From an uncultured SAR116 cluster alpha proteobacterium (GTDB lineage: Bacteria > Pseudomonadota > Alphaproteobacteria > Puniceispirillales > Marisalimonadaceae), in contig CACJQK010000001.1 of the NCBI GenBank assembly GCA_902595515.1, forward strand, positions 1 through 64,000: 64,000 nucleotides of DNA. Reading direction: 5' to 3'. Position numbers and translations under genes: made by a program. Below the pieces are notes generated by a model. That model was not told the DNA's origin. It searched no databases and was given only the letters and a program-made list of their open reading frames with translations. Below, piece after piece: positions 1-64,000 of this stretch. Position 1 is the first letter of the stretch, and each line of letters starts with the position of its first letter.

Positions 1-100
1 TCCTTAAAACTTGCTTTTAAATGAAACTGTAAGTATCTCAAAATTTTGTTGACCCTAACCCAAATAATTTTAAAATTCAACTTTTTTTAATCTCTGATTT

Positions 101-1441
101 TTAATTAGGTAATAATGGAGACCATGCAGGATCTGAACCATCACTAGGTGTAACTATTCTTGTTTCTCTAAATCCCGTAATATCAATTTTAAATAGATTT
201 ACGTTAGTACTTTTCCCATCGTCAATTGGGGCTTTTTGTTTAAAGTACATAAGCACCCTTCCATTTGGTGCCCAAGTTGGTCCTTCAACTAAGTACCCTT
301 GCGCTAATAATCTTTCCCCAGATCCATCTGGAGACATTACGCCAATATAAAATTTATTCTTAAGCATTTTAGTAAATGCAATAAGTTCTCCTTTTGGTGC
401 CCATACTGGTGTTGCATATCTTCCTTTTCCAAATGAAATTCTTGTAACATTTCTTCCATCAGAATCCATTAAATACAATTGCTGTGTCCCTCCACGATCA
501 GAGTTAAAAATAATTTTTTTGCCATCAGGAGAAAAACTTGGCGAGGTATCTATTGATAGGCTGTTAGTAAGTCTCTTTACTTCCTGATTGTTTAAATCCA
601 TTGTGTAAATATCTGTTATACCCTTGTCAGCTAGACTCATTATAATTTTATCACCAGAAGGTGAGAATCTGGGAGCGAAAGTCATACCTGGGAAAGATCC
701 TAACAATTCCTGCTGTCCTGTCTCTAAATTAAAAATATAAACTCTGGGCTCATTTTTAAAATATGCAAGATATGTAATTTCTTGTGAAGTAGGAGAAAAT
801 CTTGGAGTAAGTACCAAAAAACTTCCATCAGTTAAAAACTGATGATTTTCACCATCTTGATCCATAATAGCAAGTCTTTTGATACGTTTATTTTGAGGAC
901 CTGATTCAGCTACATAAACAATTCTTGTATCAAAATAACCACTATCTCCCGATAATCTTTCAAAGATCTCATCAGAAATAATATGTGCTACCCTTCGCCA
1001 AGCTTTTGAGTTGACTGACAATCTTAAACCAATAAGGTCTGTCTCGGCAATTACGTCCCATAACCTGAATTCTACTTCAATTTGATCGTCATTAATCTTT
1101 TTAACAGAACCTGTAATTAATGCTTTAATTCCCAAAGGTAACCAATCTGTGAAATTAGGTCTTACGGACGGACTAGTTGGAGGTGCTATAAAAGCTGCAC
1201 TTTCTATAGCCTTAAATTGTCCTGAACCTATTAAATTGTTTGAAATTACAGTTGAAATCTGCATTCCAATTTTATTAGCGCTTCCTTCTTCTCCAGTAAA
1301 ATTTGCGATAGCTATAGGTAATGGTTCGACTTGACCAGAATTAATTTTAATCCTTAAATCTTCTGAAAACGCTTGTGAAAAGTAAAGTGAAATTAGTAGG
1401 ATGATTGTCGGACAAAATATCGGCTTAAAACTTTTATACAA
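101..1441 (-). CDS. tolB: Tol-Pal system beta-propeller protein TolB
   Basis: 446 aa, signal peptide, repeated [16 protein letters not shown] propeller motifs; last gene of a tolQRAB run. Confidence 0.95.
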
Positions 1442-1526
1442 AACTTACCTCAACTTTTTTATAAACAACTTAATTAAATATTTATTCTATGAGGCAGGAT
1501 TATGGCAAAAGAAAGAAAAAATTTAA

Positions 1527-2411
1527 TTAATAATTATTTATGAAAGAAGTATTAAAATCGAAAATGAAGTTTTTAAATTTATTTTCTTTACCTTTTGGAA
1601 GAGGTAAAGGTGAACTATCTAGAACAGCTCTTCTTGCTGCATCTGCTGCTGCTCTGTAAAATTTATTTTTTTTGTAGGAAGATTTGTCAAGAATTTTCGC
1701 ACTTTTTATAGTTCCATCAATATTTGCACTAATTTTTAATGGTATAATGATTTTAACCTCCGTAGCGGCATAAGAAAGATTAAAGTATTTTGTGACATGC
1801 ATTTGTATTCTATTAATATCTGTTTGGCTTAATTTTATTTCTGTTTGTTGAACTTGTCTGTGAGAATTACCGACTATCATCTTTAATTTTTTTAAAACTT
1901 CTTTGTTACTATTTTTTTTATCTTTTTTTACATTGTCTTTTATAGTTTCTGGCTTTGTTAATGTTTTAAGAATACCTCTCGCAAGGTTCTCTTTTTGTTT
2001 GTTTTTTATTTTTTCTGGTTTTTTAATTATTTTTGGGGGGGTTGACTTATTTTTCTTTTCTATCTCAATTTTTGGTCTTTTCTTTATTAATGCAGCAATC
2101 TCTTTTATTTCTTTCTCCTTTTTTAAAGCTAAATTCTTCTTTTCTACCATTTTTTTTGTTGGGATTGGCGGTGGTGGTGAGGGATTTTTATTATTTTTTT
2201 TCTCTTTAATAATTTTTTCATCAATTTCTTTTATTTTCTTTTTCTTTTTTTCTCCTAACTTTAGAGAGGTTTTAGAACTTATTGGAGTGTCCTCAACAAT
2301 GTCAATTGGTAATTCAATAGGCTCTTTTACTTTCAAAGCTGGCAAACCAAAATAAGCTAAAGTAAGAAAAATGGAGTGTAAACCAAAAGAAATAAAAGTA
2401 GATCTAATCAT
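1527..2411 (-). CDS. tolA: TolA/TonB C-terminal domain cell envelope protein
   Basis: N-terminal TM segment, long Lys/Glu-rich and Pro-rich linker, C-terminal TonB/TolA-like domain; lies between tolR and tolB. Confidence 0.85.
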   Translation of the reverse strand: MIRSTFISFGLHSIFLTLAYFGLPALKVKEPIELPIDIVEDTPISSKTSLKLGEKKKKKIKEIDEKIIKEKKNNKNPSPPPPIPTKKMVEKKNLALKKEKEIKEIAALIKKRPKIEIEKKNKSTPPKIIKKPEKIKNKQKENLARGILKTLTKPETIKDNVKKDKKNSNKEVLKKLKMIVGNSHRQVQQTEIKLSQTDINRIQMHVTKYFNLSYAATEVKIIIPLKISANIDGTIKSAKILDKSSYKKNKFYRAAADAARRAVLDSSPLPLPKGKENKFKNFIFDFNTSFINNY

Positions 2412-2415
2412 GATC

Positions 2416-2838
2416 TTAACCTTCTTGTAACTTAGCTACTAAGGCAACCTTCTTAAAACCAGAACTTTTGATTTTTGCAATTGTATCTAAGACCAAACCA
2501 TATGGAACATTTTTATCACCCCTAACGTATATTCTAAGATTTTTATTCCCTGAAGAAATGGCTTTTAACCTAGGTAATAATTGAAGAGTATCAATTTCTC
2601 TTTCTTGTATAAATACTTCTCCATTTTTCTTAATACTAATTATAATTGGATCACCTTTTGAGTTTAACTGTGAAGCTTTAGTTTTTGGTAGATCTACAGA
2701 AACTCCAACAGTTAATAATGGTGCAGTAATCATAAAAACTATTAGCAAAACCAACATTACATCAACAAAAGGTGTTACATTAATCTGTGACATTATTTTA
2801 TATTTTTTACTTAATTTATTATTTATGCGATTATACAT
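2416..2838 (-). CDS. tolR: Biopolymer transporter TolR/ExbD
   Basis: INVTPFVDVMLVLLIVFMITAPLLTVGVSVDLPK motif. Confidence 0.95.
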   Translation of the reverse strand: MYNRINNKLSKKYKIMSQINVTPFVDVMLVLLIVFMITAPLLTVGVSVDLPKTKASQLNSKGDPIIISIKKNGEVFIQEREIDTLQLLPRLKAISSGNKNLRIYVRGDKNVPYGLVLDTIAKIKSSGFKKVALVAKLQEG

Positions 2839-3552
2839 TTAATTATCTTCAACTTGACGTAACAACACATTTGAAAACTCAATCGAAAAGTATTCTAGGT
2901 TATTAGATAATTTTTCTAAATCATTTGAAAATTTATTGTATGCCGCAACAGCAGGTATAGCAGCTAGTAATCCTAGTGCTGTTGCAAATAGTGCCTCAGC
3001 TATTCCCGGTGCAACTACTGCAAGACTAGTATTATTGCTGATAGCTATGGATTGAAATGCATTAACTATACCCCATACCGTACCTAACAAGCCAATAAAT
3101 GGAGCTACCGAACCAATTGAACCAAGAAAACTCATACCTTTTTCCAATCTCTCAATTTCTTTATTAATAGATATATGCATAGAGTTATTAATTCTTTGAA
3201 TAAAATCTTTTAATTTTGAGCTAGATAAGGTTTGTCTTTGATTTAGTTTATTAAATTCTCTCATTCCACTAATAAAAACTCTTACCTGAGAGTTACTGAC
3301 ATTTTCAGAATATTCTTGGTATAAATCATCTAAATTAACGCCTGACCAAAAAACATCTTCAAATTCAATTGATAATTTTTTTTCATTTCTTAAAAGCGCA
3401 TATTTATTAATTATAATTGCCCAACACCATATTGATGCAAAAATAAGAAGGAACATGACACCTTTTACAAATGGATCAGCTTGGAAAAAGAGTCCTAATA
3501 TAGTTAAATCAGGTCCACTTGATATTACCTCTGTTTTAACATCTGGATTCAT
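2839..3552 (-). CDS. tolQ: Proton channel TolQ
   Basis: MotA/TolQ/ExbB family; GSIGSVAPFIGLLGTVWGIVNAF. Confidence 0.95.
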   Translation of the reverse strand: MNPDVKTEVISSGPDLTILGLFFQADPFVKGVMFLLIFASIWCWAIIINKYALLRNEKKLSIEFEDVFWSGVNLDDLYQEYSENVSNSQVRVFISGMREFNKLNQRQTLSSSKLKDFIQRINNSMHISINKEIERLEKGMSFLGSIGSVAPFIGLLGTVWGIVNAFQSIAISNNTSLAVVAPGIAEALFATALGLLAAIPAVAAYNKFSNDLEKLSNNLEYFSIEFSNVLLRQVEDN

Positions 3553-3575
3553 TTTTATAACCTCACAAATTCTAG

Positions 3576-4043
3576 TTATTTATTTTGAAAAAATTTACAA
3601 TTCAAAATTTTATTAATTCTTTTTACTTTAAAATCTTTATTGATTGCTACTATTTGAATTATGCCCGATACTAATAACTCAATTTTTTTTTCCATGCCAA
3701 AAAAGCGATATGCTTCTTGTTTAATAGTTATACTCGTATTTTTGGCATATTTAAGGCAACTTTTAATTAAAATTATATCATTAAACAATGCTGGTTTGTG
3801 CCAAATTAAATCAGCTTTTCTAATAACTAAACTTATATTATGGTTTTTTCTTAAATCAACTTGATCTATTTTTAATAAATTCAATAAAGATGTTCGAGCT
3901 CTTTCAAAATATTTTAGATAATTGGTATGATATACAATCTGCCCTGCATCTGTATCTTCATAATAAACTTTAAGGTAGTAGTAATGATTTTCATCTTGGA
4001 TTTCTCCATCAAGATTTTTAAAATTATTATATTTAGATTTCAT
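3576..4043 (-). CDS. ybgC: YbgC/FadM-type acyl-CoA thioesterase
   Basis: YYEDTDAGQIVYHTNYLKYFERART hotdog motif; upstream of tolQ. Confidence 0.92.
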   Translation of the reverse strand: MKSKYNNFKNLDGEIQDENHYYYLKVYYEDTDAGQIVYHTNYLKYFERARTSLLNLLKIDQVDLRKNHNISLVIRKADLIWHKPALFNDIILIKSCLKYAKNTSITIKQEAYRFFGMEKKIELLVSGIIQIVAINKDFKVKRINKILNCKFFQNK

Positions 4044-4047
4044 CAGT

Positions 4048-5106
4048 TTAGTTTTTAGATGTGTCTATAAGATCAATCTGTTCCACTGCATTTTTTGGAG
4101 GGCTTAGACCTAAATGTCTCCATCCTGAGGCTGAAACAAACCGTCCTCTAGAGGACCTTTGAATTAATCCACGCTGTAATAAATATGGCTCAATTACTTC
4201 TTCAATCATATCTTTTTGCTCGGATAAAGTTGCTGACAAAGTATCTAAGCCTACAGGACCACCGTGATATTTTTCTATAATTATTTTTAAATATTTTCTA
4301 TCAATTGCATCTAAACCTGATGAGTCAACATCTAGCTGAGATAAAGCATTTTCTGCAAACTTATGATCTATAATATTTGTGTTTGAAACGGAAAGAATAT
4401 CCCTTACACGCCTCAACAATCTTCCAGCAACTCTAGGAGTGCCTCTTGATCTTCTAGCAATCTCATAAGCACCACTTTCTTGCAGACTAACCTTTAATTT
4501 TTCAGCCTGTTTTAGCAGAATTTTAACTAAATCATTTGGATTATAAAATTCCATTCTAATTTGGATACCAAACCTATCTCTTAAAGGAGTTGTTAAAAGA
4601 CCAGAACGAGTAGTTGCACCAACTAATGTAAAAGGAGGTAGATCAATTTTAATTGTTCTTGCGGAAGGCCCCTCACCTATAATCAAATCTAATTGTAAAT
4701 CTTCCATTGCTGGGTATAGAATTTCTTCAATATTTGGAGAAAGTCTGTGTATTTCGTCTATAAACAAAACATCCTTAGGTTTTAAATTTGTTAACAAAGC
4801 TGCTAAATCACCTGCTTTGTTAATAATTGGGCCAGAGGTGGCTTTAAAACCTACACCAAGTTCGATAGAAATTATCTGCGCAAGTGTAGTCTTACCTAGT
4901 CCTGGTGGACCAAATAAAAGCACATGATCCATTGCTTCTTTCCGAGTTTCTGCTGCTGTAATGAATGTTAATAAATTTTTTTGAACTTGTGGTTGACCTA
5001 TAAATTCAGAGATACGTCTTGGTCTGAGGCTTATATCATTAGATTCTATATTATTAATAACATCTGAGTTGACTAACCTTTCATCTATTTCATTATCGTC
5101 AATCAT
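4048..5106 (-). CDS. ruvB: Holliday junction branch migration helicase RuvB
   Basis: [33 protein letters not shown]-like motifs. Confidence 0.98.
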
Positions 5107-5774
5107 CTTGTCACCTGAGTTAAAGCTTTTAAGGCTAAAGGTATAATATAACCAACTGTAAAGTCTTTACTTTCGTGTTTCAAAGTAAATTCTTTTTTAA
5201 TTTTCATTACTGTTGAAAAGACTTCACTTCTATTATAGCCAAGGTTAACAAGAGCGGAAATGACATCTTCTACAACTTTAGTTTCAATATTATTAGTTTC
5301 ATTTACTAAACTTAAATTTTCTAGGGGAGTTTCAACGATATCTATATTTTTATCTATATTTATAAGATTAAGATTAGATACTTTTTCCAACAATTCTGTG
5401 GCTATCCTTCCGGCAACCTTTGAACCAACTCCTTCTGCTCTTGAAATCATAGCTTTATCACCTGATGAAATCGCTAAAATTAATTCGTCAATAGTAAGTG
5501 CCGAAAGAATAGAAAGTGCAGCTTTAGGCCCAACGCCTTGAACAGATTGTAATAACTTAAAGATAGTCTGGTCAATTTTGTTAAAAAAACCATACATTAC
5601 AATTTTATCATCTTTCACTTGTAAATCTGTAAACATCTCCAACTTTGAACCAATATTACCTAAAGAAGATATGACTTTAGATGAGACATTAAGAAGATAT
5701 CCTACGCTATTTACTTCTAAAACAATTTCTGATTTTGAAATCGACTTTAATGTACCTGAAAGAGAAGCTATCAT
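5103..5774 (-). CDS. ruvA: Holliday junction branch migration protein RuvA
   Basis: [10 protein letters not shown]-terminus, [14 protein letters not shown] HhH motif. Confidence 0.96.
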
Positions 5775-5804
5775 ATCTTGCCTTAATTACTAAAATATTA
5801 ATTA

Positions 5805-6350
5805 TTATTTATTTTCCTCTTTAAGTAATGCTTTTGCAATTGCTAAATTTAGACCATCACTCTTGTTTGAAATAGAAAGTTTATTATCATAACCAATGTT
5901 TTGACCAGAAATCGCAATGGCTAGGGCATCTGAACTGTCTTCATTTTTGGGAACAATATTTAATAATTTTTCAATCATTGATTTAATCTGTTCTTTAGAT
6001 GCGCTTCCATAACCAGTTACTGTCTTTTTGACAAACTTTGGAGATAACTCATTTACAATCAATCCAGCCTCAGCTAGTGCAATCATTGATGCTCCTCTTG
6101 CCATTCCAAGTTTTAAACTACTGATTGATCCAGACCCAACAAATATTTTTTCTATCACAGACATATTAGGATTATATTTTTTTATTATTATTAGTAATTG
6201 GTTTTTTATTTCAAGTAATCTTTTACCATCATCAAGTTTAGTTGAAGGTGATATGGATCCATCTTTGATGTGAAGTATTTTATTATTTTTAAACTCAACC
6301 ACTCCCCAGCCTGTATGCCTTAAACCAGGATCTACACCTATGACTCTCAA
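5805..6350 (-). CDS. ruvC: Crossover junction endodeoxyribonuclease RuvC
   Basis: RVIGVDPGLRHTGWGV; DSSDALAIAI. Confidence 0.97.
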   Translation of the reverse strand: MRVIGVDPGLRHTGWGVVEFKNNKILHIKDGSISPSTKLDDGKRLLEIKNQLLIIIKKYNPNMSVIEKIFVGSGSISSLKLGMARGASMIALAEAGLIVNELSPKFVKKTVTGYGSASKEQIKSMIEKLLNIVPKNEDSSDALAIAISGQNIGYDNKLSISNKSDGLNLAIAKALLKEENK

Positions 6351-6361
6351 ATTAAAACCTT

Positions 6362-7108
6362 TTATATATTAATTTTATTAATTATTTCGTCTTCAATATC
6401 AAAATTACTATAAACACCTTGAACATCTTCACAATTATCAAGAGTGTCTAAAAGCTTTAAAATTGATATGGCTTTCTTTTCGTCATCTATTTTAATAAAG
6501 TTTTCAGGTTGCCATATGATTTGTGCTTGCTCAGGCATGCCTAACAATTTTTCCAGCTTTTCACGAACATTATTAAACTCATTTACAGATGTAAATATTT
6601 CATGATTGTTTTCATCAGAATTGACATCATCTGCTCCTACATCACTTGCAATCTCAAAAATATCTTCATCACTTTTTATATTTTTATTATAGATAATTTG
6701 ACCAATATTGTTAAACATAAAGGAAACCGAACCAGTTTCACCCAAAGTTCCACCATATTTAGTAAAAGAGGACCTGACTTCAGCTGCAGTTCTATTTCGA
6801 TTATCTGTTACTGCATCAACAATAAGAGCAATTCCACCACTTGCATAGCCTTCATATCTAATTTCTTCAAGATTCGATGACTGGCCAGATTCTGCTTTTT
6901 TAATAACTCTTTCAATATTATCTTTAGGCATATTCACTGATCTACAAGCAGAAAGAGCAGACCTTAACCTCGGATTACTTGAAGGATCTGTACCTCCTCG
7001 AACAGCTACTTGTAATTCTTTTGTAAGTCTTGCAAACTTTTTTGCTCGCTTTGCATCTTGGGCTCCTTTACGATGCATAATATTTTTAAATTTCGAGTGA
7101 CCTGCCAT
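6362..7108 (-). CDS. yebC: YebC/PmpR family transcriptional/translation factor
   Basis: MAGHSKFKNIMHRKGAQDAKRAKKFARL. Confidence 0.97.
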   Translation of the reverse strand: MAGHSKFKNIMHRKGAQDAKRAKKFARLTKELQVAVRGGTDPSSNPRLRSALSACRSVNMPKDNIERVIKKAESGQSSNLEEIRYEGYASGGIALIVDAVTDNRNRTAAEVRSSFTKYGGTLGETGSVSFMFNNIGQIIYNKNIKSDEDIFEIASDVGADDVNSDENNHEIFTSVNEFNNVREKLEKLLGMPEQAQIIWQPENFIKIDDEKKAISILKLLDTLDNCEDVQGVYSNFDIEDEIINKINI

Positions 7109-7134
7109 TTAAATAACTCCAGTAAAATTAAAAA

Positions 7135-7971
7135 TTAGGTTTTTAAAAATACTTGTTCTAATTTACCTCCCAATCTAAGAGGATTTATTGATTTACTCAA
7201 ACCAGTAGCATTTGTTTCAATTAAAACAGCACATAAAGTTGGCTCCCCAGATGATACTTCAAGTCTAGCTTTCTTATTATTTGGATGTGTAAACCTTTTT
7301 AGGGCATCATCTTTATTCATACCGATAATAGAATTATAATCGCCACTCATGCCAACATCTGTTATGTAGGCAGTCCCTTTGTCTAAAATTTGATGATCGG
7401 CAGTAGGTACGTGAGTATGTGTGCCAACCACTGCAGATACTACTCCATCAAGAGCATTAGCTATTGCCATTTTTTCAGACGAAGCTTCACCATGTACATC
7501 TACTAATGAAAAATTAACATTTTCATTAAGTTTGAGATATTTTACAATATCAGGAATTTTATCGAAGACAGGATCTGTTTTAGTCATAAATAAATTAGTC
7601 ATAATATTTGCAACCCCGAGGGATCCTGCATTTACTTTAATTACTGTCATTCCCAATCCAGGAGTTCCTTTAATCATATTTAAGGGACGAAGCAACCTAT
7701 CACTTTTAGAGATATAAGATATTATTTCTCTTTTATCCCAAATATGATTACCGGTTGTTAGGACATCAGCGCCAGCTGAAAAGAAATCATCACATATAGA
7801 AGGAGTAACGCCAAATCCACCAGCCGCGTTTTCTACATTAACAATGACAGCATCAAGTCGAAGTTGATCCTTTAATTCTACAATTTTCTTTTGAGCAAAA
7901 TTTCTTGCTTTTCTTCCTACTATATCTCCAATAAATAGTACTCTCATAAAACCTTCTTTAAATTTTATCAA
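7135..7971 (-). CDS. YmdB family metallophosphoesterase
   Basis: MRVLFIGDIVGRKAR, NVENAAGGFG, GTHTHVPTAD. Confidence 0.93.
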   Translation of the reverse strand: MIKFKEGFMRVLFIGDIVGRKARNFAQKKIVELKDQLRLDAVIVNVENAAGGFGVTPSICDDFFSAGADVLTTGNHIWDKREIISYISKSDRLLRPLNMIKGTPGLGMTVIKVNAGSLGVANIMTNLFMTKTDPVFDKIPDIVKYLKLNENVNFSLVDVHGEASSEKMAIANALDGVVSAVVGTHTHVPTADHQILDKGTAYITDVGMSGDYNSIIGMNKDDALKRFTHPNNKKARLEVSSGEPTLCAVLIETNATGLSKSINPLRLGGKLEQVFLKT

Positions 7972-8535
7972 TTAATATTAGATAACACATCTTTTTCTGT
8001 AATAATGCAGTCCAATTTTATATCATGTTTTTCTCTAGGTATCTTTTTTTCTTCTTGAATGCTATATGCAAGACCAATTGTAATAAAAAATTTCTTTTCT
8101 TTTTTAAAGTATTTTTTTAAATAATTTATTGATTTATCGTAATATCCACCTCCATAGCCTAATCTATAAAATTCTCTATCAAATGAAAGTAATGGAACTA
8201 CTAATATTTGTGGGAAAATAGATATCTGAGTTTTTTTTGGTTCCATTGTACCAAATGGACCATTTATTAATTCATCATTTGGTATCCATTTCTTAAATTC
8301 CATAGATTTATTTTTCTTATCTATTATCGGCAAAGAGAGTGTTACTCTTTTTTGTTGTAAATAATAAATGAAATCAAATGGAGAAATCTCATTATTTATT
8401 GGGAGGTATAAACCTGCAGTTTCAATTTTTTTAGTACTACGAAAAATTTTATTTAAGCAAATATGAATTGATTTTTTTAAGTTAACTTTTGCCTTAAAAT
8501 CTAATTGAAATTTTATTCTTTTTTTTTTGCGACAA
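7968..8535 (-). CDS. 5-formyltetrahydrofolate cyclo-ligase (true gene longer than the ORF track; start anomalous)
   Basis: C-terminal LGYGGGYYDKS motif in ORF 7968..8333; the same frame continues upstream as ...ETAGLYLPINNEISPFDFIYYLQQKRVTLSLPIIDKK. No canonical start in this frame before TAG at 8538-8540; a TTG at 8533-8535 lies one base out of frame across a 10-nt homopolymer. Confidence 0.85.
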
Positions 8536-8573
8536 TTCTAAGTGTATTTTTCATCTGAAGCTCTAATTTTAAG

Positions 8574-8727
8574 ATGAAAGCCAAATAGTCGTCGGATAAG
8601 TTATCCTATGTTGCCTGTTAAACAGGTGGGCACCATTTAATTTAACCAAGGCTAAAGCAGTGACGGTTCCCTAAGAATACTTATGGCCCCAAGGATTAAA
8701 GTTCCTAACAAAAAATCCAGCTTTCAT
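8574..8727 (-). ncRNA. ssrS: 6S RNA (ssrS)
   Basis: Non-coding gap between zapA and 5-FTHF cyclo-ligase, the classical ssrS position; closing helix ATGAAAGC (5', 8720-8727) with GCTTTCAT (3', about 8574-8581); GC-richer than surroundings; contains CCTTGGGGCC. Ends approximate. Confidence 0.85.
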
Positions 8728-8736
8728 TATTTGAAC

Positions 8737-9048
8737 TTATTTATTTTCAAGTAACTTTGCAACTTTATTCATTCTTTGAGTAGCTTTTTCTAACCAATTA
8801 ATAAGCTCATTTATGACATTATCATGATCTGAATTATATTGTTGTGCAATAGATTTATCAGCTAGTATTAAAGATGTCATTGCTAATAATCTTGATTCTC
8901 CTACTGTTTCCGAAACATTTGATAGACTTGCAATAACTTTATTAACCTCTTTTGACGACTCAATAAGTCTATCCTCTTCTCCAGCCATACAAGAAACTGG
9001 ATATACTACTCCATTTATTTCAATTTTAACAGTTACAATTTCTGACAT
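8737..9048 (-). CDS. zapA: Cell division protein ZapA
   Basis: VKIEINGVVYPVSCMAGEEDRL...; next to 6S RNA. Confidence 0.92.
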   Translation of the reverse strand: MSEIVTVKIEINGVVYPVSCMAGEEDRLIESSKEVNKVIASLSNVSETVGESRLLAMTSLILADKSIAQQYNSDHDNVINELINWLEKATQRMNKVAKLLENK

Positions 9049-9065
9049 ATTTACCTTAGTAAGTT

Positions 9066-9296
9066 TTATCTTATTATAGTATTTTCAAAATCAACTTTCA
9101 ATTCTTCCAAATATCTTTCAGCTTCAATAAACTTGTTGTTAGCCTCTTTTAAATCTTTTTTTATTGAATCAAGTTTAGCTTTATTAGTAATGCTTTCCGC
9201 GACATGGCTTTCAAGTATTTTCATGCTCTCATCAAATGATTCTTGCAATTTTCTGATATTCTCTAACTTAATTCTATTTTTTTCGTGAAATTTCAT
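9066..9296 (-). CDS. Small coiled-coil protein upstream of zapA (DUF4164-like position)
   Basis: 76 aa, heptad-rich; position matches small coiled-coil genes next to zapA in alphaproteobacteria. Confidence 0.6.
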   Translation of the reverse strand: MKFHEKNRIKLENIRKLQESFDESMKILESHVAESITNKAKLDSIKKDLKEANNKFIEAERYLEELKVDFENTIIR

Positions 9297-9463
9297 TAGT
9301 AACTACTCAATATATAATTAATTTTATAAATAAATATCATAACAGATCTAACTTAGGATAGACAAATTTTATTGTATTTAATAAAATTTAAATTTATAGG
9401 TAATAAATACTATATTACTATGTTTAGTCCAATGATCCATTATGCTTCAAGGAAATTTTTAAA

Positions 9464-10390
9464 ATGAAATTTACAAGAAATATTAAAAAAATATTAAGTT
9501 ATTATGAAAGTGATAATCCTGGTGTAAAAACAAATTTGGCAAGAATTCTAATGTCTGGGAAATTAGGTGGAACTGGAAAGTTAGTTATACTTCCTGTCGA
9601 TCAGGGATTTGAACATGGTCCTGCTAGATCTTTTGCCAAAAATACCTTAGCATATGATCCTCACTATCACTTTAATTTAGCAATTGACGCAGGACTAAAT
9701 GCATTTGCTGCTCCATTAGGCATGCTAGAGGCTGGGGCTGACACATTTGCAGGTCAAATCCCTCTAATAATGAAAGTTAATAGTTCTAATTCTCTATCTA
9801 ACGAGAAAACTGCGCCTTCACAAGCTTTAACTGGCAGTGTGACTGAGGCTATTAGATTAGGTTGTTCTGCAGTCGGATTTACAATTTATCCTGGATCTGA
9901 AATGGCCTTAGATATGATATCAGAAATACAAGAAATTGCTGCTGAAGCAAAAGACGCTGGACTTGCTGTCGTAGTATGGAGTTATCCAAGAGGTGGTAAT
10001 ATTAGTAAAGAAGGGGAAACTGCTATTGACATAGTTTCTTATGCTGCTCATATGGCAGCTCTTGTTGGTGCACATATTATTAAAGTTAAACCTCCAACTT
10101 CTCATATAGAACAAGACGAAGCTAAAAAGGTTTATGTGTCAGAGAATATTCCTATTGCGTCATTAAACGAAAGAATAAAACATGTCGTTCAGTCATGTTT
10201 TAATGGTAAAAGAATTGTAGTTTTTTCAGGTGGTTCATCTAAAGATAAGGAGAGCCTCTTAGAAGAAATAAAAGAATTGTATTTAGGTGGAGCTAGTGGA
10301 TCAATAATTGGTAGAAATTCTTTTCAAAGACCATACAGTGAAGCACTGATTTTATTGAACCAAATTATAGATATTTATAAGGGAAAATAA
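9464..10390 (+). CDS. Class I fructose-bisphosphate aldolase (FbaB/DhnA type)
   Basis: KLVILPVDQGFEHGPARSFA, VWSYPRGG, IIKVKPP. Confidence 0.93.
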   Translation: MKFTRNIKKILSYYESDNPGVKTNLARILMSGKLGGTGKLVILPVDQGFEHGPARSFAKNTLAYDPHYHFNLAIDAGLNAFAAPLGMLEAGADTFAGQIPLIMKVNSSNSLSNEKTAPSQALTGSVTEAIRLGCSAVGFTIYPGSEMALDMISEIQEIAAEAKDAGLAVVVWSYPRGGNISKEGETAIDIVSYAAHMAALVGAHIIKVKPPTSHIEQDEAKKVYVSENIPIASLNERIKHVVQSCFNGKRIVVFSGGSSKDKESLLEEIKELYLGGASGSIIGRNSFQRPYSEALILLNQIIDIYKGK

Positions 10391-10391
10391 G

Positions 10392-10958
10392 TTGAAAGTT
10401 AATGGAAATACAATTAAACCTGGAAATGTCATAGAACATAAAAAAGGATTATGGGTAGCAACTAAAACAAGTCATGTTAAACCCGGTAAAGGTGGAGCTT
10501 TTGCCCAAATAGAATTAAGAAATTTAAAAGATGGTACGAAACTTAACGAGCGCTTTAGATCATCAGAAAGCGTTGAAAAAGTAATTCTTGAAGAAACCCC
10601 ACATATCTTTTTGTATAAAGAAGATGAAAATTTTATATTCATGAACAATGACACTTTCGAACAGATGAGTGTTGGCATCAATATGATAGGAGACCAATCT
10701 GCTTTTTTACAAGATGGCATGACTGTTATTATTAATATATATAATGATGAGCCTGTTTCGATAATTATGCCAGATAGTTGTGTTGAGGAAATAATTGAAG
10801 CTGACGCTGTTATAAAAGGCCAAACTGTCTCTTCATCATTCAAGCCTGCCATATTAAAAAATGGTGTAAAAGTGATGGTTCCTGGACATATCGAGGTTGG
10901 CACAAAAATAGTAGTAAGACCATCTGATAATACATATATAGAAAAAGCAAAAAATTAG
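10392..10958 (+). CDS. efp: Elongation factor P
   Basis: MKVNGNTIKPGNVIEHKKGLWVATKTSHVKPGKGGAFAQIELRNL; TTG start. Confidence 0.97.
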   Translation: MKVNGNTIKPGNVIEHKKGLWVATKTSHVKPGKGGAFAQIELRNLKDGTKLNERFRSSESVEKVILEETPHIFLYKEDENFIFMNNDTFEQMSVGINMIGDQSAFLQDGMTVIINIYNDEPVSIIMPDSCVEEIIEADAVIKGQTVSSSFKPAILKNGVKVMVPGHIEVGTKIVVRPSDNTYIEKAKN

Positions 10959-10999
10959 TATTATTGTAAGATTAAATTTTTACCTATTTTGGAGTGATA

Positions 11000-11809
11000 A
11001 TGAGTAATAGATCACCACTTTTAAATGTTATTTTTCAGTCCATTAATAAGGTAACTAAAAATATATTAAGAGATTTTGGAGAAATAGAAAATTTACAAGT
11101 ATCTCCTAATTCATTGGAACAATTTGTTTTAAAAACTGAGAAAAAAATTTCTACATCTCTTTTAAAGGATTTGAAAAAATCAAGACCAGAATGGGGTATA
11201 AAGTTATATAATGATCAGGATTATGTTAAAGATAAATATTATTGGATTGTAGATACATTAAATGGTCGATTTAATTTTTTACATGGGTTACCACATTTCG
11301 CAATTTCTGTTTCTGTAGAGCTTAATAATGAAATATTATCTAGTGTTATCTTTGATCCAATAAGAGACGAATTATATTTTGCTGAAAAAGGGAAAGGCTC
11401 TTTTCAAAATGATAGAAGAATAAGAGTTTCAAATAGAAAAGTATTAAAATCATGTGTGTTTTCAATATGCGACGAATATACTTTTGATAAAGAATTCTCA
11501 ATTTTAAATTCTTATGAAAAAATCAATATTTTGTCATATCAGTCTTCTTCAGTTATACGTTCATTTGGTTCTTCAGCTCTAAGTTTCGCATGGTTAGCTT
11601 CTGGAAAAATTGATTGCTTATTTGTAAATAATCTAAAAAAAAATCAAATAGCATGTGGCGAATTAATTATTAAAGAAGCAGGAGGCTATTTAACTAACTT
11701 AAAATACATTAATGCTTATGGCACTCAGGGTGGTTTATTAATAGGTGCTAATCCCATACTACACAAAGAAATTTTGAAGAAATTAAATAACAAAGATTTA
11801 AATTATTAA
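11000..11809 (+). CDS. Inositol monophosphatase family protein (SuhB-like)
   Basis: WIVDTLNGRFNFLHGLPHFAISVSVE resembles DPLDGTTNFLHG...; ATG at 11000 preferred over the track start. Confidence 0.88.
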   Translation: MSNRSPLLNVIFQSINKVTKNILRDFGEIENLQVSPNSLEQFVLKTEKKISTSLLKDLKKSRPEWGIKLYNDQDYVKDKYYWIVDTLNGRFNFLHGLPHFAISVSVELNNEILSSVIFDPIRDELYFAEKGKGSFQNDRRIRVSNRKVLKSCVFSICDEYTFDKEFSILNSYEKINILSYQSSSVIRSFGSSALSFAWLASGKIDCLFVNNLKKNQIACGELIIKEAGGYLTNLKYINAYGTQGGLLIGANPILHKEILKKLNNKDLNY

Positions 11810-11896
11810 TATTTTGATATATGTCATTAAAAAGTCATGTTTTAATGTTCAATATAAGCTGTATTTTATAGATAAATCTTTGATGAGGGTATAGAA

Positions 11897-12949
11897 ATGA
11901 CAGATCCAAATAAATATGCTTTTAGAATGTTATTCTTGCTAGTGATAGTTGCCTTACTAATAACCATATTATTTGAACCTCTTAAAAATGCTTTTGAAGG
12001 AAACGTTGTACTAAATAGTGTAATAGTTAGTACATTTATTTTAGGAACAATTTTCTCTTTTCGTCAAACAGTCCGCCTAAGTAAGGAAGCTAAATGGCTT
12101 AAATTTATAAAAAGAAAAGATAGTTTAATGCCAGCTAATGTGGCATCAAAAATCAAACCAATTCTGCTTGCACCTGTAGCTGCTGTCCTTTCAGATGACA
12201 GAAATGAGAATCCATCTTTGTCTGCAAATTCTCTTGGTACTATTTTAGATGGTGTTTCATCAAGATTGGATGAAAGTAGAGAAATACTAAGGTATATGAT
12301 TGGACTTCTAGTATTTTTAGGATTATTAGGAACTTTTTGGGGTTTGTTACAAACAATTTCTTCAGTGTCTGGAGTAATAAATACAATTGATTTTAATATT
12401 GGCAATATTTCTAATAAAGGAAATGCATTATTTATGGAAATTCAAAAAGGATTAAGTGCTCCACTTGACGGAATGTCTACTGCTTTTTCTTCTTCTTTAT
12501 TTGGCTTAGCTGGATCATTAATATTAGGTTTTCTTGACCTCCAAGTAGGACAGGCTAGTAACAGATTTTTCAATGAACTAGAAGATTGGTTATCACAAAT
12601 GGCTATTTTTACTACAAATGAATTAGGAAATTCTGGTTTGAGTGAGGCCGCTGTTGAAAGTCTTGCACTAGTTGCGAAAAGAGCAAATCAAAATGAAAAT
12701 GATAGAGTAAGAGTTTCAGAAAATATTAATGAACTTAATATTGTTTTAGATAGACTAGTAGAAAAACTTGACGAAGACAGGTCCATCAAAGATTATTTAG
12801 TAAAAATTTCCTCTATATTAAAAAATTTAGGAAATGAAAATACTGGTAAAATTTCTGAAATCCAATCTAGTTTAACCATTGAACTAAGGGCTATTTCTAA
12901 GCAATTATCAAATTTGGAAAAATCAATTGCCAAGCTTAATAACAAATAA
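11897..12949 (+). CDS. MotA/TolQ/ExbB-like proton channel protein
   Basis: LGLLGTFWGLLQTISSV, SSSLFGLAGSLILGFLDLQ. Confidence 0.88.
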   Translation: MTDPNKYAFRMLFLLVIVALLITILFEPLKNAFEGNVVLNSVIVSTFILGTIFSFRQTVRLSKEAKWLKFIKRKDSLMPANVASKIKPILLAPVAAVLSDDRNENPSLSANSLGTILDGVSSRLDESREILRYMIGLLVFLGLLGTFWGLLQTISSVSGVINTIDFNIGNISNKGNALFMEIQKGLSAPLDGMSTAFSSSLFGLAGSLILGFLDLQVGQASNRFFNELEDWLSQMAIFTTNELGNSGLSEAAVESLALVAKRANQNENDRVRVSENINELNIVLDRLVEKLDEDRSIKDYLVKISSILKNLGNENTGKISEIQSSLTIELRAISKQLSNLEKSIAKLNNK

Positions 12950-12977
12950 AAGATGAGATGTCTTATCGAGATTCTTA

Positions 12978-14123
12978 ATGATACAAAATAGAATTAGAAA
13001 AAAACAATTAGATTACACTTGGCCAGGTTTTGTTGATGCTTTGTCAAGTCTTCTAATGGTAATAATATTTGTACTAATGATTTTTGTTATTTCTCAATTT
13101 TTTATTTCCCAAAAAATGAGTGGTCAAGACGAAGCTCTTTCAAAGTTAAGAAATAATTTAACTGAGCTTAGCGAGCTACTCTCATTGGAAAGAGGTACAA
13201 CAACAGAACTTACTGCACAACTCTCTGTTTTAGAAGAACGAATTGAGGTAATTAAAGAAGATCTATTCAAGGAAAAAGAAATAACAAGACAATATCAAGA
13301 AGAACTTACAGGAACAAAAAATATTATTACTTTAAATGAGAGTGAAATTAATAAACTAAAAAAAGCTCTTGATGAAAAAATTATGGAAAATAAAAAGTTT
13401 TCGACTGATATCTCAGCCTTAAATAAACAAGTTAGTATGAAAAATTTTGAAATTCAAAATAAGGAAAATATTTTAAAAGCTAATAAAGAAGAGGTAAACC
13501 AACTAATAGCTACAACGTTAAATTTAAAAAATAAACTGACTCAACTTCAAACTCTGTTATCAGCCTATAAAGCAAAAGATAAAAAGGAAAATGTTAAAAC
13601 TGTAAACCTAGGAAAAGATGTAAACTCAGCTCTGGCCAGAAGAGTAGAAGAACTAGAAAAATTTAAATCTGATTTTTTTGGAAGAGTAAAAGAGCTCATA
13701 AAAGGTAGAAAAGAAATTAGAGTAGTTGGTGATAGATTTGTATTTCAATCAGAAGTTCTTTTTTCTTTGGGCTCTGATGAACTTGGTGTAGATGGACAAC
13801 TAGAAATGCAGAAGCTAGCTACTACTTTAATGGAAATTGAAAAATCATTGCCTACGGATATAGATTGGATTTTACAAATTGAAGGTCACACTGATAGTTT
13901 ACCAGTAAAAAAAGGACAGCCTTATAAGGATAATTGGGAGTTATCCACTAAAAGAGCATTGTCAGTATTAAGATTTTTGATAAAGCAAGGTATTGCTCCA
14001 AGCAGGTTATCTGCGTCAGGATATGGGAGTTTTCAACCAATTGATAAAAAAAAGACAAAATCTGCAAGAATGAAAAATAGAAGAATAGAAATGAAAATTA
14101 CACAAAACATTAAACTTAAATAA
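12978..14123 (+). CDS. OmpA/MotB-domain peptidoglycan-binding protein with long coiled coil
   Basis: N-terminal TM, coiled-coil, C-terminal IEGHTDSLPV...WELSTKRALSVLRFL. Confidence 0.9.
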   Translation: MIQNRIRKKQLDYTWPGFVDALSSLLMVIIFVLMIFVISQFFISQKMSGQDEALSKLRNNLTELSELLSLERGTTTELTAQLSVLEERIEVIKEDLFKEKEITRQYQEELTGTKNIITLNESEINKLKKALDEKIMENKKFSTDISALNKQVSMKNFEIQNKENILKANKEEVNQLIATTLNLKNKLTQLQTLLSAYKAKDKKENVKTVNLGKDVNSALARRVEELEKFKSDFFGRVKELIKGRKEIRVVGDRFVFQSEVLFSLGSDELGVDGQLEMQKLATTLMEIEKSLPTDIDWILQIEGHTDSLPVKKGQPYKDNWELSTKRALSVLRFLIKQGIAPSRLSASGYGSFQPIDKKKTKSARMKNRRIEMKITQNIKLK

Positions 14124-14132
14124 AGAAGAGAT

Positions 14133-14429
14133 ATGATCCAAAACTTAATTGACAAATTTAATGCTAAATCTAAAGTACATTTATTAGTAATTTTTTTAGT
14201 TTTTGGTTTAAGTGGTTCTTTTTCGCTATGGGTTTCTTCACCGATCATGTCAGCTTTAGAATTAAAAAATATTTTAAATAATGATTTTCTATATATTTTT
14301 TTAAGATTTTTAATATTAATTCCCATCTACCAGTTTATTTTAATAATATTTGCTACTTTATTTGGTGAATTTGAATATTTTTGGAGATTTGAAAAAAAGT
14401 TTTTAAAACGTATTAAAATCATTAAATGA
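14133..14429 (+). CDS. Small two-TM protein (possibly DUF6787-like)
   Basis: 98 aa, two hydrophobic segments, FGEFEYFWRFEKKFLKRI; third gene after the ExbB/OmpA pair. Confidence 0.55.
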   Translation: MIQNLIDKFNAKSKVHLLVIFLVFGLSGSFSLWVSSPIMSALELKNILNNDFLYIFLRFLILIPIYQFILIIFATLFGEFEYFWRFEKKFLKRIKIIK

Positions 14430-14475
14430 CTTGAAATAAAATAATTTTAAATGTAGTTATATCAATAAATTAATA

Positions 14476-14718
14476 ATGACTGAGATTACCATGAAAAAAG
14501 ATATCCACCCAGATTATCACGAAATTACAGTAATAATGACAGACGGTAGTAAATATAAAACACGATCAACCATGGGAAAAGTTGGAGACACTCTTAAATT
14601 AGATATTGACCCCAAATCACATCCGGCTTGGACTGGTCAGCACAGAATCTTAGACACTGGTGGTCAAGTTGCCCGATTTAATAAAAGGTTTTCAGGCTTA
14701 GGTGTTAAAACCGATTAA
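14476..14718 (+). CDS. rpmE: 50S ribosomal protein L31
   Basis: [27 protein letters not shown]...HPAWTG; ATG at 14491 may be the true start. Confidence 0.96.
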
Positions 14719-16808
14719 TTTTCAATAAACTTAAAGCTCGAGAATTCTGAAATGGAGTTATGTAAGTTTTTTAATAAGTTTAATCTGTTTGTCTTAATAT
14801 TGTAATTATGGTGATTAACTATTACTTTGTCGAAGAATAACGAGATTGACTCATTCATTTTTATTAAACTAGTGATCAAAACTTTTTGAGATTCTTTACA
14901 TATGCCTTTTTTCTTTATTTCTTTTGAAAAAGAGTCGATAAAATTATAAATGTTTTCTTCTTCAATAGTTTCAAAAAATTTGATATTTACTTCAAATTGA
15001 GCATTGTTTGAAAATTTTTCACTTTTAAGTATATTATTAATACGTTTGAAATTAGCTAAAAAGATTTTAAAATCATTATTTTTAGTAAATTTCATTATAA
15101 TATCTATTCTACTTGAAATTGCTTTTATTGGTAAATCTTTTACAATTGTTGTATTTAAAACTGATTCAATTACATCAATTCTATTATTTTGATTAGAGAG
15201 TATAAATTTTAATTTATCAATCATGAATTCAATTAGGCTAAGTTTTATTGTTTGTGAAGAACAAACATATTCTTTTAAAGATGGCGCAATAATTTCATTT
15301 AATGACATATTAAGTTTCCAATTAATTAATATTTGAGCAATTGAAAATCCATTTCTTCTAAGAGCAAACGGATCTTTAGATCCAGTAGGTTTCTTACCTA
15401 TAGTAAAAAAACCTACCAAAGTATCAATCTTATCAACCATTGACAATAAAGATCCAATATTTGTTTCTGGCAAATTATCAGAAATACCCTTAGGTTTGTA
15501 ATGTTCAAAAATAGCTCTTGAAATTTCATCGGATTTGTTTTTTATTTTAGCATAATATCCCCCCATAATACCTTGGAGTTCAGGAAATTCCGTAACCATT
15601 TCAGAGACTAAATCTGCCTTTGATAAAAGAGTAGCTTGTTTAGCCAACTCTGATTTAACTCCAAAAGCTTGTGCAAAATTGGAAGAAATGTTAGCCATTC
15701 TTATGGTCTTATCATGCAAAGATCCTAAACCCTCATAAAACAAAACTTTTTTGAGTTTTTCATTCCAATTTTCAAATGTATTAGTAATGTCATTTTCAAA
15801 AAAATAACTAGCATCAGATAAGCGAGCATTTAAAACTCTCTGATTCCCTTCAATGACACTAAAATCCCTATCTTTTTCTTTAAGACTATTAGCAACAAAT
15901 AAAAATTTGGATACTAAATTATTTTTTTTGTCTAATATTGAAAAATACTTTTGATGCACACGCATTGCTGTCGATAATACTTCTCTCGGAAGTTTCATAA
16001 ATTTTTTACTAATGGATCCAATGAGAACATTAGGATATTCTACAAGACCAACAACTTCTTCTATCAAAGATTTATCATCAACTAATTTTAACTTTTCCTC
16101 CTCAAGTAAATATGAGGTGTCATTAATAATTTTCTGTAATCTTTTATTTCTGTCTATAATCACAAGATTATCTTCTAATAATTGCTCATAATTTTTTATC
16201 TTGTTAATAGTGATTTTTTTATCAATATGTCTGTGTGAATACGTAAAATTAGTAAAGTTTAAAAAAACATCTTTTCCTATTTTTATTTTACCCTTAACAA
16301 TATCATCATTAAGAAGCAAAACAATATTTCTAAGTGGTCGTGCCCACCTTAGATCTGTAAATCCCCATCTTTGACTCTTAGGCCAAACAAAGCCGTTAAC
16401 TATTTCATGAATTATATCTGGTAAAATTTCGCAAGTTTTTTTACCTTTGATCATTTGAGAATGGAAATAAAATTTTCCATTTTTTGTATCTTTTATAACA
16501 GTTTCATTAAGGTTTAATTGATTAGATTTTAGAAACCCATCAATTGCTTTTTGGTGTGCATCAAATCTTGGTCCTCTTTTTTCTATTTTTTGATCTTTTT
16601 GCTCTAACTCAATATTTTTAATAATAATTGATAAATGTCTTGGACCACTGTATGTTTTGAAACTTTCAAAATCTATCTCTCTTTGTGTGAGAGACTTAAT
16701 AAACAAATTTTTAAGTTGTTTTTCTGAGTTTAATTGCATCCTTGCAGGTATTTCCTCAGAAAAAAACTCTAAAAGTAAATTTCCTCTACTAATGTCCATT
16801 CTATTCAT
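14715..16808 (-). CDS. glyS: Glycyl-tRNA synthetase beta subunit
   Basis: [28 protein letters not shown]. Confidence 0.97.
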
Positions 16809-17688
16809 TTAATTTACCCATCCAAGCAAGACAAGACGATCTAGCCATATTTCTAACTCTTAAAATATAAGATTGTCTCTCAGAGACGGAAATAACACCT
16901 CTTGCATCTAACAGGTTGAAAATATGACTTGCTTTAATACATTGGTGATAAGCGGGTAGCGCTAAAGCATATTTCTTATTATTTAATAAATTTTTGCACT
17001 CTGTTTCAGAATCATTAAACTGCTTAAATAAAAAGGATGTCTCAGATTTTTCAAAATTATATATAGAAAATTCTTTTTCTTGCTGCAAAAAAATATCGCC
17101 ATAAGTTTTACCACCCTTATTTTTTTCAATACCGTCCCAATCTAAATCATAAACATTTTCAAGTTTTTGAATAAACATAGCTAATCTTTCAAGGCCATAG
17201 GTGATTTCACTTGCAACAGGTTTAACATCAATACCACCGACTTGTTGAAAATATGTAAATTGACTTATTTCCATGCCATCGCACCAAATTTCCCAACCTA
17301 AACCTGAAGCACCAAGTGTAGGACTCTCCCAATCATCTTCTACAAACCTGATGTCATGATCTTTAGGGTTGAGGCCAATAAATTTTAAACTCTCTAGGTA
17401 TAAATTTTGTATCTCTTCAGGGGATGGTTGAATAATCACCTGAAATTGATAATAATGTTGGAGTCTGTTGGGATTTTCACCATATCTCCCATCTGTTGGT
17501 CTTCGACACGGTTGAACATAAGCAGCTTTCCAAATTGGGTCTGGACCTAAAACCCTCAGTATTGTTGCAGGGTGAAATGTACCAGCACCAACTTCAAGAT
17601 CATACGGTTGTAGCAAAACACACCCTTGGTCAATCCAAAAAGATTGAAGTTTCGTAATGATGCTCTGAAAACAATTTATTTTACTCAT
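16801..17688 (-). CDS. glyQ: Glycyl-tRNA synthetase alpha subunit
   Basis: [33 protein letters not shown]. Confidence 0.98.
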
Positions 17689-17757
17689 TTGATTTAACTA
17701 GTTGTTGCACATTGAAATAATTTTTTTAAATCTGATCTTTTGGAAATAATTTTTTAT

Positions 17758-17976
17758 CTATTTCGAATTAGAACATTCTTTATTATTGCACTTTTTTCCG
17801 GTACTCCACAAACCACAAACATCACATTTAAAAGCATCTATTCCTTTTTTGTTAATATTCTCATTTTTTTGTTTGTTATTAGCTAGGTTAATTTTTCTTT
17901 TCTCAACAATTTTGAAAATGTACCAGACAGCTGCTAAAATTATTATAAGCCAAAAAACTTTACCTATGGAAAGCAT
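17758..17976 (-). CDS. Small TM protein with C-terminal CxxC...CxxxxC putative metal-binding knuckle
   Basis: 72 aa; FKCDVCGLWSTGKKCNNKEC. Confidence 0.55.
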   Translation of the reverse strand: MLSIGKVFWLIIILAAVWYIFKIVEKRKINLANNKQKNENINKKGIDAFKCDVCGLWSTGKKCNNKECSNSK

Positions 17977-17980
17977 AATA

Positions 17981-18790
17981 TTATAGCCCGAATCTTTTGT
18001 AGTTTATTCGTTCTTCGATTTTATAAATTAAAATATCTAAAGCTCCTGAAAACAAATTACCAAAACCGAAGAGCTTTTTTTTAGGAGCAAACTCTTTAAT
18101 TTTTACATCTTCTCCGAATCTTTCCTTTAATGTTAATTTCATTTCACCAAAAGCATCAATTAAGCCTAGATCTAAGCTTTTTTCACCTGACCAGAAAGCT
18201 CCAGTAAATAAATCTTTATCTTTGTTTTTTATTTTGCTCCCACGCCTAGATTTAACAAAAGATATGAATTGATTATGTAATTCTTTTTGAATATCTTTTA
18301 ACCTTTTAACATCATCTTCATTTTCTGGTAAAAATGGATCCAAAATCGCTTTGTTTTCACCAGATGTATAAAGACGACGATCTATGCCAATTTTGTCAAT
18401 TGCCTTGTCAAAACCAAACCCAGACGAGACGACACCAATGGAACCAATAATTGAAGCTTTACTAGCAAAAATCTCGTCAGCTGCACATGCAAGCCAATAA
18501 CCTCCAGAAGCAGCCACATCCTCAACAAAAGCTAATACTGGCACATTTTTTTTATCTGACAATTCTCTTACTCGCTTAGAAATCATCTCAGATTGAACAG
18601 GAGAGCCACCTGGTGAATTAATCTGTAAAACGACAGCTTTTAGGTTTTTAACTAAAAAAGCTTGTTCAATAACCTTATCAAGTTCATTTAAATTTAAGCC
18701 TTTTCTTCTTCCCATATTTGGAGCTATAATTCCATTTAATGGGATACAAGATACGTTTTGTGACTTTCTAAAAAAAGAAAGAAAACTCAT
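17981..18790 (-). CDS. S49 family peptidase (SppA-like)
   Basis: VLQINSPGGSPVQSEMI, VAASGGYWLACAADEI, IIGSIGVV. Confidence 0.93.
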   Translation of the reverse strand: MSFLSFFRKSQNVSCIPLNGIIAPNMGRRKGLNLNELDKVIEQAFLVKNLKAVVLQINSPGGSPVQSEMISKRVRELSDKKNVPVLAFVEDVAASGGYWLACAADEIFASKASIIGSIGVVSSGFGFDKAIDKIGIDRRLYTSGENKAILDPFLPENEDDVKRLKDIQKELHNQFISFVKSRRGSKIKNKDKDLFTGAFWSGEKSLDLGLIDAFGEMKLTLKERFGEDVKIKEFAPKKKLFGFGNLFSGALDILIYKIEERINYKRFGL

Positions 18791-18879
18791 TTAATCTCCT
18801 CTACTTTAGATTAACATTCATGTAAAATTAATAACTTTTTCTTTAATACAACATTTATTTAATTTCTTAAATAAATTGT

Positions 18880-19629
18880 TTATAAAAAATTAAATATGCC
18901 ATTTTCACCGTATGTTCTTGCTTTTTGGGTTATCTTACCTTGAGTGTTGAACAATTTCAGTCCGGACATTAATTCGGTAGGACTACTACCACCTTTTTTA
19001 GCCATAAGTATCAATCTTTTCGAAGACTTTTTTTGATTAGGCCAAATAGGAAAAATTCTGAAAGATCCAGCTTTTTTTCTTAAACTTATTAGTGTTTTTT
19101 CAAGAAGTCCAGTTGGAATTATTAAAAAAATTACACCTTTGTCTTTAAGTATTTTAAGAGATCCTTCTATCCAACTTTCATAATTTATTATTCTTTTAGC
19201 ATAATTATCTAACTCATTTTGTGATTGTTTTTGTTTATCAACATAAAATGGTGGGTTAGTTACTACAAAGTCAAAAAAATTATTTAACTGACTGTCGATG
19301 TTTAATATATCACCCTCAATTAAATTAATTTTTTTTTGAAAGTTATTTTTTTTAAAATTTTCACTCGCGAGTTCTAGGTAGCTCTTGTTATTTTCAATTG
19401 CAGTAATACTAATATCATTATTTTGATAAGCGATTATTAAACTGATTGTACCAACCCCAGAGCCAACATCTGCCAATAAAAATTTTTTTTTCTTAATTTT
19501 TTTTAAGTAACCATTTACAAATGCTGCTAGAAAAACTGCTTCAAATCCATATCTAAAACCTTTTTTTAATTGTATAATTGAAATTTTACCTCTTAAAATT
19601 TTGTCAACAGTTATATTTTTGGAAAACAT
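18880..19629 (-). CDS. tRNA1(Val)-type (adenine-N6) methyltransferase
   Basis: ADVGSGVGTISLI SAM motif and FDFVVTNPPFY catalytic NPPF. Confidence 0.8.
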   Translation of the reverse strand: MFSKNITVDKILRGKISIIQLKKGFRYGFEAVFLAAFVNGYLKKIKKKKFLLADVGSGVGTISLIIAYQNNDISITAIENNKSYLELASENFKKNNFQKKINLIEGDILNIDSQLNNFFDFVVTNPPFYVDKQKQSQNELDNYAKRIINYESWIEGSLKILKDKGVIFLIIPTGLLEKTLISLRKKAGSFRIFPIWPNQKKSSKRLILMAKKGGSSPTELMSGLKLFNTQGKITQKARTYGENGIFNFL

Positions 19630-19707
19630 AAATTCTCCTGAATAAAATTATATAAATGTTTTATATATATAATAATCAAGTTATAATTTAAATTTAATCT
19701 TTGGAAA

Positions 19708-20718
19708 ATGCTTATGAATGTAGTTAAAACAGAAAATGTGAAAAATAGCGTTTTCAAATTAAAACAATTATTAGGAAGAAGCCTAGAAGCTGTAGATCAA
19801 GAAATTATAAATAGATTAAATAAATCAATACCTCTTATTAATGATATTGGTAAACATCTCATTAATGCTTCTGGTAAAAGATTACGTCCTCTTTTAACAT
19901 TAGCAATGGCTGCACAATTTAATGATTACTCAAAAAATCCAATTATATTAGCAGCGGCGGTAGAATTTATTCATACAGCAACTTTATTGCATGATGATGT
20001 AGTAGATGAGTCAAATTTAAGGAGAGGAGAAAAAACTGCTAACATAATTTGGGGCAATGAATATAGTGTTTTAGCTGGAGATTTTCTGTTTGCACAATCT
20101 TTTGAATTAATGGTGGAAACTAAGTCTATAGAAGCTCTATCAATTTTAGCAAGTGCTGCATGCAAAATAACTCAAGGAGAATTTCAACAAATGCAAATTG
20201 CAAACAAACCAGAAACTAGTCAAGAAGTTTACTTTGAAGTTATTGGCAAAAAAACAGCTGAGTTATTTGGTGCCTCATGTAAAAGTGGTGTTATCGTAGC
20301 TGGAGGAAATATTGAACAACAAAATGCAGCTTATGATTATGGATTCAATTTGGGATTAGCTTTTCAAATAGTAGATGATCTGATGGATTTTAATAATTTG
20401 CCCAATAAAATGGGTAAAAACCTAGGAGATGATTTTAAATTAGGAAAGACTACATTACCTGTTATTTTAGCTTGGCAAAAAAGTAATGCTAAAGAAAAAA
20501 AATTTTGGATTAAAACTCTGAAAGAATTAAATCAAGAATCTGATGATTTTATTAATGCAATTGAAATTTTTAATAAATATAATATTTTCGAAATTTGCAA
20601 AAAGAAAACTCAAGAATTTATTTCTATGTCCATCAAATGTCTTGAAAAACTGCCCGATACGGAAATCAAGAATTATTTGATAGGCTTAGCTAATGAAAGT
20701 GTTGAGAGATCAAAATAA
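19708..20718 (+). CDS. Polyprenyl (octaprenyl-type) diphosphate synthase
   Basis: LLHDDVVDES and LAFQIVDDLMDF Asp-rich motifs. Confidence 0.92.
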   Translation: MLMNVVKTENVKNSVFKLKQLLGRSLEAVDQEIINRLNKSIPLINDIGKHLINASGKRLRPLLTLAMAAQFNDYSKNPIILAAAVEFIHTATLLHDDVVDESNLRRGEKTANIIWGNEYSVLAGDFLFAQSFELMVETKSIEALSILASAACKITQGEFQQMQIANKPETSQEVYFEVIGKKTAELFGASCKSGVIVAGGNIEQQNAAYDYGFNLGLAFQIVDDLMDFNNLPNKMGKNLGDDFKLGKTTLPVILAWQKSNAKEKKFWIKTLKELNQESDDFINAIEIFNKYNIFEICKKKTQEFISMSIKCLEKLPDTEIKNYLIGLANESVERSK

Positions 20719-20722
20719 TAGG

Positions 20723-21364
20723 ATGGTCAATACAGAAGAAATAAATAATAAAACTAATATTGATAACGACGATGTAAGAGAGAAAATTAAAAATTTAATA
20801 AAAAAAAAGAACTATAATCTTCGTGATTTATCAAGAAATATAAAAAAGAATGATGCTTATTTGCAACAATATCTCTACAGAGGAACTCCCAAAGTTCTTC
20901 CTGAAGAATATAGATATTTATTAGCTAAATTACTTGATGTGAACGTAAATGAATTGGTGCCAAATTGGTTAAAAAAAATTTCTTTACAAGAAGAATTTTT
21001 TATACTCAGAAATATAGAAAATAAAATTGATTATATAAACCAAATATCATTTTCAAAAGAATTATTCCTTGGCTTAGATTTTTTTGATGAAAAAAATTTA
21101 TATTATTTTCAAACTTACATGTCAGATTGTAAGATAACTACCATTGTAGATGTAAGTATAAAAAAATTTATAAGACCTGATATTTATCTATTAAATGATA
21201 AAAAAAATTACTTTCTTGCTATCATTGAATTAAGCAAACTTAGTCAGAATAAATTAAGTGTAAAACCATATTTCAATAATTTTTCTCCTTTTCAAATTAA
21301 TGCAAATTTTTTGAATATAAGTGGTTTAATTTTGTGGCAATGTTCTAACATATTTTCAAAATGA
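20723..21364 (+). CDS. HTH (XRE-like) protein with divergent S24-like C-terminal region
   Basis: RDLSRNIKKNDAYLQQYLYRGTPKVLPEEYRYLLAKLLDVNVNEL HTH; ATG at 20723 preferred over the track start inside ispB. Confidence 0.65.
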   Translation: MVNTEEINNKTNIDNDDVREKIKNLIKKKNYNLRDLSRNIKKNDAYLQQYLYRGTPKVLPEEYRYLLAKLLDVNVNELVPNWLKKISLQEEFFILRNIENKIDYINQISFSKELFLGLDFFDEKNLYYFQTYMSDCKITTIVDVSIKKFIRPDIYLLNDKKNYFLAIIELSKLSQNKLSVKPYFNNFSPFQINANFLNISGLILWQCSNIFSK

Positions 21365-22695
21365 GTAAGTTTGAAAAATTACAAAAAAACACAGATAACA
21401 AACTGTTAACAGTCAAATATATTGGATCAAGGGGTGAAGGTATATCTAATTTAACAACTGAGATTAATTATAGAGTGAATAATTATACTTTTTTTATTCC
21501 TTTTACTTTACCTGATGAAATAGTTGTTGTTAAACCAACTCTTTTTAATTCTGAAGGTGTTAGGGCAAATTTAGTTGAAATAAAATCACCATCACCAAAA
21601 AGAATTGATCCTAAATGCGAACATTTTTTTCAATGTGGTGGATGTTTACTTCAGCACTGGAATTTTGAAGATTATACCTCTTGGAAATTTGATAAAATTT
21701 CGCTACCAATATTAAAAATTTCGCCAACAACAATGATGAAAGAAATTAAAACATCTTCGATAAAAAGTCGTAGACATGCTAAATTTAAAGCAAAAAAATA
21801 TAAATCTAATACAATAATTGGGTTTAATGAATACAGGAGTAAATTTATTACAAAAATTCAAGAATGCCTAATTATTGAATCAAAACTTCAGAGATTTATT
21901 CATTATTTGGAAAAACCATTACATAAACTTCTTGGTATAGGTGATGAAATTGATATTCATGCAAATCTTCTAGACAACGGAATAGATCTACTCATACATG
22001 GTATAGATAAAATAGATTACCATAAATTAAATATCTTTGTTGATACTATTTCAAAAAGCTCAGTTATTAGATTTAATAGAAAATTAGAAGATAATACTAA
22101 CGAATTACTATTTACAACAGACCTATCAAGTTTATCTAACAAGTCTTTTTCATCTATTACTTTTCCTCCTCCAGGTGGGTTTCTTCAAGCAACTATGGAG
22201 GGAGAAAATGCGATTCTTGAAAGCGTTTTCTTGGGATTAAGTGAGAACAAAAAAACAAAACTGATTTGTGAACTTTTTTGTGGCTGTGGAACCATAACCT
22301 TACCATTATTAAAAAAACATTACCAAATACATTCATTTGAATTAGACAAAGATTCTTTAAAATCTCTAGATATTGCCGCTAGAAAAGAAAGTTTTGGAAA
22401 CAATGTTAAAACAAAAGTAAGAGATTTAAAAAATTTCCCTTTGACATCAGATGAACTCAGCAAATATGACGCAATTATAATTGACCCTCCACGTTCAGGT
22501 GCAAAATTGCAATTTTTGAATATTGCAAGATCAAACGTGTCAATAATAATAAGTATCTCTTGTAATGTTAACACTTTTATACGAGATGCCAAAATATTGA
22601 TTGAGAGTAATTATGAATTAAAATGGGTACAACCAATTGATCAATTCTTATTTTCTGCACATGTTGAATTAGTTGCAATATTTCAATTAAAATAA
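21361..22695 (+). CDS. Class I SAM-dependent RNA (uracil-5) methyltransferase, RlmD/TrmA family
   Basis: CEHFFQCGGCLLQHW Fe-S cluster, IIDPPRSGA, SISCNVNTFIRDAK. Confidence 0.9.
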   Translation: MSKFEKLQKNTDNKLLTVKYIGSRGEGISNLTTEINYRVNNYTFFIPFTLPDEIVVVKPTLFNSEGVRANLVEIKSPSPKRIDPKCEHFFQCGGCLLQHWNFEDYTSWKFDKISLPILKISPTTMMKEIKTSSIKSRRHAKFKAKKYKSNTIIGFNEYRSKFITKIQECLIIESKLQRFIHYLEKPLHKLLGIGDEIDIHANLLDNGIDLLIHGIDKIDYHKLNIFVDTISKSSVIRFNRKLEDNTNELLFTTDLSSLSNKSFSSITFPPPGGFLQATMEGENAILESVFLGLSENKKTKLICELFCGCGTITLPLLKKHYQIHSFELDKDSLKSLDIAARKESFGNNVKTKVRDLKNFPLTSDELSKYDAIIIDPPRSGAKLQFLNIARSNVSIIISISCNVNTFIRDAKILIESNYELKWVQPIDQFLFSAHVELVAIFQLK

Positions 22696-22698
22696 AAA

Positions 22699-22902
22699 AT
22701 GTTAATAAAAAAATCTATTACTATAAAAAAACATAGAACATCTTTATCTTTAGAAAAAGAATTTTGGGATGCCTTAAAAATCATCTCAAACGAACAAAAG
22801 TGTTCCCTAGAAACTTTGATTACTAAAATTGATTCTAACAGAAAAACTTCGCTTGCCTCATCAATAAGAGTCTATCTTTTAAAATTTTATATGAAAAACT
22901 AG
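22699..22902 (+). CDS. Ribbon-helix-helix domain protein
   Basis: KHRTSLSLEKEFWDALKIISNEQKCSLETLITKID. Confidence 0.8.
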   Translation: MLIKKSITIKKHRTSLSLEKEFWDALKIISNEQKCSLETLITKIDSNRKTSLASSIRVYLLKFYMKN

Positions 22903-24446
22903 CCTGTTATTCCAATTTGCCAAGGCGCAAATTCATGGCGACCAAGGTTTAAAATTTCACTTTTTGTTTTTTTACCAGAAGCAAAAGAAATAAATTCTTC
23001 AAAAATAATTTTACCCATTTCTTCAATATCTTTATCTCCGTCAATAACTAAACCACAATTTATATCCATATCTTCATACATTTTTTTATAAAGAGAAGAA
23101 TTAGTTGCTAATTTTATTGAAGGTGTTGGTTTTGCACCAAAACATGAACCTCTACCTGTAGTAAATGCTATTAGATTTGCTCCACCTGCAATCTGACCAG
23201 TTGCTGAAACAGGATCAAATCCAGGTGTATCCATAAAAACAAACCCTTTTTCATCGATTCTATCTGCATAATTATATACTTCCATTAAACCTGTTGTTCC
23301 ACCTTTCATAGCTGATCCTAAGGATTTTTCTAAAATATTTGCAAGACCTCCTTTTTGATTTCCTGGGCTAACTATTCCATTTATTTGTACGTCTCGACCA
23401 ACTGCGTAAACATTCTTCCACCAATTTACACGGTCCAATAATTTTTCTGCTACAGAGGAATTTACAGCTCTTGCAGTTAAAGTATTCTCAACGCCATATA
23501 TTTCAGGTGTTTCTGATAAAATAGCAGTACCACCATGACTTACAAGTATATCAACAGCTTTCCCCAAAGAAGGATTTGCAGAAATAGAAGAAAAAGCGTC
23601 TGACCCTCCACACTGAAGTCCTACCATAAGATTAGATAGTGGAACTTTTTCTCTAAAGATCACATTCGCCTTTTCTAGCATAACCTCTACAATTTTAATT
23701 CCTTCTTTAATTGTTGCAGTAGTACCACCATTTTCTTGCATTACTAAAGTTTTTAAATTTTCATTTTCTGAAAGTCCTTGGTGTGAAAACAAGCCTCCAA
23801 CCTGACACCTTTCACAACCAAGACCAACGACTAAGGATGAGGCAACATTTGGGTGACTTATGTAACCGCCTAATGTTCTATTTAACAAATTCATTGGTTC
23901 ACCTGACAATTCCATTCCACATCCAGTTGAATGACTAAAAGCGGCTACGCCGTCAACATTAGGATAATTAGTAAGTTTTTCAGGGGTAAAATAAGATGCA
24001 ATTTCATGTACAACAGTTGCAGAACAATTAACTGTTGACACAACTGCAATAAAATTTCTGGTACCTACGCGTCCATCTAATCTTTTAAAACCTGAAAATG
24101 TTCTTTCGCTTGAAGAATTTACAAATCTGGTTGGCTCATATTTGGAGCAATATTCATGTTCTCGTCCAAACTCTTTAAACACAACATTTGAATTTGTTAA
24201 AACTTGACCTTTTATTAAATCTGTATCTGCAAAACCTATTATTGTACCATATTTATAAATCGGGCTATCTTTAGCAATATCTAATCTAGCAATTTTTTGT
24301 CCTGAAAGTATTGGAGAATCTAATGTAATGTCAAAATCATCTAAGTGTTGATAGGCTTCCATATTTTTTATTGCAATAACAATGTTATCTACATCATTTA
24401 GAAGCACTGCCTTTGACGCATTTATATTAATTTGTTTTTTATCCAT
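22899..24446 (-). CDS. UxaA/GarD family sugar-acid dehydratase (altronate/galactarate type)
   Basis: GFKRLDGRVGTRNFIAVVSTVNCSATV; GLQCGGSDAFSSISANPSLG; CFGAKPTPSIKLATNS. Confidence 0.9.
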   Translation of the reverse strand: MDKKQININASKAVLLNDVDNIVIAIKNMEAYQHLDDFDITLDSPILSGQKIARLDIAKDSPIYKYGTIIGFADTDLIKGQVLTNSNVVFKEFGREHEYCSKYEPTRFVNSSSERTFSGFKRLDGRVGTRNFIAVVSTVNCSATVVHEIASYFTPEKLTNYPNVDGVAAFSHSTGCGMELSGEPMNLLNRTLGGYISHPNVASSLVVGLGCERCQVGGLFSHQGLSENENLKTLVMQENGGTTATIKEGIKIVEVMLEKANVIFREKVPLSNLMVGLQCGGSDAFSSISANPSLGKAVDILVSHGGTAILSETPEIYGVENTLTARAVNSSVAEKLLDRVNWWKNVYAVGRDVQINGIVSPGNQKGGLANILEKSLGSAMKGGTTGLMEVYNYADRIDEKGFVFMDTPGFDPVSATGQIAGGANLIAFTTGRGSCFGAKPTPSIKLATNSSLYKKMYEDMDINCGLVIDGDKDIEEMGKIIFEEFISFASGKKTKSEILNLGRHEFAPWQIGITG

Positions 24447-24464
24447 ATAAACCTCATATAAAAA

Positions 24465-25181
24465 TTAATTATTTTTTTTAGTACTTAACCAATTTTCAAA
24501 TATTTTTTTTTCTTTTTTGTCGGTTAATGGATATAACCCTCTGATAGTTGCTCCTTTTTGAACCTTATCTATTACATAATCTTCATATACTGTCATAGAT
24601 TTAACCTCATCAGAAATTTCTTTTATAACCTCATTAGGTATCACGACAACACCCTCTTTGTCGCCAACAATTAAATCATTTGGCCAAATAGCAACATCTC
24701 CACAACCAATAGGAGTGTTAATATCTATGGCTTGATGCAAAGTAAGATTAGTTGGAGATGATGGTCTATTGTGGTAGGCTGGAATATTCAATTTTTTTAT
24801 TTCATCTGAGTCTCTAAACCCACCATCTGTTACTACACCAGCACATCCTCTAACCATTAATCTTGTAACTAGTATGGCACCTGCTGATGCGGCTCTGGGA
24901 TCTTTCCTGCTATCAAAAATTAAGACATAATCTTTAGGACATTCCTCAATAGCTAACCGTTGCGGATGTTTTGGATTTTTAAATACCTCTATACTATTTA
25001 GATCTTCCCTTGCTGGAATATATCTAACTGTATAAGCTAATCCCACCATATTAGGTAATTTTGTATTTAGTGGGGAAACTCCTTGAATAAATTGATTTTT
25101 TAGTCCTTTTTTGAATAAAGCAGTACAAATTGTTGCTACACTTGCGTTTGAAAAAATTTTTTTTAATTCATTTGATAACAT
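24465..25181 (-). CDS. RraA-like family protein (aldolase/RNase regulator fold)
   Basis: GVVTDGGFRDSDEI, GCGDVAIWPNDLIVGDKEGVVVIP. Confidence 0.88.
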   Translation of the reverse strand: MLSNELKKIFSNASVATICTALFKKGLKNQFIQGVSPLNTKLPNMVGLAYTVRYIPAREDLNSIEVFKNPKHPQRLAIEECPKDYVLIFDSRKDPRAASAGAILVTRLMVRGCAGVVTDGGFRDSDEIKKLNIPAYHNRPSSPTNLTLHQAIDINTPIGCGDVAIWPNDLIVGDKEGVVVIPNEVIKEISDEVKSMTVYEDYVIDKVQKGATIRGLYPLTDKKEKKIFENWLSTKKNN

Positions 25182-25190
25182 TCTTAATCT

Positions 25191-26921
25191 CTAAAAAATA
25201 TCCGGCTCTTTCGCAGAACTTCCAAAATCGCTCTCTAAAAAATCAAAGTCACAACCTTCATTTGCTTGGCGAACATGATTACTATACATCCATAACCATC
25301 CTCTACCTGATTTTGGATTATTTTTTTTAACTTTCTTTTTTCTTTGTTGTAAAGTCTTTTCATCTACAAGCATGTTTATTGATCTCAAGTTTACATTTAT
25401 CTCTATAATATCTCCTGTTTCTAACAACGATAATGGACCACCCACATAACTTTCTGGAGCAACATGAAGAATGCAGGCACCATAACTAGTTCCACTCATT
25501 CTTGCATCAGAAATTCTAACCATGTCTCTTACACCCTTTTTAAGAAGTTTCTTTGGTATTGGCATCATTCCCCACTCAGGCATTCCTGGCCCCCCAACAG
25601 GACCAACGTTTCTTAAAACTAACACATGATTTTCAGTCACATCTAATTCATCACTATCAATAATTTTTTTCATATCTGGATAACTATCAAAAACTATAGC
25701 TGGACCTTTGTGTTTTAAAAATTTTTTATCACATGCAGCTGGTTTAATAACACAACCATCTGGTGCTAAATTTCCTTTTAAAACAGCTAGTGATCCTTCT
25801 TTATAGATTGGGTTATCTAAAGCCCGAATTATGTCTTGATTAAGCGTTTCTTTTCCATTAATAAGTTCGCTTAGCTTCATTCCTGATACAGTTATTTCTT
25901 CTAAATTAAGTTGGCTTGCTAAAGAATACATCAAAGATAGAATACCTCCAGCATAATAAAAATCTTCCATTAAATAGTCTTTTCCAGAAGGTCTTATATT
26001 CGCAATCAAAGGAATTTTTCTTCCTTTTTTATCTAGATCATCCATTGTTAAATTAACACCAGCTCTCCTTGCCATAGCTATCAAATGAATAATAGCGTTA
26101 GTAGAACAACCCATTGCCATAGCTACTGTAACAGCATTTTCAACAGAGTTTTCTGTTATGATATTTCTTGGAGTTAAGTCTTCCCATACCATTTCTACAA
26201 TTCTTTTTCCGACATTTGCAGACATTCTAATATGATTAGAATCTGCTGCGGGAATAGAACTAGCACCGGGTAAACATAATCCAATGGCTTCAGCGATTGC
26301 TGTCATTGTACTCGCTGTTCCCATAGTCATACAATGTCCATAGGATCTAGCAATACCAGTCTCAACTTCTTCCCAATCTTTTTGAGAAATATTTCCTGCC
26401 CTCAATTCATCCCAATATTTCCAACCATCTGAACCACTTCCTAAAAATTTACCTTTATAATTTCCTCTTAACATTGGTCCAGCTGGTAAAAAAATTGTTG
26501 GTAAATTTAAAGATATTGCTCCCATAATTAAAGCAGGTGTGGTTTTATCACAGCCCCCCATCAAAACAACCCCATCAATGGGATGAGATCTTATAAGTTC
26601 CTCTACTTCCATTGACAACATGTTTCTGTATAACATTGTTGTAGGTTTCACATACATTTCAGCAAGAGAGATAGCTGGAAGCTCTATTGGGAGACCACCT
26701 AATTGATAGATTCCTTTTTTTACATCTTCAACTCTTTGTTTGAAGTGCATATGACATGGTTGTATATCAGACCAAGTGTTAATAATACCAATAACAGGTT
26801 TGTTTTCCCAATCCTCTCTATCTAATCCCATTTGCATAGCTCTAGATCTATGACCAAAAGATCTTACATCATTGGGTGCAAACCATCTATAACTTCTAAG
26901 TTCTTCATATTTTTTTTTCAA
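25191..26921 (-). CDS. IlvD/Edd family dehydratase (L-arabonate dehydratase-like)
   Basis: GIINTWSDIQPCHMHF, LMGGCDKTTPALIMGA, SDARMSGTSYGACILHVAPE. Confidence 0.88.
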   Translation of the reverse strand: MKKKYEELRSYRWFAPNDVRSFGHRSRAMQMGLDREDWENKPVIGIINTWSDIQPCHMHFKQRVEDVKKGIYQLGGLPIELPAISLAEMYVKPTTMLYRNMLSMEVEELIRSHPIDGVVLMGGCDKTTPALIMGAISLNLPTIFLPAGPMLRGNYKGKFLGSGSDGWKYWDELRAGNISQKDWEEVETGIARSYGHCMTMGTASTMTAIAEAIGLCLPGASSIPAADSNHIRMSANVGKRIVEMVWEDLTPRNIITENSVENAVTVAMAMGCSTNAIIHLIAMARRAGVNLTMDDLDKKGRKIPLIANIRPSGKDYLMEDFYYAGGILSLMYSLASQLNLEEITVSGMKLSELINGKETLNQDIIRALDNPIYKEGSLAVLKGNLAPDGCVIKPAACDKKFLKHKGPAIVFDSYPDMKKIIDSDELDVTENHVLVLRNVGPVGGPGMPEWGMMPIPKKLLKKGVRDMVRISDARMSGTSYGACILHVAPESYVGGPLSLLETGDIIEINVNLRSINMLVDEKTLQQRKKKVKKNNPKSGRGWLWMYSNHVRQANEGCDFDFLESDFGSSAKEPDIF

Positions 26922-27026
26922 ATTAAATCCTTTAATTTTATCTCAATTTCATTTTGACTCTAATATAATAGAATTTCAAAGAAAAAATATTTTAAAGAAT
27001 TTCGTTGAGTTTTTTTTAAAAGAGTT

Positions 27027-27103
27027 TGGTAGGCCTGGAGGGACTTGAACCCCCAACCACTCCGTTATGAGCGGAGGGCTCTAACCAGTTGAGCTACAGG
27101 CCT
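27027..27103 (-). tRNA. tRNA with CAU anticodon, most likely tRNA-Ile2 (lysidine-type)
   Basis: AGGCCTGTAGCTCAACTGGTTAGAGCCCTCCGCTCATAACGGAGTGGTTGGGGGTTCAAGTCCCTCCAGGCCTACCA folds as a cloverleaf with encoded CCA; the acceptor stem resembles bacterial tRNA-Ile. Confidence 0.92.
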
Positions 27104-27173
27104 AATAAAAATATAGGAGCTTTATACTAGCACATATTGAGTATGTAAAGCTCAACTATTGAAAGTTAAGCTC

Positions 27174-29201
27174 TTAATTTTCTAAAAATGACCTTAATTT
27201 TCTAGATCGTGTTGGATGCTTTAATTTTCTTAGAGCTTTAGCCTCTATCTGTCTAATACGTTCACGAGTAACACTGAATTGTTGACCGACTTCTTCTAAG
27301 GTATGATCAGTATTCATACCGATGCCAAAACGCATTCTCAAAACCCTCTCCTCCCTGGGTGTTAAACTTGCTAAAATTCTTGTGGTGGTTTCTCTTAAAT
27401 TAGCATGAATCGCAGCCTCTAATGGCTGAACTGCCATTTTGTCTTCAATAAAATCTCCCAGATGACTATCATCTTCATCACCAACAGGAGTTTCTAAAGA
27501 AATAGGCTCTTTAGCAATCTTTAAAACCTTCCTAACTTTGTCAAGGGGCATTGAGATTTTTTCTGATAACTCTTCGGGAGTAGGCTCTCTTCCAATTTCG
27601 TGAAGCATTTGCCTTGATGTTCTAACAAGTTTGTTAATAGTTTCAATCATATGAACAGGAATTCTAATTGTTCGAGCTTGATCAGCAATAGATCTAGTGA
27701 TTGCCTGCCTGATCCACCAAGTAGCATAAGTTGAAAACTTATATCCACGTCTATATTCAAATTTATCAACTGCTTTCATTAAGCCAATGTTTCCTTCTTG
27801 AATTAAATCTAAAAACTGCAATCCTCTATTTGTGTATTTTTTTGCAATAGAAATAACTAATCTCAAATTTGCTTCAACCATCTCTTTTTTAGCTCTGGCT
27901 GCCTCTCTTTCACCTCTTTGAATAATCTGTATCAATTTTTTGTATTCTTGAACTGGCATATTTACATTATTCACAAAATCAAAAACCTGGTCACACAGAC
28001 TAATTATTTCATCATTATGATTTTCTGTGAATTTTTCCCATGATTTTGATTTTCCTGGTTTAATTGCCCAATTGTGATTTATCTCATTACCTACCCAACT
28101 ATTTATAAAGTCTTTTCTCTTGACACCTGAATTTTCAGCTAACCTTAATATAGATCCCTCAACATTAGTGATTTGACGATTCAATCCATACATTTGATCT
28201 ATTAATTCTTCTTGTTTGTTGTTATTAAGATAAATTTTTTCCATTTGCTCAATTAGTGTAATTCTTAAGTCAGATAATCTTTTTTCTGAGCGAGCTACTA
28301 AAGTTTCGCCTTTTCTTAACCTCGCTATTCTTCTTTCACTAAGAGTTAAAATTTCTTTAAATGTTTTAGCAACTTCATCAATCATAGCTAAAATCTGATC
28401 TTTAATTTCAGCTTCCATTGCTACTAGAGAAAGATTAATATCATCATCATTCTCTTCTTCATTCTCTTCTTCATTCACTTCTTCATTATCTTTATTTAAA
28501 TCATCTAGGTCTTCACTTTTTTCTTCATCTTTATTTACTAAATTACCTTTTTTGCTGACTAAATTTGGAGTTACATTTGCAGTTTTCAAATTATCAAATC
28601 TAAAATTATTTAAATTTTCGTTAATAAGTACTGGTTCATTAGCTCCTCCGTTTATTCGAGAATAAGTTGTTTCTAGGTCAATTATGTCTCTCAATAACAT
28701 AGTCCCATCATCAACTTCGTCTCTCCATTTTAGAAAAGCTCTCATAGCTAATGGAGATTCATAAATACCTCCCACCATTAGTTCTCTTCCTGCTTCTATT
28801 CTTTTTGCTATAGATATTTCACCTTCTCTAGACAAAAGTTCAACAGATCCCATTTCTTTCAAATACATTCTTACAGGGTCATCAGACCTAGCTCCTTCTT
28901 CATCGGATAAATTACCAGTATTTTTTTCATCCATTTCTTCTAAGGAGGTTTCTTCTTGCTCATCAACAATATTGAAACCCATGTCATTAATTGCTGAATG
29001 AATGTCTTCTATTTGCTCAGAGGTGTATTCACCAGGTGGCAAAGCTTGATTTAACTCATCAAGAGTGACAAAACCATTTGTTTTCCCTTTTTTAATAAGA
29101 GATTTAATTGCTGAATTGTTGAGATCTAAAACAGGACTATCGTTATTGCTAACTTTAGAATTATTTTTATTTTCATTTTTGGCCAGCATTATTAAACTCA
29201 C
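27174..29201 (-). CDS. rpoD: RNA polymerase sigma factor RpoD
   Basis: [58 protein letters not shown]; region 4 present. Confidence 0.98.
28451..28486 (-). repeat. 12-bp tandem repeat (3 copies) inside rpoD
   Basis: tctcttcttcat / tctcttcttcat / tcacttcttcat; encodes the acidic NEEENEEEN-type tract. Confidence 0.85.
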
Positions 29202-29240
29202 TTATAATAAACTTTATCAATTTTTTTGGTTATAAAAAAA

Positions 29241-30908
29241 CTAAATATTCTTAAAATCTAACAAACTTAGTAACTCTTTAAAAATAGTACATATATTTTC
29301 TTCATTTAAATGGTCAAGCTCTAAATTTAATCTAGATGGATAATTACTTTGCATAAAATTATTGATTTGAACAGAAAAACCTTCATTAATCATCTTCTGT
29401 TGCAGATCTTTAGGACTTATTTCAGGGCAATTACTAACCTTGTTCAATATTGAATTTTTTAAATTATTAAAATCCTTATTTTTGAATTTTATCAATGAAA
29501 TTTTTTCATTGAAGATTATACAGATTTTTGGATACATTAACATAATAAAAATGATAGCTCCAATCTTAATTTCAACTCCTGTCTTAGGAATATTTTTTTT
29601 TGAAGAAAATAATTTTTGATTTTTTACATTTATCACATTAGTTTTACGATAAATATTTTTGTTTTTTTCTCTAAATATTTTTATTCTTTTCTCTATTTCA
29701 TCACGATATGCTGACTTTAGATTACTATTTTCAATTGTATTTACTTTTGTTCTTAAATAGTTCCATGAATATGCATAACTTTCAGGTTCATTTTGTCTAA
29801 TAAATTTTAGACCCTGTGCCCATAACATATCAAAAACTCCTATTGCTTTATCCAAGAGATTTTCAAATTCTGCCAATCCATGATTCTTTATAAATTCTTC
29901 TGGATCAAGTTTGTCAGGCAAAAATACAAATTTTATTTTTTTTTTCAGTTTTAGTTTTGGAAGATATTTTTGAAAAACTCTTTCGGTAGCATTTTTACCA
30001 GCAATATCACCATCAAAAACTAAAAAAGCTTCGTCAACTATATTAAAGATTTTTTCTATTTGGTCATCTGTTAATGCTGTCCCAAGAGAAGCAACAGCAG
30101 GATACCCATGAGAATGAAGGCAAATTACATCAGTATAACCCTCACAAATTATAAAACGTTTTTTATGCAAAAGTTTTTTAGCATTAAAAATTCCAAATAA
30201 TTGACTGCTTTTAAGAAATAAAGAGGTTTCAGGAGAATTTAAATATTTTGGTTGACCATTTCCTAAAATTCTACCACCAAATGCAATTATTTTACCTGAG
30301 TTATTTAAAATAGGAAACATGATTCTTTGTTGAAAGAAAAAATCTAAATTTTCATTATTATTTTTTTTAACTAGACCTACTTCAATAAAATCATTTACAG
30401 AAAAACCCTCTTTTAATAAAGTAGAAACTAAATGCTTATTAGATCTTAAATTACCAGAATATCCCAAATTAAAGCTGTTTATAGTTGATTCATTAAAACC
30501 TCTTTTGTGTAAATAATTTCTAGCTTTTTCACCAAACGGAGCATTTAAGTTATTTATGTAAGATTGAGAAACTCTTTTTAGAAGGTTAAAATGATTTGTA
30601 ACTTTAGGATCATCAAAATATTGATATTTATTAGTATTAATTCCTGCTTGATCAGCTAATCTTTTTAATGCCTCTACAAAAGATAAATTTTCTGTTTCCA
30701 TTATGTAATTAAATATATCTCCATTTTTTCCACAACCAAAACAATGATAAAAACCTTTATCATCTGAAATGTTAAAAGAGGGTGTTTTTTCCTTGTGAAA
30801 TGGACATAGAGCTACGTAATTATTATTATCACGTTTTTTCAGAGATAAGTGTTTACCTATAACTTCAGAAAGTTTAATTGAATTTTTAATTTCTTCTTTT
30901 AAATCCAT
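29241..30908 (-). CDS. dnaG: DNA primase
   Basis: CPFHKEKTPSFNISDDKGFYHCFGCGKNGDIF zinc finger, EGYTDVI toprim. Confidence 0.97.
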   Translation of the reverse strand: MDLKEEIKNSIKLSEVIGKHLSLKKRDNNNYVALCPFHKEKTPSFNISDDKGFYHCFGCGKNGDIFNYIMETENLSFVEALKRLADQAGINTNKYQYFDDPKVTNHFNLLKRVSQSYINNLNAPFGEKARNYLHKRGFNESTINSFNLGYSGNLRSNKHLVSTLLKEGFSVNDFIEVGLVKKNNNENLDFFFQQRIMFPILNNSGKIIAFGGRILGNGQPKYLNSPETSLFLKSSQLFGIFNAKKLLHKKRFIICEGYTDVICLHSHGYPAVASLGTALTDDQIEKIFNIVDEAFLVFDGDIAGKNATERVFQKYLPKLKLKKKIKFVFLPDKLDPEEFIKNHGLAEFENLLDKAIGVFDMLWAQGLKFIRQNEPESYAYSWNYLRTKVNTIENSNLKSAYRDEIEKRIKIFREKNKNIYRKTNVINVKNQKLFSSKKNIPKTGVEIKIGAIIFIMLMYPKICIIFNEKISLIKFKNKDFNNLKNSILNKVSNCPEISPKDLQQKMINEGFSVQINNFMQSNYPSRLNLELDHLNEENICTIFKELLSLLDFKNI

Positions 30909-30935
30909 AATTTTTCTTATTAATTGAAATAAATA

Positions 30936-31400
30936 CTATAAGTTAGAGAGTTTTTCTTTGACAACTTTACTAACGTAACCAAAGTCCATCATTCCATCAT
31001 ATTGTTCTTTTATAATCTTTATTATTTTCCCCATATCTTTCATAGAATTACATTCTGATGACTTAATAGTTTTATTTATTATCTCATCAATCTCTTGTCT
31101 AGAGAGTTGGCTTGGTAGAAAATTCGTGATTATCTCAATTTCATGTTCTTCTTTTTTTGCTAAATCTAATCTGTTACCTTTAACATACAAGTCAATTGAT
31201 CCTTTTCTTTGTTTTATCATAGTCTGAAGTAGGGAAATAATTTCTTTGTCATTAATTTCTGAATCATGTCCTTTTCCTTTATATATTATGTCTCTCTCTT
31301 TTATAGCTGCCAGTATCAATCGAAGAGTGCTGACTAGATTAGTATCTTTTTTAATCATTGCTTCTTTTAAATTTTTTGAAACTTTTTCTCTAATATTCAT
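30936..31400 (-). CDS. GatB/YqeY domain protein
   Basis: STLRLILAAIKERDI, LPSQLSRQEI. Confidence 0.93.
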   Translation of the reverse strand: MNIREKVSKNLKEAMIKKDTNLVSTLRLILAAIKERDIIYKGKGHDSEINDKEIISLLQTMIKQRKGSIDLYVKGNRLDLAKKEEHEIEIITNFLPSQLSRQEIDEIINKTIKSSECNSMKDMGKIIKIIKEQYDGMMDFGYVSKVVKEKLSNL

Positions 31401-31504
31401 TTATTTTTCCTAATAATATTTGTTGATATATGTACACCAAGTCTAATTTTAAGAAAATTGATAACATAATTTATAAAATTTTAATCAAATAATTTGAAAT
31501 TTTA

Positions 31505-31533
31505 TTGACGAAGATACTAATACAATCTAATTA
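31505..31533 (+). promoter_or_regulatory. Candidate sigma70-type promoter upstream of carAB
   Basis: TTGACG-N17-TAATTA about 105 nt upstream of the carA ATG; sequence match only. Confidence 0.35.
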
Positions 31534-31637
31534 AATCTTGATGAAAATTTTGTTTACAAATTATTTCTTTTTAAATCCCAAAAATTCAAAAAACAATTAT
31601 ATTAAAAACCAGTTTTTTAGAAACCTAAAGGTGTCTA

Positions 31638-32861
31638 ATGAATAATGTTAATAATCAGTTTAAAGATAGTGGTTATATACCTTTTAATCTTAATTTAATT
31701 AATAAAAATTATACATTAAATAGTATATTAATTTTAGATAATGGATCATACTTTTTAGGAAGATCTTTTGGTTCTAAAAAAGAATGCTTAGGAGAAATAT
31801 GCTTCAATACTTCTATTTCTGGCTATCAAGAAATAATCACTGATCCATCATATACCGGACAAATCATAACCTTTACTTTTCCTCACATTGGTAACATAGG
31901 TTCAAACAAATTTGATGATGAAGGAAACACAAATTCTATTGCAGGTATTGTAGTTAGGCAACACCCAACAAACGACTCTAATTGGCGATCAGAAATCAGT
32001 TTTAATGAGTGGTTAACGAAAAATGATATACCTGGTATTTCTGGTATTGACACTAGATTGCTAACAAAAACAATTAGAAAACATAAAAGCTGTAATGCAA
32101 TGATATGTTACGATAAAACTGGAAATTTTAAAATTGAAGAATTAAAAAATAAACTAAAAGAGCATCCAAAAATGGATGGATTAAATCTTTCATCTTCTAT
32201 AACTACAAAAAAACAATACAAGTATACTGAAGGTGTACATGAATTAATATCATCAGAGGTTTATAATTTAAAAAACTACAAACCCAAAATTGCTGTCATA
32301 GATTTTGGCGTTAAACAAAATATATTGAGACACCTTGTTAACTTAAATGCAGAAGTTAATGTTTTCTCAGAAAATGCGTCTATTGAGGATATAAATAATT
32401 TCAAGCCTGATGGTATTTTTTTATCAAACGGTCCTGGAGATCCATCAGCAACAGAAATAAAATGTAGAAAACTATTAAGTGCTTTATTTCAACTTAAAAT
32501 TCCTGTTTTTGGAATATGTATTGGTCATCAATTAATTGGGCTATCGTTTGGAGCCAAAACTAATAAAATGCCTCAAGGTCATAGGGGAGCTAATCATCCT
32601 GTCAAAAATATATTTAAAAATAAAGTTGAGATTACCAGTCAAAACCATGGATATCAAATAGACTTAGATACTTTACCAAATTGTTTAGAAGTGACCCATA
32701 CATCTTTATTTGATAACTCAATAGAAGGTATAAAGCATAAATCTTTACCAATTTTTTCAGTTCAGTACCATCCAGAAGCTTCTCCCGGACCAACTGAGTC
32801 ATCTTACTTGTTCAATGAATTTTTAAACTTAATAAAAGTATCAAAAAATGCCAAAACGTAA
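31638..32861 (+). CDS. carA: Carbamoyl-phosphate synthase small subunit
   Basis: [36 protein letters not shown]. Confidence 0.97.
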
Positions 32862-35800
32862 AGATATTGAATCAGTTTTAATAATTGGTGCTGGTCCAAT
32901 AGTAATTGGACAAGCTTGTGAATTTGATTACTCCGGAGCGCAAGCTTGTAAGGCACTTAAAGAAGAGGGGATTAGAGTAATACTAATAAACTCTAATCCT
33001 GCCACCATTATGACTGATCCAATTATGGCTGATTCTACATATATTGAACCAATAGAAAAAAATACCATTGAAAAAATTATAGAAATTGAAAGACCAGATG
33101 CAATTCTTCCTACTATGGGAGGCCAAACAGCTCTAAACGCAACCTTAGATCTATACAAGTCTGGTATTTTAAAAAAGTTTGATATTGAAATCATTGGTGC
33201 AAAACCTGATTCAATAAATAAAGCAGAAGATCGAGAATTATTTAAAGAAAGTATGAATAAAATTGGTTTAGAGTCTGCGAGGGCTCAAATTGCAAAAAAT
33301 ATTGATCAAGCTATTTCTGCGTTAGATTTTGTTGGTTTGCCAGCAATTATAAGACCATCCTTTACTCTTGGAGGTGAAGGCGGTGGTGTAGCTTATAATA
33401 AAGAAGAATTCCTTGAAATTGTAATTAACGGATTAAAATTATCTCCAACTACTGAAGTGCTTATTGAAGAATCACTTTTAGGATGGAAAGAATATGAAAT
33501 GGAAGTAGTAAGAGATAATGCGGATAACTGTATAATAATTTGTTCTATTGAGAATGTTGATCCAATGGGAGTTCATACAGGTGATTCTATAACGGTAGCA
33601 CCAGCCTTGACTTTGACAGATAAAGAATATCAGAAAATGCGTAATGCAAGTATTGCTGTTTTAAGAGAAATTGGGGTCGATACTGGAGGTTCAAATGTAC
33701 AATTTGCCCTTAATCCAAAAAATGGAAGATTAATTGTAATTGAAATGAACCCAAGAGTAAGTAGATCTTCTGCGTTGGCATCAAAAGCGACGGGTTTCCC
33801 AATAGCTAAAGTTGCTGCAAAACTTGCTATTGGATATACATTAGATGAATTACAAAACGATATTACAAAATCCACACCTGCTAGTTTTGAACCTACAATA
33901 GACTATGTTGTTACAAAAATTCCTCGTTTTACTTTTGAAAAATTTCCTGGATCAAATAATCTTTTAACTACTTCTATGAAATCAGTTGGAGAGGCAATGG
34001 CTATTGGAAGATCTTTTCAGGAGTCTCTTCAAAAAGCGTTAAGATCCCTTGAAACAGGTTTGTCAGGACTCGATGATGTTTATTTTCCAATTCCAAATGA
34101 AAATTTAAACAACAAAGACAATATTTCAGGCTGGTTAGCTGAACAGGTTCCAGAAAGAATATTGAGAATAGCAACTGCGTTTAGACATAGAATTTCAATG
34201 GAAGAAATTTCTGACATTACTGGCTGGGATAAATGGTTTTTAGAACAGATTTTAGGTATAGTTCAAGTTGAAGAACATTTAAAAAATGGTGATTATATTA
34301 TGGATGAGATATTTCTAAGAGGTATTAAATCTATGGGTTTTTCTGATAAACGTATTTCTGAAATAATTCAAATTAGTACTTCAAAAATCTCTGAACTTAG
34401 ATCAAAATTTGGTGTATTTCCATCTTATAAAAGGGTTGATACATGTGCGGCTGAATTTTTTTCAGAAACTGCGTATCTTTACAGTACTTATGAACAGAAT
34501 AAGAATAATGAGTGTGAAGTTTACCCATCAAATAAAAACAAAGTAATTATTCTTGGGGGTGGCCCTAATAGAATTGGACAAGGTATAGAGTTTGACTATT
34601 GTTGTGTTCACGCCGCTTATTGTTTATCTGAAATTGGGTTTGAGACAATAATGATAAATTGCAACCCTGAGACTGTTTCAACAGACTATGATACTTCTGA
34701 AAAATTATACTTTGAACCTCTTAATCATGAAGATGTTTATTCTATTATTGAAAAGGAAAACCAAAATGGCAAAGTAATTGGTGTTATTGTTCAATTGGGA
34801 GGACAAACTCCACTCAAGATTGCTACGAGTTTAGAAAAAGCTGGTGTTAAAATTTTAGGAACATCCGTTGAAGCTATAGATTTAGCTGAAGATAGAAAAA
34901 GTTTTAAGGAATTACTGCAGAGCTTGAAATTAAATCAACCCCTAAATGAAGTCGCAAGCAGTAAAGATGAAGCTTCCAAGATTACACAAAAAATTGGTTT
35001 TCCCGTTGTAATAAGACCTAGTTACGTTCTTGGCGGTCGTGCTATGGAAATTGTACATAACGAAGATCAATTACAAACATATATAAATGAAGCTGTAAAA
35101 GTTTCTGGTGATAACCCAGTTTTGATTGATAGTTTTTTAAAAAATGCCATAGAGGTTGATGTTGATGCTATTTCTGATGGTAATGAAACATTCATTGCAG
35201 GCATTATGGAACATATAGAAGAGGCTGGGATACATTCTGGAGATTCAGCATGTGCCCTTCCTCCACAAACCCTTGATAGAAAAATAATTGATGAAATAAT
35301 TTTACAAACTAAAAAACTTGCAAAATCTCTGAATGTTATTGGCTTCATAAACATACAATTTGCAATTCAAAATAAAAATATATTTATTTTAGAAGTTAAT
35401 CCTCGTGGGAGTAGAACAATACCTTTTGTTGCTAAGTCTACTGGGATACCACTTGTCAAAATTGCATCACAAATAATGATTGGTAAAAAATTATCTGATT
35501 TTAAATTATTAAATAGAAAACTTAACCATATATCGGTAAAAGAAGCGGTATTCCCTTTTGCAAGGTTTCCTGGAACAGATGTAATACTTGGTCCCGAAAT
35601 GAAATCTACTGGTGAAGTAATGGGTATAGGTTTGACTTTTGGTGAAGCTTTTGCAAAAAGCCAACTTGGGGCAGGTATAAATTTACCTTTAGAAGGTAAA
35701 GTTTTCATCTCAATAAAAGATGACGATAAAAATAGTGTAGTGCCTATTGCTAAAAGTTTTTTCAACTTAGGATTTACAATATGTGCAACTTCAGGAACTG

Positions 35801-36087
35801 CAAAATATTTGAACGATAATAAAATTGAAACTCAATATATAAAAAAGGTTATTGAAGGAAGACCAAATGCAGTTGATGCAATGTTATCTAAAGAAATCCA
35901 ACTTGTAATAAATACAGCACAAGGAAGAAATTCAATTAAAGATAGTTTTTCTTTAAGACAAACTGCACTTTTAAATAAAATACCTTATTATACTACTATT
36001 CAGGGTGCTAAAGCAGCTACTCTTGCTATAGAGGCATTAAAAAGTTCTGAATTAAATATTAAATCTCTTCAATCATATTTTGAATAA
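32848..36087 (+). CDS. carB: Carbamoyl-phosphate synthase large subunit
   Basis: 1079 aa with duplicated ATP-grasp halves; [26 protein letters not shown]. Confidence 0.98.
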
Positions 36088-36138
36088 AATTTATTTCTGT
36101 ATTATATTTATTCTGTTGTAATTAATGGAAACATATTC

Positions 36139-36618
36139 ATGGAAAAAGTACCATTTACATTTTCTGGGTTAGAGAAAATTAAGTCAGAATTAGATAATTT
36201 AAAGAAATTTGAAAGGCCTCAAGTAATACAGGCAATTTCTGCAGCTAGAGAACATGGTGATCTAAAAGAAAACGCTGAATATCATGCCGCAAAAGAGAAA
36301 CAAGCATTTTTAGAAGGTCGTATTACAGAACTTGAAGATGTAACTAGTAGAGCAGAAGTAATTGATCTTAGTAAACTCTCGGGTGAAACTGTTACTTTTG
36401 GAGCCAAGGTAAATATTATTGATGAAGATAACGATCAGGAAACGAATTATCAAATAGTAGGACCTTACGAAGCAAACTTAGAAGAAGGCCTTATATCCAT
36501 TGCATCCCCAATAGCAAAAGCTCTGATAGGGAAAGAAGAAGGCATGTCAGTAGTAGTTACAACTCCAAGTGGTACGAAGCATTATGAGATTTTGTCTATA
36601 AAAATACCTAAATCATAG
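36139..36618 (+). CDS. greA: Transcription elongation factor GreA
   Basis: [36 protein letters not shown]. Confidence 0.98.
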
Positions 36619-37093
36619 TTTCAAAAGGTATTCCTGGTAAATTTTTCACACTCCTAATATTTAATGAAGTTTTAACATTACTTACTTTAGGTGCTTGCGT
36701 AAGATTATTAGTTAAAAAAAACTGAAAATCATCCCAATCTTTCGTAACAATTTTTAATAAAAAATCGACTTCACCAACTAGCATATGACACTCTCTAACC
36801 TCTGGAAAATTAGATATGTAGTTTTCAAATGTCTTAAGATCGATTTCAGCTTGACTTTCTAGCCCTACATAGGCAAAAACTATAACTTTAAAACCTAAAA
36901 ATTCTGGGTTAACAATAGCGTTGTAACCAAGAATTAAATTTTTATCTTTTAATGATTTAACACGCCTTAAGCAAGATGGAGGCGAAATTTTTACTATTTT
37001 AGCAAGCTGCACATTAGTAATATCACTGTTACTTTGCAATTCGTTCAATATTTTTAAATCAATATTATCTAATTTGTTTTTTTCATTTTTCAT
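36608..37093 (-). CDS. Lrp/AsnC family transcriptional regulator
   Basis: [41 protein letters not shown]. Confidence 0.95.
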
Positions 37094-37230
37094 TTAATCA
37101 ATACTTCTTTATATTAATTATTAAATAATTATTGTAATAATATTAATATTAAGCCTCAAAATACGCAATTTTATTTCAATTTATTTTAATAAAATTTTTA
37201 TAGAATGTTGGAGAAAAAAAGATAAAGAAA

Positions 37231-38181
37231 TTGAATACAGAAACTTGGATATTATCTGACAGTACCAAGGGTATGGAAAATCAATCAATTGCTTTAGCAA
37301 AAATGTTGAAAAATAACTTTAAGTTAATTCATTACGATCCACCATATTTTTTGAAAAAATTTCCCATGTTAGGAAAAATTTATACTCCATATTTTTTACG
37401 ACAAAAATTACTCTCAAATCTACAACCCTCAATTATTATTACAACTGGTAAAAGAATGGCTGGCACATCAATAGCTCTAAAATCTATTCTAAAGAGTAAT
37501 GTTAAAACTATACATATCCAAAACCCTAAATTATCACTTAAAAATTTCGATTTATTACTAATTCCAGAGCATGATAGAATAAAAGGTAAAAATGTAATTC
37601 AAACAAAAGGTGCTCTTTCTTTTTTTGATGATAAATATATAAATAAAACTAAAGAAACGAGTTTTAATGAAATTAAAACTAACAATAATACAGTTTTATT
37701 AATGATGGGTGGTAATAGTAAAAGGATAAAACCTCAAAATAATGAATATTACGATTTGAGCACTAAGGTAATAAAAGGAGTCAAAAACTTAGATGCTAAA
37801 TTGATTGTTGCTGTGTCCAGAAGAACACCAAACAAAGCTATTAAAATATTGCAGTCCAATTTTTCAAAACATTTAAGAGATTTTAAAATATTCTTTCCAT
37901 CCGAAAAGAACCCTTATCCGCACATTTTAAAAATAATTGATTATGTTATAGTTACGAGTGATAGTGTTAATATGATTTCAGAAATAGCCAACCTCTCTAA
38001 ACCCTTATTTATTTCTCACTTTTCAAACGAGAATAAAAAAATTTCTAAGTTTATATCAAATCTTAAAGAACTAAATGTTGTTAGAGACTATGATGGCAAT
38101 TTATATAAATTTGAGAAAAACAAACTTCAAACAAACAAAAATTGCATATTACAAGTTAACAAGTTTTTTGGATTCCAATAA
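37231..38181 (+). CDS. ELM1/DUF1022-like protein ('mitochondrial fission ELM1' family)
   Basis: WILSDSTKGMENQSIALAKML, LLMMGGNSKR, VTSDSVNMISEIA; TTG start. Confidence 0.85.
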   Translation: MNTETWILSDSTKGMENQSIALAKMLKNNFKLIHYDPPYFLKKFPMLGKIYTPYFLRQKLLSNLQPSIIITTGKRMAGTSIALKSILKSNVKTIHIQNPKLSLKNFDLLLIPEHDRIKGKNVIQTKGALSFFDDKYINKTKETSFNEIKTNNNTVLLMMGGNSKRIKPQNNEYYDLSTKVIKGVKNLDAKLIVAVSRRTPNKAIKILQSNFSKHLRDFKIFFPSEKNPYPHILKIIDYVIVTSDSVNMISEIANLSKPLFISHFSNENKKISKFISNLKELNVVRDYDGNLYKFEKNKLQTNKNCILQVNKFFGFQ

Positions 38182-39576
38182 GTTTCCCAATCTTCTAACA
38201 TTATAAATCTTTTCATTTAATAGTGTCCAATTATCGTTTTCATCAATTTCACTCCAAATCTGCTCTACTTCATTTATTAACATATTTTGTCTGTTATTAT
38301 CTAACTCATGTTTCTTTTCTAAAGCACCTTTGCATGGAAAACTTTCTTTCAAAATTTCAACAACTTTTGAAAATTCATTAATTTTATATTTTTTCCCATA
38401 ATTCGTTTTAATACAGTCTAATATCGAATTCCTTCCTCCATAGAAATCGAAAAACATGTTAGCAAAATCAATTTTATTCTTTTCGCTTTCATTTAATATT
38501 ATTACCATTATTTCATTTAGATTTTTACTACCAATATCTTCTATTCCCATTCGCCAACAAAAATGTTTTTGCAAAGATTGGTGAAAGTTTTTAGAAAACT
38601 GGTTCAAAATTTCAATAATTATTTTTTCGTCTATAAACTCATCTAAACTTTTTCCTAATTGGGTTAGCGCCCATAAAGCAGCCTCAGGTTGTCTCCCAAA
38701 AGAATATCTTCCATTATTATCAAAATAAGCAGCTGTGAAAGAAGTATTTGCAAATTCTATAAATCTCCACGGACCATAATCAAATACTTCTCCAGTGACA
38801 TTGAAATTATCAGTATTTAAAACTCCATGGACAAAACCTGAAGCAATAATTCTGCCAATTGATTCTGCTACTCTTTTAACACTTTCTAAAAATATATGTT
38901 CAGCTAAAGTTTTAATACATTTATTAGGTTTGATATTAGTAAAATAATTTTTTCTAAGGTACTTTAATAATAGTTCAATGTTTTCATAATCATTTAGATA
39001 TTTTAATCTTTGAAATGTACCTATTCTTATATGACTATTGCTTCTTCTGACAAGAACAGCTGATCTTGTTGGAGAGGGTTCATCATTTCTTTGCAATTCT
39101 TCTGCAGTTTCAATAATGGAAAAAGTTTGACTCGTGGACACACCTAAAGCAGTCAAAAATTCAGTTGCTAATAATTCTCTGACTGCCCCTTTTAAAGTAA
39201 GTCTACCATCCCCTCCTCTACTATATTTTGTTTGTCCAGATCCTTTTGTTCCTAAATCCCATAAAATATTATTTTTATCTAAAATTTGTGCTAGCAGAAA
39301 CCCTCTTCCATCACCTAAGTCAGGATTATAATAACCAAATTGATGGCCATGATATTTTAATGCTAATGGCTTATGAAGACACCCGGGAAGTTTTTCAAAT
39401 TTACCAAAATATTTAATCCACTCATTATCGTTTAATTGATCTAAGTCAAGTAATTTAGCGGCTCTATCATTTCTAAATCTTAAAATGTGACGAGGAAACT
39501 TTGCTGGTGTGGCAATATGATAAAAGGAGTCACCTAAATTAAAATGATTATTTGCAACTTTGGCTTTATTTATCAT
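38149..39576 (-). CDS. selO: Protein adenylyltransferase SelO / YdiU family
   Basis: KGSGQTKYSRGGDGRLTLKGAVRELLATE; VHGVLNTDNFNVTGEVFDYGPWRF. Confidence 0.92.
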   Translation of the reverse strand: MINKAKVANNHFNLGDSFYHIATPAKFPRHILRFRNDRAAKLLDLDQLNDNEWIKYFGKFEKLPGCLHKPLALKYHGHQFGYYNPDLGDGRGFLLAQILDKNNILWDLGTKGSGQTKYSRGGDGRLTLKGAVRELLATEFLTALGVSTSQTFSIIETAEELQRNDEPSPTRSAVLVRRSNSHIRIGTFQRLKYLNDYENIELLLKYLRKNYFTNIKPNKCIKTLAEHIFLESVKRVAESIGRIIASGFVHGVLNTDNFNVTGEVFDYGPWRFIEFANTSFTAAYFDNNGRYSFGRQPEAALWALTQLGKSLDEFIDEKIIIEILNQFSKNFHQSLQKHFCWRMGIEDIGSKNLNEIMVIILNESEKNKIDFANMFFDFYGGRNSILDCIKTNYGKKYKINEFSKVVEILKESFPCKGALEKKHELDNNRQNMLINEVEQIWSEIDENDNWTLLNEKIYNVRRLGNLLESKKLVNL

Positions 39577-39594
39577 TCATAAACCAAACCATGT

Positions 39595-40557
39595 TTATCT
39601 AAAGAGTTTATCCTGCAAAGTTTTTTCTAATTCTTTGTACAAGTAGGATACTTGCTCTTCATAACCATTATATTTAACAGTAGGTATTCTCCCATCAATG
39701 CCCAACTGCTGTTCTGTTTCTTGAGACCATCTAGGATGAGAAACTTTAGGATTAACATTTGCCCAAAAACCATACTCATTTGGAGCAAGTTTTTCCCACA
39801 AACCAATAGGCCTTTCAGCCAAGAAACTTATCTTTACAATTGATTTTATTGACTTAAAACCATATTTCCATGGCAAGACAAGACGTAAAGGAGCACCATT
39901 TTGATTTGGTAACTTTTTCCCATATATCCCAGTAGCTAAAAAACTTAGTTCATTTTTAGCTTCCTCGATTGTAATACCCTCTTGATACGGCCATGGATAC
40001 CATTTTTGTTTTTGACCTGGCGCAATTTCAGGATCATAAAAAGTTTCAAATTTTAAAAATTTTGCGTCTTTTTTTGGCTCAACTAGTGATAAAATTTTGT
40101 TTAAAGGAAAACCCGCCCATGGCACTGTCATAGACCAAGCTTCAACACATCTAAATCGATAAACCCTCTCTTCAATACCACCAAGTTTTTTTATTAAATC
40201 ATTTACGTCAATAACCATTGGATTATCTACCAACCCATCGATAGTTATTGACCAGGGTTCAGTCTTTAGCTTAGAGGCTCTTCTCCAAATATTTTTACTT
40301 GATCCAAACTCATAAAAATTTGTATAAGTTGTCGCTAAACTTTTAGGAGTTAGGGGTTTGCTGATTGTATAAGACTTATTCACTTCCGGAGGATAAAGCG
40401 AACTATAAGCAGGACGAGATATAAAAGATGTACCAGGTAAAAATAATGAGCCTGCACCTAATTTTTTTAAAAAATCTCTTCTAGTATTATAAAAGTTTTC
40501 TGGAGTAACTTTATTATCTTTTAATTTCCAAACTTTCTTTATTTTATAAAATGCCAT
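39595..40557 (-). CDS. msrP: Periplasmic protein-methionine-sulfoxide reductase catalytic subunit MsrP
   Basis: Tat motif RRDFLKKLG; YRFRCVEAWSMTVPWAGFPL molybdopterin-binding region. Confidence 0.94.
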   Translation of the reverse strand: MAFYKIKKVWKLKDNKVTPENFYNTRRDFLKKLGAGSLFLPGTSFISRPAYSSLYPPEVNKSYTISKPLTPKSLATTYTNFYEFGSSKNIWRRASKLKTEPWSITIDGLVDNPMVIDVNDLIKKLGGIEERVYRFRCVEAWSMTVPWAGFPLNKILSLVEPKKDAKFLKFETFYDPEIAPGQKQKWYPWPYQEGITIEEAKNELSFLATGIYGKKLPNQNGAPLRLVLPWKYGFKSIKSIVKISFLAERPIGLWEKLAPNEYGFWANVNPKVSHPRWSQETEQQLGIDGRIPTVKYNGYEEQVSYLYKELEKTLQDKLFR

Positions 40558-40573
40558 TTTAAACCTTCAATAT

Positions 40574-41776
40574 TTAAGAAAGAGTTAAAACAGCTTTTTC
40601 GATTCTGTTCATTGCTTCTTTTAAAACTTCTAAACTGGTTGCGTAAGACACTCTAAAATATGGTTCTAGCCCAAAAGCTACCCCAGGTACTGCAGCAACT
40701 TCGGCGGACTCTAGAAGCCATTCTACAATTTCAGCATCATTGTTGAGTATTTTTCCATTTTGTGTTTTCTTACCTATTAAACCTGACACGTTAGGGTAAG
40801 CATAAAACGCTCCTTCAGGTAAAATACAATAAATACCCTCTATACTATTAAGTTTTTCTACAACAAAATGTCTTCTTTCATCAAAGGCATTTAAACAAGG
40901 TTTTAAAAATTCTTTACTTCCACTTATACCAGCTAAAGCTGCATATTGTGAAATAGATGATGGATTAGAAGTTGACTGACCTTGAATCTTTATCATAGCT
41001 TTAATTAATAATGGTGGACCAGCTGCATAACCAATTCTCCAACCAGTCATGCAATAACTCTTAGAAACACCATTTACAGTTAAAATTCTATCTTTTAAAT
41101 CAGGTGCAACTTGCGCAAATGTGTAAAATCGAAAATTATCATATACAATATACTCATAAATATCGTCAGTCATAACATATAAATCGTCATATTTTCTTAC
41201 AATATTTGCAATTTCTTCAAGTTCACTCATTGAATAACAAGAACCAGTTGGATTAGATGGGCTATTCAGTATTAGCCATTTACTATTTTTGGTTATTACC
41301 TTATCTAGAGCTTCACCAGTAAGTTTAAAGTTAGTTTCTGAAGAACAATCTACAAATATTGGTTTACCACCCGCTAATAATGTCATATCAGGATAGGAAA
41401 CCCAATAAGGGGCTGGAATTATTACTTCATCGTCTTTATTTAAAGAACTCATCAAAGCATTAAACAAAATTTGTTTTCCACCAGTTCCAACAATGACGTT
41501 ACTTACATCATAATTTAAATCATTATCCTTTTTGAATTTTTCTACAATTGATTGTCTCAATTCTGGGATACCTTCTATATTAGTATACTTTGTATATCCG
41601 CTATTAATTGCATCAATGGCTGCTTGCTTAACATGTTGAGGTGTATCAAAATCAGGTTCTCCAGATGATAAACCAATGACCTTTTTCCCCTCTCTTTTAA
41701 GTTGAGTAGCTTTTGCAGTTATAACCATTGTTGCAGAAGGTTTAATCCTATTTAAACTGTCAGAAATAAAAGTCAT
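40574..41776 (-). CDS. Pyridoxal-phosphate aspartate aminotransferase family
   Basis: GLSSGEPDFDTPQHV, NSPSNPTG, GVSKSYCMTGWRIGY. Confidence 0.93.
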   Translation of the reverse strand: MTFISDSLNRIKPSATMVITAKATQLKREGKKVIGLSSGEPDFDTPQHVKQAAIDAINSGYTKYTNIEGIPELRQSIVEKFKKDNDLNYDVSNVIVGTGGKQILFNALMSSLNKDDEVIIPAPYWVSYPDMTLLAGGKPIFVDCSSETNFKLTGEALDKVITKNSKWLILNSPSNPTGSCYSMSELEEIANIVRKYDDLYVMTDDIYEYIVYDNFRFYTFAQVAPDLKDRILTVNGVSKSYCMTGWRIGYAAGPPLLIKAMIKIQGQSTSNPSSISQYAALAGISGSKEFLKPCLNAFDERRHFVVEKLNSIEGIYCILPEGAFYAYPNVSGLIGKKTQNGKILNNDAEIVEWLLESAEVAAVPGVAFGLEPYFRVSYATSLEVLKEAMNRIEKAVLTLS

Positions 41777-41911
41777 TTAACTACTCCAAATATATGATTT
41801 CCATTTAGCTTTACTACAATTTATTTGAGACTAACACCTTTTTTATTAATTAATTAGTTATTATTTGATATACATAATTACTTCAAATATTTAATCACAA
41901 AATTTATTAAT

Positions 41912-43984
41912 ATGAATAATATTGAAAAAATTGAAAATAATACAATTATACCCTCTAAATCCATTTTTAGTTTAAATTCAAGCTTTACACCTACAGGAGA
42001 TCAGCCAGAGGCTATAAAAGAATTGGTTTCTGGAATTCAAAATGATGAAAAAGATCAAGTATTATTGGGGGTAACTGGTTCTGGTAAAACATTTACAATG
42101 GCAAACATTATTAATTCACTAAATAGACCTTCATTGATAATGGCACCTAATAAAACATTGGCCGCACAATTATACGCAGAGATGAAAGATTTTTTTCCAA
42201 ATAATGCAGTTGAATACTTTGTTTCATATTATGACTATTATCAGCCAGAAGCCTATGTTCCCAGATCTGATACATACATTGAAAAAGAATCTAGTATTAA
42301 TGATCAAATTGATCGCATGCGTCATTCTGCTACAAGGGCTCTTCTTGAAAGAAAGGATGTAATAATAGTTGCTTCTGTATCATGTATTTATGGTATCGGT
42401 TCAGTTGAAACATATTCAAAAATGACAATTGAATTAAAAAAAACACAACAAATTCCTAGACAAACATTGCTGAGACAATTTACTGAACTTCAATATACAA
42501 GAAATGATATGTCATTTGTAAGAGGCACTTTTAGAGTTAGAGGTGACATAGTTGAAATTTTTCCTGCACACTTAGAAACTGTAGCCTGGAGAATAACTCT
42601 ATTTGGAGATGAAATTGAAGAATTATTTGAAATAGATGCTCTAACAGGCGAAAAACTTACATCATTAAAGTCGATAAAAATTTATGCCAATTCTCACTAT
42701 GTTACACCTAGACCAACATTAAACGAAGCTATTAAATCTATTAAAGAAGAATTAAAAAGTCATTTAGAAATTTTATATAAAAGTAATAAATTGGTGGAAG
42801 CACAGCGCTTAGAACAAAGAACAAATTTTGATCTTGAAATGATGTTGGCCGCTGGAACTTGTCCAGGAATAGAAAACTACAGTAGATACCTCTCAGGAAG
42901 AAATCCTGGGGAGCCTCCACCTACACTTTTTGAATATTTACCAGATGATGCCCTTGTTTTTACTGACGAAAGTCATATCACAGTTAGTCAGATAGGAGCT
43001 ATGTATAAAGGAGACTTTAGAAGAAAGTCAACTTTAGCTGAATATGGCTTTAGATTACCTTCTTGTTTAGATAATAGGCCTTTAAAATTTGAAGAATGGG
43101 AAGCATTCAGACCAAATACTATTCACGTTTCAGCTACGCCTGGGGAATGGGAACTAAATAAAACCAATGGTGTTTTTGTTGAGCAATCTCTGAGACCAAC
43201 TGGCCTGGTAGATCCCGAAATTTTAATAAGGCCAACAAAAACTCAAGTTGATGATCTTATTTACGAAACAAAAGAACAATCCAAAAAAGGAAATAGAGTA
43301 TTAGTTACAACTTTAACCAAAAAAATGGCTGAAGCTTTAAGCGAATACATGTTTGAAGCGGGATTAAAAGTTAGATATATTCACTCTGATGTAGACACTT
43401 TAGAACGTATTGAAATAATTAGAGATTTAAGGCTAGGTGTGTTTGATGTTTTGATTGGAATAAATCTCTTAAGAGAAGGGTTAGATATCCCTGAGTGTGC
43501 ATTAGTAGCAATTTTGGACGCTGATAAAGAAGGTTATTTAAGATCAAAAACTTCATTGATACAAACTATTGGTCGTGCTGCAAGACATGTTGAAGGAAAA
43601 GTAATTCTATATGCTGATAACATTACAGGTTCAATGCAATACGCAATAGACGAAACTGATAGAAGAAGAAAAAAACAAATAAGTTACAATTTAAAAAATA
43701 ATATCACTCCTAAAACAGTTATTAGCAAAATTTCTGACATATTAGCAGACCTAAGTGATAATGATGATGATAAAGATAATAAAAACCAAAAAAATACAGG
43801 GAAAAATTTAAAAGAATCAATTCAAGATCTCCAAAACGAAATGGAGAAAGCAGCTAGCAATCTTGAATTTGAAGAAGCAGCAAGAATACGAGATGAAATA
43901 AAAAAATTACAACAAAAAGAGTTAGGTTTGATGGCAATTCCTAATACAAATTTTAAAACGAGTTCATATTATAAAAAAAAATAA
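41912..43984 (+). CDS. uvrB: Excinuclease ABC subunit B
   Basis: [44 protein letters not shown] motif at C-terminus. Confidence 0.98.
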
Positions 43985-44029
43985 ATTAAATTATTTAAAA
44001 TGTAATTAATCAAAAACGAAAATTTTTAA

Positions 44030-45907
44030 ATGATTAAAAATAATAAAGCGTCTCTGAGTAAAGGGATTGAAATAATTAAAAATGAGCTTTTGACAATTCC
44101 AAACAAATCTGGGATTTATCAAATGATTGGAGAAAATAGTGAATATTTGTACGTAGGAAAAGCAAAAAACTTAAACAATAGAATTAAATTTTATACTCAA
44201 CCAAAAAGACTTAACTCAAGATTAAGTTATATGGTTTCAAACACTGTTAAATTGGAGATAATTGTTACGTCTTCAGAAATAGAAGCGTTACTCCTAGAGT
44301 CTAATTTAATAAAAAAATTTGAACCTATATTTAATATATTGCTTAAAGACGATAAAAGTTTTAGTTCAATTTTATTCAATTTATCTCACTCTTTTCCTCA
44401 ATTATCTGCACATAGAGGTCAAAGAAATATTAAGGGCGATTATTTTGGACCTTTTGTCTCAAAAAAAACTGTTCAAAAAACAATAGAAACACTACAGAAA
44501 ATTTTTCTTTTAAGAACTTGCAATGATAATATTTTTAAATCTAGAACTCGCCCTTGCTTACAATTTCAAATCAAAAGATGCAGTGCTCCATGTGTAAATT
44601 TAATATCAAAAGAAAGTTATCGAGACAGTCTTAACGAAGCAAAAAAATTCTTACAAGGAAACTCAAAGTCGGTAAAACAAAATTTAATAAAAAAAATGTA
44701 CGATGCATCTAATAAACAAAATTTTGAAGCAGCTGCAATTTTTAGAAATAGAATAAAAGCTCTTACTGATGTAAATGCAAGTCAAAATATTAATGTACCA
44801 AACGTCAATGATGTTGACTTCCTTGTGCTACGAAAAATTGAAAATAAAGTCGTAATTCAAATGACCATAGTTAGAAGTGGTTGTAATTACGGTTCTAAAT
44901 CATATTTTCCTAGTCCAGGTAAAAATGGTACTGATGTTTTAGAAGAAGAGATTATGCAAGCCTTTATATGTCAATTTTATGATAAAAATATTCCCCCTGA
45001 AAATATTTTGGTTAACTTAAATCCCAAAGATAAAAGTCTAATTGAAGAGCTTTTGCATGAAAAGCATAAAATAAAAGTAAAAATTCAACTACCTCAAAGA
45101 GGAAAAAAGTTAGAAATTATAAAATCAACGCTCAAAAATGCAGAAGAAAATTTAAATAGAAAAATCTATGAAAGATCTTCAAATAAAAACAATCTTAAAA
45201 ATTTGCAACAAACGTTTAACTTTAAAAATTCTATTCAAAAATTAGAAGTTTATGATAACTCACATAATCAAGGAAAATCACCCGTAGGTGCAATGATAGC
45301 TTTTAACGAAGATGGTTTTTTAAAATCATTATATAGAAGATATAACATTTCAACAGAGCATAAAAACTCATCAAAACAAATCAGTGATGAGTTTATAAAT
45401 AATAATGATTATTTAATGATGAAGGAAGTAATTAAACGTAGATTTGCAGGGAAAAATTCATCTGGATTTCCTGATTTAATAATCATTGACGGTGGCAAAG
45501 GACATTTAAACATAGTTTTAAATGTACTTAAAGATTTACAAATAAGTAGCATTGAAGTTTTGGCAATTTCAAAGGGCATAAAAAGAGATGCGGGTAGAGA
45601 AAATTTTTATACAAAAAATTCTGATAGTTTTAGATTTAACAAAGATGATCCTACATTATTTTTTCTTCAAAAATTAAGAGATGAAGTTCATAGATACGCA
45701 ATTGCAGGTCATAGAATTAAAAGTAAAAAAAATATTTTCAAAAATCCTTTAGACGAGATTGATGGAATTGGAGTAAACAGAAAAAAATCTCTTTTGGAGG
45801 AATTTGGTTCTGCAAAAGCTGTAGGAACTGCAAGTATTAGTGATTTATTAAAAGTTGAGGGAATAAATAAGTCAACTGCTAAAAAAATATTTAATTTTTT
45901 TAACTAA
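44030..45907 (+). CDS. uvrC: Excinuclease ABC subunit C
   Basis: GIY-YIG N-terminus (SGIYQMIGENSEYLYVGKAKNLNNR), C-terminal HhH. Confidence 0.97.
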   Translation: MIKNNKASLSKGIEIIKNELLTIPNKSGIYQMIGENSEYLYVGKAKNLNNRIKFYTQPKRLNSRLSYMVSNTVKLEIIVTSSEIEALLLESNLIKKFEPIFNILLKDDKSFSSILFNLSHSFPQLSAHRGQRNIKGDYFGPFVSKKTVQKTIETLQKIFLLRTCNDNIFKSRTRPCLQFQIKRCSAPCVNLISKESYRDSLNEAKKFLQGNSKSVKQNLIKKMYDASNKQNFEAAAIFRNRIKALTDVNASQNINVPNVNDVDFLVLRKIENKVVIQMTIVRSGCNYGSKSYFPSPGKNGTDVLEEEIMQAFICQFYDKNIPPENILVNLNPKDKSLIEELLHEKHKIKVKIQLPQRGKKLEIIKSTLKNAEENLNRKIYERSSNKNNLKNLQQTFNFKNSIQKLEVYDNSHNQGKSPVGAMIAFNEDGFLKSLYRRYNISTEHKNSSKQISDEFINNNDYLMMKEVIKRRFAGKNSSGFPDLIIIDGGKGHLNIVLNVLKDLQISSIEVLAISKGIKRDAGRENFYTKNSDSFRFNKDDPTLFFLQKLRDEVHRYAIAGHRIKSKKNIFKNPLDEIDGIGVNRKKSLLEEFGSAKAVGTASISDLLKVEGINKSTAKKIFNFFN

Positions 45908-45977
45908 AATAAATTTTTTAAAAATCTATTTTGTTTTAAAGATAGTCTTAACTTAAAAATCTCGTTAAAGTTAATTT

Positions 45978-46571
45978 ATGAAGCAAAATAATTCTATATT
46001 AAAGATCATACCTAACTTTTTAACCTTATTCAGAAGTTTGGCAGCCATTGTACTTCCTTTAATAATCATTTATGGCGGTGAAATTGGGGCCTTAATGGCA
46101 ACACCAATTTTAATATTAGCCGGTATTAGTGATTATTTTGATGGATTTTATGCAAGAAAATATAACGTGACATCTAATTTTGGGAAAATCTTAGATCCAG
46201 TTGCAGATAAATTATTGGTTATTGGGATAATTTTAGCCTTAGCTTCAGAAAACATGTTGGATTATTATTATTCATTTATTCCTGCACTTTTAATAGTTTT
46301 AAGAGAAATTTTAATCTCAGGTTTGAGAGAGAGTATCTCTTCTTATAAAGTTTCGTTGGAGGTAACCCTATTAGCAAAATGGAAGACAACTATACAATTA
46401 ATTGCTTGTGGAAGTTTTCTAGTTTGGAGATCGAATGTTTTGTTTTACAATTTAGATATTTTAGGTTTAATTTCTTATATTCTTTTGTGGATAGCTGGAA
46501 TAATTACATTTATAACAGGTTTGGAATATATTATTAAAGTAACGAAAGTTTTTATAGAGAATAAATTATGA
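45978..46571 (+). CDS. pgsA: CDP-diacylglycerol-glycerol-3-phosphate 3-phosphatidyltransferase
   Basis: SDYFDGFYARKYNVTSNFGKILDPVADK. Confidence 0.96.
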   Translation: MKQNNSILKIIPNFLTLFRSLAAIVLPLIIIYGGEIGALMATPILILAGISDYFDGFYARKYNVTSNFGKILDPVADKLLVIGIILALASENMLDYYYSFIPALLIVLREILISGLRESISSYKVSLEVTLLAKWKTTIQLIACGSFLVWRSNVLFYNLDILGLISYILLWIAGIITFITGLEYIIKVTKVFIENKL

Positions 46572-46819
46572 TTATAAAATACTTTTCTTGGATAAAAGAA
46601 CAAATAGGTAAATCTGAGGAACAAATTGAGTTACCACATCATATAAAAAATGTTAATGAACTTATAAACTATTTGAATGAAATAGATGAGAAATATAATT
46701 TAATATTTGAAAAAAAAGATATAATTAAAATTGCTGTAAATAAAACGTACTCATCTTTTGATACAAACATCAATGATAATGACGAAATTGCATTTTTTCC
46801 TCCAGTTACAGGCGGATAA
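46568..46819 (+). CDS. moaD: Molybdopterin synthase sulfur carrier subunit MoaD
   Basis: 83 aa ubiquitin-like, ends FFPPVTGG. Confidence 0.95.
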   Translation: MIIKYFSWIKEQIGKSEEQIELPHHIKNVNELINYLNEIDEKYNLIFEKKDIIKIAVNKTYSSFDTNINDNDEIAFFPPVTGG

Positions 46820-47293
46820 ATGACTAAAAGCCCTCCGCTAATTAAAATTAAAATCCAAAATGAAGATTTTGATGTATCGGTAGAAACAAATATACTTCAA
46901 CAAAATAATACCGGTGCAATAGTTAATTTTGTTGGAATAGTAAGAGGTTATGACGAAAAAAATGATCAAATAATCAATTCAATGACATTAGAACATTACC
47001 CGGGAATGACTGAATCCGAAATAGAAAATATAATAGTTGAAAGTTATAAAAAATGGGAATTAACAGGTATAACTGTGATACATAGGGTAGGTTATTTAAA
47101 ACCTTATGATCAAATAGTTTTTGTAGGTGTTTCCTCTAAACACCGGCAGAACGCTTTTAATGGATGTAATTTTATAATGGATTGGTTAAAAACTAAAGCT
47201 CCCTTTTGGAAAGTTGAAGAAAAAAACAATGAAAGAAATTGGGTAAGTTTTAATGAATCCGACAATAAAGCATTAAAGAAATGGGAAAAATAA
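46820..47293 (+). CDS. moaE: Molybdopterin synthase catalytic subunit MoaE
   Basis: LEHYPGMTE, IHRVGYLKPYDQIVFVGVSSKHRQNAF, KTKAPFWKVE. Confidence 0.96.
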   Translation: MTKSPPLIKIKIQNEDFDVSVETNILQQNNTGAIVNFVGIVRGYDEKNDQIINSMTLEHYPGMTESEIENIIVESYKKWELTGITVIHRVGYLKPYDQIVFVGVSSKHRQNAFNGCNFIMDWLKTKAPFWKVEEKNNERNWVSFNESDNKALKKWEK

Positions 47294-47301
47294 TTTACTT
47301 T

Positions 47302-48180
47302 TTATATTCCATTAACTAAGTCTGAGTAAGCTTTTGTCAATTTTAGACAATACTCACCTGGTTTAAAATTAAATTCACCAATGGATTGAACAGGTGTAAC
47401 TTCAGCAGCAGTACCAGTTAAAAAACATTCCTCCGCCTCAGCCATTTCTTTAGGCATAATCTTACGTTCTACGATTTCAATACCATTATCTGCAGCAAGT
47501 TTCATAACAGTCCTTCTTGTAATGCCATCAAGAAAACAATCGGCTATCGGTGTATGTAATTTACCGTCTGGCATTTTAAAAAAAATATTCGCTCCAGTAG
47601 CTTCTGCTATTTGTCCCCTGTAATCTAACATAAGCGCGTCACTAAATCCTTTTGCTTCTGCTTCGTGTTTAGACAATGTACAGATCATATAAAGTCCAGC
47701 AGCTTTTGCAAGAACAGGTCCACATTCTGGACTTGGGCGTCTCCATTTCGCAATATCAAGTTTTATTCCTTTCATTTTCTGCTCAGGATCAAAGTAACTT
47801 GGCCATTCCCAAACAGCAATCGCAACATTTATTTTTGTTGCTTGCGCTGAAACGGCCATCATTTCGCTTCCTCTCCAAACTACTGGTCTAACATAAGCAT
47901 CTAAAAGTGAGTTTTTTTCTAATAGAATATCTTTTGCATCTAATATTGCTTTTTGAGAAAAAGGAATCTCCATATCAAGAGATTTAGCTGAATTAAACAA
48001 TCTTTTTGTATGTTTTTCAGTTTCAAAAATTTTTCCTCTATAAGCTCTTTCTCCTTCAAAAACACAGCTTGCATAATGCAATCCATGATTTAACACATGA
48101 ACATTTGCATTTTTCCATTCAATTAAATTACCGTTATACCAAATAAATCCCTCACGGTTGTCAAAAGATAGATTATCCAA
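47302..48180 (-). CDS. ilvE: Branched-chain amino acid aminotransferase
   Basis: GLHYASCVFEGERAY, EATGANIFF, EECFLTGTAAEVTPV. Confidence 0.94.
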   Translation of the reverse strand: MDNLSFDNREGFIWYNGNLIEWKNANVHVLNHGLHYASCVFEGERAYRGKIFETEKHTKRLFNSAKSLDMEIPFSQKAILDAKDILLEKNSLLDAYVRPVVWRGSEMMAVSAQATKINVAIAVWEWPSYFDPEQKMKGIKLDIAKWRRPSPECGPVLAKAAGLYMICTLSKHEAEAKGFSDALMLDYRGQIAEATGANIFFKMPDGKLHTPIADCFLDGITRRTVMKLAADNGIEIVERKIMPKEMAEAEECFLTGTAAEVTPVQSIGEFNFKPGEYCLKLTKAYSDLVNGI

Positions 48181-48346
48181 AAAAAAAACCTCCCAAATTA
48201 GTTATTACATATAATCCACATTATTGTTAAATAATCAAATGTTAAGAAATAAGTTTAGTAATTAATTAGGTTGTTTAGTGTTTTTAGATTTAATATAATT
48301 TAGATAAGTTATTATTTATTGTGACAATATAAATTTAATCATAAAG

Positions 48347-49072
48347 ATGAATAATCAAGATTTAAAAAAATATAATTTTCATATTTTAATTATTGATGAT
48401 GATCAAAAAATTAGGCTTCTTCTGAAAAAGTTTTTGGAGAACAATGGTTTTAGAGTTTCAGATGCAGAAAATACTGATCAAGCAAAAAAAATTATGGAGA
48501 GTTTGGTCTTCGACTTGTTAGTAATTGATATTATGATGCCAGGACAAAATGGATTAGACTTTTTAAAAGAAATAAGACAAACAAACTCAATTCCATCATT
48601 GATGCTTACTGCTATGTCTAATCCTGAAGATAGACTTGACGGTCTTGAGTATGGCGCAGATGATTATATGACCAAACCTTTTGAACCTAGAGAATTATTA
48701 TTAAGGATTCAAAATATCCTAAAAAGACTAACCAAAAATATCAAGAATTTTGAAAATCAAGAGAATACAAGATTTGGTCCTTTTTCATTTAATCAAAAAT
48801 CTCTTAACTTATATAAAAACAATATACCTGTTCATTTGACCACTTCTGAGCAAAAGCTATTAAATTGCTTTTGCAAATCTCCAAACACTGCTTTTTCTAG
48901 GGATGATATAAATAATTCACTTGGTGGGAATATGGAAGCTAGATCAATAGATGTAGCCATAGCAAGAATAAGAAGAAAAATAGAAATTGATCAAAGGTAT
49001 CCTATATATTTACAAACAGTTCGTGGTATTGGCTGGATGCTGCAAACTCATGAAGAAGAATATGATGATTGA
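48347..49072 (+). CDS. OmpR-family response regulator
   Basis: LIIDDDQKIR receiver, DLLVIDIMMPG, C-terminal winged helix. Confidence 0.95.
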   Translation: MNNQDLKKYNFHILIIDDDQKIRLLLKKFLENNGFRVSDAENTDQAKKIMESLVFDLLVIDIMMPGQNGLDFLKEIRQTNSIPSLMLTAMSNPEDRLDGLEYGADDYMTKPFEPRELLLRIQNILKRLTKNIKNFENQENTRFGPFSFNQKSLNLYKNNIPVHLTTSEQKLLNCFCKSPNTAFSRDDINNSLGGNMEARSIDVAIARIRRKIEIDQRYPIYLQTVRGIGWMLQTHEEEYDD

Positions 49073-49088
49073 TAGTAAAGTATAGATT

Positions 49089-50399
49089 ATGAGATTGAGA
49101 GACATAACCCCAAAAAGTCTTTTTGGCAGAATGTTAGCCATTATTCTAATTCCAATAATTCTTGTTCAGGTTATTTCTGTGTCAATTTTTTATGAACGAC
49201 ACTGGGATTGGGTATCTAGGCATATGGCAAAAAATTTGTCTAAAGATCTAGGGTTGTTAATTGACGAACTTGGTAATGAACCTTCAAAAGATCAAAGGGC
49301 CTTATCAGCAGTTAGGGCAAGACAATACTTTAACATTATTTTTTATTGGTTAGAAGGAGGCATTTTAAAGCCTAACCAATCTTTCAATGCTAAATTTGAA
49401 AACTTCCGTAATTCTCTTCAATCAAGAATTAAAGAACCTTTCTATTTATCATCTATAGAAAACTCAAGTCAATTTTATGTGGATATTCAACTAGCTAATG
49501 GAATTGTAAGAATGCATATAAATAATAAGCGTTTATTTGTTCCTACAGGTATCACATTCATAATGTGGTCCATAGGTGCCTCCGTTATCTTATTTTCTAT
49601 TGCAATTATTTTTCTTAGAGGACAAGTTAGACCAATTTTAAGACTTGCAAATGCAGCTCGTCAGATAGGTTTTGGCAGAGAAGTTGATAATTATAATATT
49701 GAGGGTGCAACCGAAGTGAGAATAGCAGGAAGGGCCTTTCAAGCTATGAGACACAGAATTAATAAACAAATTTCTGAGAAAACCTCACTTCTTGCAGGTG
49801 TAAGCCATGATTTAAAAACTCCTTTGACTCGAATGAGACTACAATTAGCAGTTATGGAAGGGAAAAAGGAAATGAAAAAAGATTTTGAAAAAGAGTTAAT
49901 CGAATTAGAAGATATGATTGATGGTTATTTAGAGTTTGCTAGAAATGAAAGAGAAGAACAAATGGTAGATGCAAGTTTATTTAAATTACTTCAACAAGCA
50001 GCTAAGACATCTGATCCTACAGGTGAAAAAATCACTATTTCTGTTCCATCCGATAACATACCAATCTTTCCAATTCAAGTACAATCGATAAGAAGAGCAT
50101 TAATAAATTTATTTACAAATGCAATTAGATATGCCGGTAAAGCAAATGCTCAAATACAAATTTTTGACGATCATAGCGAAATAATAATTGACGATAATGG
50201 TCCTGGTATACCTAGAGACAAAAGAGATGAGGTAGTTTTACCATTTACCAGATTAGAAAATTCAAGAAATATAAAAACAGGAGGAACCGGACTTGGATTG
50301 TCAATAGCCAAAAATTCTGCGTTGAATCATGGAGGCGAATTAATTCTAGAAGATAGTCCACTTGGCGGGTTAAGAGTTAGACTTTTATTACCTTTATAA
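49089..50399 (+). CDS. EnvZ-like sensor histidine kinase
   Basis: HAMP, GVSHDLKTPLTRMRLQL H-box, IDDNGPGIP, GGTGLGLSIAKN. Confidence 0.95.
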   Translation: MRLRDITPKSLFGRMLAIILIPIILVQVISVSIFYERHWDWVSRHMAKNLSKDLGLLIDELGNEPSKDQRALSAVRARQYFNIIFYWLEGGILKPNQSFNAKFENFRNSLQSRIKEPFYLSSIENSSQFYVDIQLANGIVRMHINNKRLFVPTGITFIMWSIGASVILFSIAIIFLRGQVRPILRLANAARQIGFGREVDNYNIEGATEVRIAGRAFQAMRHRINKQISEKTSLLAGVSHDLKTPLTRMRLQLAVMEGKKEMKKDFEKELIELEDMIDGYLEFARNEREEQMVDASLFKLLQQAAKTSDPTGEKITISVPSDNIPIFPIQVQSIRRALINLFTNAIRYAGKANAQIQIFDDHSEIIIDDNGPGIPRDKRDEVVLPFTRLENSRNIKTGGTGLGLSIAKNSALNHGGELILEDSPLGGLRVRLLLPL

Positions 50400-50403
50400 A
50401 AGA

Positions 50404-51015
50404 TTATTTATTTTTTATTATGCCCACAAAGATACCTAAATCTTGCATATCACTTAAATATTTATCTAAATGCCTAATCACTGAATCTAAATCTTTATTT
50501 TCAACTTTTAAAAATTTTTCAAGACATTTTGTAAACACAAAATTTAAAGCTAGAGATTTTAAAGTTTTAATTCCACAATTCTGGTCTTCCTCGATTAAAT
50601 TTAAAAGGTTAGAAGAAAAATTATAATTCTCTCTAAAAAGGTTAAAGAAAACTTTGGCTCTTTGCTTTGAGTTTTGACTCAAAATTTTAAACGATTCTTT
50701 ATATTTCATGTATTTCTCAAATCTTAATGAGAAGCCCTCTAGAATTTTGTCATAAGTTGTTGAAATAGTGTCATCAACAATATCAGCTTTTAATTCATTC
50801 AAAACTTCTTTATCAAGTTTTGATATAAGAATTTTCAAGAAAAAAATTCTATTATCAATTAAATTATCAGAAACTATTCTATTTACTTCTTCTATAGAAA
50901 TTTTGGTTACCTTAGAAAGTTGTTCTAAGTCTACTTGTGAAGTCATATTTTTTTCTAAAATTGAAAAATAAGCATCACATAATTTCCATTCTAAATTATT
51001 ATTATCTGTATTCAT
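50404..51015 (-). CDS. TetR-fold-like protein (divergent)
   Basis: 203 aa all-helical, degenerate N-terminal HTH (VDLEQLSKVTKISIEEVNRIVSD). Confidence 0.5.
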   Translation of the reverse strand: MNTDNNNLEWKLCDAYFSILEKNMTSQVDLEQLSKVTKISIEEVNRIVSDNLIDNRIFFLKILISKLDKEVLNELKADIVDDTISTTYDKILEGFSLRFEKYMKYKESFKILSQNSKQRAKVFFNLFRENYNFSSNLLNLIEEDQNCGIKTLKSLALNFVFTKCLEKFLKVENKDLDSVIRHLDKYLSDMQDLGIFVGIIKNK

Positions 51016-51024
51016 ATTTTATGT

Positions 51025-51849
51025 TTATCCATCAAAATTTAACTCTTTGGCTCTTTTTATGGCATTATTGATCGTTGAATTAAGTAAAGGATATAACCCA
51101 TTTTTTTGGGATTCAAGTACTAGTAACCCCGCTTCAGTAGTTCCACCAGGACTTGTAACGTTCTCTTTTAGTGTTTTTGGATCAATATTAGACGATTCAA
51201 CCAACCTTGCGGATCCTATCAAGGTTTCTTTTGCTAAAGTTTTTGCGTCTTTTATTGTAAATCCTTGATCGATAGCTATTTGATAAAGCACTTCAATTAA
51301 ATAAAAAATATAACCAGGTCCCGAACCAGATATTGCTGTTACATTGTCAATCAGATTTTCATTATTTAAATAAATTGTCTTACTAAACGCAGATAACAAT
51401 GTATAGACATCTTTTTCTTCCTCATCACTTAAATTTTTGCTTTCACAGTAACCAGTTACACCTAATCCGATAGAGGCTGGTAAATTTGGCATTGCTCTAA
51501 CTATTTTAATATCTTTATTAATTTTCTTCCTGAACCAAGAAAACGACAGACCGGCAGCAATAGAAATAAAAACTATTTCTAAATAGTTGACCTTGGAAAA
51601 ATGCTTAACAGTTTCTTCCATTTGCTGTGGTTTAACAGCAAGAAAAACAATATGAAATTTTTTTGAATTTTCACATTCATTAAAAAAATCAATATTTTCG
51701 TAAGCCTTAAAGCCATCCTTTATAGCATTTTTTCTCAGAGAATACTCTTTTTCAATTATAAAAAAATTAAGTTCTATTTTTTTAAGGATCCATCCCCTTG
51801 CAATAGATGAACCCATCTTTCCATAACCAAATAAAAGTACGTTTTTCAT
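51025..51849 (-). CDS. proC: Pyrroline-5-carboxylate reductase
   Basis: LFGYGKMGSSIARGW, AISGSGPGYIFYLIEVL, VTSPGGTTEAGL. Confidence 0.96.
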   Translation of the reverse strand: MKNVLLFGYGKMGSSIARGWILKKIELNFFIIEKEYSLRKNAIKDGFKAYENIDFFNECENSKKFHIVFLAVKPQQMEETVKHFSKVNYLEIVFISIAAGLSFSWFRKKINKDIKIVRAMPNLPASIGLGVTGYCESKNLSDEEEKDVYTLLSAFSKTIYLNNENLIDNVTAISGSGPGYIFYLIEVLYQIAIDQGFTIKDAKTLAKETLIGSARLVESSNIDPKTLKENVTSPGGTTEAGLLVLESQKNGLYPLLNSTINNAIKRAKELNFDG

Positions 51850-51887
51850 GCAATCCCTATTAATTTTTTTATTTTAAATTTAAATTT

Positions 51888-52376
51888 TCATGAATGGCCT
51901 TCATTTTTCAAAAATAATAATTCTAACAAGCTACCTTTAATTTGTTGTCCATAAACTAAGTTATGGACACCTGAAACAAAATTATGAAATAAACTTTTAG
52001 TTAAATCTAATTTAATTTTTAAAAATTCTTGAAGGTTTCTTTCATTTAACATTACAGAGTCAAATGAAATTAAATTATATTTTATTTTTCTAACTTTAAA
52101 GTCAAAAACAAAAAAACCTTCATCAGTATTTTGATTTGCAACATTGACTAAAATTAGTAACTTATTTAACTTAATATTGGAAATATTAAAATTTAAAGTA
52201 AACTGAAAATAAATCTTATCATTGTAATTAAAAATATTTAAATAATAGTCCGCTAGTTCTCCAACAAAAGAAAAATTATATTTTTTTTTTGCATCATTAT
52301 TTATTATCCAATCATATTTGTAGAATATATTTGAAATTTGTGGAGAAAAAATTATTTTTTTTAATTCTTCAGTCAT
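51888..52376 (-). CDS. YbjN domain-containing protein
   Basis: 162 aa; position next to proC and weak YbjN-like pattern. Confidence 0.65.
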   Translation of the reverse strand: MTEELKKIIFSPQISNIFYKYDWIINNDAKKKYNFSFVGELADYYLNIFNYNDKIYFQFTLNFNISNIKLNKLLILVNVANQNTDEGFFVFDFKVRKIKYNLISFDSVMLNERNLQEFLKIKLDLTKSLFHNFVSGVHNLVYGQQIKGSLLELLFLKNEGHS

Positions 52377-52449
52377 ATTATCTATATATAGTATGAAGTT
52401 TGTTGTTTTAAAAAATTATATACTATATGTTGACAAATAAAACTAGAAG

Positions 52450-52713
52450 TTAATTTTTCTTTTTAGAAATTACTTTTGTTTTATCTTTATTCTTTAATTT
52501 TGTTTTTAATAAAATAAATTCTGAATTAAGTTTTTCGTGTCTATCAACTAATGCTTCGAAATCCTCACGATTAACAATACCTTGAGAGTTAATAAATTTT
52601 TCAAATCTACTTTTTATAATGTTATCAATTTCAGTTTTTAAATCAGCAAAAGTGGAAAGTGCCCCAGTAATTATGGATGCCGTATCCTTCAAAAAAAATT
52701 TACTATTTTTCAT
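52450..52713 (-). CDS. ubiK: UbiK/BMFP-domain accessory factor
   Basis: Short coiled coil, FEALVDRHEKLNSEFILLKTKL near the C-terminus. Confidence 0.75.
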   Translation of the reverse strand: MKNSKFFLKDTASIITGALSTFADLKTEIDNIIKSRFEKFINSQGIVNREDFEALVDRHEKLNSEFILLKTKLKNKDKTKVISKKKN

Positions 52714-52797
52714 ATAATTTCCTTATAATTGAACTTTATATATCTAATATTAGTTTATTATAAGATATTTTTATTAATTGTTAAAATCATATTGTAG

Positions 52798-53601
52798 TTG
52801 TTTAAAATGTTTCAATTTCCAAATATAAATCCAATAGCTATAGATTTAGGATTAATTAAAATTAGTTGGTATGCTCTTTCATATGTTATGGGCATTTTAT
52901 TAAGTTGGTATTTTATACTAAAAATAATCAAAGTAAAAAAAATTGATATTTGTAATAAAATAATAAGTGACCTAATTAGTAATTGTATGATTGGAATTAT
53001 ATTAGGTGGGAGACTAGGTTATGTAATATTCTATAATCCTGAATATTATTTAAATAATTTGTGGGATATTTTAAAAATATGGAATGGTGGCATGTCATTT
53101 CATGGAGGTTTAATTGGCGTGATACTAGCTATCATTTATTCTAGTAAAACTTCAAAAATTCCAATAACTATTTTTTCTGATCTAATCTCGATAGTTTCCC
53201 CAATTGGTCTTTTTTTTGGAAGAATAGCAAATTTTATCAATGGTGAACTTTTTGGAAGAGTAACTAATCATCATTTTGGTATGGTATTTCCAAATGGTGG
53301 AAGTCTTCCTAGACACCCTAGTCAATTATATGAGGCTATTTTTGAAGGATTGATTTTATTTTTGATTATGATTTTATTAATGAATAGATCTGATATTTTT
53401 CAAAAGAAGGGGTGTTTGACTGCGTCATTTATATTTTTATATGGAATTTTTAGGTTTTCTATAGAATATTTTAGAGAACCTGATGAACACATTGGTTTAT
53501 TTTATTTCAACTTTTCAATGGGACAAATTTTATCATTACCAATGATAATTTGCGGTTTATATTTCATAATTATTTTTTTTAATAAAAAAATAAATTATTA
53601 A
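52798..53601 (+). CDS. lgt: Prolipoprotein diacylglyceryl transferase
   Basis: GGRLGYVIFYNPEYY, WNGGMSFHGGLIG, FGRIANFINGELFGR. Confidence 0.97.
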   Translation: MFKMFQFPNINPIAIDLGLIKISWYALSYVMGILLSWYFILKIIKVKKIDICNKIISDLISNCMIGIILGGRLGYVIFYNPEYYLNNLWDILKIWNGGMSFHGGLIGVILAIIYSSKTSKIPITIFSDLISIVSPIGLFFGRIANFINGELFGRVTNHHFGMVFPNGGSLPRHPSQLYEAIFEGLILFLIMILLMNRSDIFQKKGCLTASFIFLYGIFRFSIEYFREPDEHIGLFYFNFSMGQILSLPMIICGLYFIIIFFNKKINY

Positions 53602-53629
53602 TTTAATTTTCACTTTATATAATAAAGAA

Positions 53630-54421
53630 ATGTTAATAATGACTACAAAAAAAATACATCATCCGAAATTAGAATTTAATGATGTTAGTTATGGATTTTT
53701 TACAAAAAAAGGTGGGTACTCTAAATTTCCTTATGATTCGCTTAATTGTAGTTTTAACGTAGGGGATGATGAGTCTAATGTTAATGAAAATTTAAAATTA
53801 GTATGTAATGAACTAAAATTAGAAAAATTAATAAAATTAAATCAAATTCATTCATCTAAAGTTTTTGTAGTTAATAGTAAAGATGACCAAATTAATAATA
53901 TTGCTGGAGATGGATTAGTAACAAAATTAAAGGGTATTGGATTATCAATCTTAGGTGCTGATTGTGCACCAATTTTATTTTATGACAAAAGTTCAAAAAT
54001 TATTGGTGCCTGTCATGCTGGTTGGCGAGGAGCAATTAGCGGAATCATTGAAGCTACAGTTAGTAGTATGGAAGATCTAGGGGCAAGACGAAATAATGTT
54101 ATTTCTATAATAGGGCCTACAATTCAAAAAGAATCTTATGAAATTAAAAAAGATGTGGTCTTACTAGTAAAAGAAACTAAATTTTACAAAAAAAATCATT
54201 CTATATTGTTTCAAGTAAATAAGAACAAGTATCTATTTGATCTACCTTTGCTGATTAAGGAAAGTTTAAAATATTCAGGAATTAATAATTTTGGGGACAT
54301 TTATATGAACACTTACGAAAAATCTGATTTGTTCTTTAGTCATAGAAAATCAAGTCAAAAAAATTTTCCTAAGCAAGCTATAACTGGTAGACATATCTCT
54401 GTAATAGGATTGATTAGTTAA
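53630..54421 (+). CDS. pgeF: PgeF/YlmD laccase-domain (polyphenol oxidase) family
   Basis: NQIHSSKVFVV, GADCAPILFYD, ACHAGWRGAISGI. Confidence 0.94.
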   Translation: MLIMTTKKIHHPKLEFNDVSYGFFTKKGGYSKFPYDSLNCSFNVGDDESNVNENLKLVCNELKLEKLIKLNQIHSSKVFVVNSKDDQINNIAGDGLVTKLKGIGLSILGADCAPILFYDKSSKIIGACHAGWRGAISGIIEATVSSMEDLGARRNNVISIIGPTIQKESYEIKKDVVLLVKETKFYKKNHSILFQVNKNKYLFDLPLLIKESLKYSGINNFGDIYMNTYEKSDLFFSHRKSSQKNFPKQAITGRHISVIGLIS

Positions 54422-54568
54422 CAAAATGCCACATTTAATAATTTTTTCGTTTGTTATGTTTTTAGGTTTATTTCTTTTATTATTTATATAAACAAACTCA
54501 ATTTTTTCTTGCTATAACTTTAACTAGACTGCTATTAAATATCTTAAATTATTTTGGGAAAATATTTA

Positions 54569-55501
54569 ATGAAAATACTGTCTTGCAACTCAAATATTAA
54601 TTTAGCAGAAAGTATTTCCCAAACACTTAATACAAGACTTGTAAAAGCAGAAGTTAAAAGATTCTCTGATATGGAAGTTTTTGTTGAAGTTCAAGAAAAT
54701 GTTAGAGGTGAGGATATGTTTGTTGTGCAATCTACTTCTTACCCAGCAAATGATAATTTAATGGAATTACTAGTTTCCCTAGATGCACTTAGAAGAGCAA
54801 GTGCTAGAAGAATAACAGCTGTTATTCCATACTATGGATATGCTAGACAAGATAGGAAATCTGGTCCAAGAACACCAATTTCTGCAAAATTAGTTGCCAA
54901 TCTAATAACTAAAGCAGGAGCTGATAGAATTCTTACGATGGATCTTCATGCAGGTCAAATACAAGGATTTTTTGATATACCTACTGATAACTTATTTGCA
55001 GCTCCAGTTTTTGTCAAAGATATAGAAGAGGAATATAAGAATAAACCTGTAGTTATAGTTTCTCCAGATATAGGTGGCGTTGTAAGAGCTAGGGCTTATG
55101 CTAGGCGAATCAATTCTAATTTAGCCATTATTGATAAAAGAAGAGAAAAACCTGGATCATCTGAAGTTATGAATATTATTGGAGATGTGTCTAATCAACA
55201 CTGTATCATAGTAGATGACATAATTGATTCTGGAGGTACAATATGCAATGCCGCGCGAGCGCTTATGGACGTAGGCGCAATTAGTGTAGATGCATACGTT
55301 ACTCATGGCGTTCTATCTGGCTCTGCAGTAAGTAATATCTCTAATTCTCCTTTGAGTTCTCTTGTAACGACAAACTCAATTAAAGCGACTGAAGCAGTAA
55401 ATATGTCTAATAATATAAGGCAAATCTCCATTGCCCCCATAATTGGGGAAGCCATACGTAGAGTTCATATGGAACAATCTGTTTCTAGTCTTTTTGAATA
55501 G
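54569..55501 (+). CDS. prs: Ribose-phosphate pyrophosphokinase
   Basis: [49 protein letters not shown] at 54569 preferred. Confidence 0.97.
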
Positions 55502-55599
55502 ATTTACATTATTTACTTTAATTTTTTTTATTAAAAGGTTATGTATGCTGTATTCTTTTGCACCCCTGGAGGCGAAAGAGAATTTTAAGGAGAAAATTA

Positions 55600-56250
55600 A
55601 TGCAAACTATTGATATTAAAGCTGAAGCTCGTAGTGAGGTTGGTAAGGGGTCTGCCAGAGCAGCAAGGCGTGCAGGTTTAGTTCCTGCAGTTATTTATGG
55701 TAATAAACAATCACCAATCCCTATTACATTAGATGCCAACAAATGGCGTCAGCTAATGCATAAGCCTGGTATATTTAGTCAATTAATGAATATTGAAGTT
55801 AATAATGAGACACATTTCGTATTGCCTCGTGATATTCAACAACACCCAGTTTCAGAAGAGGCTGAGCATGTTGATTTTCTAAGAGTTACAGAAAATGCTA
55901 CAGTTGCTGTAGGAATTAATGTTGAATTCTTAAATGAAGACAAATGTACAGGTTTGAAACTAGGTGGAGTGCTTAACGTTGTTAGAGCACAGGTTGAATT
56001 GAATTGTCCTGCTATTTCTATTCCTGAAAAAATAACAGTGGATTTAGAAGGTCTTAATGTTGGGCATACTATTCATATTAGTGCAATTAAACTTCCTGAT
56101 GGTTGTACGCCAACTATAACAGATAGAGATTTTACTGTTGCTACTATTGCTGCACCAAGAGGTGGTTTAGGCGATTCCGAAGAAGAGGAAGAAACTGGAA
56201 CAACTGATGAAACTTCTGAAGATACTGATGAAGATAAAAATGATAGTTAA
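55600..56250 (+). CDS. rplY: 50S ribosomal protein L25/Ctc
   Basis: KAEARSEVGKGSARAARRAGLVPAVIYG; AAGGAG Shine-Dalgarno before ATG at 55600; track start at 55558 looks too early. Confidence 0.95.
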   Translation: MQTIDIKAEARSEVGKGSARAARRAGLVPAVIYGNKQSPIPITLDANKWRQLMHKPGIFSQLMNIEVNNETHFVLPRDIQQHPVSEEAEHVDFLRVTENATVAVGINVEFLNEDKCTGLKLGGVLNVVRAQVELNCPAISIPEKITVDLEGLNVGHTIHISAIKLPDGCTPTITDRDFTVATIAAPRGGLGDSEEEEETGTTDETSEDTDEDKNDS

Positions 56251-56287
56251 AAACATTATTAAAAAAAATTGAGTTTTAACTTTTGAA

Positions 56288-56860
56288 ATGTTTTTAATAG
56301 TTGGTTTAGGTAATCCTGGTATATTTTACAGAAATAATAGGCATAATATTGGTTATAAAATTATAGACAATATCAGAGAAGTGTATGATTTTCCTGAATT
56401 CTCAAAAAAATTTAAATCTGAATTTTCTAAATCTGAGTTAAACAAAAACATATTGTTTTTACTTAAACCAACTACATACATGAATAATTCAGGTATAGCC
56501 CTAAAAGAAATTAAAAGCTTTTACAATATTGATATAAATAATATCTATGTAATACATGATGAGATAGACCTAGATCAAGGGCGTGTTAAAGTAAAAAATG
56601 GGGGGGGTCATAATGGACACAATGGCCTGAAGAATATAGATAAAATGATTGGTAAAAACTATAACAGAGTTAGGGTTGGGGTATCTCGACCATCAAAAAT
56701 ATATGAAGAAAATATTGATGAAAACATATCAAATTGGGTGCTTTCTGACTTCACATCTAATGAAAAAGATAAATGGCTTGATAACACAATTAATTACGTT
56801 TCTGAAATGGTTATATCTTTAATTAATAGTAAAAATGGTTTTTGTGGTAAAAATGTGTAG
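56288..56860 (+). CDS. pth: Peptidyl-tRNA hydrolase
   Basis: LIVGLGNPGIFYRNNRHNIGYKI, NGGGHNGHNGLKNI. Confidence 0.97.
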   Translation: MFLIVGLGNPGIFYRNNRHNIGYKIIDNIREVYDFPEFSKKFKSEFSKSELNKNILFLLKPTTYMNNSGIALKEIKSFYNIDINNIYVIHDEIDLDQGRVKVKNGGGHNGHNGLKNIDKMIGKNYNRVRVGVSRPSKIYEENIDENISNWVLSDFTSNEKDKWLDNTINYVSEMVISLINSKNGFCGKNV

Positions 56861-56868
56861 GTGCATAA

Positions 56869-57966
56869 ATGGGTTTTAAATGTGGCATTGTAGGCTTACC
56901 AAATGTAGGGAAATCTACCTTATTTAATGCTCTGACAGAAACCTCATCAGCAGAGGCTGCAAATTATCCTTTTTGTACGATTGAACCTAATTCTGGCATT
57001 GTATCAGTTCCTGATAAAAGATTAAATTTACTCTCTAATTTAGCTAAATCTCAAAAAACTATTCCTGCACAGATGCAATTTGTAGATATTGCTGGACTTG
57101 TAAGTGGTGCTAGTAAAGGGGAAGGATTAGGGAATAAATTTTTATCTCATATAAGAGAAGTTGATGCAATTATACATGTGGTTAGATGCTTTGAAAATAC
57201 CGACATAACACATGTAGATAATACAATAAACCCTATAAGAGATACAGAAACCATAGATACTGAATTAATGTTAGCTGATTTAGAAAGTTTAGAAAGACAA
57301 ACTCAAAATTTGTTAAAAAAAGCAAAATCAAATGATATAGACGCTAAAAATGATTTAGTACTAATGAGAAAATTAATTGAATTTTTATCTGATGGCATTC
57401 AACTTCGTTTGGCAAAATTAACGGATGTAGAAAAGAAAAGAATAAAAACTTTTAATCTACTCACATCAAAGCCAGTTCTTTATGCATGCAACGTAAGTGA
57501 AGATGATGCCTCCGATGGAAATAACTTTACTAAAAAAATATTTAATAAAGCTAAAACTGAAAACTGTGATGCTATAATAATTTCAGGTTCTATAGAATCT
57601 GAAATCGCAATTTTAGAAGAAACTGAAAAGAAAGAATTTCTCAAAGATTTAAATTTGGAAGAGTCTGGACTGAACAGATTAATAAGAACAGGATTCAGCC
57701 TTCTTGATCTAATCACATTTTTTACAGTTGGGCCAAAAGAAACAAGAGCATGGACAATAAAAAACAACTCAACTGCACCAGAAGCTGCCGGTATAATTCA
57801 TACAGATTTTCAAAAGGGATTTATTCGCGCCGAAACAATATCTTATGATGATTATTTAAGTTACAAAAGCGAGCAAGCAGCAAAAGATGCTGGACGTATG
57901 AGAGTCGAGGGTGCAGATTATATAGTTAAAGATGGAGATGTATTTCATTTTAGATTTAATGTTTGA
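56869..57966 (+). CDS. ychF: Redox-regulated ATPase/GTPase YchF
   Basis: GFKCGIVGLPNVGKSTLFNALT, VDIAGLVSGASKGEGLGNKFL, C-terminal TGS. Confidence 0.97.
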   Translation: MGFKCGIVGLPNVGKSTLFNALTETSSAEAANYPFCTIEPNSGIVSVPDKRLNLLSNLAKSQKTIPAQMQFVDIAGLVSGASKGEGLGNKFLSHIREVDAIIHVVRCFENTDITHVDNTINPIRDTETIDTELMLADLESLERQTQNLLKKAKSNDIDAKNDLVLMRKLIEFLSDGIQLRLAKLTDVEKKRIKTFNLLTSKPVLYACNVSEDDASDGNNFTKKIFNKAKTENCDAIIISGSIESEIAILEETEKKEFLKDLNLEESGLNRLIRTGFSLLDLITFFTVGPKETRAWTIKNNSTAPEAAGIIHTDFQKGFIRAETISYDDYLSYKSEQAAKDAGRMRVEGADYIVKDGDVFHFRFNV

Positions 57967-57979
57967 TTGGAGCTAAGTT

Positions 57980-58645
57980 ATGAATGATTTTATAGAAATT
58001 ACAGCAAAAGATAATCATCAATTCTCAGCTTATATTTCTCAACCTTCGGGGAAACCAAAAGCAGGAGTTGTAATTATACAAGAAATTTTTGGTGTAAACA
58101 CTCATATCAAAGAAGTAACAGACTTATACGCTAGCAAAGGTTATTTATGCATTGCACCTTCATTGTTTGACAGAATTGAGAAAAATATAACTCTAAATTA
58201 TGACAAAAAAGGTGTATCTAAAGGAAGAGACTTAAAAGCATTGTGTGATGATAACGCCTTAAAAGATATAGAGGCTAGTATTTCTGTAGTATCCTCAGCT
58301 GGGAAAGTGGGTGCAATAGGATATTGCTGGGGTGGATCATTATCTTGGAGAGTTGGATGTGAGGCTTCCAACCTCTCAGCTTCTGTTTGCTACTATGGTG
58401 GGGATATTCCAAAACTTAGAGATTTAAAACCAAAATGCAATGTTTTAACCCATTTTGGTGAACTTGATAAGGGAATACCAATAAAAGATGTTAAAATTTT
58501 TGAGAAAAAAAGACCTGAAGTTCATACATACACATATCCTGCTGACCATGGTTTTAATTGTGACCATAGAAGTCAATATAATAAGACCTGTGCAAGAATT
58601 GCACTTGATAGAACATTAAAATTTTTAGAAGAAAATTTAACTTAA
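57980..58645 (+). CDS. Dienelactone hydrolase family protein
   Basis: IQEIFGVNTHI, GYCWGGSLSW, YPADHGFNCDHR. Confidence 0.92.
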   Translation: MNDFIEITAKDNHQFSAYISQPSGKPKAGVVIIQEIFGVNTHIKEVTDLYASKGYLCIAPSLFDRIEKNITLNYDKKGVSKGRDLKALCDDNALKDIEASISVVSSAGKVGAIGYCWGGSLSWRVGCEASNLSASVCYYGGDIPKLRDLKPKCNVLTHFGELDKGIPIKDVKIFEKKRPEVHTYTYPADHGFNCDHRSQYNKTCARIALDRTLKFLEENLT

Positions 58646-58646
58646 A

Positions 58647-59438
58647 TTATTGATTTTTTATAGGAGCCCAAATCTGCTTCATGGCAAAATAAGATAAAGC
58701 AGTAAGTAATAACAAGAATAGCATGACTGATATGCCCAATCGCTTCCTATCTTCCATCTCAGGCTCAGAAGCCCATGCAAGGAAAGCTGTGACGTCTTTT
58801 GCCATTTGATCAGGTGTAGCTTTAGTCCCATCGGCATATTCAACTCCATCATCGTAAAGGGGTTGAGGCATACCAATCAAATTTCCTGAATAATATTTAT
58901 TATAATACATGCCATCAGGAACTTTTTGGTCTGCAGGAGCATCTATGTAACCCGTTAATAGAGCATGTAAGTAATTTGCACCATCAGGTCTAGCTTTGAC
59001 AATTAATGATAGATCTGGTGGATAGGCCCCTCCATTTGCAGCTCTTGCAGCTTTATCATTAGGATATGGAGATACAAATTTATCACTCGGTCTAGCTGGT
59101 CTTTCAACCACTTCACCATCATCGTTAATTGTATTAACGCTATTTTCTGATGCAAATGCTTTGATCTCATCCTCATTATAACCAATAGCTTTTAGATTTC
59201 TATATGCTAAAAGTCTCATTCCATGACACCCTGAACACACCTCTTTATAAACTTGAAGCCCCCTCTGCTGTGATGCCCTATCAAAAGTACCCAAAATTCC
59301 AGAGAAGGACCAATTTAATTGTGGGTAGCTTATTTTATCACCTGCAGCAAATGAGAGATTAGATGAAAAGATTATTAACAAACCTAGGTAAAGTTTTACA
59401 ATATTGTTGGAGAAAAAACTTGATGAGTGATTGATCAT
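58647..59438 (-). CDS. petC: Cytochrome c1
   Basis: VCSGCHGM heme motif, C-terminal TM anchor. Confidence 0.95.
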   Translation of the reverse strand: MINHSSSFFSNNIVKLYLGLLIIFSSNLSFAAGDKISYPQLNWSFSGILGTFDRASQQRGLQVYKEVCSGCHGMRLLAYRNLKAIGYNEDEIKAFASENSVNTINDDGEVVERPARPSDKFVSPYPNDKAARAANGGAYPPDLSLIVKARPDGANYLHALLTGYIDAPADQKVPDGMYYNKYYSGNLIGMPQPLYDDGVEYADGTKATPDQMAKDVTAFLAWASEPEMEDRKRLGISVMLFLLLLTALSYFAMKQIWAPIKNQ

Positions 59439-60689
59439 CTATTTTTTCTCCCTCACCGCAAAAGCTGAAGCGGTTGATCCTCCACCCAAAATTGGTTCAG
59501 ATATAGAAATTGGAAGTGGTTTTGTTTTTTCTATGTAGGGCAACAACGGAAATAAAATTAGGAAGTGAAAAAAGTAGTAAGCTGTTGCTATCCTTGACAG
59601 TATTACATAAATACCTTCTGCGGGCATTGCACCTAAATAGCCTAACAAAATACAATCTAATAAAAGTATCCAAAAGAAAATTTTATATATAGGTCTAAAT
59701 TGAGACGATCTAACTGATGATCTGTCTAACCATGGTAAAATAAACAAAACTGCTATTGCACCAAACATAAAAAGTACACCACCAAGCTTGTCTGGAATTG
59801 CCCTAAGTATTGCATAGAAAGGAAGAAAATACCATTCTGGGACAATATGAGCTGGTGTTACCATTGGATTTGCTTCAATGTAATTATCTGGATGACCCAT
59901 AAAATTAGGAAAGAAAAATACCGCTGCAGCAAAAAAAGATAAAAATACACTTAATCCAAACAAATCTTTTATTGTATAGTAAGGGCTAAAAGGAACTGTA
60001 TCCTGAGTTCCTTTAACATCAATACCAATTGGATTATTAGAGCCAAAGCGATGCAATGCAACCAAATGAAGAATTACAACACCAACGATGACAAAAGGTA
60101 AAACAAAATGAAGTGAAAAAAATCTATTTAAAGTAGAATTATCAACAGAAAAACCACCCCATAGCCATGTTACAATATTCTCTCCAACAAGTGGTATAGC
60201 TGAAAATAAGTTTGTGATAACTGTGGCTCCCCAGAAGCTCATTTGTCCCCATGGTAGAACGTATCCCATGAATGCTGTAGCCATCATTAATAAAAGTATT
60301 AAAACTCCTAATATCCATAAAAGCTCTCTAGGAGCTTTATAGGAACCATAATATAATCCTCGAAAAATATGGATATAAACAACAATAAAGAAAAAGCTAG
60401 CCCCATTCATATGAATATATCTTATTAGCCATCCATGATTTACATCTCTCATAATTCTTTCAACGGAATCAAAAGCATAATCAACGTGAGCTGTGTAGTT
60501 CATGGACAAAACAATTCCAGTTACTATCATAGCTACAAGAGCAAAACCCGCTAGAGAACCAAAATTCCAAAAATAATTTAGATTTTTTGGTGTTGGATAA
60601 TGATTAAGTTCATGATCCATAAAAGAAAACACAGGTAATCTATGATCGATCCATTTAACTACTGGGTTTTTAAACTTAGACTTTGACAA
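59439..60689 (-). CDS. petB: Cytochrome b of bc1 complex
   Basis: [51 protein letters not shown]. Confidence 0.98.
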
Positions 60690-60712
60690 TTATTACTCCT
60701 AAAATAAAAAAG

Positions 60713-61255
60713 TTAACCAATTTTAATAATGTTATCAGACAAAAACTTGTATGATGGAACTTCTAGATTAGTCGGTGCTGGCCCCTTTCTAATTCTACCT
60801 GAATGGTCATAGTGAGAACCATGACAAGGACAAAACCATCCACCATACTGTCCTTTTACATCTCCAGATTTTTGACCAAGCGGAACACAACCTAAATGTG
60901 TACAAACACCTACTAATACAATAAATTTTTCGTTAGGAACTCTTTCCTCATCTGTTTCAGGGTGCCTCATTTCATCTAAAGAAACTTCTTTAGCTAACTT
61001 AATTTCTTCGGGTGTTCTATGACGAACAAATACAGGCTTACCTCTCCATGTTACAGTTATGGCTTGACCTTCTTCTAACGAGGACAAATCTACCTCGGTG
61101 GATGCCAGTGCCAAGGTATCTGCTGCGGGGTTCATTTGATCAATTAAAGGCCAAGCAACAGACGCAGCACCAATGCCAGCCATGGCATAGGTTGAAATTA
61201 TTAAGAAATCTCTTTTACCGTCTTTATTATTTTTTGATTTAGAATATGTAGGCAT
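60713..61255 (-). CDS. petA: Rieske iron-sulfur subunit of bc1 complex
   Basis: CTHLGCVP and CPCHGSHYD. Confidence 0.98.
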
Positions 61256-61356
61256 TTATCTCACTTTATAAATATAATATTTATATAACATTGTAGAAAA
61301 AAAATTCCAGTGTTTTTTAAAATGATTCTAAAAAAGAATTAATTTGTTTTAAGAAT

Positions 61357-62268
61357 TTAATACCAACTTACTTTTGGAGGCAAACTCATTAATACTGCTT
61401 CGGTATTTCCACCAGTTTTTAACCCAAAAATTGTGCCTCTGTCATATAATAAATTAAACTCCACATAGCGACCTCTTTTGATTAACTGAAAGTCTCTTTC
61501 TTGCTGGTTAAATGCTTTACTCGATCTGCTTTTAATAATCTTCAAATAAGAGTTTAAGAATGTTGAACCAATATCTTTTATGAAAGATAAATCTCTTTCC
61601 CAGTCTTCGTTGCAAAGATAATCAAGAAAAATTCCTCCCACACCACGAGGCTCTCCTCTGTGAGGTAAATAAAAGTATTCATCACACCAACTCTTAAATC
61701 TAGGATAATAAGATTCATCATATTTATCACATGTATTTTTTAGTTCTTGATGAAATATATTTGATGATTTTATGTCCTTGAAAGTTGGGGTAAGATCACC
61801 CCCCCCACCAAACCAAATTTTTTTTTTATTACCTTTTCCCGTTACAAGCATTCTTGTGTTCATATGGGCTGCTGGAACATGTGGATTACACATATGAGAG
61901 ACTACAGAAATACCTGATGCCCAAAATAAACCATTCTCTTCTGCTCCAGGTATTTGTTGTCTAAACTCATTAGAGAATTCACCATGCACAGTTGAGATAT
62001 TAACGCCAACCTTTTCAAAAACGTTACCGCGCATAATTGATATTAATCCTCCGCCTCCTCCATCTCTTTTCCAGTTTTTTTGATCAAAGGTTACTTTCTG
62101 TTTCTTATTTATTTTTTTATTTTCAATATCTTCAAAAGAATTACAAATTTTATCACGAAGCTCTTTAAACCACGAACTAGCTAATTCTTTTTTGTTTTGC
62201 AGTGTTTGAAAATTGTCCAAACATTTTTTTTTATGTAAATTTTTAATCATTTCATTTTTTACAGACAT
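61357..62268 (-). CDS. hemF: Oxygen-dependent coproporphyrinogen III oxidase
   Basis: RDGGGGGLISIMRGNVFEKVGVNISTVHGEF; IWFGGGGDLTP. Confidence 0.97.
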   Translation of the reverse strand: MSVKNEMIKNLHKKKCLDNFQTLQNKKELASSWFKELRDKICNSFEDIENKKINKKQKVTFDQKNWKRDGGGGGLISIMRGNVFEKVGVNISTVHGEFSNEFRQQIPGAEENGLFWASGISVVSHMCNPHVPAAHMNTRMLVTGKGNKKKIWFGGGGDLTPTFKDIKSSNIFHQELKNTCDKYDESYYPRFKSWCDEYFYLPHRGEPRGVGGIFLDYLCNEDWERDLSFIKDIGSTFLNSYLKIIKSRSSKAFNQQERDFQLIKRGRYVEFNLLYDRGTIFGLKTGGNTEAVLMSLPPKVSWY

Positions 62269-62280
62269 ATTTTTAACTTC

Positions 62281-63606
62281 TTAACTTTGTTCTAAGAAAT
62301 TTGAAATTTCTTTTGGTGAACTTTGAAAATTATTATTTACCCAAAAATCTTCGGCTTGGAAAAATAATCTTTTGACCTGATCATTTGTAATTGTTTTTTT
62401 TGATTTTACTATTTCTTCTCTAACTAATGGAAATATAGGCCACTTTATTTCAAAAAAATCAATGTCTTTTATTTTTTCAAATGGCAGAATATGTAATAAT
62501 GCAAGTTTATACCAATTAAATGGAATTCTATCTTTATTAAATAATCCTTGTTTTTTTGAATTTATACCACACCTAAGTTGCCAAATTAATTGAAAGATAT
62601 ACATTCGTTTATTTCCAACTACGTGTGACTCCAAATAATTATTTTTAATGTTAATTTTTAAATTAATTATTTGTTTAATAAAATGTAAAAACTTAATTTT
62701 TCTTTTATTTAAATCAAACCTGTTAATTATTTTATCAATACAATGATCTCCATATAAATGAACCATTATCACAGAAATTAAATCTAATTTTTCATTTTGT
62801 ACCAGAGTTATTGCATTTAATTTAATAAAATCAATTATTCCAAAATTTTTTAGTATAAATCCAGAGGATATCTCAGATCTTCTATAGTTATTTTTAGAAA
62901 TCAGAAGATATTTGTCTAAAGTTAATTTTGTCATCATTAAAAAACATTTATAACAATTCTTAGTTAATAAGATTTTATCTATCTCATCCCTAATTCTCTT
63001 GTTGGATAAATTAATGATTTTGGGAACTCTTAAAATAATTTCTTTTTTGAGATTTTCTGACATTTTGTTGTCAAAACTTCCAGAAAAACGACAAAATCTT
63101 ATAATTCTTAAATAATCTTCTTTAATTCTCTCTAAAGGGTTACCTATGAAAATAAGCTTTCTTTTAATTAGATCATTTTCTCCATTAAAAAAATCAGTTA
63201 AATTTCCTTTAGAGTCTAAATATAAGCTATTAATAGTAAAATCTCTTCTTTTGACATCATCGTTCAAACTGGCAGCAGTATCAACTAATGCAGATCTTCC
63301 ATAAGAAATTAGATCCTTTCTGAGGCTAGTTACATGATATTCTTTTTTATTAATTATAAGTGATATAGTTTTATATTTTATGTAATAGTCTTTAACAACT
63401 ATATTATTTTTACTTATTTTTTTTACGAATTTTTTTATATCTTCATTTATTACAAAATCAATGTCAGTTACTATTTCATTAGTCAGGTAATCTCTTAAAG
63501 CCCCACCAACAATCCAAATTTTAACACCAATACTCTCTGCAAGATTAAAAATAACTTCAATATTCTGATCTATTTTAAAAAAATTTATAAATTTATTTTT
63601 TATTAT
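62281..63606 (-). CDS. CCA tRNA nucleotidyltransferase / poly(A) polymerase family (true N-terminus upstream of the ORF track)
   Basis: Open frame continues upstream of 63267: IWIVGGALRDYLTNEIVTDIDFVI...SYGRSALVDTAASLNDDVKRRDFTINSLY; no ATG/GTG/TTG between the in-frame TGA (63607-63609) and the catalytic GGALRD motif. Confidence 0.88.
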   Translation of the reverse strand: MIKNKFINFFKIDQNIEVIFNLAESIGVKIWIVGGALRDYLTNEIVTDIDFVINEDIKKFVKKISKNNIVVKDYYIKYKTISLIINKKEYHVTSLRKDLISYGRSALVDTAASLNDDVKRRDFTINSLYLDSKGNLTDFFNGENDLIKRKLIFIGNPLERIKEDYLRIIRFCRFSGSFDNKMSENLKKEIILRVPKIINLSNKRIRDEIDKILLTKNCYKCFLMMTKLTLDKYLLISKNNYRRSEISSGFILKNFGIIDFIKLNAITLVQNEKLDLISVIMVHLYGDHCIDKIINRFDLNKRKIKFLHFIKQIINLKINIKNNYLESHVVGNKRMYIFQLIWQLRCGINSKKQGLFNKDRIPFNWYKLALLHILPFEKIKDIDFFEIKWPIFPLVREEIVKSKKTITNDQVKRLFFQAEDFWVNNNFQSSPKEISNFLEQS

Positions 63607-63618
63607 TCAAATTCCTCT

Positions 63619-63873
63619 TTACTTGGAAAAATTACCATCTTTAACTTTTCCATCAATTATTGAGGGTGGTTGATAAGAGTAACTTGGATCAAAAGAATCT
63701 AATTCTAAGTACGTAAAACATGATAAAACAAAAACACAAAAACCCACAATACTAACTAATGTTGAGTAAAAAATTTGATTATTTTTTGTTAGTTTGTTTA
63801 GAATATATTTTGTTAAGAAAAAAAGACCTATAGAAAATATTATTGCTAAAAGTATAATTAAATATCGTCGCAC
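63619..63873 (-). CDS. DUF6111-like small membrane protein
   Basis: RRYLIILLAII TM start and C-terminal PPSIIDGKVKDGNF; GTG at 63873 with GAGGGAG upstream preferred over the track start. Confidence 0.65.
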   Translation of the reverse strand: MRRYLIILLAIIFSIGLFFLTKYILNKLTKNNQIFYSTLVSIVGFCVFVLSCFTYLELDSFDPSYSYQPPSIIDGKVKDGNFSK

Positions 63874-64000
63874 GGCGGAAACTCCCTCAAACCTAATCCT
63901 GCAGATATAGTCACTAATATCCTTGCTGTTAACCCCCAAATATTTTTATTATTATAGTTAATTATCCATGTCATGGACATGCTTGAGTTAAGTGGAAGTT
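63858..64000 (-). CDS. NUDIX CoA pyrophosphatase, C-terminal fragment (runs off window)
   Basis: Translated ...MTWIINYNNKNIWGLTARILVTISAGLGLREFPPCDDI*, with the IWGLTARIL motif; not in the ORF track. Confidence 0.65.
   Translation of the reverse strand, partial: LPLNSSMSMTWIINYNNKNIWGLTARILVTISAGLGLREFPPCDDI

Follow-up and report, generated by a model that had tools for sequence, protein, structure and literature searches.

Where translation begins in a conserved gene that offers no ordinary start codon is the question raised by cca, a gene of the CCA-adding/poly(A)-polymerase superfamily in an uncultured SAR116 cluster alphaproteobacterium. The window, meaning the whole 64,000-nucleotide stretch of DNA that was analyzed, carries this gene on its minus strand, with the reading frame open from an in-frame TGA down to the stop at 62283-62281 (Table 1). 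No ATG, GTG or TTG lies between that TGA and the GGALRD motif, and the only start-like codons ahead of the catalytic motif are ATA ATA (63606-63601), followed by further ATA and ATT codons. The original prediction, which offered AUA/AUU initiation or a one-A frameshift as explanations, had correctly located the AGAGGA element (63618-63613), the tandem ATA codons, an A6 run (63601-63596) and an out-of-frame TTG (63610-63608).

Comparison with orthologs makes it very likely that cca starts at an AUH codon here, AUA or AUU. The specific reading that we favor, and hold with high confidence, is that a CCA/poly(A)-polymerase-superfamily gene, most likely serving CCA repair, is translated from the AUH codon at 63603-63601 (codon 2) behind an AAGG/AGAGG Shine-Dalgarno element.

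Table 1. Features of the cca locus and its neighbors in the window.
Feature	Coordinates	Strand	Remarks
CCA-adding/poly(A)-polymerase-superfamily gene (cca)	62281..63603	-	440 aa counted from codon 2; coordinates include the stop
Shine-Dalgarno-like AGAGGA	63613..63618	-	read directly; AAAGG/AGAGG/AAGG in relatives
In-frame TGA stop directly upstream of the start	63607..63609	-	read directly
Codon 1, ATA, alternative (tandem) start	63604..63606	-	not universal among orthologs
Codon 2, ATA, most likely start codon	63601..63603	-	ATA or ATT in 29/29 species
GGALRD, nucleotide-binding part of the catalytic head	63490..63507	-	motif read in translation plus PF01743 match
DIDF catalytic carboxylates	63454..63465	-	motif read in translation plus PF01743 match
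First canonical in-frame start, TTG, too late	63265..63267	-	yields a 328-aa product
Small membrane-protein-like gene, upstream neighbor	63619..63939	-	TAA at 63621-63619
Downstream gene, probably hemF	61357..62268	-	12 nt past the cca stop

The gene and its product

The full-length 441-aa reading matches PF01743 at 87.4 bits (cutoff 23) and PF12627 at 29.0 bits (cutoff 22), and with its PolyA_pol head domain and the GG..RD and DxD motifs the protein is a member of the class II CCA-adding/poly(A) polymerase superfamily. Initiation at TTG 63267 would remove about 112 residues including GGALRD...DIDF, in line with the predicted loss of about 110 residues and of the catalytic motif in the automatic call, and the PF01743 match, 87.4 bits over profile positions 1-125 for the full length, shrinks to 37.7 bits over positions 87-125. 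Gene finders would thus lose the catalytic end of cca because its start is a rare AUA/AUU codon and a normal start is lacking.

Within the superfamily, the NCBIfam model NF009814 (CCA) scores 142.7 bits against 99.1 bits for TIGR01942 (PcnB), both under their curated cut-offs (290 and 305.65, respectively), and among PDB structures the best matches, at E 1e-26, are to CCA enzymes, E. coli-type PAP reaching about 1e-14. The product is most likely a tRNA CCA-repair enzyme, as judged from these similarities, and since the best family and structure matches are CCA-adding enzymes the gene is probably not a pcnB ortholog. The parallel with E. coli pcnB drawn in the original prediction therefore stands as one of working principle and probably not of orthology. 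The query finds a single such CCA-family gene per genome in the genus. Each of the 25 tRNA genes examined carries its own CCA, and the enzyme would therefore probably serve just repair or 3'-tailing and not every tRNA, a task for which a low dosage would suffice. In the genera g13 (L096-L104, nine genomes) and g11 (L095), the CCA-family gene spans merely 241-276 aa from stop to stop, comprising head and neck without the C-terminal half, as in a reduced enzyme or a split gene.

The neighborhood comprises two genes on the same strand. The upstream small membrane-protein-like gene gave no Pfam or NCBIfam match in the profile search. The downstream gene, which we take from its sequence to be probably hemF (coproporphyrinogen oxidase), probably shares an operon with cca, and a hemF-like downstream neighbor is also seen in L006, L022 and L028.

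The start codon across the genus

Of the 40 genomes of the genus, 29 gave a cca ortholog, and the others are incomplete assemblies without a match; the genomes compared include uncultured single-cell or metagenome assemblies. All 29 orthologs keep an open frame and lack a canonical start at the start position, so that they share the absence first noticed in the window. Codon 2 is ATA or ATT in every one of these species, AUA in the window species and AUU in most relatives, which supports the predicted AUA/AUU initiation. On a tree of the rest of the protein, codon 2 shows no amino-acid change and three ATA/ATT changes, compared with 2 to 8 amino-acid changes (mean about 4.6) at each of codons 1 and 3-14. 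The distance from codon 2 to the catalytic GG is 32 codons throughout (29/29). In about half of the orthologs a stop immediately precedes codon 1, and in the others it lies 4 to 6 codons farther upstream. An ATG occurs internally, at codon 10, in six species. Since the start pattern is conserved in 29 species, a recent assembly error is rejected.

Every one of the 29 genus orthologs, and two from the sister genus, has an AGG-containing Shine-Dalgarno element whose distance is nearly constant, and these genes combine the absence of a canonical start with a conserved AUH codon behind that element. Relative to codon 2, the AAAGG register is -15 (L007, L015, L023), equal to that of infC (-15), and the codon 2 register falls within the range of ATG genes (comparison set n=183). 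In the sister genus g12, L074 reads AAAGGAACTTT TAA ATT with no canonical codon ahead of the motif, whereas an ATG or another canonical codon is available for cca in g13 and in most of f2 to f4, which are farther relatives. From this distribution, the AUH start would be older than the split between the genus (g1) and g12.

Codon 1 is ATA or ATT in 25 of the 29 species, GAGG(T) read as the Shine-Dalgarno puts it at register -15 in the window, and the sister-genus ATT aligns to it gap-free, all of which would suit a start at codon 1 (63606-63604), or at both AUH codons with codon 2 as second residue or back-up start. Where the element is AGAGGT, it suits codon 1 as well as codon 2 or better, so both codons could be used. 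Yet four species have another triplet at codon 1 (AAA in L006, AAT in L004, GTT in both L019 and L024), and codon 2 is ATA or ATT without exception, which makes initiation from codon 1 rather unlikely.

The frameshift offered in the original prediction, with the true start at the out-of-frame TTG and a one-base indel in A6 through sequencing error or programmed slippage, draws on the presence of both elements in the window and on a conserved A10 frameshift in the neighboring 5-FTHF cyclo-ligase gene. Most species, however, lack at least one of the two elements. In relatives (L008, L009, L011, L013, L015 onward) the frame stays open although the TTG is missing and the run is either A5 or interrupted, L009, L011 and L013 being examples with no TTG; L007 and L010 do have the TTG, but with an ATT codon and A5 in the same reading frame, and their TTG frame reads TTG AAT AAT TAA and so meets a stop. 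As neither element is conserved, this alternative is rejected, its probability being negligible.

Readthrough of the upstream gene's stop or stops into a fusion protein could appeal to the frame that the two genes share in most species, the window included, but two stops often separate them, a conserved Shine-Dalgarno lies between them, and the frames differ in L004, L022 and L024, which rules the fusion out for practical purposes. Equally improbable is a pseudogene, or a gene begun at the internal TTG 63267 without its catalytic head: automatic calling would give that product, but every ortholog keeps the full-length frame intact (45-90% identity; one exception is cut by a contig end), the catalytic motifs are conserved, and the internal TTG is not, the first in-frame start lying elsewhere in G017 and G009. 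At the level of sequence, the 29-species comparison thus fixes the AUH start of cca with near certainty.

The word "also" in the title of the original prediction probably points to the 5-FTHF cyclo-ligase gene (7971-8537). This gene of the window (7971-8562 with its 5' part, minus strand), which follows 6S RNA (8574-8726), begins ATG AAA AAT ACA CTT AGA ATT GTC GC-A10-GA and needs a frameshift at the A10 run (8528-8519). The same or a similar A run with a shifted frame occurs in four of the five relatives compared, while the G021 gene lacks the run and is in frame. This A10 is a candidate for conserved poly(A) slippage, and the start problem of this gene appears to have a cause other than that of cca, namely the conserved A10 frameshift.

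Other AUH starts in the lineage

The gene for IF3 provides a positive control, as infC starts with ATA in all 27 genomes of the genus, behind AAAGGAG or a close variant, and in all 13 other genomes of the order, 40/40 examined in total (L287-L299, L046-L072); the lineage therefore does initiate at AUA. A survey then compared 306 conserved ORFs, in stretches of contig C1 amounting to 300 kb, with two relatives, revealing two further genes with conserved AUH starts, dnaX and hemD, and one private case. AUH starts make up about 1% of the approximately 306 genes surveyed, and these counts are lower bounds because the filter misses genes whose first internal ATG comes soon after the AUH start.

The dnaX gene (G000 contig C1:114171-115907; L211, relatives L212-L239), located directly after 4.5S RNA, has no ATG, GTG or TTG at its N-terminus. 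Its start is ATA in 26 and ATC in three of 29 genomes, and ATT in g12; L226 has an additional ATG four codons upstream. The hemD gene (G000 contig C1:102443-103192; L182, relatives L183-L209) has ATT behind AAGGAG-N7 in 24 genomes, with TAG immediately before the ATT in three to four of them, whereas TTG is its start codon in g12 and four outgroup species. An rsmJ-like methyltransferase gene (PF04445; G000 contig C1:141804-142385) begins with ATT in the window species but with ATG in two relatives, reflecting either an AUH start private to that species or a change of recent date. From the hemD and rsmJ-like patterns, AUH starts would have been gained at different times, and they have been kept in cca and dnaX. 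As dnaX and hemD also start at AUH, cca appears to belong to a small set of AUH-started genes that includes at least three other core genes (infC, dnaX, hemD).

A peculiar initiator tRNA was considered as the cause and rejected. In this tRNA (L170 1498-1574, G000:C15), A29:U41 replaces the first of three conserved G:C pairs of the anticodon stem, but the A29 form is order-wide and includes lineages with canonical cca starts, and it therefore fails to explain genus-specific starts. IF3 looks ordinary on inspection by eye. Searching the literature for start codons in SAR116 and for a non-canonical dnaX start brought up nothing relevant.

Known systems, mechanism and meaning

Start codons of infC differ between bacteria, being AUU in E. 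coli (autoregulated), ATC in Streptomyces and AUA in S. aureus; these are third-position near-cognate starts, as is that of cca, and infC of SAR116 is itself ATA. Unlike infC, cca has no obvious feedback loop with IF3, the factor that disfavors non-canonical starts and by which infC is autoregulated (PMC5472188). E. coli has two AUU-start genes, infC and pcnB (PMC4245954, PMC9410913), the latter encoding poly(A) polymerase I, with its AUU start attributed to Binns & Masters 2002 as cited in PMC9410913 and PMC13009471. The likeness to cca is close, with the same nucleotidyltransferase superfamily, an AUH start and infC as the organism's other AUH gene, whereas the SAR116 protein is nearer to CCA-adding enzymes and AUA is used besides AUU. 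As the two belong to distant classes of bacteria, the AUH start of cca is probably a gain independent of E. coli pcnB. In S. aureus, ccpN (AUA), cvfC1 (AUU) and citZ (AUA) also have conserved AUH starts behind Shine-Dalgarno elements, and expression from AUA/AUU starts reaches about 10 to 30% of that from AUG (PMC13009471); the genes are different, and the Shine-Dalgarno is extended there and of ordinary length in SAR116. Streptomyces sigR, whose GTC start is repressed by IF3 with an experimentally shown regulatory effect (PMC5472188), resembles cca as proposed here in being a non-infC gene held low through IF3 by a non-canonical start, although GTC combines a first-position G with a third-position C and the IF3 effect is demonstrated for sigR and inferred for cca.

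By analogy with these systems, the CAU initiator tRNA would decode the AUH codon of cca with a third-position mismatch. Because IF3 would discriminate against the mismatched codon, initiation would be weak and would depend on how much IF3 is present, as it does for infC and for pcnB of E. coli. The AUH start may in this way keep the enzyme scarce, perhaps in step with IF3.

The main rival concerns the reason for the AUH codon and not the AUH start itself, and it is a serious one, falling somewhat short of even chances: the codon is used but without selection for regulation, the lineage tolerating weak starts to which cca, dnaX and hemD have drifted by neutral decay. The shift of hemD from the TTG of outgroup species and sister genus to ATT, gained at a separate time, and that of the rsmJ-like gene, ATG in relatives, to an ATT confined to the window species, are consistent with such drift. 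Against it, cca shows no return to a canonical start in 29 species though one substitution suffices, and dnaX none in 28 of 29, L226 with its upstream ATG being the exception. AUH gains at separate times in one clade offer a natural series for deciding between selected and tolerated starts.

AUH-started, probably IF3-sensitive genes are already known as a kind, and E. coli pcnB is the precedent in this gene family; the novelty lies in the lineage, in the CCA type of the family member and in the small set that also contains dnaX and hemD. Such starts are known for just a handful of bacterial genes because they are invisible to gene finders, and annotations of infC, cca, dnaX and hemD are therefore truncated or missing. 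That infC is paired with a member of the CCA/poly(A)-polymerase family, as in E. coli, suggests that RNA 3'-end nucleotidyltransferases may repeatedly come under weak, IF3-sensitive starts. More tentatively, and to our judgment on the doubtful side, a set of core genes comprising infC, cca, dnaX and hemD, and numbering perhaps 15 to 20 genome-wide, a figure extrapolated from 3-4 in 300 kb, may form an IF3-controlled dosage regulon in this SAR116 genus and its sister genus. If so, the regulon would couple the fidelity of translation initiation to tRNA repair, replication-clamp loading and haem/corrinoid synthesis.
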